From Flavobacteriales bacterium (GTDB lineage: Bacteria; Bacteroidota; Bacteroidia; Flavobacteriales; Flavobacteriaceae): a DNA stretch of 36,539 nt. A model generated the notes under the pieces. That model made no database searches. It was not told where the DNA came from and saw only the letters and a list, made by a program, of their open reading frames with translations. The DNA lies in contig JAMOVT010000098.1 in the NCBI GenBank assembly GCA_027061855.1, positions 1-36,539 of the forward strand. The letters are read 5' to 3'. Position numbers and translations under genes: made by a program. Each line of letters begins with the position of its first letter. The first letter of the stretch is position 1. Of the stretch, positions 1 through 36,539 are shown one piece after another.

Positions 1-32
1 TAGAAATGGGGGGAAACTTTTGTTTGATGTTA

Positions 33-186
33 GTTGTCTGTTAGTAGTTATCTGTTGTCTGTTGGTAGTTGTCTGTTGTCAGTTGTCAGTTGGTAGTTGT
101 CTGTTGTTAGTTATTAGTTGTCAGTTGTCAGTTGTCAGTTGGTAGTTGTCTGTTGTCTGTTGTCTGTTGATAGTTCATAGTTTGTG
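33..186. repeat. Degenerate heptanucleotide tandem array, 22 units
   Basis: Twenty-two consecutive 7-base units follow GTT(G/A/C/T)NN(A/T/G) without a break in register. The commonest are GTTGTCT, GTTGTCA and GTTGGTA. The pair GTTGGTA-GTTGTCT recurs at 61, 89 and 138, suggesting higher-order duplication. Seven is not a multiple of three, so the array cannot keep a repetitive reading frame and is best read as intergenic. It lies beyond the 3' end of the PatB-like gene. Its function is unknown; it may be a slippage-prone filler. No other gene is supported in bases 1-290. Confidence 0.85.
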
Positions 187-294
187 GTTTGAGGGATGTA
201 GGGTTTTGGGTTTTGGGTTTTAATTTTAATTTTCTTAATGGCTTAATGGTTAAAAAGGGGAAAAGGGAAAGAGAAATTGTTTGCAATGGAAATA

Positions 295-1479
295 TTATTC
301 CTTCATATGTTTATCTACGGCTTTTTTTATTTTTTTCAATGCTTTTTCCAATTCTTTTTTGGGTAAAGCGATATTCATTCGCATAAATCCTTCTCCTCCG
401 GGACCGAAAGTATATCCCGGATTAAGCAATACTCCCGCTTTGTTAAAAAAGAAATCTTTTAGCTCCTCATTATCCATCCCTAATGCTCTTGCATCCAACC
501 AAAGCAAGAAAGAAGCTTCGGGCCTGTACACCTTAATTTGCGGAATTTCTTTGTTGAAAAAATCGATGCTGTAATCAATATTTTCTTTTAGATAGTCCAA
601 AAGCTGATCCAACCAATTTTCCCCTTTTTCATAAGCAGCCGTCAAAGCGATATTGCCGAGGATATTCCCTTTTTGCAAATGCAAAGTATGCAACTGATGA
701 TCATAGCGTTTTTTTATTTCGGGATTTTTGGCAATCATAAAAGAGGTCGCCAATCCGGGGATATTGAATGTTTTACTAGGCGCACCAAAAATGATAGAGT
801 TTTGTGCGGCATAATCGGAAATCGAAGCATAAGGCGTATAAGCTTTGTCGTTTACCAAAATGTCGGCATGAATTTCATCCGAAACAACCATTAAGTTATG
901 TTTTTGTGCTATACGGTCCAGTTGGGATAGTTCTTCTTTACTCCATGCCCTCCCGACAGGATTATGAGGATTACACAATAAAATCATTTTTGTTTTGGGA
1001 GTGATTTTTGAAGTCAAATCTTCAAAATCCATTTCAAATTTATTTCCGGAATTTTTCAAGGGATTATAAACAATCTCCCTTTGATTTTCTTTAATTACAT
1101 GGAAAAAAGGAAAATATACGGGTGATTGCACAATCACCTCATCACCCGGTTCTGTAAATTCACGTATGGCCAAATTTAAACCCGCGACCACACCGGGACT
1201 TCCGGAAATATGTTCCGGTGCCACTTCAAAATCATGTCTTTTTTTCAACCAGTTTGAAATGCTCTCAAAATGATTTTTATTTTTATAGGTATAGCCCAAA
1301 ACGGGATGCTCCAAGCGTTTTTTTATGGCATCGATAATAAAGTCGGGGGTTTCAAAATCCATATCGGCGACCCATAAAGGCATGGCGTCTTTTACTCCCC
1401 AAAATTGTTCGGTTGCATCATATTTTATACAATCGGTATTTTTACGATCGATAATTTTATCAAAGTTGTATTTTTTCAT
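295..1479 (-). CDS. PatB/MalY-family PLP aminotransferase (cystathionine beta-lyase-like)
   Basis: A 394-residue fold-type I PLP enzyme of the MalY/PatB family. These usually cleave C-S bonds of cystathionine or cysteine conjugates (beta-lyase), releasing a thiol, pyruvate and ammonia in the cytoplasm. Visible family features are PLWVADMDFETPDFI near the N-terminus, LCNPHNPVGRAW and VVSDEIHADI in the cofactor region, and GAPSKTFNIPGL, whose Lys is the expected Schiff-base residue. The length fits the family. The frame is open to a TTG at 1485, but the ATG at 1479 is the natural start. The gene stands alone, divergent from the DUF2723 gene. Substrate cannot be fixed from sequence: a methionine-pathway lyase or a general aminotransferase are both possible. 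Confidence 0.88.
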   Translation of the reverse strand: MKKYNFDKIIDRKNTDCIKYDATEQFWGVKDAMPLWVADMDFETPDFIIDAIKKRLEHPVLGYTYKNKNHFESISNWLKKRHDFEVAPEHISGSPGVVAGLNLAIREFTEPGDEVIVQSPVYFPFFHVIKENQREIVYNPLKNSGNKFEMDFEDLTSKITPKTKMILLCNPHNPVGRAWSKEELSQLDRIAQKHNLMVVSDEIHADILVNDKAYTPYASISDYAAQNSIIFGAPSKTFNIPGLATSFMIAKNPEIKKRYDHQLHTLHLQKGNILGNIALTAAYEKGENWLDQLLDYLKENIDYSIDFFNKEIPQIKVYRPEASFLLWLDARALGMDNEELKDFFFNKAGVLLNPGYTFGPGGEGFMRMNIALPKKELEKALKKIKKAVDKHMKE

Positions 1480-1743
1480 AGTCAAATTGTTTTGGTAGCG
1501 GGTAAATTTACAATTTTATTTTAGTTGTAAAAATGATCGAAACTAAAATATTTTAGTGCATTTGAAATTTCAAATTAATCAAATATAGACTGGTATATGC
1601 TCGTTTTTATTCTTCCATACCTACTAATTACCTAATTCTTTCATGAAGAATTTATAATAAAAACCTAAAAACCAAAAACAGAATTGATTTTATTCTTATT
1701 TTTGGGGTAATTTATTCCATTATTTTATTGAACTTGTCTGAAT

Positions 1744-4700
1744 ATGAAGCAATTTACTTATAGAAAAATCGAAATCGGATTGGGAATCGCAGTATTTCTC
1801 ATTTCCTTGTTTACTTATATCGCCACTTTGGAGCCCACAGTGAGTTTTTGGGATTGCGGCGAATATATTTCCACCTCTGCCAAATTACAAGTGGGGCATC
1901 CTCCGGGAGCGCCGCTTTTCCAGATGCTGGGAGCCTTTTTCTCGATGTTTGCCACTTCACCTGCCAAGTTAGCTTATATGGTCAATATGATGTCGGCTAT
2001 TTTTAGCGCTCTTACTATTTTGATTTTATATTGGACAATCCTTCATTTATTGAAAAAATATATCATTAAAAAGGAAAACCTCGGTAAAGCCGAAAAAATT
2101 GTGGTATTGGGGAGTGCCGTTACAGGTTCTCTCGCTTTTGCTTTTTCAGATACTTTTTGGTATTCGGCCGTAGAAGCGGAAGTATATGCCGCAGCCATGT
2201 TTTTAACAGCTGTATTGTTCTGGTTAGGACTCAAATGGGTAGAAAACCTGGACAGTCCACGCGGTACAAAATGGTTGATTCTCATGGCCTTTGTTATCGG
2301 GCTTTCTTTTGGTGTGCATTTTATGGTACTTTTAGTAATTCCGGCTATCGGAATGCTTTATTATTTTAAAACCCACGAACAATTCACATGGAAATCTTTT
2401 GTCATAGCCAATTTGACAGTAATCGGAATTCTTCTGGTGATTTTCAAATTACTGCTTCCTTATACCATGAAATTTTTCAGTGTCTTTGAAATCACTTTTA
2501 CCAATACCTTCGGCACTCCTTTTCATACGGGAACCATCATTGCAGGACTGATTGTAGTTGCTATTTTCTATTATTTATTAAAAAAAGCATACCGCACGCA
2601 AAACAGGCTGCTTGAAGCCATTACCCTCTCTGTTTTATTTATCCTTATCGGCTTTTCTTCCTGGATTATGTTGCCTATTCGCGCCAATGCCAATACGGTG
2701 ATCAACGAAAATGCTCCTACAAATGCCCGCGAATTGCTGGCGTATTATAACAGAGAACAATACGGAGAAACCCATTTGTTTTACGGCCCATACTATTCCG
2801 CCTACCTCAACGGATTGGACGAAAAAGAGCCCTATGTGGACGACAAACCCAAATACGAGCAAGACACGGTTAAAGGGAAATATGTAATTGTAAACAACTA
2901 TAAAAAAGCCAAACAAAATTTTACGCACAGGCATTGGGGATTGATGCCGCGTATGTGGAGTCCCGATAATATCGACAATTACAAAATGATAGCCGGAATA
3001 CCCAAAAATTCCAAAAGAAAACCTACTTTTTTTGAAGACAAAGCTTTTATGCTTAATTATCAATTCGGCTATATGTATTGGCGCTACTTGATGTGGAATT
3101 TTGTAGGTCGTCAAGACGATATTCAGGGACGTTTGGACAATCACGGAAACTGGTTGAGCGGAATCAAATTTATCGATGAAATGCATCTCGGCCCCCAAGA
3201 TCATCTCCCCTCCGATTATAAAAACAACAAAGCCCGCAATACCTATTATTTCTTGCCTTTTCTATTGGCAATTGTCGGGCTGCTGTTTCATTCTTCAAAA
3301 GATTGGAAATCTTTTTATGTGCTCTTACTTGCTTTTCTCATGACCGGCTTGGCCATTGTCTTTTACACCAATGTTCGTCCGTTTGAGCCGAGAGAAAGGG
3401 ATTATGCCGTGGTAGGTTCATTCTATTTCTTTTCCATATGGTTAGGTTTCGGTGTATATGCTTTATATGACTATTTAAAAAAATACCTCAAACCCGATTT
3501 AGCGGCAATCCTTGTCAGTGTTTTAGGAATTCTGGCCGCCCCGGTTTTGATGGCTTCTCAAAATTGGGACGATCACGACCGCTCCAAAAAATATTCCGCC
3601 CGAAACAATGCGGTTTCCTATCTCGAATCCTGCCAGAAAAATGCCATTCTCTATACAATTGGTGATAATGATACATTCCCGCTTTGGTATGCCCAAGACA
3701 TTGAAGGGATTCGTCCCGATTTACGTTTAATCAACACCAGCTTACTAAATACCGATTGGTATATCGACCAACAAAAACGTAAAATTTACGAGTCGGAACC
3801 TGTAAAGATTACGATGCCTCATAAAAAATATGTTTACGGAACAAGGGACGTAATTTATCCCAATTATTATATCGAAGGACGAAATATTCCCAATTTTGAA
3901 AAAGATACTTTGGATATCAAAGATTGGGTAAATATTGTGTTGAATGATAATTTCAGTGTGGTCAATCCGGAAAACAATCAACGGCTTTATTTGTATCCCA
4001 CCAAATATATCCGTGTTCCGGTCAATAAAGAAAATGTTTTGAAGTACGGTATCGTTTCCCCAAAATACAAGGATAGCATTGTGGATGAAATCATTCTCAA
4101 TGTAGGAGATAACGGAATTTATAAAGGGAATTTTGCCATGTTGCAACAATTGGCCAATAACGATTGGAAACGGCCTATCTATTTCAGTGGAGGAAGTTTT
4201 AAGGATGAAGATTATCTATGGGCCAAAAACTATCTTCAACTGGATGGGCTTACCTATAAATTGGTTCCCGTTTATACGCCTTATGAAGGGATTGATTTCG
4301 GTCAAATCGATACGGATGTAATGTATAAAAACGTGAAAAAATGGGATTGGGGCAATATGAACAAAGGCATTTACCTGGATCCCGAAACCCGCAGAAACTC
4401 ATTGGTTTATCGAGGAGTGTTATATCGATTGGCCAATCAACTTCATAAAGAAGGAAAGGACAAAAAAGCCTTGGAAATTCTGGATTTATCCATAGAAAAA
4501 ATGCCGGTCAAAGATTTTGGTTTCTACACTTCGCTCTTGGAATATATAGACTTGTATTATAAATTGGGCGAAAAAGAAAAAGCCAGAAACCTCGCTTCAT
4601 TACTCATTGATGTAGAAAAAGAATACCTCAATTACTACGGCAATATGAGCTTACAGCAAAAAATGGAGAATTTTGATGATATCCAGCAACATTTCTTGAT

Positions 4701-4818
4701 TTTCCGTGAGTTACTCAATATTATAGAACGCAACAAAGACGATGAATTTTATGAAGAAAAAGTAAAAGAATTTGCCGAAGTAGCGTCAAAATACCAAGAA
4801 CTGATGTCTGATGAATAG
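1744..4818 (+). CDS. DUF2723 membrane protein, probable protein O-mannosyltransferase-like glycosyltransferase
   Basis: A 1024-residue multi-pass membrane protein. The N-terminus has a first membrane helix (about 10-28), then [18 protein letters not shown] and [10 protein letters not shown], the signature of DUF2723, a GT-C fold family related to protein O-mannosyltransferases. Acidic residues in that first loop are where GT-C enzymes place catalysis. About a dozen hydrophobic helices run to about residue 615. A soluble C-terminal part begins around [15 protein letters not shown] and ends in helical, TPR-like sequence. The likely role is sugar transfer from a lipid-linked donor to proteins outside the inner membrane; donor and acceptor are inferred only. 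The stop overlaps the next gene by 8 bases, suggesting translational coupling. A weak -7 box (TATTTTTG, 1697-1704) lies upstream. Confidence 0.85.
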
Positions 4819-5338
4819 TACTAATCGGATTGAATTGATCAAAGGGGATATCACCCGGATGAAAGTGGATGCTATTGTTAATGCCGCTAACAATTCTTTA
4901 CTGGGAGGGGGCGGTGTAGACGGTGCCATACACCGGGCGGCAGGACCGGAATTGCTTCAAGCTACGTCAAAACTTCACGGATGTGCCACCGGTGATGCCA
5001 AAATTACTCCGGGATTTAAACTTCCTGCAAAATTTGTGATTCATACCGTAGGACCGGTATGGAGAGGAGGAAATCATCATGAAAAGGAACTTCTGGCAAG
5101 TGCTTACCGAAGAAGTTTGGAAGTAGCCCTTGAAAATGGAGTAAAAACGATTGCTTTTCCTAATATAAGCACAGGCGTTTACGGCTTTCCTAAGAAATTA
5201 GCCGCCGAAATAGCCGTTAAAGAAGTAAAAGATTTTTTAAATCAAAATCCCGAAATTGAAAAGGTGTATTTTGTGAGTTTCGGTGATGAAAATTATACTA
5301 TTTACCGGGATTTATTATCCAAAACGGAAAATACATAG
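4811..5338 (+). CDS. Macro-domain protein, probable O-acetyl-ADP-ribose deacetylase
   Basis: A 175-residue stand-alone macro domain, the size of YmdB. It binds ADP-ribose and probably hydrolyses O-acetyl-ADP-ribose or removes ADP-ribose from acidic residues, in the cytoplasm. Diagnostic segments are [20 protein letters not shown], the glycine-rich [14 protein letters not shown] that holds the diphosphate (the AANN Asn and the following Asp are the family's functional residues, about 26-27 and 36), and ISTGVYGFP near the C-terminus. Its ATG lies inside the last codons of the DUF2723 gene, so it is probably co-translated. Why a macro domain should be coupled to a glycosyltransferase is not clear from sequence. 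Confidence 0.9.
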
Positions 5339-5405
5339 CCGCCATCCTCTTCTTTAAAATGATTCAATACGTATTTGCTTACTTCTGCTTATAAATTAAA
5401 AAAAT

Positions 5406-5433
5406 GGGGGAGTAGTTATTTTTACCATCCCCC
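5406..5433. terminator. Possible bidirectional terminator hairpin
   Basis: A short G/C clamp, GGGGGA paired with TCCCCC over a 16-base loop, has A-rich sequence before it and T-rich sequence after it. It lies in the 150-base gap between two convergent genes (macro-domain and pyruvate kinase). The stem is only 6 bp and the loop is large, so support is modest. Confidence 0.4.
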
Positions 5434-5488
5434 TATATTTTCAACCTTACTTTATATAGAATTTTAAAGAATGAATTTATAAATAAAC

Positions 5489-6931
5489 TTAGTCTACCTG
5501 AGTAATACGCAATGTATTTACCATTCCTTTTTTGGATATAGGCATGGAGAAAACGGAAACCATCATATCTTCGGATTGTACAAAACCGTTTCTTTTTGCT
5601 ATGGCTTCAATATCCTTAATGGTATCGTCGGTTGAAATCAATCGATCATAGAAAAAAGGCATTACTCCCCATACCAAAACAAGGGAACGCATCAGGCGTT
5701 GATGTGCCGTAAATACCAAAATATAGGCCATCGGACGTCGTGCAGAGATTTTATAAGCGGAAAATCCGGATGAAGTAAAAGTAGTAATTACCGCCGCAGA
5801 GACATCACGGGCAATTTCGGAAGCATTATAACAAATCACTTCGGAAATAAAACGTTCATCCCTTTTTTCGGGAATGGGTACCCAATCAGCGAGTTTGATG
5901 AGGTTTGAGTTTTCTACCTGTAAGATTATTTTGGTGATTTGTTTGATTACTTTCACCGGATTTTTTCCTACGGAAGTTTCTCCGGACAGCATCACGGCAT
6001 CGGCTCCGTCCATTACCGAATTGGCCACATCATTGACTTCCGCACGAGTAGGTATGCTTCCCGTAATCATACTTTCCATCATTTGGGTGGCAATGATAAT
6101 GGGTTTTTGATGTTTTTTTGCCAGATATACCAATCGCTTTTGAATCAATGGAACTTGCTCCAAGGGAACTTCGATGCCCAGATCTCCACGTGCTACCATT
6201 AAGCCGTCGGTTACCTGAATAATTTCATTAATATTTTCCACCGCTTCGGGTTTTTCGATTTTTGAAATCACCGGAATCTGGTAATCGGAATGTTTCTTAA
6301 TAATGGATTTTATCAATTCTACATCTTCGGCACTTCGTACAAAAGACAAGGCTACCCAATCCACTTCTTGCTCAATGGCGAACAGCAAATCTTTTTTATC
6401 TTTTTTTGTCAAAGCGGGAAGCGAAATGTTCGTATTGGGCAGATTTACTCCTTTTTTGGAAGAAAGCGGTCCTCCTTCCACTACTTTGGTTACTACGGTA
6501 TCTTTTTTATTGGTTTTTTCTACTTGTAATTGGATTTTCCCGTCATCCACCAGGATAATTTCACCGGGTTTTACATCACAAGGAAGTTGTTTATAGGTAA
6601 TATAAGCTTCTTTATTAAGATTATTAGTGGTAATTTTATGCTTGGTGGATAAAGTGAGCGTATCTCCTTCCTTTAAAAAAGTTCCTTCTTCCACTTTTCC
6701 TATACGCAATTTAGGCCCTTGTAAATCCGCTAGAATGGCAATAGGAGTATCGAGCTCTTTCTCTATTTCCCTGATTTGCTTCACCTGTTCGGCAACGGTA
6801 TCATAATCGGCATGCGAGAAGTTGATTCTGAAAACATTCACGCCGTTTTTTACCATCTTGGCTTTGATTTTTTTACTTTCGGTTGCCGGACCCAAAGTAG
6901 CTACAATCTTGGTTTTTTTAATCTTAATCAT
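5489..6931 (-). CDS. pyk: Pyruvate kinase
   Basis: A 480-residue enzyme converting phosphoenolpyruvate and ADP to pyruvate and ATP, the last step of glycolysis. Visible landmarks are KTKIVATLGPAT at the N-terminus, VFRINFSHAD, the B-domain start ILADLQGPKLRIG, the active-site signature ISKIEKPEAVENI with its catalytic Lys, MVARGDLGIEVP, and IATQMMESMI followed by PTRAEVNDVANSVMDGADAVMLSGET. The length matches bacterial pyruvate kinases. The frame extends to a TTG at 6949, but that codon sits inside a good -7 promoter box (6947-6954), so the ATG at 6931 is taken as the start. Divergent from hflX and convergent with the macro-domain gene. Confidence 0.97.
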   Translation of the reverse strand: MIKIKKTKIVATLGPATESKKIKAKMVKNGVNVFRINFSHADYDTVAEQVKQIREIEKELDTPIAILADLQGPKLRIGKVEEGTFLKEGDTLTLSTKHKITTNNLNKEAYITYKQLPCDVKPGEIILVDDGKIQLQVEKTNKKDTVVTKVVEGGPLSSKKGVNLPNTNISLPALTKKDKKDLLFAIEQEVDWVALSFVRSAEDVELIKSIIKKHSDYQIPVISKIEKPEAVENINEIIQVTDGLMVARGDLGIEVPLEQVPLIQKRLVYLAKKHQKPIIIATQMMESMITGSIPTRAEVNDVANSVMDGADAVMLSGETSVGKNPVKVIKQITKIILQVENSNLIKLADWVPIPEKRDERFISEVICYNASEIARDVSAAVITTFTSSGFSAYKISARRPMAYILVFTAHQRLMRSLVLVWGVMPFFYDRLISTDDTIKDIEAIAKRNGFVQSEDMMVSVFSMPISKKGMVNTLRITQVD

Positions 6932-6946
6932 TAAAACTGTTTTTTG

Positions 6947-6954
6947 CAAAGATA
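6947..6954 (-). promoter_or_regulatory. -7 box of the pyk promoter
   Basis: Read on the minus strand this is TATCTTTG, a match to the Bacteroidota -7 consensus TAnnTTTG. A TTG lies 24 bases upstream, slightly longer than the usual 17-23. The predicted RNA start, a few bases downstream, leaves a very short leader before the ATG at 6931. Confidence 0.55.
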
Positions 6955-7050
6955 AAGATAAATCCGCGGAAGTATTATCAAGATTAAGTCAATTCTCACT
7001 CACAATACGAATTAAAAGCTTCCAAATAAAAACAATACGTATAAGTTTTG

Positions 7051-7058
7051 TAATTTTG
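7051..7058 (+). promoter_or_regulatory. Candidate -7 box of the hflX promoter
   Basis: TAATTTTG fits TAnnTTTG about 45 bases before the hflX ATG. No TTG sits at the ideal -33 spacing, so this is a weak call based on one element. Confidence 0.35.
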
Positions 7059-7102
7059 TATCCTTACAATAAGAAAATTCAAAAAAGAATCACCGAAAGT
7101 TT

Positions 7103-8296
7103 ATGATAGAAAAGAAAGAAAATTTTTATGAAAAGACAATCCTTATCGGGATTATTCATCAAAATCAAAGTAAAGAACAGGTAGATGAATACTTGAAGGA
7201 ACTGGCATTTCTGGCGGATACTGCCGGTGCTACGGTGGTAAAATCTTTTATACAAAAATTGGATAAACCACATCCTAAAACATTTTTAGGAACGGGAAAA
7301 CTGGAAGAAATACGGCAATTTATCGAGGAAAATGATATTCAAGTAGCCATTTTTGATGATGAACTCAGTCCGGCTCAGCAAAAAAACCTGGAAAAAATTT
7401 TAGGCATAAAAATTTTAGACAGAACACGTTTGATTCTGGATATTTTTGCTCAACGGGCACAAACCTCTTATGCTCGCACCCAAGTCGAACTAGCCCAATA
7501 TCAATACCTTTTACCGCGATTAACGGGAATGTGGACACACCTTGAAAGACAGCGAGGAGGAATCGGGATGAGAGGACCCGGAGAGACGGAAATCGAAACC
7601 GACCGCCGTATCGTACGGGATAAAATCGCACTGCTAAAAAAGAAATTGAAAAACATTGACAAACAAATGTCTACTCAGCGGGGGAATCGTGGAAAAATGG
7701 TACGCGCCGCATTGGTAGGTTATACCAATGTAGGAAAAAGTACATTGATGAACGTATTGAGTAAATCGGATGTGTTTGCGGAAAACAAGCTCTTTGCCAC
7801 ACTGGATACTACCGTAAGGAAAATCGTAGTGCATAATATTCCGTTTCTTTTGACCGACACCGTAGGTTTTATCCGTAAACTCCCCACCCAACTAATCGAA
7901 TCCTTTAAATCGACCTTGAACGAAGTAACCGAATCCGATTTATTGATTCATGTAGTAGATATATCACATCCTAATTTTGAAGAACAGATGCAAACCGTCC
8001 AACAAATTCTCAATGAAATAGGGGGAGGAGATAAACCCACGGTGATTGTATTTAATAAAATCGATCTTTTGGAAAATAATCCCGAATATAATCTGGAAAA
8101 TCTGAAATCCACCTGGTTGGCAAAGACCGATGCACCTACGGTTTTCATTTCTGCCGAAAACAAAATAAATATAGACGAACTTAGAGATACTTTGTATAAA
8201 GAGGTGCGAAAAATACATATCAAACGTTTTCCTTATAATGATTTTCTTTATCCCGATCTGGATGAAATAAAAAGAAATGACGAATCCGGCATTTGA
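7103..8296 (+). CDS. hflX: GTPase HflX
   Basis: A 397-residue ribosome-associated GTPase of the HflX family, which binds the large subunit and can split stalled or hibernating ribosomes. The N-terminal HflX domain shows FLGTGKLEEIRQFI and FDDELSPAQQKNLE, then DRTRLILDIFAQRAQT. The linker has the family hallmark GGIGMRGPGETEIETDRR. The G domain has G1 GYTNVGKST at residues 206-214, G3 DTVG at 252-255 and G4 NKID at 318-321. The length is typical. It is divergent from pyk. The polysaccharide export genes follow from their own promoter, so HflX need not be functionally linked to them. Confidence 0.96.
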   Translation: MIEKKENFYEKTILIGIIHQNQSKEQVDEYLKELAFLADTAGATVVKSFIQKLDKPHPKTFLGTGKLEEIRQFIEENDIQVAIFDDELSPAQQKNLEKILGIKILDRTRLILDIFAQRAQTSYARTQVELAQYQYLLPRLTGMWTHLERQRGGIGMRGPGETEIETDRRIVRDKIALLKKKLKNIDKQMSTQRGNRGKMVRAALVGYTNVGKSTLMNVLSKSDVFAENKLFATLDTTVRKIVVHNIPFLLTDTVGFIRKLPTQLIESFKSTLNEVTESDLLIHVVDISHPNFEEQMQTVQQILNEIGGGDKPTVIVFNKIDLLENNPEYNLENLKSTWLAKTDAPTVFISAENKINIDELRDTLYKEVRKIHIKRFPYNDFLYPDLDEIKRNDESGI

Positions 8297-8318
8297 AATC
8301 GTAAAAATATTATCTTTG
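8293..8318 (+). promoter_or_regulatory. Promoter of the polysaccharide export pair
   Basis: TATCTTTG at 8311-8318 is a perfect TAnnTTTG box. A TTG at 8293-8295 lies 15 bases upstream, a little short. RNA would start near 8324, which argues against translation from the in-frame ATG at 8320. Confidence 0.6.
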
Positions 8319-8343
8319 TATGTTCAAAAACATGCATTTATTT

Positions 8344-9105
8344 ATGAAAACTGTTTATTTACTGATAATTCTTTTTCTTTTTAACGCTTGCGTTCCTTAC
8401 AAGGATATTGTTTATCTGCAAGGCGAAATAGAAAATGGAAAAACCTCTTCCGAAGATTATAAAATTCAGAAAAACGATATTTTATATATAGACATAAAGT
8501 CTTCCAATCCTGAGATACAAAAATTTTTCAACACCAATAAAGTGGGAAATACCCAAACCAATAAAGGAAACCTTTATTTATCGGGTTATTTTGTTGACCG
8601 AAACGGGGAAATTGAATTACCGGTAATCGGAAAACTTAAAGTGGAAAATCTGAATTTTGAACAAGTAAAAACCTTAATCAAAGAAAAAATGCTTCATTCA
8701 CAATTTTCCAGTTTAAACGATATATTCATCATCGTTAAATTGGCCGGAGTACCCTACTCCGTTGTAGGAGAGGTTAATCATCCGCAAAACGGAATCTTAT
8801 ACAAAACCAACCCGAATATTTTTGATGTAATCGCCAATGCAGGGGATATAAAATTAACCGGAGATCAGACCGATATTGTTATTGTAAGAGATCTCGACGG
8901 CAAAAAAGTAATGGGAAAACTGGATCTGACCGATTCAAATGTACTCTATTCTGACTATTACCGTATCCGTCCTAACGATTTAATCTATATAAAGCCACGT
9001 AAGCAGAAAACCTTAGGAACGGGAACGACGCTTACACAAACAATTTCAACTACCATTACCGCTTTATCCCTGATTACTTCTATCATTATTTTAACAAAGC
9101 TTTAA
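8344..9105 (+). CDS. Polysaccharide biosynthesis/export lipoprotein (Wza/BexD family)
   Basis: A 253-residue outer-membrane export lipoprotein of the Wza/BexD family, whose members form the channel for capsule or exopolysaccharide. A signal peptide ends in the lipobox FNAC, with Cys16 from the chosen start. The Poly_export domain follows (KIQKNDILYIDIKSSNPEIQ), then SLBB-like segments (VGEVNHPQNGILYKTNPNIFDVIANAG and RPNDLIYIKP). A C-terminal hydrophobic stretch (ISTTITALSLITSIIILT) ends the protein. In-frame ATGs exist at 8320, 8332 and 8344. The first lies at the predicted RNA start, and the third gives a standard-length lipoprotein signal, so 8344 is preferred. The Wzc-like kinase follows after 9 bases, the usual partner order. 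Confidence 0.88.
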   Translation: MKTVYLLIILFLFNACVPYKDIVYLQGEIENGKTSSEDYKIQKNDILYIDIKSSNPEIQKFFNTNKVGNTQTNKGNLYLSGYFVDRNGEIELPVIGKLKVENLNFEQVKTLIKEKMLHSQFSSLNDIFIIVKLAGVPYSVVGEVNHPQNGILYKTNPNIFDVIANAGDIKLTGDQTDIVIVRDLDGKKVMGKLDLTDSNVLYSDYYRIRPNDLIYIKPRKQKTLGTGTTLTQTISTTITALSLITSIIILTKL

Positions 9106-9114
9106 ACACAATAT

Positions 9115-11571
9115 ATGGAAAATCAATTTTCATTTGATGATCAATCTTCTTTTGATTTTAAACCTCTTCTGATTAAAATTATAAAAAATTGGAAATGGTA
9201 TGTCCTAGTATTATTCTTGGCTCTTTTCATTGCCCATTATATCAATGTAAGGAAACAAAACATTTACGAGCTTGACAATTATGTAACCGTAAAAGATGAA
9301 AACAATCCATGGTTTACCTCCAATATGAGTTTGGTTTTTAATTGGGGCGGTGTCAGTGACAAAGTCGATTTATTTATTACCACTCTAAAATCCCGGACTC
9401 ATAATGAAAAGGTGGTGTCCGATTTGAAATCCTATTTGACTTATTATAAAAAAGGAAAATACAATCTGATTGATATATATAATAAAACTCCCTTTCTTTT
9501 TGAACTCGACAGTACAAAATACCAATTAATCAATACGCCGATTGAAATAAATATTCTGGATAATGAGTCTTTCAGACTAAAAGTCAATCCGAAAGATAAA
9601 AACCAAACTTTATATAATTATTCTACTAAAAAAAGTAAAAAAATCACTCTTGAAAAATATGAAGGCACTTTCCGGTTCGGAGAAAAAATAGATCTTCCTT
9701 TTTTACATGGGACTTTTGTATTAAAACCCTCAAATTCTTTTGATAAAAAAACGGCTTATTTTATCAAGCTCTCGGATTTTTATTCAACCGTAAATTACTA
9801 TAAAAACGGCTTAAAGGTAAAGCCGAAAAACAAAAATTCCTCTATTCTAATTCTTTCTTTAAGGGGAACTAACAAACAAAAATTAGCTGACTATCTCAAT
9901 CGCACCACTTCTTTATTGCAAGAACAAATTCTGAAAGACAAAAATAAGTTTGCCGTAAATACAATTAAATTCATCGATTCCATTTTGGTAGGAATTCAAT
10001 CGGACTTATCGCAATCGGCAAAGAGTTTAAAAGAATTTGTTAAAAACAAAAGTGTGTTAAATCTGGATGATCCCAGCAGTAAGCTTTATGAGAAAGTAAC
10101 CGCATTGGATTTACAAAAAAGCAATTTGTTACAAAAACAAATGTATTATAATCAGCTTCTGGATTATTTACAAAACAAAAAAAATTATGAAGATATTCCG
10201 GCTCCTACGGTAGTTGGAATCGATGATCCTACTATCGTTGAAAAGATTTCAAAGATTACACAATTAGCCATAGTGCGTAAAAAAAGTTTATTGAACTTTC
10301 AGGAAAATTCACTCCCCATTCAAAAAATGGATTTGGAAATTGAGTCATTACGTTCTTCATTATTGGAAACAGCTCAATCGGCTTTGAGAAATATAAAACG
10401 GGAATTAGGCTTAATAAATCAAAAGATCCGAAAAGTTGAAAGAGAAATCAACAAATTACCCGAGGAAAAACAAACTTTGTTGAGTTTAAAACGCCAATTT
10501 GATCTCAAAGAAGAAATTTATAATGAACTTCTTCAAAAAAGAAATGAAGCGAGTATTGTCAAAGCTTCCAATGTCTCCGATCTTAAAATTATTGACAAAG
10601 CAAAAGACATCGGCCAAGCTCCCGTTGCCCCCAATCGCAAAATCAATTATTTGATAGCGTTGGGAGCAGGTCTCTTGCTTCCTACATTATTACTACTTAT
10701 TCAGTTTTTGCTCGACAATAAAATTCACGATATATCGGAAATAGAAGATATTACGGAAACACCTGTATTAGGACAAATATACCATTACAGCAAAGACGGG
10801 AATTTACCGGTAAAAGAAGAACCGAAAGGTTTGGTAAGTGAATCATTTCGCTCTTTACGTTCAGCTTTTCGATTTATCTTTCCCGAACATACCGATACCC
10901 AAACTTTATTGGTCACCTCTACTATTTCCGGGGAAGGAAAAACCTTTATATCTTCCAATCTGGCATTGATACAAGCCATGAGTGGCAAAAAAACCATATT
11001 ATTGGGATTTGATTTACGTAAGCCTAAATTAGATCAATACTTTAAAGAAGCAGAGAATTTGGAGAGAGGCTTATCCGACTTTCTTGCAGAGAATGCAAAT
11101 ATTGAAGACATTATTGTCCCTACCGAGCATGAGAATCTTCACATTATATCTGCCGGAAAAATTCCTCCCAATCCTTCTGAACTAATTTTAAGGGATACTT
11201 TGGCTCAACTTTTTAAAGAATTAAAAAAAAGATATGATATAATTATAGTTGATGCGCCTCCTATCGGGTTGGTTTCGGATGCTTTGGAATTACAAAAACA
11301 TGCCGATATTGTCTCTTTTATTATCCGTGAGGATTATTCATTAAAGGATTTTATCAAAGACATTGATGAAAGATATTTAAGTAAAAAGATGAAAAATTTA
11401 AGTATTATTTACAATGATTTTAAAACCGGCTTCCTAAAAAAATACGGTTATGGACAAGGATATGGATACGGCTATGGATATGGATACGGACATGGGTATT
11501 TTGAACAAGATCGGGGATTCTTGGGTAAATTATTCTTAAAAATCAAAAAATTATTAGGAAAAGAACGCTAA
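9115..11571 (+). CDS. Polysaccharide co-polymerase / tyrosine autokinase (Wzc-like)
   Basis: An 818-residue inner-membrane protein joining a Wzz-like chain-length domain to a cytoplasmic BY-kinase. The first membrane helix is near residues 27-45, a long periplasmic part with coiled coils runs to about 500, and the second helix is near 510-535. The kinase has Walker A SGEGKT (605-610), Walker A' GFDLRKP with Asp633, and Walker B IIIVDAPP with Asp713. The tail carries eight tyrosines, mostly alternating with glycine (777-795), the expected autophosphorylation cluster. Such proteins control the length and export of capsule or exopolysaccharide with the Wza-type channel encoded just before it. 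The stop overlaps that of the convergent HMG-CoA reductase. No glycosyltransferases adjoin it here. Confidence 0.92.
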   Translation: MENQFSFDDQSSFDFKPLLIKIIKNWKWYVLVLFLALFIAHYINVRKQNIYELDNYVTVKDENNPWFTSNMSLVFNWGGVSDKVDLFITTLKSRTHNEKVVSDLKSYLTYYKKGKYNLIDIYNKTPFLFELDSTKYQLINTPIEINILDNESFRLKVNPKDKNQTLYNYSTKKSKKITLEKYEGTFRFGEKIDLPFLHGTFVLKPSNSFDKKTAYFIKLSDFYSTVNYYKNGLKVKPKNKNSSILILSLRGTNKQKLADYLNRTTSLLQEQILKDKNKFAVNTIKFIDSILVGIQSDLSQSAKSLKEFVKNKSVLNLDDPSSKLYEKVTALDLQKSNLLQKQMYYNQLLDYLQNKKNYEDIPAPTVVGIDDPTIVEKISKITQLAIVRKKSLLNFQENSLPIQKMDLEIESLRSSLLETAQSALRNIKRELGLINQKIRKVEREINKLPEEKQTLLSLKRQFDLKEEIYNELLQKRNEASIVKASNVSDLKIIDKAKDIGQAPVAPNRKINYLIALGAGLLLPTLLLLIQFLLDNKIHDISEIEDITETPVLGQIYHYSKDGNLPVKEEPKGLVSESFRSLRSAFRFIFPEHTDTQTLLVTSTISGEGKTFISSNLALIQAMSGKKTILLGFDLRKPKLDQYFKEAENLERGLSDFLAENANIEDIIVPTEHENLHIISAGKIPPNPSELILRDTLAQLFKELKKRYDIIIVDAPPIGLVSDALELQKHADIVSFIIREDYSLKDFIKDIDERYLSKKMKNLSIIYNDFKTGFLKKYGYGQGYGYGYGYGYGHGYFEQDRGFLGKLFLKIKKLLGKER

Positions 11572-12857
11572 GTTTTTTGCAAAAATTCTTTTAAAGCCTT
11601 GACACTTACCTTTTTTTGCGCAAAATATTTGCGTGCTTCAACAGATTTCTGCTCAGAAGCGCCTAATAATTGAAGCAGATTATTCAAATGCATTTTCATA
11701 TGTCCTTGTTGAATTCCTTCGGTAATTAAGGCATTGACAGCCGCAAAATTTTGTGCCAAACCCGCAGAAGCAATAATACCCATTAACTCTTTTGCCGAAG
11801 GGTTTCCCAGTAATTGCAAAGAAAATTTCACCAAGGGATGTATGCCCGTCAGCCCTCCTACGGTCCCAATGGCCAATGGCATTTCTATATGATAATGAAA
11901 CATTCCATCCTTTACCTCTGCATGAGAAAGAGAGGTATATCGACCGTCTTTTGATGCATAGGCATGTGCATCGGCTTCTACGGCACGAAAATCATTTCCG
12001 GTTGCAAGAATAACTGCATCCACTCCATTCATAATTCCTTTATTGTGCGTCACGGCGCGATAAGGTTCTTTCTCGGCAATATTAATCGCTGTAATAAATT
12101 TTCTCGCATATTCCTCACCGGATATATTTTGGGTTGCCAATTCATTTACCGGACAAGAAACCTCACTTCTTACAATACATTCCGGAGTAAAATTAGACAG
12201 AATAGACATAATGATTTGCGTTTGCGCCTTCATTCTGTCCGGCATTAATTCTACAAAAACCATCGCGATTTCCTCCAATATCGTATTGATAAAATTGGCC
12301 CCCATAGAGTCAACCGTGTCAAATTTGGCTTCAATTTGGTAATATCCGGGCAAAAGAGAAGTTTTGTCAATCAGGTTTAAAGAAAGTAATCCTCCCCCCC
12401 GGCTTTTCATATTTTCCTGTAAGGGGTTTATACGATGAATTATTTTTCCTTTGTTTTCCTCAAAAAAAGTAATTAGTTCCTCTTTCTTTCCTTCATAAAT
12501 TAAATGAACATGTCCGGGTTTTACTGTTTGGACTACCTTTGCGGTAAACCCTCCTTTTTCCAACCAGAATTTAGCGGCTTTTGAAGAAGCGGCCACTATC
12601 GAACTTTCTTCGATTACCATAGGAATCGCATATATTTTTCCGTTAATGAGAAAATTGGGAGAAATGGCATAAGGCAAATAAAAATTGGAAACCGGATTTT
12701 CAATGAATCCATCATGTAATTCCTGTAATTTTTCATCGGAATTCCAGTATTGTCTTAATACTCTTTCAATGGATGAATCTCCGTTAAAATAATTCTCTTT
12801 CAGCCACTGAATCTTCTGTTCTTTGTTTAATTTGGAAAAACCTTTAACTTTGCTCAT
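11568..12857 (-). CDS. Hydroxymethylglutaryl-CoA reductase, class II (degradative type)
   Basis: A 429-residue enzyme interconverting HMG-CoA and mevalonate. Class II features are clear: the family segment VSNFYLPYAISPNFLING, then AIPMVIEESSIVAASSKAAKFW with the catalytic Glu; KGIMNGVDAVILATGNDFRAVEADAHAYAS with the catalytic Lys and Asp region; and GIQQGHMKMH with the C-terminal His. Databases call this class degradative, but in Bacteroidota with a mevalonate pathway it probably works in the synthetic direction for isoprenoids; that is inference. The frame is open to a TTG at 12881; the ATG at 12857 (MSKVKGFSKL) is preferred. Divergent from coaX; its TAG shares bases with the TAA of the convergent kinase gene. 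Confidence 0.92.
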   Translation of the reverse strand: MSKVKGFSKLNKEQKIQWLKENYFNGDSSIERVLRQYWNSDEKLQELHDGFIENPVSNFYLPYAISPNFLINGKIYAIPMVIEESSIVAASSKAAKFWLEKGGFTAKVVQTVKPGHVHLIYEGKKEELITFFEENKGKIIHRINPLQENMKSRGGGLLSLNLIDKTSLLPGYYQIEAKFDTVDSMGANFINTILEEIAMVFVELMPDRMKAQTQIIMSILSNFTPECIVRSEVSCPVNELATQNISGEEYARKFITAINIAEKEPYRAVTHNKGIMNGVDAVILATGNDFRAVEADAHAYASKDGRYTSLSHAEVKDGMFHYHIEMPLAIGTVGGLTGIHPLVKFSLQLLGNPSAKELMGIIASAGLAQNFAAVNALITEGIQQGHMKMHLNNLLQLLGASEQKSVEARKYFAQKKVSVKALKEFLQKT

Positions 12858-12908
12858 TAAATTTAGAAATTTAAAACGCAAGATAAGAAATATTGCTCAA
12901 AATAAAGG

Positions 12909-13649
12909 ATGAATTTACTGATAGACATAGGAAATACCCGTATCAAAACCGCTCTCTTCGATTCGAAAAACAAATTGGTTCAAGAGAATGTGATACCGGT
13001 AAAACAAATAGTCAAAAAACTGGATACATTATTGAAATACTACCCTGTCACTCATGCTTTAATTTCAACAACCGGAAAAACCTTGGGCATAATTGAAAGC
13101 ATTCTTGACAAAAAAGAAATAATATTTTTTTATCTCAATACCCGTTTACGCTTACCTTTTCAATTGGACTATGAAAATGAAGAAAAATTAGGCGCTGACA
13201 GAATAGCACTCGCTGCGGGGGCAATTCAAAAAGCTCCGAACAAAAACCGTTTGATAATAGACGCGGGAACTTGCATTACCTATGATTTTATCGATAATAA
13301 AAATATTTTCAGAGGAGGTGCCATCAGTCCGGGTATTGATTTACGCTTAAAAAGTATGCATGATTATACGGCCAACCTCCCTTTGATTAACTTGGACTCT
13401 TTGCAAGAAAATATACCGCTTACAGGAAAAGATACAATCGCTTGTATGAAATCGGGTGCCGTTAGAGGTGCTGCCAATGAAATCGAATCATTTATTGTTA
13501 AATATAAGCTAAAACATAAAGATTTAACGGTTTTTTTAACAGGTGGAAGCCAAATAATTTTGGAAAGATACTTAAAAAATAAGATATTTGTCAATTCGAA
13601 ATTCCTTTTGTTTGAAGGAATGAATGTCATTTTAAACATGAACAAATAA
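12909..13649 (+). CDS. coaX: Type III pantothenate kinase
   Basis: A 246-residue ASKHA-fold kinase that phosphorylates pantothenate, the first step of CoA synthesis. It shows the phosphate-binding start LLIDIGNTRIKTALFD, the mid motif LGADRIALAAGAI, LIIDAGTCITYDFID, GGAISPGIDLRLKSMHDYTANLP and the C-terminal FLTGG. The size is typical of CoaX. It heads a compact + strand run in which the next gene starts 4 bases after its stop. Its position ahead of an outer-membrane protein, a TPR protein and LptC is, from memory, common in Flavobacteriia; the functional reason is not evident. Confidence 0.95.
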   Translation: MNLLIDIGNTRIKTALFDSKNKLVQENVIPVKQIVKKLDTLLKYYPVTHALISTTGKTLGIIESILDKKEIIFFYLNTRLRLPFQLDYENEEKLGADRIALAAGAIQKAPNKNRLIIDAGTCITYDFIDNKNIFRGGAISPGIDLRLKSMHDYTANLPLINLDSLQENIPLTGKDTIACMKSGAVRGAANEIESFIVKYKLKHKDLTVFLTGGSQIILERYLKNKIFVNSKFLLFEGMNVILNMNK

Positions 13650-13653
13650 TCAT

Positions 13654-14901
13654 ATGAAATTAAAACACAGCTTATACGCGTTAATCTTATTACTCAGTAT
13701 TACTACATATTCGCAAGACGGCTCACCTTCTCCCTATTCCTACTTTGGTTTGGGAGACACTTCCTTTAAAGGAACTACCGAGTATATTTCAATGGGAGGA
13801 ATTAATTCATATACCGATAGCTTACATTACAACATCAATTCTCCGGCTTCTTTGTCACGTTTAAAATATGTAACTTTAAATATAGGAATGAGTAATCGTT
13901 TCATTTCAATGGAAGATAATAATGAGAAAGTAAATGCTTCCTCTCATAATATTTCCTATTTTGCCTTGGGACTGCCTATTGGAAAAAAAGCCGGACTGGG
14001 TTTTGGTATTTTACCTGAAACATCCAGCAATTTTAAAATTTATAAAGAAGAAAACACTGGGATATATACTTACGAAGGTTTTGGCGGTTTAAGTCGTTTA
14101 TTTATAGCTGCATCTTACAAACTAAACGACAATTTATCTTTCGGAGTGGAATTTCAACACCATTTTGGCTATTTGAGACAAGAAAATATTTGGATTCCAG
14201 AAGGTTCCTCAACATATACCAGAGAAGATAATAATGAAGACCTCTCGGCCAGTACCGTAAAATTATCCGGATTATTTACTTACCCCCTCAAAAACAAAAA
14301 ATACATTTCTGCCAATCTAGATTATCAGATTGGACAAAATTTAGATGCCCACTATACCGGATCAATCCGTCTAATACGGGTGACCCCTTCCGGAAGAGAG
14401 TTGGTAGTATCCAGAATTGATAAAGCCGAGGAAGACGGAAAAGTTTCTCTGCCGGCAGTAGTGGATGCAGGAGTCGGGATTGGAGAAAAAAACAAATGGT
14501 TTGCAGGTGCCGGCTTTACTTATGTAGGTTTAAAAGGCTTCAAAAATGAATTTATGGATCCTTCCTATGTACAATATAACGACGCTTATACTTATCATAT
14601 TGGCGGAATGTATACGCCTGAATATAACTCTATTACAGGCTACTGGAAAAAAATAAGTTTTCGCGGAGGCGCCTACTATAAACAAACCGGCTTAACTATC
14701 TATGGAGAAGAGATAAAAGACTTTGGCATAACTTTTGGATTAGGATTACCGAGTTTAAAAGCTTTGTCCAATTTGAACCTTGGATTTGAGCTGGGAACCA
14801 GAGGAACAACAAACAATAATTTGGTTAAAGAAAATTATTTTAACTTGCACGTCAGTTTTTCATTAAACGACATTTGGTTCATAAAAAGAAAAATTAATTA
14901 A
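13654..14901 (+). CDS. Outer-membrane beta-barrel protein of unknown function
   Basis: A 415-residue secreted protein. A signal peptide of about 20 residues (MKLKHSLYALILLLSITTYS) is followed by SPSPYSYFGLGD, an opening common in putative outer-membrane proteins of this phylum. The mature part alternates short amphipathic beta-strands with glycine- and aromatic-rich turns (GLGFGILPETS, GGLSRLFIAASYKL, LSFGVEFQHHFGY), as expected for a FadL/OMPP1-like barrel. The substrate is unknown. It sits between coaX and a TPR protein, 4 and 11 bases apart, and ahead of lptC, so an envelope role is plausible. The C-terminus ends in ...KRKIN rather than the aromatic residue usual for barrels, a small caveat. 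Confidence 0.75.
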   Translation: MKLKHSLYALILLLSITTYSQDGSPSPYSYFGLGDTSFKGTTEYISMGGINSYTDSLHYNINSPASLSRLKYVTLNIGMSNRFISMEDNNEKVNASSHNISYFALGLPIGKKAGLGFGILPETSSNFKIYKEENTGIYTYEGFGGLSRLFIAASYKLNDNLSFGVEFQHHFGYLRQENIWIPEGSSTYTREDNNEDLSASTVKLSGLFTYPLKNKKYISANLDYQIGQNLDAHYTGSIRLIRVTPSGRELVVSRIDKAEEDGKVSLPAVVDAGVGIGEKNKWFAGAGFTYVGLKGFKNEFMDPSYVQYNDAYTYHIGGMYTPEYNSITGYWKKISFRGGAYYKQTGLTIYGEEIKDFGITFGLGLPSLKALSNLNLGFELGTRGTTNNNLVKENYFNLHVSFSLNDIWFIKRKIN

Positions 14902-14912
14902 AATAGCATATT

Positions 14913-16304
14913 ATGAAAAGGATTTATTTTTTAATGTTAGCGGTATTTTTATTCAACGGCTTGGTTGCACAAGAGCAAACCGGTGATAAGAAACAATGTG
15001 ACGTTACATTGAGTTTGGAAAGAGATTATCTCAAATCAGGAAAATATAACGAAGCCCTTGAATATTGGGAAAAAGTATATAAAAGTTGCCCTACACATAG
15101 TGAGGCAGTATATTCCGATGGTGTGAAAATCTATAAATACAAATATAAAAAAGCTTTAAAAAGCGGTAATAAAGCTGAAGCCGAAGTTGATTACAACAAA
15201 TTGATGGAACTTTATGACAACTGGGTTAAAAACTTTCCAAATACAAAATATATCGGGAAAATATACCAAGATAAAGGTCTGTTAATGCTCGAAGCTAAAA
15301 AAGGAACCGATGAGGAACTTTACAACATTTTCCATGAAGGTTATACCAAAGGAAAAAGCACTTTCACTAATCCAAAAGCTTTATATGCATATTTCAAATA
15401 TGCTGTTAAAATGTATAAAAACAATAAATTGTCCTTTGAAGATCTAATCAATCTCTATGATGACATCCAAGTCACCATCAATAAATCTACGGATAAATAC
15501 ACCGGAATGATGGAAAAACTGCTCAAAAAAGAAGAGCAAGGTCAATTATTGAAAAGTGAAGAAAAGAAATTAAAAGCCATCCAAAAAAATATTCCGGTAT
15601 ATGCCGTTATTTCAAAAAATATGGATTTGATTCTGGGTGAATTAGGAGACTGTAAACACTTGGTTCCTTTATACAAAAGGAAGTTCGAAGAAAACAAAAA
15701 CAATGCAGCTTGGTTGAGAAAAGCAGCCGGTAATTTGAGTAAAAAAGATTGTTCAAACGACCCTATCTTTGCTCAATTAGTAACGCAATTGGATAAAATC
15801 GAGCCTTCATATAGCTCTGCCTATTACCTAGGAATCCTAAACGAGAAGAAGGGTAAATTAACCAGCGCCGAACAATATTACAAAAAAGCGGTTTCTTTAA
15901 CCGATAATGCCTATGACAAAGCAAAAGTCTATTATAAATTGGCCAAACTATCCAAGAAAAAAGGTTTGAAATCTCAAGCAAGAAATTATGCATACAAAGC
16001 ATTGGAATACAAACCCTCTATGGGAAGTGCTTATTTGTTGATTGCCAATTTATATGCTACCAGTGCAAACAGCTGTGGAAATGACGAGTTCAGTAAACGA
16101 GCTACCTTCTGGTTAGCCGCAGACATGGCAGACAAAGCAGCAAAAGTGGATCCTGCTATTGCCAAACATGCGAGAAAAGTTGCTAAAAATTATAGATTAA
16201 AGGCCCCCAGCAAAGAGATGATTTTTATGCAAAACATGGCAGGAAAAACAGTTCCATTGAAATGTTGGATAGGAAAAAGTGTTCGAGTGCCTGCTGTAAA
16301 ATAA
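14913..16304 (+). CDS. Secreted tetratricopeptide-repeat protein
   Basis: A 463-residue periplasmic or membrane-associated protein. A signal peptide (residues 1-19, ending GLVA before Q20) is followed by helix-turn-helix repeats of TPR type: LKSGKYNEALEYWEKVYKSC near the N-terminus and, near the C-terminus, AYYLGILNEKKGKLTSAEQY and KVYYKLAKLSKKKG. The protein is lysine-rich with conserved-looking cysteines in the repeats. TPR proteins are assembly scaffolds. Its place between an outer-membrane barrel gene and lptC suggests work in envelope biogenesis, but no specific function is recognised. Spacing of 11 and 7 bases supports co-transcription. Confidence 0.8.
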   Translation: MKRIYFLMLAVFLFNGLVAQEQTGDKKQCDVTLSLERDYLKSGKYNEALEYWEKVYKSCPTHSEAVYSDGVKIYKYKYKKALKSGNKAEAEVDYNKLMELYDNWVKNFPNTKYIGKIYQDKGLLMLEAKKGTDEELYNIFHEGYTKGKSTFTNPKALYAYFKYAVKMYKNNKLSFEDLINLYDDIQVTINKSTDKYTGMMEKLLKKEEQGQLLKSEEKKLKAIQKNIPVYAVISKNMDLILGELGDCKHLVPLYKRKFEENKNNAAWLRKAAGNLSKKDCSNDPIFAQLVTQLDKIEPSYSSAYYLGILNEKKGKLTSAEQYYKKAVSLTDNAYDKAKVYYKLAKLSKKKGLKSQARNYAYKALEYKPSMGSAYLLIANLYATSANSCGNDEFSKRATFWLAADMADKAAKVDPAIAKHARKVAKNYRLKAPSKEMIFMQNMAGKTVPLKCWIGKSVRVPAVK

Positions 16305-16311
16305 AAACCTG

Positions 16312-16878
16312 ATGTTTGCTAAAATAAAATCTTTTAAAAGCATTGTCGTAATACTATTTATGACAATGCTTTTTTCTTGTCATACAGAATCAGTCAAGCA
16401 AAATAACGATACCGGAATTAAGGATTTACCCCTTTCTATTACCGAGGATTTTTTATTGACTTATACATTGAATGGAAATAAAGTATTAAGCCTGTCCGCT
16501 CCAATAATGGAAGATTATTCCAACAAAACCGATTTTCAATATCAATATTTTCCAAAAACATTTAAAGTGATTCTCACGAATAAAAAAACTCCCGATAGTA
16601 CAATTATCACTGCTGACAGAGCGTACATATATAAAAAACCCGACTTAACGGAATTGATCGGCCATGTAAAGATAAGAAACACTTCCGGTGGAAGTTTGGA
16701 AACCGGCTTGCTCTATTGGGATGCACAGAACAATCATATTTTCGGGGAAGAAGAGACATTATTGCAGCAAAACGGCGAACGTATCCAAGGAACCGGATTT
16801 GATTCAAGTTTGGATTTTAAAAATGTACGTATTAATAAAATGTCTGGAGAAATCAAAATCAATCAAAAAAACAATTAA
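16312..16878 (+). CDS. lptC: LPS export ABC transporter periplasmic protein LptC (lipoprotein form)
   Basis: A 188-residue LptC-like protein that would pass lipopolysaccharide from the LptBFG inner-membrane complex to the periplasmic bridge. In this phylum LptC is commonly a lipoprotein: the signal sequence ends TMLFSC with the acylated Cys at residue 23. The beta-jellyroll body shows the family pattern, with YPFP-like FPKTFKVILTNKK, ITADRAYIYKKPDLTELIGHVKI and the late TGFDSSLDFKNVRINKMSGEIKI. The length is right for LptC. It lies mid-operon, 7 bases after the TPR gene and 21 before a second lipoprotein gene. Confidence 0.85.
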   Translation: MFAKIKSFKSIVVILFMTMLFSCHTESVKQNNDTGIKDLPLSITEDFLLTYTLNGNKVLSLSAPIMEDYSNKTDFQYQYFPKTFKVILTNKKTPDSTIITADRAYIYKKPDLTELIGHVKIRNTSGGSLETGLLYWDAQNNHIFGEEETLLQQNGERIQGTGFDSSLDFKNVRINKMSGEIKINQKNN

Positions 16879-16899
16879 ATTTACATTAAATAAAATCTT

Positions 16900-17448
16900 A
16901 TGAAATCTGTCGCCCTCATTTTTTTCAGCACAATATTGCTTTTTTCATGTGCAAGCTATAAACAAAAAGGAATAAAAATAAAAGGACAAACAAACCTTCA
17001 TAGCATTAATAATCAAGATGAAAATGTTATTACCGAAGAGAATTTTAGAATTCTTCCCAATACTCAAATCGAATACAAAAAAGATGCAATAGGAGCAGGA
17101 TATTATACATTAATTCCGGGAAACAAAACGGTATTTATTTATACTTTGGAAGAAAAACCAAAAAACAAAAATCTACGGGATGCCGGCTACAAAGAAGAAA
17201 TACTTTTTGAATGGGAAGGAAATTTAAAAGAGATGGAATTGAAAGACAAAGAGCTTTCCAAAGTAAATATGCTCGTTGGAATGCATGGCTTTTTTAAAAA
17301 AGCAGGTGTATTTCCCGTTACCAAAGGATATCTAAAAATCGATTTGCCTCAAAAAGATATGATGCATGTTTATATCAAGATTGAAGATCCTGTTTATATG
17401 TTGCGAAAAAAAGAAATTGAAAAAGAAATTCCATTGATTATTAAATAA
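16900..17448 (+). CDS. Lipoprotein of unknown function
   Basis: A 182-residue protein with a clear lipoprotein signal: MKSVALIFFSTILLFSC, Cys17 as the acylation site. The mature part is hydrophilic, mixed alpha/beta by eye, with IGAGYYTLIPGNKTVFIYTLEE in the first half and a charged C-terminus rich in Lys and Glu. I recognise no domain. Its position directly after lptC and 5 bases before the ChaN-like gene places it in an envelope-directed operon; function cannot be assigned. Confidence 0.75.
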   Translation: MKSVALIFFSTILLFSCASYKQKGIKIKGQTNLHSINNQDENVITEENFRILPNTQIEYKKDAIGAGYYTLIPGNKTVFIYTLEEKPKNKNLRDAGYKEEILFEWEGNLKEMELKDKELSKVNMLVGMHGFFKKAGVFPVTKGYLKIDLPQKDMMHVYIKIEDPVYMLRKKEIEKEIPLIIK

Positions 17449-17453
17449 ATAAA

Positions 17454-18341
17454 ATGAAAAAATTTAGTCTCTTCATCTTCCTGCTTAGCGGTTTCCTATT
17501 ACAAGCACAAAAAGCAGAAGCCTTTAAAATTTATAATAAAAACGGTAAAAAGGTTTCCTATAAAAAACTTTTAAAAAAAGCACAAAAAGCAGATATTGTT
17601 TTTATTGGTGAAGAACATGATAATCCAGTGGCTCATTGGTTTGAAATCAAGATTACAAAAGATCTTTATTCTATCCTTCAAAAAGAAGGGAAAAACAGAA
17701 AATTGGAGCTTGGCGCTGAGATGATGGAATCCGATAATATGGATGCTTATCAACGATATTTAAAAGGAGAGATTGATTACAAACAACTAGAAAAAGAAGC
17801 GAGACTTTGGCCTAATTTTAAAACCGACTATAAACCTCTTCTGGATTTTGCCAAAGAAAAAAAACTTCCCTTTATTGCTACAAATATTCCTCGTCGCTAC
17901 GCCAATAAAGTATTTAAAAAAGGGTTTAAAGCATTGGACAGCATCAGTGACAAAGAAAAGAACTGGATAGCTCCCCTTCCCATTACATATGATTCCACTC
18001 TAACTTCTTATGTCGCCATGACCAAAATGGAGCATATGAAATTTATGCCGAAAAACATGCAAAAAAATATGCCAAAAGCTCAGGCTGTAAAAGATGCAAC
18101 AATGGCCTATTTTATCCTAAAAAATCACAAAAAAGGAAATATTTTTGTCCATTATAACGGAAGTTATCATTCTAATGATTACCAAGGAATTGTATGGTAC
18201 ATTAAAAAAGAAGCTCCCGATACCAATATACTAACCATTGATGTCGAAACACAAGAATCATTAAAAAAACTCAATCCGGAAAACAAAAATAAAGCCGATT
18301 TTATCATTGTTGTTGACCCGGATTTCCCTCGTTCTTATTAA
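17454..18341 (+). CDS. ChaN-family (cofactor/haem-binding, TIKI-superfamily) secreted protein
   Basis: A 295-residue protein with a signal peptide (residues 1-19, ending FLLQA before Q) and the ChaN/DUF399 fold. Diagnostic parts are IVFIGEEHDNPVAHWFEI near the N-terminus, LELGAEMMESDNMDAYQRYL, LPFIATNIPRRYANKV and the late IFVHYNGSYHSNDYQGIVWY. The GEEHD and H(Y)NGSYH motifs carry the metal- or haem-contacting acidic and His residues of the wider EreA/ChaN/TIKI group. ChaN of Campylobacter binds haem, but whether this one is a haem protein or a hydrolase is open. Its TAA overlaps the rnhA ATG by one base. Confidence 0.85.
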   Translation: MKKFSLFIFLLSGFLLQAQKAEAFKIYNKNGKKVSYKKLLKKAQKADIVFIGEEHDNPVAHWFEIKITKDLYSILQKEGKNRKLELGAEMMESDNMDAYQRYLKGEIDYKQLEKEARLWPNFKTDYKPLLDFAKEKKLPFIATNIPRRYANKVFKKGFKALDSISDKEKNWIAPLPITYDSTLTSYVAMTKMEHMKFMPKNMQKNMPKAQAVKDATMAYFILKNHKKGNIFVHYNGSYHSNDYQGIVWYIKKEAPDTNILTIDVETQESLKKLNPENKNKADFIIVVDPDFPRSY

Positions 18342-18835
18342 TGAGCAAAGAGCAAAAAATATTAATCTATACAGACGGGTCTTCCATAGGCAATCCCGGT
18401 CCCGGAGGTTATGGGATCGTAATGAAAACAGATGATGGAAAGCTGGAAAAACGTTTTTCACAAGGTTTTAAGCGTACAACCAATAACCGGATGGAATTAA
18501 TGGCTGTAATTGAAGCCTTAAAAAAAATTAAAAATAAAAATATACCCGTAGAAATCTATTCGGATTCCAAATATGTCGTAGATGCCATCAATCAAAATTG
18601 GATACAAAAATGGATTAAAAACGGTTTTGCCAAAACAAAAAATCCCGATTTATGGAAAGAATTCCTGAAAATATCAAAAGGGCTAAATTATACCATGCAT
18701 TGGGTAAAAGGGCATAACAACCATCCCGAAAACGAAATTTGTGACAAACTAGCCGTAAAAGCCGCCAAATCGGATAAGCTTATCCCAGATAAAGGTTTTG
18801 AAGAAATAGAAAATCCTCCGGGTAAGTTATTCTAG
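18341..18835 (+). CDS. rnhA: Ribonuclease HI
   Basis: A 164-residue RNase HI that cleaves the RNA strand of RNA-DNA hybrids. The complete DEDD active site is visible: Asp12 in YTDGSSIGNPGPGGYG, Glu52 in NNRMELMAVIEAL, Asp75 in YSDSKYVVDAIN and Asp135 in NEICDKLA, with the mobile His125 in VKGHNNHPEN. The basic protrusion is present around residues 86-100. It is the last gene of the coaX run, starting inside the stop of the ChaN-like gene. Its TAG shares the palindrome CTAG with the stop of the convergent gene. Confidence 0.97.
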   Translation: MSKEQKILIYTDGSSIGNPGPGGYGIVMKTDDGKLEKRFSQGFKRTTNNRMELMAVIEALKKIKNKNIPVEIYSDSKYVVDAINQNWIQKWIKNGFAKTKNPDLWKEFLKISKGLNYTMHWVKGHNNHPENEICDKLAVKAAKSDKLIPDKGFEEIENPPGKLF

Positions 18836-19524
18836 TAGAAATTATAGGTAATATAACCCTTTTGCAAAGAAGGTGCTGAGGAATCCGAATTAAAAAAAGA
18901 TTCATAAGCAGCTTGCACAGCTGTTTCAATCAAACATTTATATTCCACCCCCGATTTTTCCTTATTGAATTTTGCCGTTACTACATTGCCGTTTTGATCC
19001 ACTTCTATATCAATGACAATAAGACCTTTCATATAATCGGGACAAGTATAAAGAGGATTGGCAATATAAAGGTCTTTTCGGTTTTTAATGAAATATTCTA
19101 TGTTACTACGACCCGTAAAACGTGTTTCTTTTTTGTCCTTATCCTCTTTTTGCGGTTCAACTTGTTGCTTTTCCGATTTGAGCTTTTCCAAGAAATTTTC
19201 ACGGTCTTTTTCAAAAGTTTTTATGGCTTCTTCCTGTTGTTTTCTGAACTCCTCAAAACTCTTATCTTCTTGTAATTGATTAGAAGCCATATTGGTATTA
19301 AAATGCTGATTGATATATTTATCTACATCGGGAAGTTCAATCTTTTCATCGGGTTTTAAATCTTCAAAATTAAAATCCTCATCCACAAAATCTATGGCAT
19401 AGGTTTCTTCGGGAACTTTTTCTTTAAATCCCAGATTGAATAATAGAAAAATGATCCCTAATTCAATAAAAAGAGCTATTAACCAAGCTTTTTCAGAATG
19501 TGAAAGTCTGATTTTTTTAGACAT
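18832..19524 (-). CDS. TonB-like energy-transducer family protein
   Basis: A 230-residue inner-membrane-anchored protein. A short basic N-terminus, one membrane helix (about 14-31, AWLIALFIELGIIFLLFNLG), a long acidic then Lys/Glu-rich linker with coiled-coil character (about 75-135), and a C-terminal TonB-like domain: NPLYTCPDYMKGLIVIDIEVDQNGNVVTAKF, then CLIETAVQAAYESFF. Such proteins pass proton-motive energy to outer-membrane receptors, though many TonB-C proteins in this phylum have no proven partner. No ExbB/ExbD is adjacent. The frame opens at a TTG (19533); the ATG at 19524 overlaps the truB end by 8 bases, so it is probably coupled to truB. Confidence 0.75.
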   Translation of the reverse strand: MSKKIRLSHSEKAWLIALFIELGIIFLLFNLGFKEKVPEETYAIDFVDEDFNFEDLKPDEKIELPDVDKYINQHFNTNMASNQLQEDKSFEEFRKQQEEAIKTFEKDRENFLEKLKSEKQQVEPQKEDKDKKETRFTGRSNIEYFIKNRKDLYIANPLYTCPDYMKGLIVIDIEVDQNGNVVTAKFNKEKSGVEYKCLIETAVQAAYESFFNSDSSAPSLQKGYITYNFY

Positions 19525-20203
19525 AATCCTCAATCCATTTAGTATGCGTCATCGCATCTTTAACGTTGAAATCTCCTATTTTAGTTCGTCGTAAGGCGGA
19601 TAAATAAGCACCAGTATTCAGTTTTTTTCCAAAATCATAAGCCAGTGACCGGATATAAGTGCCTTTACTCACCTTAACCCTGAAATGCACATCGGGCATT
19701 TTCACTTCTGTGATTTCAAATTCTTTAATCTCAATGGGGCGCTTTTCCATTTCCACCTGTTCTCCTTTGCGTGCATGTTCATACATTTTCTTCCCGTTTT
19801 TTTTGATGGCGGAAAAAATGGGCGGAGTTTGCCATTGTTTACCTATGAAAGATTGAGCCGTTTCCTCAATCATTTGAGGAGTAATATGCTCAACCGGGAA
19901 AGTATTGTCTATTCCGGTTTCCATATCATAGGAAGGAGTTGTCGCTCCCAATGTAATAATACCGGTATATTCTTTGTCCATTCCTTGGTAGGTATCAATT
20001 TTTTTGGTTGCTTTTCCTACACAAATAATCAATAAACCGGTTGCCAAAGGATCTAAGGTGCCTGCATGGCCCACTTTAAATTTCTTGATACCGTGTTTTT
20101 TTAAAATCGCATAACGTATTTTATTTACCACATCAAAAGAGGTCCATTCAAGCGGTTTATCTATCAGCAATACTTGCCCTTTTTTTAAGTCTTCAAGCTC
20201 CAT
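19517..20203 (-). CDS. truB: tRNA pseudouridine(55) synthase
   Basis: A 228-residue TruB, which makes the pseudouridine at position 55 of the T-loop in tRNAs. The opening LLIDKPLEWTSFDVVNKIR, the catalytic motif VGHAGTLDPLATGLL with Asp51, QTPPIFSAIKKNGKKMYEHARKG and VSKGTYIRSLAYDFGKKL are all diagnostic. It is shorter than the E. coli enzyme because the C-terminal PUA-type extension is missing, as in many Bacteroidota. Its ATG abuts the uppP stop exactly, with no intervening base. Confidence 0.96.
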   Translation of the reverse strand: MELEDLKKGQVLLIDKPLEWTSFDVVNKIRYAILKKHGIKKFKVGHAGTLDPLATGLLIICVGKATKKIDTYQGMDKEYTGIITLGATTPSYDMETGIDNTFPVEHITPQMIEETAQSFIGKQWQTPPIFSAIKKNGKKMYEHARKGEQVEMEKRPIEIKEFEITEVKMPDVHFRVKVSKGTYIRSLAYDFGKKLNTGAYLSALRRTKIGDFNVKDAMTHTKWIEDYV

Positions 20204-20989
20204 TTATATAATAATTAAAGGTTTGATGAAAAAGTGAATGAAAAGAATTACCATTCCGATAAAAATACGATAATACCCGAAAATTTTAAATCCTTTGCGG
20301 GTAATATAATCGATAAAGGCTTTAATAGCAAATAATGCCACTATAAAACCCACTATATTTCCAATGAGGAGTAATTTCAATTGATAATCGGTCAAATGAA
20401 ATCCCGCTTGATAATAATCCCATAATTTTTTTACGGTAGCTCCCAACATAGTAGGAACGGCAAGGAAAAAAGAAAATTCCGTAGCGGTTTTCCGGTCTAG
20501 TTTTTGCATCATCCCTCCGATGATAGTCGCTCCACTTCTGGAAACTCCGGGAATCATCGCAAGGGTTTGAAAAAAACCGATTTTCAAAGCTTTGGAATAA
20601 GTAATATTTGTTTCTTTATTGTCTTTAAACCAGTCATCCACTTTAAGAAAAACAAAACCACCCAAAATAAGCATAACCGCCACTACAATAGGATTTTCAA
20701 GTAAGCGATCAATCCATTTATTGAATAAAAGCCCGAGAAAAACAGCAGGCAAAAAAGCTACAAACAATTTTTTATAAAAATCCCAAGATTGCAAAAATCT
20801 TTTCCAATAAAGCACCACCACAGAAAAGATTGTTCCTAACTGAATTACTATCGTGAATAATTTTGTAAAGTCGTCCTGTGCAATTCCCATCAAAGAGGAA
20901 GCAAGAATCATATGTCCCGTAGAGGAAACAGGTAAAAATTCCGTTATTCCTTCAATTATAGCAAGAATAACCGCTTGTGATTCGGTCAT
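20204..20989 (-). CDS. uppP: Undecaprenyl-diphosphatase (BacA/UppP)
   Basis: A 261-residue integral membrane enzyme that dephosphorylates undecaprenyl diphosphate, recycling the lipid carrier for peptidoglycan and surface glycans. Both family signatures are present: [19 protein letters not shown] at the N-terminus with the catalytic Glu and Ser, and [16 protein letters not shown] with the catalytic Arg in the second half. Seven or eight hydrophobic helices are visible. The protein shares a compact operon with ftsX, DUF3098 and truB, with gaps of 3 and 0 bases. Confidence 0.96.
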
Positions 20990-20992
20990 AGG

Positions 20993-21250
20993 TTAATCTT
21001 TATCCGGATTGAGTAAAATGGCATATACTTCGACAATAAAACCGAGCAAAATCAACATCGGAGCTAAACGAATTCGCCGGAAATTGAATATCTCATCATT
21101 CCATTGTTGAGGATCATTACTACCTCCGCCGGACATCAAAATAAAACCAAGGGCTATCAGAAATAATCCGGCCAATAAAAAAAGATAATTTTTTCTGCCA
21201 AAGAGTAATTTCGTCTGTTTGTTAGTCTGTTTTTTAATTTGTTTTTTCAT
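20993..21250 (-). CDS. DUF3098 family small membrane protein
   Basis: An 85-residue protein with two membrane helices. A very basic Lys/Gln/Thr-rich N-terminus leads into FGRKNYLFLLAGLFLIALGFILMSGG, then an NDPQQWNDEIFNFRRIRLAPMLILLGF loop and second helix. This is the DUF3098 pattern, and the family is regularly found next to ftsX in Flavobacteriia. Function is unknown; a partner of FtsX or UppP in envelope synthesis is plausible from neighbours only. Gaps are 2 bases to ftsX and 3 to uppP. Confidence 0.88.
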   Translation of the reverse strand: MKKQIKKQTNKQTKLLFGRKNYLFLLAGLFLIALGFILMSGGGSNDPQQWNDEIFNFRRIRLAPMLILLGFIVEVYAILLNPDKD

Positions 21251-21252
21251 AA

Positions 21253-22137
21253 TCAGTAATGTAATTGATCGTTTTTCATGCGAAGAAAATGATTTGTAGC
21301 AAATAAGGTACTTATAAAAGTAATACCGGTTCCTGTTGCATAAATAATCAAGGCCAGTATAGCTAATAATTTTTTGTCGTGTAGCAATTGTAAATCAGGG
21401 AAATATAAATTTATAAAATAAAGAAGCAAAAATAAGCCTGCCAATGCAATGCTCGCTCCTGTTAAACCTAGAAGAAACGACCTCCATAAAAACGGTTTCC
21501 GTATGAAAGAGCGTGTAGCCCCTACCATTTGCATGGTATAAATGGAAAAGCGTTTACTGTAGATGGATAAGCGAATAGCACTGTTAATCAAAAGATAAAT
21601 CAGCAGTACAAAAATTATACTGATTATACCAATCCACATACTTAATTTTTTCACATTTTGATTCAGCACCTTTACTAATGGACGAAAATATTCATAACTG
21701 ACATCGGCAATATTGGGATTTTTCTCCCAGACTGTTTTCAAACTGTCTATTGTTTTTTGGGTAACATATTGCCCCTTTAATGTAATTTCCAAATTATCTT
21801 GCAATGGATTATTTCCCAAGAATTTAATAAAGTCTTCACCCAATTCTTTTTTTAGAGAGGAAGCGGCATCCTTTTTGGAAACAAATTTAACTGACTTGAC
21901 TTCTTTTTTAAGTTTTAATTTTTTTTCATAAGTTTTAATCTCAGAAAGCTTGGCGTCTTTCTTAAAAAAAACTGTCAATACAATTTTCTCTTTAAAATGG
22001 TTCGTTATATTATTAGAATTCAATACAAAATAGCCCAATATCCCTAATAAAAAGAGAACTATGGATATGCTCATTACGACTGAAATATTAGTTTTGATTA
22101 GTCTCGACTTTTGATATTTTTCAAAATAATCTGTCAA
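21253..22137 (-). CDS. ftsX: Cell-division ABC transporter permease FtsX
   Basis: A 294-residue FtsX permease, partner of the ATPase FtsE; the pair activates peptidoglycan hydrolases at division. One N-terminal membrane helix (VVMSISIVLFLLGILGYFVL), a periplasmic loop with VKSVKFVSKKDAASSLKKEL, and three C-terminal helices give the standard topology. The frame opens at a GTG (22167), but that codon abuts a TATTTTTG box (22167-22174). The TTG at 22137 gives MTDYFEKYQKSRL, matching the usual flavobacterial start, so it is preferred with some doubt. FtsE is not adjacent, as is common in this group. Confidence 0.88.
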   Translation of the reverse strand: MTDYFEKYQKSRLIKTNISVVMSISIVLFLLGILGYFVLNSNNITNHFKEKIVLTVFFKKDAKLSEIKTYEKKLKLKKEVKSVKFVSKKDAASSLKKELGEDFIKFLGNNPLQDNLEITLKGQYVTQKTIDSLKTVWEKNPNIADVSYEYFRPLVKVLNQNVKKLSMWIGIISIIFVLLIYLLINSAIRLSIYSKRFSIYTMQMVGATRSFIRKPFLWRSFLLGLTGASIALAGLFLLLYFINLYFPDLQLLHDKKLLAILALIIYATGTGITFISTLFATNHFLRMKNDQLHY

Positions 22138-22293
22138 ATTATATTTTTTTACCGGATTGATTAGCACAAAAATACATAAAAAAAATTAGGCATGTAAAAC
22201 AAAAGAATAAGTTAAACGTTTTTATAAATAAAACATTTTTGTTAATAATTGAACAAATAAGAACTAAAAACGCCCCTGTATAAAAAAAATTCT

Positions 22294-22301
22294 TAAATTT
22301 G
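22294..22301 (+). promoter_or_regulatory. Candidate -7 box for the THC0290_0291-type gene
   Basis: TAAATTTG fits TAnnTTTG 22 bases before the ATG at 22324. No TTG is placed at -33, so this is a moderate to weak call. Confidence 0.4.
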
Positions 22302-22323
22302 ACAATTAAACTATTTATTTCGA

Positions 22324-23079
22324 ATGAAGAAATTATTATTTATCATACCATTCTTTTTTTTACAGTCTATTGAGGCTCAATTCTTTCAAGAGCAACGCAC
22401 CATAGACGAATTGGAAGTTTCGGTCGGACTATTAAATATCCAAGGAGATTTTGGGATACGGGATCGTTTTGAAACCACTTTACGCAGTATCGGTGTAAAT
22501 CTGGGAGGAAAAATGTATTTGAATTTAACCAATCCATATAATTCTACAACCTATTTGGGCACACATATCCAATATAATGTGGCCTTAAATTTGAGTTACT
22601 CTAAAATTGCCCATAAAGGCTACGAAGATTATCCCAAAATAGATGCTATTACCGGGCAAAATTTTTCGGTAGGTTTGGGAGTAAATATTGAATATCACAT
22701 GTCCGATATACGTAATTCATCTTTTTTTACCAATGATTTTCTCTATTCTTTTGATCCTTATATAGGTGGAGGTATATACGGATATTACTATCATGTGGAA
22801 CTCAGCTCTTCTTTAGGCGATTTAAATGATCCGGCAGTTTTACCTTCTTCATATGTAGGGGCTATTTCTAACGGGAGTCGTTTTGTAGGAGCTTTTCATA
22901 TTGAAACAGGTATCCGCTATAAACATTCTGATTATGTACATTACGTTTTTAAAAGCGACTGGATGTATTTTATGGATGACAAATTTGACGGCCTGAATCC
23001 CAATCCTGAGCTGGTGAAAAACCTTCATAATGACTGGACAATATTGACTTCATTGGGTGTAATTTTCTACCTGCCATAA
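22324..23079 (+). CDS. Outer-membrane beta-barrel protein, THC0290_0291-like
   Basis: A 251-residue secreted protein. The signal peptide is MKKLLFIIPFFFLQSIEA (cleavage near residue 18), followed by QFFQEQRTIDELEVSVGLLNIQGDFGIR and many strand-turn units with aromatic-rich, glycine-rich segments (DPYIGGGIYGYYYHVEL). The opening and size resemble the THC0290_0291 family known from Flavobacteriia; this is recognition from memory. It ends in ...GVIFYLP. Monocistronic, divergent from ftsX, and closed by a strong palindromic terminator. Function unknown. Confidence 0.75.
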   Translation: MKKLLFIIPFFFLQSIEAQFFQEQRTIDELEVSVGLLNIQGDFGIRDRFETTLRSIGVNLGGKMYLNLTNPYNSTTYLGTHIQYNVALNLSYSKIAHKGYEDYPKIDAITGQNFSVGLGVNIEYHMSDIRNSSFFTNDFLYSFDPYIGGGIYGYYYHVELSSSLGDLNDPAVLPSSYVGAISNGSRFVGAFHIETGIRYKHSDYVHYVFKSDWMYFMDDKFDGLNPNPELVKNLHNDWTILTSLGVIFYLP

Positions 23080-23085
23080 AAAGAA

Positions 23086-23137
23086 TTTATATCTATTAAA
23101 AAAGCCGGCATGTGCCGGCTTTTTTAATAGATATAAA
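23086..23137. terminator. Bidirectional palindromic terminator
   Basis: Perfect 24-base arms (23086-23109 and 23114-23137) flank the 4-base loop ATGT. The inner stem is GCCGGC, flanked by six A on one side and six T on the other. It lies between the convergent outer-membrane protein and rplT genes and would stop transcription from both sides. Confidence 0.93.
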
Positions 23138-23153
23138 TAATGTGTTTGTAATT

Positions 23154-23498
23154 CTATTTGATTTTTTCAACCAAGGCTTTGAAAGCTTCGGGGTGATTCA
23201 TGGCTAAATCGGCCAATACCTTACGGTTAAGGTCGATATTATTTTTATGTATTTTTCCCATGAATTGTGAATAGGACATTCCGTGTAAACGGGCTGCCGC
23301 ATTAATCCGTTGAATCCACAAACTTCTAAAGTTTCTTTTCTTTTGCTTTCGGTCTCTATAAGCATAGAGCATGGCTTTCTCTACCGCATTTTTTGCTACG
23401 GTATATACATTCTTTCTTCTTCCGTAATATCCTTTTGCTTGTTTAAGGATTTTTTTTCTTCTTCTTCTTTTTGCTACTGAATTTACTGATCTAGGCAT
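23154..23498 (-). CDS. rplT: Large-subunit ribosomal protein bL20
   Basis: A 114-residue bL20, an early assembly protein of the 50S subunit. It begins [32 protein letters not shown], continues [29 protein letters not shown] and ends in [19 protein letters not shown], the complete family length. It is last in the thrS-infC-rpmI-rplT cluster, separated from rpmI by 96 bases that may hold a control element. Confidence 0.98.
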
Positions 23499-23594
23499 AA
23501 TTTTGATTTTTTTGTAACAGGCATCGATTAAACGATTTTTTCTTTTTTAGTGCACTGTTCCAGGGTTAATAAATCTACCACATTCAAATAGAGC

Positions 23595-23792
23595 TTATTT
23601 AAGCCCCAATGATTGTAATACGTTTTTACGATCTGCATCACTTACTAATGTAGTGTGCGTTAATCTTAGTTTACGCTTTTTTGATTTTTTTGTCAAAATG
23701 TGACTTTTATAAGCGTGTTTTCTTTTGATTTTTCCGGTGCCGGTCAATTTAAACCTTTTTTTGGCACTGGCTTTTGTCTTTAGTTTTGGCAT
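23595..23792 (-). CDS. rpmI: Large-subunit ribosomal protein bL35
   Basis: A 65-residue bL35. The start [21 protein letters not shown] and middle [16 protein letters not shown] are diagnostic, and the length is standard. It sits between infC (30 bases upstream) and rplT in the conserved translation cluster. Confidence 0.98.
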
Positions 23793-23822
23793 AATCCTTC
23801 TTCTTTATTTATATATTTATAT

Positions 23823-24389
23823 CTATTTCTTTTTTTTCTGTGACTTGGGAGCCATTAACATAATCATCTTTTTTCCTTCCAGTTTGGGCAATTGTTCCAC
23901 CTTTCCGTATTCTTCCAAGTCTTGTGCAAGCCTCAATAATAAAATCTGACCTTGCTCTTTAAAAATAATCGAACGTCCCTTAAAAAACACATAAGCTTTT
24001 AACTTGTTTCCTTCTTTAAGGAAATTGATCGCGTGTTTTTTCTTAAACTCATAATCATGATCATCGGTATTGGGACCAAAACGGATTTCCTTTACCGTCA
24101 CTTTTTGAGTTTTGGACTTAATAGCTTTTTCTTTTTTCTTTTGGTCATACAAGAACTTCTTGTAATCCAAAATTTTACAAACAGGCGGATCGGCTTTGGG
24201 CGAAATCTCTGCCAAATCCAATCCCATTTCCTCTGCCATTTGCAAAGCTTTTTGCAAAGGATAAATTCCTACTTCGACATTATCACCTACCAATCTTACT
24301 TCTCTGGCGGTGATTTCATCGTTGATACGATGCGGGTTTTTCTTTATGACTCTACCCGGTCTTCTACTGCGTCTTCTACGTATTGCTAT
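23823..24389 (-). CDS. infC: Translation initiation factor IF-3, with probable AUA start
   Basis: An IF-3 that binds the 30S subunit, prevents premature 50S joining and rejects non-standard start codons. The N-terminal domain reads [19 protein letters not shown], followed by [25 protein letters not shown], then the C-terminal domain with [26 protein letters not shown] and [16 protein letters not shown]. There is no ATG upstream of the conserved part. The frame closes at a TAA just beyond, and the only sensible start is the ATA at 24389 (ATA-GCA-ATA, then RRRR), giving 188 residues. A rare start is the classic self-control device of infC. It lies 22 bases after thrS. Confidence 0.93.
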
Positions 24390-24411
24390 TGTTCTATATT
24401 TTTATGGGTTA

Positions 24412-26361
24412 CTATTCAAATTGTTTGATATCCTTGGTTTCCTCTTCTTTCACACGGGAAATAAACTCGTCTATACTCATGCTTCCTATATCTCCTTCCT
24501 TGTGCTTTCTAACAGAAACCATGCCGCTTTCAGCTTCTTTTTCTCCTACAATAATCATATAAGGAGTCTTCATCACTTCGGCATCACGTATCTTTCTCCC
24601 TATCTTCTCGTTACGATTATCAATCGTGGCGCGAATATCGGAATTTTGGAGCAAATTTAAAACATTTTTCGCATATTTCTCATATTTTTCGCTAATCGGT
24701 AAAATAATAACTTGCTCGGGAGTCAACCATAAGGGCAAATTACCTCCGGTATGCTCCAATAAAATAGCGATAAAACGTTCCATGGAACCAAATGGTGCCC
24801 TATGGATCATCACCGGACGATGTGATTTATTGTCCGCTCCGGTATAGGTCAAATCAAAACGTTCAGGCAAATTATAATCCACCTGTATGGTTCCCAGTTG
24901 CCAACTTCTTCCCAAAGCGTCTTTTACCATGAAATCCAATTTAGGACCATAGAAAGCCGCTTCTCCGTATTCTATTTTGTAATCAAGTCCTTTTTCTTGA
25001 GCCGCTTGAAGTATGGCCTGCTCGGCTTTTTCCCAATTTTCATCACTACCGATGTATTTACTCTTGTCTTCTTTGTCCCGTAAAGAAACTTGGGCGGTAA
25101 AATCTTCAAATCCCAAGGAACCGAAAACATAGATTACCAAATCGATTACTTTTTTAAATTCATCTAATAACTGGTCAGGGGTACAAAAAATATGTGCATC
25201 ATCTTGTGTAAAGCCTCGTACACGAGTGAGTCCGTGTAACTCCCCGCTTTGTTCATAACGGTAAACCGTACCGAATTCGGCAAAACGCACAGGTAAATCT
25301 TTGTAACTATACGGCTTGGTTTTAAAAATCTCTATATGATGCGGACAGTTCATCGGTTTTAATAAGAACTCTTCTCCTTCTTTGGGAGTTTTTATCGGCT
25401 GAAAACTATCGGCACCGTATTTTTCATAATGTCCCGAAGTGAGATACAAATTTTTATGGCCGATATGTGGGGTAACCACTCCTTGATATCCGGCTTTTTT
25501 TTGCGCTTTTTTTAAAAAATCTTCCAAACGCTCACGCAATGCGGCTCCTTTGGGTAGCCACAAAGGCAATCCTTGTCCCACATTACTGGAAAAAGCAAAT
25601 AGTTCGAGCTCTTTACCTAATTTTCTGTGATCGCGTTTTTTGGCTTCTTCGAGCATTTCAAGATACTCTTTCAACAGCTTTTGCTTGGGGAAAGAAATCC
25701 CGTATACCCGTGTCAATTGAGGCTTCGTTTCATCCCCGCGCCAATAAGCTCCTGCTACATTGAGCAATTTTACGGCTTTAATCAATCCTGTATTGGGAAT
25801 GTGTCCGCCACGGCATAAATCGGTAAAATCATCATGGTCGCAAAAAGTGATATCGCCGTCTTCCAAGTTTTCGATCAATTCGATTTTAAAAGGATTGTTT
25901 TCTTTTTTATAAAAATCAAGCGCATCTTTCTTTGATACTTCCCGTAAGCTAAATTCATGTTTTCCTTTGGCAATTTCGAGCATTTTTTTCTCGATTTTTT
26001 CAAAGTCTTTTTCGGAGAAACTTTTGTCTCCGAAATCGATATCATAATAAAAACCGTTGTCTATTGCCGGCCCGATAGTCAATTTGGCTTCGGGATAAAA
26101 TTTTTGAATGGCTTGTGCCATGAGATGGGCAGAAGAATGCCAAAAAGCTTTTTTTCCTTCGGGATCGTTCCATGTAAACAAAGTTAAATTCCCATCTGTG
26201 GTTAGCGGTGTTGAAACTTCGACTGTTTTATCGTTAAATTTAGCCGAAATAACATTTCTCGCCAAGCCCTCACTTATGGATTTAGCCACTTCATAGGGAG
26301 TGGTTCCTTTGTCAAATTCTTTTACCGATCCGTCGGGTAAAGTGATTTTAATTTTGCTCAT
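24412..26361 (-). CDS. thrS: Threonyl-tRNA synthetase
   Basis: A 649-residue class II synthetase charging tRNA-Thr. Domains in order: TGS ([20 protein letters not shown]), editing domain with [12 protein letters not shown], catalytic core with NCPHHIEIF (Zn-binding Cys), motif 2 [22 protein letters not shown], motif 3 [19 protein letters not shown], and the anticodon domain with [16 protein letters not shown]. The length is typical. A strong promoter lies 29 bases upstream. The leader is only about 22 bases, too short for a T-box. It heads the thrS-infC-rpmI-rplT operon. Confidence 0.98.
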
Positions 26362-26389
26362 CTCTTCTCAATTTCAAATAAATAATATG

Positions 26390-26419
26390 CAAAGATACGG
26401 TTTTAGCACAAATAGTCAA
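26390..26419 (-). promoter_or_regulatory. Promoter of the thrS operon
   Basis: On the minus strand TTG (26417-26419) is followed after exactly 19 bases by TATCTTTG (26390-26397), a textbook Bacteroidota housekeeping promoter. RNA would start about 22 bases before the thrS ATG. Confidence 0.85.
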
Positions 26420-26440
26420 GCGCTAAATTTACACAAAATA

Positions 26441-26470
26441 GAAAGAGCTGCCGTTGCCGGCAGCTCTTTC
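26441..26470 (-). terminator. Terminator hairpin after the thiamine receptor gene
   Basis: Perfect 13-base arms (26441-26453 and 26458-26470) with a 4-base loop, GC-rich in the inner stem. It lies 80 bases past the receptor stop and just upstream of the thrS promoter. The trailing tract on the minus strand is only partly T-rich (TATTTTGTG). Confidence 0.75.
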
Positions 26471-26549
26471 GGGTTATTATAGTTTGTGTGGTTGGTCAAT
26501 CAAATTATAATGATGCAAAGATACTATTTTTTTGAAATATATCAAGCCC

Positions 26550-28904
26550 TTAAAATTTGATATTTATCCCGGCCAAAAAATTCCTGCCCGCCTGAGGAAA
26601 ATAGTAAGCTGTACTTCCCCACATATAGCCGTTAGAAACATATTGAGTGTCGAATAAATTGTTTATTTTGAGTTGCAATTGAACATTATCAAATAAATTT
26701 TTCCCTTTAATTTGGTAAGTAATCAATGCATTTTCGACAAAATAGGCATCCAATTTTGATTCGGGCGTGTTTTTATTATCCATATATTGCTCTCCTACAT
26801 ATTTTGAATATAATTTTATATTTAATTCTTTCACCGGTTTCCATTGAATGATTGCCGCTCCTACTATTTCAGGGGAATAAGTAAGATTGGTATCTCCATA
26901 AGAAACCGGAAGGCCGTTTTCTATCTCAAAATAATCTTTGTTTTTATTTTTACTCAGACTGATGTTTCCTGAGAATTGCCATTTCTCATTCAAGAGATAC
27001 CCTCCTTGAATTTCCATTCCTATACGGTAACTTTCTCCTACGTTTTTTCTTATGGGATTTCCTACATTATCGATTTGACCGGTTAAAACCAATTGGTCTT
27101 TGTAAAACATTCCGAAAGCGGTAGCTTCAAAATTTGTCTTTTCGGTTCTGTATTTCCAACCGGCTTCTATATCGTTTAATGTCTCGGATTTGGGTAAGGT
27201 TACCGGATTGTTTACATAATCGTCACGATTTGGCTCTCTATGTGTCTGAGCCAAAGAAATATAGGCTTGTTGATTGAAATTTATTTCATACATCAAACCG
27301 ATTTTCGGATTGACAAAAAACAAATCGTCTTTTATGTAAAAAGGCGAATTATAATCGAGGGTTCCGTCAATTGTATAGTTAATGTTTCTAAACTGTATAT
27401 CCGTATAAAGCTTTAAATCATCGGTAATATTATAAATACTTTTTGCAAAACCGCTTACTGTTTTTTTCTCTCCGGTATTTCTATAATATTCCTCATCTAT
27501 TTCACTGTCGGAAGCATACCTTGCCCAGATTATCCGTCCGAAATGTCTTCCGTCGTATTCATTTGCAGCAACTCCCAGAATCACTCGCATATCATCCGAA
27601 GTATAAGTAGTGGAAGCAATCAATCCGTAAAAATCGTTATCCAACCATTTTCTTCGGATAAGATCTGTTTTATCAATAACCACTCCATTAATTTGAATGG
27701 GAGTCAAGCCATAGTCGGCAAAATCCCTGTCTTGTTTGTATTGTTCATAATATCCCCTGCCGTAAGTATAGTGTGCTGTGAGGTTTAATTTTAGATTTTC
27801 CGCTACACGGTATTCATAATGCAATTGGCTATGATCTTGCTTGTAATGGTCAATTTCGTTATCATAAAAACCGATGATATTCCAATTAGCATCATAAATC
27901 GCCCCGGCATAATTAAAAGTGCGATTTGTTTCCAAGGTTTGTTTGTCCACTCCATACCAAGCTTGATAGGTTTCTTCTTCCCCCCCGAAAAAAATAGCTT
28001 TTAAAGTGTTTTTTTCATCTTTATAGGCTCCCGACAAAAAATAAGAAGACATATCCGAGCGGGCTCGATCTATATAGCCGTCAGATTTAATTTTGGAATA
28101 TCTTCCGGTGAATTCAAAATGATTATTTAGTAATCCGGTACTTCCTTTTATACTATATTTTTGCGTATTAAAAGATCCTGCCGATGCTTGTATTTGAGCA
28201 AACGGCTCTTTATTTATTTGATCTGTGGTTAAACTTATTGCCGCTCCAAAAGCACCGGTCCCGAATGTTGAAGTTCCCACTCCCCGCTGAATTTGGATAC
28301 TTTCGGTCGAGGCGGCAAAATCGGGAATATCCACCCAATACACTCCATGCGATTCCGGATCGTTTAATGGAACTCCATTCAGTGTCACATTGATTTGTTG
28401 CGGACTGATTCCTCTGATTCTAATTCCGGTATACCCCACACCTGCTCCCGCATCGGAAGTAGTGACTACACTAGGGGTGAAATCCAATAAATAAGGTATG
28501 TCTTGCCCTAAATTTTGTTCTTCAATATCCTTTTTTTTAATATCGGTATAAGTCACGGGCATATCTTTACTCGCTTTGACCGAATAGATCACTACTTCGT
28601 CCAGAGGAACGGTATCCGGATAAAGATAAATTTCGATATATGTATGTTTAGTTAAGTGAATTTTAGAACGATACACTTTGTAACCCGGCTCTGAAATCAG
28701 CAAAGTATAATTTCCTTTTTTTAATTCAAATTCGAAATAGGCATTTTCGTCGGTCTGCGTTTGAAGATTTTCCTCAATGATTTTAACCGTTATGCCTGAT
28801 AATAATTTTCCTTGATCGTCTTTAACCGTTCCGGCCAATTTGAAAGTTTGTGCATTGATTCCCATATATGTAAGAATCAATAGTGATACGAATAATTTTT
28901 TCAT
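26550..28904 (-). CDS. TonB-dependent receptor under TPP riboswitch control (probable thiamine-compound importer)
   Basis: A 784-residue outer-membrane receptor. Signal peptide 1-18; a carboxypeptidase-regulatory-like domain at about 20-105 (LAGTVKDDQGKLLSGITVKI); a plug at about 115-230 with GIRIRGISPQQINVTLNGVPL and GVGTSTFGTGAFGAAISLTT; then a 22-strand-type barrel ending in the aromatic signature AGINIKF. The leader carries a complete THI-box riboswitch, so the substrate is probably thiamine, its phosphate or a precursor. Rodionov and colleagues (2002) predicted such THI-regulated receptors (Omr1) in this phylum. No PnuT or thiamine pyrophosphokinase is adjacent: the gene is closed by a hairpin. 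Substrate is inferred from regulation, not from residues. Confidence 0.9.
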   Translation of the reverse strand: MKKLFVSLLILTYMGINAQTFKLAGTVKDDQGKLLSGITVKIIEENLQTQTDENAYFEFELKKGNYTLLISEPGYKVYRSKIHLTKHTYIEIYLYPDTVPLDEVVIYSVKASKDMPVTYTDIKKKDIEEQNLGQDIPYLLDFTPSVVTTSDAGAGVGYTGIRIRGISPQQINVTLNGVPLNDPESHGVYWVDIPDFAASTESIQIQRGVGTSTFGTGAFGAAISLTTDQINKEPFAQIQASAGSFNTQKYSIKGSTGLLNNHFEFTGRYSKIKSDGYIDRARSDMSSYFLSGAYKDEKNTLKAIFFGGEEETYQAWYGVDKQTLETNRTFNYAGAIYDANWNIIGFYDNEIDHYKQDHSQLHYEYRVAENLKLNLTAHYTYGRGYYEQYKQDRDFADYGLTPIQINGVVIDKTDLIRRKWLDNDFYGLIASTTYTSDDMRVILGVAANEYDGRHFGRIIWARYASDSEIDEEYYRNTGEKKTVSGFAKSIYNITDDLKLYTDIQFRNINYTIDGTLDYNSPFYIKDDLFFVNPKIGLMYEINFNQQAYISLAQTHREPNRDDYVNNPVTLPKSETLNDIEAGWKYRTEKTNFEATAFGMFYKDQLVLTGQIDNVGNPIRKNVGESYRIGMEIQGGYLLNEKWQFSGNISLSKNKNKDYFEIENGLPVSYGDTNLTYSPEIVGAAIIQWKPVKELNIKLYSKYVGEQYMDNKNTPESKLDAYFVENALITYQIKGKNLFDNVQLQLKINNLFDTQYVSNGYMWGSTAYYFPQAGRNFLAGINIKF

Positions 28905-28950
28905 TGTTTTTAGTTTTTTATGTGATTAAATACTACATAAAAACAATGGG
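28902..28950 (-). promoter_or_regulatory. Start-codon sequestering hairpin (riboswitch expression platform)
   Basis: Positions 28902-28912, which include the receptor ATG, are an exact 11-base inverted copy of 28938-28948. On the mRNA, CATTGTTTTTA would pair with TAAAAACAATG and bury the start. The same upstream arm has a second partner in the aptamer 5' strand and a third at 28915-28923, so the pairings exclude each other. Confidence 0.65.
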
Positions 28951-28960
28951 TAGGTTGAGA

Positions 28961-29045
28961 TAAACGTCCCTAAACAGCATTACCTGTTCCAGGTTCTACG
29001 GGTATGATCTCAGCTCGTAATTTTTTAGAGCACCCCTGTTTTTAT
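28961..29045 (-). ncRNA. TPP (THI-box) riboswitch aptamer
   Basis: On the minus strand the conserved core appears in order: GGGGTGC (29030-29036), the pyrimidine-sensing CTGAGA (29008-29013) followed by TCATACCC, GAACCTG (28990-28996), GGTAATGC (28977-28984) and AGGGA (28967-28971). AAAC and GTTT at the ends can close P1. It binds thiamine diphosphate and normally switches the downstream gene off. The next gene is the TonB-dependent receptor. Confidence 0.96.
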
Positions 29046-29051
29046 TTAGGG

Positions 29052-29080
29052 CAAAGGTAAAGAGTTTTTTAAAATAACAA
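29052..29080 (-). promoter_or_regulatory. Promoter of the riboswitch-receptor transcript
   Basis: TTG (29078-29080) and TACCTTTG (29052-29059) on the minus strand are 18 bases apart, a strong match to the Bacteroidota consensus. RNA should start near 29045, almost exactly at the first bases of the riboswitch P1 strand. Confidence 0.85.
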
Positions 29081-29096
29081 TGAAAAAAAGAAAAAA

Positions 29097-30449
29097 TTAT
29101 TCTTCGTCCGGCGGAGGTAATTGTTTCTTGGCTTTGGCTCCCAATTTTTTTAATTTTTCTACCTGCCCCAAAAGATTTCCTCTTCCGGATTGCAATTTTT
29201 TAATGGCATTGTGATAACTTTCTTGTGCACTGCTTAAACGTATGCCGACGGTTCGTAAATCTTCAAGCAATCCGTGAAATTTATCATATAATTTACCGGC
29301 TTGATCCGCTATCTCTACGGCATTACGGGTTTGTCGCTCGTTAGTCCACATATTATCTACAATTTTTAAAGTAGCCAATAAAGTGGAAGGGGTGACCATC
29401 ACAATATTAAATTTAAAGGCATAATTATACAATCCCGGATCTTCTTTTAAGGCCAATGAAAAAGCGGTTTCAATGGGAATAAACATCAATATAAATTCCG
29501 GACTTTCTCCTTTGAGCAAATCCTCATAATTTTTCTTTTGCAGTCCGTCTATATGTTGTTTTATAGAACGTACATGATCTTTTAAAGCTGCTTTTGCCGT
29601 TTGTTCATCTTCTGCATTTACATATTTCTCATAAGCGGTTAAGGAAACTTTGGCATCGATAATCATCTTTTTGTTATTAGGCAATTGGATCACAACATCG
29701 GGTTGATATCTTGTTTGTTTACCCTCTTTTTCTACTGTAAAATTTTGTTGAGTAAAATATTCCCGTCCTTTTTCCAATCCCGATTTTTCAAGTAAATTAT
29801 TGAGGATGGTTTCTCCCCAGATGCCCTGCGTCTTGCTCTCCCCTTTCAGGGCTTTGGTCAGGTTTAAAGCTTCCTGGCTAAGTTGCTGATTGAGTTCTTT
29901 CAATTGTTTCAACTGTTCATATAAAGCCTCATGCCTCCCGTGACTATGTTTTTCGGTTTCTTCTACTTTTGATTTGAATTCTTTGATGGCCTTGGTAAAC
30001 GGATTCAGTATCGTATCCAAACTTTCCTTATTCTGACGAGTAAATTTCTCCGCTTTTTCATCCAGAATTTTCTGCGCCAAATTTTCAAATTCCTGTTTGA
30101 ATTTTTCTTCTTTTTCCTTGAAATGGGCTTGCTCCATTTCCCATTTCTTATTCCAATATTTCAGCTCTTGTTCTTTGGCCGTTAATTCTTGAAGCAATTG
30201 ATTTTTTTCTTTATCAAAAATTTCTTTGAATTGACTCTTTTCTTCCAATAAACGTTTCTCCCACTCCAATCTTTCTCTTTCAATTTCGGATTCTATTTGT
30301 TGTTTTTCATTTCCCAATCGAGCAATATCGTCTTTGAAAGACAGAATTTTTATCTGATTTTTCTGATTACTCCATAAAAAACCGATAATCAAACCAAGGA
30401 TTAAACCGGCCAAAACAGATAATATAATAATCATTGTCTGATCCATCAT
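29097..30449 (-). CDS. rmuC: RmuC-family DNA recombination protein
   Basis: A 450-residue RmuC. An N-terminal membrane helix (about 6-26, glycine-zipper GLILGLIIGFLW) leads into a long Glu/Lys/Gln-rich coiled coil (about 30-165), then the RmuC domain with a PD-(D/E)XK-like core: GIWGETILNNLLEKSGLEKGREY, YQPDVVIQLPNNKKMIIDAKVSL and FILMFIPIETAFSLAL. RmuC proteins limit inversions at short repeats and some act in phage defence; the nuclease role is proposed from fold. ATGs at 30449 and 30446 are both possible. The stop of a small membrane ORF lies 2 bases upstream, so the two are probably translated together. Confidence 0.93.
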   Translation of the reverse strand: MMDQTMIIILSVLAGLILGLIIGFLWSNQKNQIKILSFKDDIARLGNEKQQIESEIERERLEWEKRLLEEKSQFKEIFDKEKNQLLQELTAKEQELKYWNKKWEMEQAHFKEKEEKFKQEFENLAQKILDEKAEKFTRQNKESLDTILNPFTKAIKEFKSKVEETEKHSHGRHEALYEQLKQLKELNQQLSQEALNLTKALKGESKTQGIWGETILNNLLEKSGLEKGREYFTQQNFTVEKEGKQTRYQPDVVIQLPNNKKMIIDAKVSLTAYEKYVNAEDEQTAKAALKDHVRSIKQHIDGLQKKNYEDLLKGESPEFILMFIPIETAFSLALKEDPGLYNYAFKFNIVMVTPSTLLATLKIVDNMWTNERQTRNAVEIADQAGKLYDKFHGLLEDLRTVGIRLSSAQESYHNAIKKLQSGRGNLLGQVEKLKKLGAKAKKQLPPPDEE

Positions 30450-30451
30450 CT

Positions 30452-30610
30452 CTATATCGATTTTTTATTTCTTTTTTTCAATCGCTTTATTTCGTCTTTT
30501 AATCTTTTGTTTTCCTTGTTCATCTGTCCGCTAAACCACATATAACCGGCAAAAAACCCGGTCAATAAACCGATCAAAAGAGCCAAAATAAAAAATAACT
30601 GTTCGTTCAT
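30452..30610 (-). CDS. Small membrane protein (52 aa) upstream of rmuC
   Basis: A 52-codon ORF with one N-terminal membrane helix (LALLIGLLTGFFAGYMW) and a very basic, helical tail (KRLKDEIKRLKKRNKK). It starts with ATG just below a plausible promoter and ends 2 bases before rmuC. Aligned without gaps and offset by one residue, its first 44 residues resemble the RmuC N-terminus: the three zipper glycines, the Trp after the helix and a KD-x-I-x-RL patch coincide. It may be a partial duplicate or a membrane partner of RmuC. Function unknown. A chance resemblance is possible because the region is low complexity. Confidence 0.72.
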   Translation of the reverse strand: MNEQLFFILALLIGLLTGFFAGYMWFSGQMNKENKRLKDEIKRLKKRNKKSI

Positions 30611-30624
30611 AATAGAAGTTTACC

Positions 30625-30650
30625 CAAAAATAATCAAAAAAGAGAAACAA
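30625..30650 (-). promoter_or_regulatory. Candidate promoter of the small ORF-rmuC operon
   Basis: TATTTTTG (30625-30632) on the minus strand with TTG (30648-30650) 15 bases upstream. The spacing is slightly short. The position, in the 57-base gap before the small ORF, supports real transcription of that ORF. Confidence 0.45.
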
Positions 30651-30667
30651 AAGAGATTTCCCCCGGA

Positions 30668-31444
30668 TTAAAAATCAGCTTCTTCTTTTTCTTTATTTTG
30701 TATAATTTTATACAATACTATACTTCCGGCTATTACCCCTAAAAAAGCCACCAGTGCCTCCCCAAACCCTGTCCAATATAGTTCATATTCTCCAAACATT
30801 TGGCGTATTTGCGGCAAATCGTTAAGATGAATCATAAGAAAATATATAAGCCCCAAGCCAATGGCCAAACCGGGATGGTTTCTAACAAATTCAACGGATT
30901 GTTTATAGCTCATACGTTGATTTTCCATGGCATAATCCAGTAAGGTAAAACCAAAGAAATAAGACGTAACAAGCATATTCAGCACCCAGGCAAAAACAGT
31001 GATAATTTTATAGTCCGGCAAAATAAAAACTAATAAAGCCAAACCCATTAGAAACAGATATTCAAAAATTAAATTTCGTATGGTGATTTTGATTCCGCGT
31101 ATGATGTCCTTTATTAATTGAAGAAATGGAAAACGATAGACTGTTCCCGAAAGTTTATGAAAAATCTCCTCCGAAACCATAGAAAAAACAGGAGACAATA
31201 TCAGTAATAATACAAAACCTGAAAGAGAGGACATCATAAAAATGAAATCCCGTTCATATTCTTCCAATTTAAAATAAGGAAAATAAGGCATTAATATTTT
31301 AAAAAAACTATCTGTTATATAAACCGGAAATGAAAATACAATAATCAAAAAAATAAGTAAAAGCACATATTTCCATAAAGAAAACAAATATTTGAAACTT
31401 TTCAAATAAGCATAAACAGATAAAAGAATATTTTTTATAAACAT
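30668..31444 (-). CDS. EI24/CysZ-like integral membrane protein
   Basis: A 258-residue protein with about six hydrophobic segments. The family cues are LSPVFSMVSEEIFHKL in the first half and, near the end, FGFTLLDYAMENQRMSYKQSVEFVRNHPGLAIGLG, the typical EI24/CysZ re-entrant region. CysZ transports sulfate in some bacteria, but members in Bacteroidota lack a proven substrate and no cysteine-pathway gene is adjacent. A TATTTTTG box (31464-31471) lies 20 bases before the ATG. Divergent from the second TonB-dependent receptor. Confidence 0.82.
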   Translation of the reverse strand: MFIKNILLSVYAYLKSFKYLFSLWKYVLLLIFLIIVFSFPVYITDSFFKILMPYFPYFKLEEYERDFIFMMSSLSGFVLLLILSPVFSMVSEEIFHKLSGTVYRFPFLQLIKDIIRGIKITIRNLIFEYLFLMGLALLVFILPDYKIITVFAWVLNMLVTSYFFGFTLLDYAMENQRMSYKQSVEFVRNHPGLAIGLGLIYFLMIHLNDLPQIRQMFGEYELYWTGFGEALVAFLGVIAGSIVLYKIIQNKEKEEADF

Positions 31445-31511
31445 TATTGATAAAAAATTTAATCAAAAATAAGCAGTTTTATTTTATCTTGCGTCACCAA
31501 AAAACCGAAGA

Positions 31512-33485
31512 ATGAAAAAAATAGTTTTATTGTTTTTTTTACAAATAATAATTGTCAATGCACAGGATTTTGAATCGAAGGAAGCTTTGGATTCTATCAC
31601 AATTTCAGGATACGGAAAAAATATCTCTATCGCAGAAATTCCCAAGACCATAACTATACTCACCGCCCAAGACATAAAGCAAAAAAACATAGAAAATTTA
31701 GATGATTTATTAGAAGAAATTGCCGGTATAGATATCCGTACAAGAGGAGACAAAGGTGTGCAATCGGATATAAGCATTCGCGGAGGAAATTTTGATCAGG
31801 TATTAATACTGCTAAATGGTATTCCTTTTAATAATCCGCAAACCGGGCATCATACCTTGGATCTTCCGGTAGATGTCAGTATGATCGAAAAAATAGAAAT
31901 ATTAGAAGGTGCTTCCGGGCAATCTTTTGGAGTAAATGCATATAGTGGAGCCATCAATATAATCACCAAAAATCCGCAGACAAATCAAGCGGAAACAGGA
32001 ATAAAAATCGGGCAATACGGTTATTTAAAAACCGATTGGAACATAAGACATACCAATGATAAAATTTCTGTTTTCAACGGATTAACTTATCAACGTTCCA
32101 ATGGTTATTTAACCAAGGATTCTATTAACAACACCGATTTTTTCAGCATAAAAGATTTCTTAAACATCAAAATAGAAACCAAAAACCATCCGGTAAATAT
32201 TCAGCTGGGCTATCATCAAAAAGATTTTGGTGCAAATAGTTTTTATACTTCAAAATATCCCTGGCAATATGAAAAAACAAAAGGCTTTTCAGGAAGTATT
32301 TCTAAAAAAATCGGCAAGAAAATCCTGTGGAAACCTTATCTCCTTTACCGGTTACATTTTGACGAATTCCAACTTTTCCGGGAAAGTGTTTATAAATATC
32401 GCGACGGTTATTATATCTCGAATCAAGACACTGCTCAATATGCCCCCGGTTTTTATTACAGAGGACCAAATTATCATAAAACTCAAAATATAGCGGGAGG
32501 AATAAAAACCGGTTTTCAATCGAAATACGGTAAAACCAATCTACATTTGATGTTAAAAAACGAAGAGATATGGAGCAATGTATTAGGAAAACCTCTGGAT
32601 ATGCCTATTGAAAAAAAGGATGGAAGAATATATACAAAATACGACCAAAGATTTTATACTTCTATTATTGTAAATCAAGTAAAAAAATGGGAAAATTACC
32701 AAGTAGGGGCAGGAATAAATTTTTTATATAATAGTCAATACAAACTCTATTCGTCCGGTGGTATATTTATCAACCATACCGGCAATAAATGGACGAAATA
32801 CCTCAGTATAAACTCAGCTGTGCGTTTACCTACATTCACGGATTTGTATTATGAAGGACCTTCAAACACCGGAAATCCTGATCTCAAACCCGAACAATCT
32901 GTCACATATGAAACCGGAATTAAATATAAAAACCCGGGATTTTCAAGTAATTTGTCTCTTTTTTATCGCCAAGGAATCAATACGATTGATTGGATCAAAA
33001 CAGACCCGCAGGAAAAATGGCATACCGAAAACTTAACCAACCTGAATACGTACGGAATGGAATTTTCAGCCGGAAAAAAATTCAAACCGGAATATTTTGT
33101 CAAAAAAATAGCTTTTTCTTATGCCTATTTGGATATGAATAAAGAAGAAAACGAAAATTTAATCTCAAAATACGCCTTAGATTATCTCAAACACAAATTT
33201 ACGGGAGAAATAATTCATAAATTTTTCTATGGCATGGAAACTTCTTGGCAATTAATTTATAAGCAACGTGAAGGACAATACTTGGACTATATCAATCAAG
33301 AATATCAATTATTTGACTACAAACCCTATTTTTTAACTCATCTCAAAATGAGCAAAGTTTATAATCATACAAGCTTTGAATTAAAAATAGAAAACCTGTT
33401 TGATATAGAATACAGGGACTTATCTTATATCAAAATGCCCGGACGCTGGATCATCTTTGGAATTACCTATCATTTTGATAAATAA
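31512..33485 (+). CDS. TonB-dependent outer-membrane receptor (BtuB-like, substrate unknown)
   Basis: A 657-residue receptor, compact like the BtuB/vitamin and siderophore group. Signal peptide of about 17 residues (VNA before Q); a TonB-box-like start (DSITISGYGK); a plug with NLDDLLEEIAGIDIRTRG, DISIRGGNFDQVLILLNGIPF and ILEGASGQSFGVNAYSGAINIITKNP; then a barrel with TDLYYEGPSNTGNPDLKPEQSVTYE and FELKIENLFDIEYRDLSYIKMPGRW. It lacks the N-terminal regulatory-like domain of the thiamine receptor. The leader is too short for a cobalamin riboswitch. The terminal residues YHFDK place the aromatic third from the end. Confidence 0.9.
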   Translation: MKKIVLLFFLQIIIVNAQDFESKEALDSITISGYGKNISIAEIPKTITILTAQDIKQKNIENLDDLLEEIAGIDIRTRGDKGVQSDISIRGGNFDQVLILLNGIPFNNPQTGHHTLDLPVDVSMIEKIEILEGASGQSFGVNAYSGAINIITKNPQTNQAETGIKIGQYGYLKTDWNIRHTNDKISVFNGLTYQRSNGYLTKDSINNTDFFSIKDFLNIKIETKNHPVNIQLGYHQKDFGANSFYTSKYPWQYEKTKGFSGSISKKIGKKILWKPYLLYRLHFDEFQLFRESVYKYRDGYYISNQDTAQYAPGFYYRGPNYHKTQNIAGGIKTGFQSKYGKTNLHLMLKNEEIWSNVLGKPLDMPIEKKDGRIYTKYDQRFYTSIIVNQVKKWENYQVGAGINFLYNSQYKLYSSGGIFINHTGNKWTKYLSINSAVRLPTFTDLYYEGPSNTGNPDLKPEQSVTYETGIKYKNPGFSSNLSLFYRQGINTIDWIKTDPQEKWHTENLTNLNTYGMEFSAGKKFKPEYFVKKIAFSYAYLDMNKEENENLISKYALDYLKHKFTGEIIHKFFYGMETSWQLIYKQREGQYLDYINQEYQLFDYKPYFLTHLKMSKVYNHTSFELKIENLFDIEYRDLSYIKMPGRWIIFGITYHFDK

Positions 33486-33489
33486 ATTT

Positions 33490-34065
33490 TTAGGCCTCCG
33501 GATTTCCTCCGAGTACTTTCACAAATTCCCTTATCCAAGCGGGATGTGCCGGCCAAGCGGGAGCGGTAACCAAATTTCCATCCACAAAAGCGGCATCTAC
33601 CGGAATATTTTGAAATTCCCCGCCGGCCAGGTTTACTTCCGGACCTACGGCATAATAAGCAGCTGCTTTACGTCCTTTTAATACGCCAGCTGCCGAGAGT
33701 ATTTGGGGACCGTGACAAATAGCTGCAACGGGTTTATTTTTAGCAAAAAAATCCCGTGTGATTTCAAGTACCCGTTCATTGAGTCGTAAATATTCGGGAG
33801 CTCTGCCTCCGGCTATTACGAGTCCGGCGTAATCTTCGGGATTGACTTTGTCAAAATCATAATTAATCGTAAAGTTATGCCCCGGTTTCTCGGAATAAGT
33901 TTGGTCTCCTTCAAAATCATGAATCGCTGTTTTTACCGTTTCTCCCGCTTTTTTATCCGGGCAAACGGCATGTACTTCATATCCCAACATTTGTAACATT
34001 TGGAAGGGCACCATGGTTTCATAGTCTTCGGCAAAATCGCCAGTGAATAAAAGAATTTTTTTCAT
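33490..34065 (-). CDS. DJ-1/PfpI family protein
   Basis: A 191-residue class I glutamine-amidotransferase-like protein. It begins [22 protein letters not shown], with the family Glu in AEDYE, and carries the nucleophile elbow [19 protein letters not shown] with the catalytic Cys, plus [13 protein letters not shown]. Members act as proteases, glyoxalases, deglycases or chaperones; the activity here is not determined. The frame extends to an ATG at 34113, but that lies at the edge of a terminator stem, so the ATG at 34065 is preferred. It is convergent with the second receptor, 4 bases apart. Confidence 0.9.
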
Positions 34066-34113
34066 AGCAGTATATTTTAATGATAAATAATTTGTAATCA
34101 GTGTAATATACAA

Positions 34114-34143
34114 AAAAAGCGGCTTGTTTCCAAGCCGCTTTTT
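34114..34143 (-). terminator. Terminator of the third TonB-dependent receptor gene
   Basis: Perfect 13-base arms (34114-34126 and 34131-34143) with a 4-base loop. The stem is GC-rich (GCGGCTTG) inside A and T runs, so an intrinsic terminator with a T tract results on the minus strand. It lies 28 bases past the receptor stop. Confidence 0.9.
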
Positions 34144-34170
34144 CGATTAAACATTAAGACAAATAATATA

Positions 34171-36539
34171 TCAGAACTTCATTTTAAATCTCAAAGTATA
34201 ATTCCGTCCTAAGATTCCCATTTGAGATACCTCGGTACTATAACGAAATCTTCCTCCTGCACTTCTCAAATCGGGATGTCCATTGGTTCCGTCCCATAAT
34301 ACATCGGGATAAACATCAAAAACATTATTAACACCAAAACTCATTTCAAATCGTTTGGAAAATTCATAACCCATCATAAAGTCGGTTACCACTTTCGGTG
34401 ACATCACTTGATCGTTTAATCCGTCTTCACTGGGAACAGTTACTTCCCCGAAACGAGTATTATTTAGGGCAAAGTTGAAATGCTTGTATTTATAGGTTGT
34501 GGTCAATGCTATTTTGGATTTAGGTCGTGCATCGGTAATACGCATGGCCTCTCTATGATTGAAAATATCATATCCGTATTGCTCCAAGATAGGCGGATTG
34601 GCCACTTCTCCGTCGATTTCATTTTTATTGAAATTCATCGCCAAATTCAATCCCATTTTTCCTTCACCAACTGCAATATTCGGATAATCCAATACCACAT
34701 CCACACCGGTAGTTTTGGTATTCACGGCATTGATAAAGAATTGTAAGGCAAGTACATCATTATCAATTAAAATTTGCTCTACGGGATCTGATCCGTCAAG
34801 ATTTCCGTCAACCGACTGAATTTGAGATGAGAATAAAACCCGATCTTTCACTTTGATATGATAGATATCGGCTGTGATACTCATTTTTCCTACTTTGGCA
34901 GTTCCACCAAAAGAATAATTTTCGGAAGTTTCTGCATGTAATTTAGGTACACCTAAACCCACAACGGCAGGATCATCATTAGGTAAAGTTCCTTGCAACT
35001 GAGGATCGGGATTTCCGGTTACAATGATATATTGTGTCAAACGGATATAACGTTGATGCAAAGTAGGGGCTCTAAAACCGGTACTGGCAGAAGCTCTAAG
35101 TGTAAAATTATCCGTTACTTTATAACGCGTATTTAATTTCCATGAAGTATTCGAGCCGAAATCGGAAAAATCTTCATAACGAATAGCCCCTCCGAAAAGT
35201 AATTTATCGGTTACATCATAATCCAACCCGAAATAAGCAGCAATATTTGTTCTGTTTACATCCATTGCTTCCTCATCCTTGATACCCGCAAATGAATCGG
35301 AGCCCGATTTATAATAAGAAAATTCATCTCCTTTATGCCCTTTATAAAATTCCTTTTTATATTCAAAACCGAACGAGGTACTTATTTTATCATTAAAAGT
35401 GCGGCTGAAATCAAGGTTTCCGATTACGTTACTAAAAGCATAACCTCCCGGATGAAAAGTACGGGGAGAAGTTCCGTGATCAGCTAAATAAGCACGATTA
35501 ACCGAATTATTAACGGTATAATCAACATAATTACGACCATAAGTCAAACTGAAATCGGCACCAAAATCCATAAGGGGAAATTTGATTCCCGCCACGTTCA
35601 TATTGTCGAGTACTTCGGTTTCAAAAGTCGGATGGTATCCAACAAAACTTTCATAAGGAGTAAGAAATTCGGCCTCATGAACATCTTGCCTCCAATAAGG
35701 CACGCGATAATAAGCAAAACTGGTTCCTTTTCTTTCGGTAAAAGTATGAAAAGTATAAAATTCACTATGTTCACCCACAGGATAAGTAAGATTTAATAGA
35801 ATTGAATTTTTATTCAACTTCGGTTGCCCCACAATCATTCCCAAATCAGGATGTCTGTCAACCCAATCCAATAAATTGGTATAATAGGCCACTTCTTTGA
35901 TATAATCCGGATTGTTCGGATCATTACCATAATCGGCTACATCGGGAGGAGGAGGCAAATCTCTTCTGCCCGGCTCTCCGGCACGATTGGTTATCTCCTG
36001 TTGGTAATGTTCAAAACTGATATTTACTTTTCCTTTTCCCAGATTATGAGAAGAATTGACATCCACTCCCATTTTAAAACCATCTCCTTGAGAGGTTATA
36101 CCTGCAATAGAGTTTACTTCGGTAAATTGGGCATTTTCTTTTAAAATAATATTGATTACCCCTGCAATTGCATCCGACCCGTATTGGGCAGAAGCACCGT
36201 CACGTAATACTTCAATGCGTTCAATGGCATTACTGGGGAAACTTTTTAAATCGATCCCGACTTCTCCTTTACCCGGGGTACCGTTCAAATAAATTTGGGC
36301 GGATTGATTTTTACGTTTTCCGTTAATTAAAACCAGTGTTCTACTGGGCCCTAATCCTCTTAAATCAGCAGGGTCAAAATGTGCGGTTGCATCAGAAATC
36401 GGTTGAGGTTGTGAATTAAAAGAGGGTACTTTATAAGTGAGCATTTCCTCTACTTGTACTTTTCCGCTTTCTTCCAGTTCTTTGAAGTTTATATTATCAA
36501 TGGGAACAGGAGAATCAAGTACGGTTCTGGGTTTTGAAC
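34171..36539 (-). CDS. TonB-dependent receptor, incomplete at the window edge
   Basis: At least 789 residues of a large TonB-dependent receptor; the frame is open to the last base, so the signal peptide and start lie outside. The visible plug reads RTVLDSPVPIDNI, LRGLGPSRTLVLINGKRKNQ and IERIEVLRDGASAQYGSDAIAGVINIILK. The barrel includes GSNTSWKLNTRYKVTDNFTL, ASASTGFRAPTLHQRYIRL and the C-terminal aromatic signature TLRFKMKF. An ATG at 36444 is internal and should not be taken as the start. The plug type is the one found in iron-complex and plant-polymer receptors of Proteobacteria and Bacteroidota; the substrate is not identifiable. A strong terminator follows. Confidence 0.93.
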   Translation of the reverse strand, partial: SKPRTVLDSPVPIDNINFKELEESGKVQVEEMLTYKVPSFNSQPQPISDATAHFDPADLRGLGPSRTLVLINGKRKNQSAQIYLNGTPGKGEVGIDLKSFPSNAIERIEVLRDGASAQYGSDAIAGVINIILKENAQFTEVNSIAGITSQGDGFKMGVDVNSSHNLGKGKVNISFEHYQQEITNRAGEPGRRDLPPPPDVADYGNDPNNPDYIKEVAYYTNLLDWVDRHPDLGMIVGQPKLNKNSILLNLTYPVGEHSEFYTFHTFTERKGTSFAYYRVPYWRQDVHEAEFLTPYESFVGYHPTFETEVLDNMNVAGIKFPLMDFGADFSLTYGRNYVDYTVNNSVNRAYLADHGTSPRTFHPGGYAFSNVIGNLDFSRTFNDKISTSFGFEYKKEFYKGHKGDEFSYYKSGSDSFAGIKDEEAMDVNRTNIAAYFGLDYDVTDKLLFGGAIRYEDFSDFGSNTSWKLNTRYKVTDNFTLRASASTGFRAPTLHQRYIRLTQYIIVTGNPDPQLQGTLPNDDPAVVGLGVPKLHAETSENYSFGGTAKVGKMSITADIYHIKVKDRVLFSSQIQSVDGNLDGSDPVEQILIDNDVLALQFFINAVNTKTTGVDVVLDYPNIAVGEGKMGLNLAMNFNKNEIDGEVANPPILEQYGYDIFNHREAMRITDARPKSKIALTTTYKYKHFNFALNNTRFGEVTVPSEDGLNDQVMSPKVVTDFMMGYEFSKRFEMSFGVNNVFDVYPDVLWDGTNGHPDLRSAGGRFRYSTEVSQMGILGRNYTLRFKMKF

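Follow-up and report, generated by a model that had tools for sequence, protein, structure and literature searches.

The locus studied here raises the question of how a TPP riboswitch controls the gene that follows it. The locus lies in a stretch of 36,539 nucleotides (referred to as the window), in which a 192-nt gap on the minus strand, between an rmuC-like gene and the gene of a TonB-dependent outer-membrane receptor, is the site of a TPP leader (Table 1). A preliminary description, made from the same DNA, had pointed to a short segment between aptamer and start codon that could pair with the start codon, with the 5′ end of the transcript or with a third partner close by. Here, we describe these pairings, their folding and their conservation in orthologous leaders, and we regard it as very probable that the leader is a translational OFF switch controlling a probable thiamine uptake receptor.

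The TPP leader and its receptor gene

The aptamer matches the RF00059 covariance model over its full length and has P1 to P5 together with the conserved CUGAGA, ACCC, GAACCUG and AGGGA core. P1 is predicted at 29041-29038/28965-28962 and P2 at 29036-29034/29002-29000; P3, P4 and P5 are predicted as well. With 50.6 bits the aptamer scores 3.7 bits under the Rfam gathering cut-off of 54.3 bits, which is why a scan of the window against Rfam at the default cut-off came out empty. In the same family a TPP match was found in 184 of 199 genomes but was above the cut-off in only 59, so the Rfam cut-off is not diagnostic in this family. The aptamer is the sole TPP match in the 2.04-Mb genome and, judged from its sequence, presumably binds TPP. 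Upstream of it lies TACCTTTG, which matches the motif TAnnTTTG that we take to be the −7 promoter element of Bacteroidota, and a possible −33 element is TTG at 29080-29078. As a putative −7 box, TACCTTTG at 29059-29052 would place the RNA start near 29045, consistent with the start that had been predicted before.

The gene product has the plug and barrel domains of a TonB-dependent receptor and its gene is preceded by the TPP aptamer, the combination that characterizes OMthi-like receptors. It is probably a thiamine uptake receptor, with the riboswitch pointing to the substrate. Receptor orthologs with the same kind of TPP leader were found across Flavobacteriaceae. No match to ThiC was obtained in the 2.04-Mb genome (assembly about 95% complete), and the genome has one PnuC/PnuT-family gene; both are consistent with a thiamine scavenger.

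Two other genes in the window should be mentioned. A second TonB-dependent receptor is encoded nearby on the opposite strand (31512-33485, plus strand); it is related to the BtuB/heme receptor families, and no Rfam riboswitch was found upstream of it at the cut-off. The infC (IF3) frame (24389-24293, minus strand) has no ATG, GTG or TTG before the conserved N-terminus, and, read from an AUA in frame at 24389-24387, it has an N-terminus that is basic and IF3-like, which makes a rare start codon probable for infC. Rare start codons of infC are seen in other bacteria, where IF3 autoregulates.

Table 1 Features of the leader and its surroundings in the window.
Feature	Position	Strand	Description
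rmuC-like gene	30449-29097	minus	
Putative promoter −7 element	29052-29059	minus	TACCTTTG, TAnnTTTG type, read from sequence
TPP riboswitch aptamer	28949-29047	minus	RF00059, 50.6 bits, E 4.7e-9, model 1-105 of 105
Anti-sequestor 5′ strand	29034-29045	minus	partners 28950-28948 and 28945-28937; overlaps the 5′ strands of P1 and P2
Switch segment	28935-28950	minus	CCCAUUGUUUUUAUGU; common to anti-sequestor and start-codon sequestor
Pairing 3 partner (inner alternative hairpin)	28915-28923	minus	pairs with 28943-28935
Start-codon sequestor 3′ arm	28902-28914	minus	28912-28902 with 28938-28948, 11 bp; 28914-28913, two more pairs
Receptor start codon AUG	28902-28904	minus	ORF 28904-26550, N-terminus MKKLFVSLLILTYMGINAQ, signal-peptide-like
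TonB-dependent outer-membrane receptor, 784 aa	26550-28904	minus	Pfam PF00593, PF07715, PF13715 (plug and barrel)

Pairings of the switch segment and folding of the leader

The exact 11-bp match across the ATG that had been reported at 28902-28912 is present. In this pairing 1, 28948-28938 (CAUUGUUUUUA) forms 11 Watson-Crick pairs with 28912-28902 (UAAAAACAAUG), including the whole AUG, and folding adds two pairs (28936-28935 with 28914-28913) beyond a one-base bulge. In pairing 2, nine pairs between 29045-29037 (AUAAAAACA) and 28945-28937 continue, across a two-base bulge (28947-28946), with GGG 29036-29034 on CCC 28950-28948; as a duplex this has −12.4 kcal/mol. The nine pairs and the GGG behind a two-base bulge were thus described correctly, with the refinement that of the G run given as 29033-29036 three of the four Gs are used. 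The bases at the 5′ end had been said to form or border P1, which they do, but the consequence goes further: formation of pairing 2 breaks P2 as well as P1. In pairing 3, 28943-28935 and 28923-28915 form a hairpin of 9 bp without mismatch; the only bases for which it competes with pairing 1 are 28943-28938.

Folding of the leader with and without a constrained aptamer gave, in the model, the predicted OFF and ON forms. In the unconstrained ensemble of the window leader pairing 2 had a mean pair probability of 0.64 and the bases of the AUG were unpaired with a probability of 0.23-0.30; with P1-P5 enforced, pairing 1 reached 0.85 and the AUG was unpaired with 0.01. In this model, which has neither tertiary contacts nor ligand, the ensemble with the aptamer enforced lies 12 kcal/mol above the free one, so TPP binding and the tertiary structure of the aptamer must pay the balance. 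When folding of the growing transcript was followed, the anti-sequestor (pairing 2) appeared once the segment was made, before the AUG, and in the window leader it remained near 0.9, whereas in L005, L014 and L011 it later competes with the sequestor (pairing 1). Many full-length Flavobacterium leaders close the AUG at equilibrium even without ligand, and there kinetics or the ribosome must contribute.

According to the proposed mechanism, under scarcity of TPP the 5′ end of the transcript (29045-29034) would pair with 28950-28937 upon transcription of that segment; P1 and P2 of the aptamer would be broken, the AUG region would be left largely free and the receptor would be made. With TPP bound, the 5′ strand would be held by P1 and P2, and the switch segment, once released, would pair with 28914-28902, placing the AUG inside an 11-13 bp hairpin in which the start of the ribosome would be blocked. 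Since Bacteroidota have no Shine-Dalgarno sites, the hidden element would be the AUG and the A-rich bases upstream of it. The simple model put forward before had the same logic, the 5′ end holding the segment and leaving the ATG free without TPP, and the ATG closed with TPP; folding agrees with both forms, and the response to TPP is what we infer.

Covariation in orthologous leaders

With the receptor as query, 80 orthologous loci were retrieved. In 77 relatives and in the window the 5′ strand, the aptamer, the leader and the start codon could all be assigned. An anti-aptamer arm was defined as a segment 3′ of the aptamer that is complementary to the leader's own 5′ strand with a duplex energy of −7 kcal/mol or better. 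Such an arm is present in 73 of the 77 relatives and, with the window, in 74 of 78 parsed leaders; L042, one of the four leaders lacking it, is probably mis-parsed, and L057, L064 and L065 look different. Two genomes of the same genus gave no TPP match, and one of them has only a C-terminal fragment of the receptor.

Covariation of the stems in orthologs had been named as a check of the model, and the helices at the 5′ end and at the AUG both show compensatory changes. In helix 2 (pairing 2) these are lineage-specific pairs such as AAACAGGGG/CCCUUGUUU (L002-L005), UCGAAGGGG/CCCUUCG (L011), AUUCGGG/CCCGAA (L018), ACAAUGGGG/CCCAUUG (L051), CAAUAGGGG/CCUCUAUUG (L060) and CAAAGGGG/CCCCUUU (Flavobacterium). 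Among 25 distinct leaders 18 cells were changed on both sides and the covariation score was 0.314, whereas shuffles gave 6.7 cells on average and a score of 0.167; none of the 500 shuffles reached 18 cells or 0.314, and all slid registers scored lower. The register behind the cell counts was picked from the duplex optimum, so more weight is given to the comparison of own with swapped strands between species. With kinship ignored, p was 5e-5 when 20 distinct 5′ strands were compared and 2e-5 for 20 distinct segments; removal of the GGGG/CCC core still left p at 0.005.

For helix 1 (pairing 1), own strands had a mean of −9.3 kcal/mol versus −5.3 kcal/mol for swapped ones (permutation p 2e-5, kinship ignored). 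In Flavobacterium the U-tract of CCCCUUUU extends as UUUUAUUCGUAA and pairs with UUACGGAUGAAAA, by which the AUG is buried. In L011, CUUCGCA pairs with UGCGAAG, whose UG is part of the AUG, and in L005 UUGUUUUUUACA pairs with UGUAAAAAACAA directly upstream of the AUG, a stem that L002 and L004 retain via a G-U pair. A sequestor of at least 6 bp is present in 71 of the 74 leaders. Among the 74, the AUG is covered in 64 and only positions −16 to −1 in 10. The bases of the arm are themselves part of the sequestor in 57 of the 74. In 17 of the 74 the overlap of arm and AUG hairpin is under three bases, or the hairpin is shorter than 6 bp, so strict mutual exclusion is not universal. Altogether, both helices are beyond chance and covary across orthologs, and both states are thermodynamically plausible.

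Several leaders have features of their own. In L029, L033, L053, L056, L069, L075 and L079 a CCCC arm lies about one base from the AUG hairpin and hardly overlaps it, so that exclusion there would have to be steric or brought about by other pairs. Most of the Flavobacterium leaders (L014-L081) have an extra variable hairpin between the aptamer and the GAATAA switch segment, often GACAAA...GTGCAC...TTTGTC, that is absent in the window. The top-scoring TPP leaders of the family (L082-L111) were left out of the ortholog analysis; their 5′ strand is another one, and in those that were parsed no long ORF begins within 300 bases. In nine of them (L084, L085, L087, L091, L093, L098, L100, L103 and L107) the 5′ strand is AAACTTTAGGGG, and some have a downstream complement, CCTAAAGTTTA or TTCTAAAGTTTA. 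From these complements, this second class of TPP leaders may have an anti-aptamer arm as well.

Alternative explanations and known systems

Chance complementarity in an A/U-rich leader had been named as a real alternative, and the pairings in the window are indeed mostly A-U, with a low GC content around the start. However, when the 62-nt leader was shuffled 5000 times with its dinucleotide composition preserved, pairing 1 (or a longer one) arose in only 4 shuffles, pairing 2 with the same energy in 32 and the two together in none; the duplex energy of pairing 2 was reached in 12 of 2000 shuffles. As a control within the same genome, uninterrupted helices covering the ATG were looked for at 178 predicted starts (266 kb in 20 stretches). 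Besides the window gene, a single start had an 11-pair helix on its ATG, and this case was rejected as an intrinsic terminator with a spurious ATG within its stem, which leaves no genuine match among the 177 other starts. Together with the compensatory changes in relatives, G-C-containing versions included, these controls rule out chance pairing, an explanation that we find hardly credible.

A different alternative retains the pairings but gives the switch three states: hairpin 3 would then be a regulatory form in its own right, for instance a kinetic intermediate during which the AUG stays open. Pairing 3 is perfect, has the shortest loop and is able to form before the AUG is made, but enforcing both the aptamer and pairing 3 leaves CAUUG/CAAUG paired and the AUG closed to about 94%. 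Moreover, the nearest relatives (L002, L004, L005) have a single 12-bp stem here, just upstream of the AUG, in which pairing 3 is fused with pairing 1, and during ligand-free transcription the segment favours the 5′ end. The 9-bp hairpin described before is present, but not as a mutually exclusive third partner, since it can coexist with partial pairing of the AUG. Constrained folding does not support a separate state; in the model pairing 3 is an inner variant of the closed state, and a third regulatory state appears very unlikely to us. There are, on the other hand, precedents for transcription attenuation or Rho-dependent termination, to which the AUG hairpin would be secondary: the thiamine biosynthesis operon of B. 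thetaiotaomicron responds at the transcript level (PMC5613172), and E. coli thiC joins a translational block with Rho termination (PMC5234074). However, the transport operons of B. thetaiotaomicron had no significant transcript change on thiamine (PMC5613172). No intrinsic terminator-like site was found in the window leader between aptamer and AUG, which leaves an intrinsic terminator platform with no candidate there; the hairpins there are rich in A/U, and the bases after them are A rather than U. Furthermore, the conserved 3′ arm lies on or directly before the AUG, a position that termination does not need. Control by termination is thus improbable, and we favour translational control by hiding of the start codon.

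The mRNAs of F. johnsoniae have no Shine-Dalgarno sites and structure at the AUG reduces their translation; in Flavobacterium, translation is tuned by near-AUG structure and by A at −3 and −6 (PMC6847099). The proposed switch is similar to that of E. coli thiC, where the TPP aptamer comes with an anti-P1 stem, formed in the absence of ligand, whose pairing is incompatible with P1 and with the sequestering stem (PMC5234074). In the leaders studied here, likewise, a covariation-backed stem of the ligand-free form excludes P1 and the sequestor, and a covariation-backed sequestor buries the translation start region. The OFF logic, the sequestration of the start region and the cotranscriptional order are also alike (PMC5234074), though here they are predicted. 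In E. coli, however, sequestration involves the ribosome-binding site (Shine-Dalgarno) and the AUG, and the gene concerned is a biosynthesis gene (PMC5234074), whereas the window leader has no Shine-Dalgarno site, pairs the AUG itself and the A-rich bases upstream of it, uses a 5′ strand that spans P1 and P2, and precedes the gene of an outer-membrane receptor. Exclusive anti-sequestor and sequestor stems, with P1 stabilized by the ligand, are also part of the general description of translational riboswitches in the sections of PMC2258182 available to us; there they are described with hairpins at the ribosome-binding site, unlike the hiding of the AUG here.

In the same phylum, Bacteroides TPP riboswitches precede OMthi, pnuT and thiSEGCHF, and thus also an outer-membrane thiamine receptor gene; their mechanism was called uncertain (PMC5613172). 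A preprint (10.1101/867226), cited in PMC7366714, deals by its title with transcriptional or translational control by Bacteroides TPP riboswitches, and it may already have proposed start-codon hiding for Bacteroides. In those parts of the open-licence PubMed Central literature that were consulted, start-codon hiding in a phylum lacking Shine-Dalgarno sites was not found. When the whole class was searched with the receptor, 149 of 247 genomes had a match, and 26 of 29 inspected loci have a recognisable TPP aptamer upstream of the receptor. Many of the 29 have a C-rich arm facing the G run of the aptamer, as in L158 (UUUUGGGG with CCCCAAG); in L150 the CCCC continues into CCGG, which pairs with CCGGG right before the AUG. 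The other families of Bacteroidia differ from the leaders studied here in that their C-rich arms are related but their stems are other ones. Inspection of these 29 loci is no more than suggestive of such an arm beyond the family.

The textbook route of translational riboswitches, hiding of the Shine-Dalgarno sequence, is unavailable in Bacteroidota, because these bacteria have no such sites. It is tempting to speculate that one coevolving segment, which pairs either with the 5′ strand of P1/P2 or with the start codon, is a general start-codon-hiding platform of this phylum, present in Flavobacteriaceae and altered in other Bacteroidia; we consider the case for this generalization evenly balanced. 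The covarying segment with its two partners is a concrete and mutable model for the TPP riboswitches of Bacteroidota, and it suggests a way to recognise the expression platforms of other riboswitches in these bacteria.
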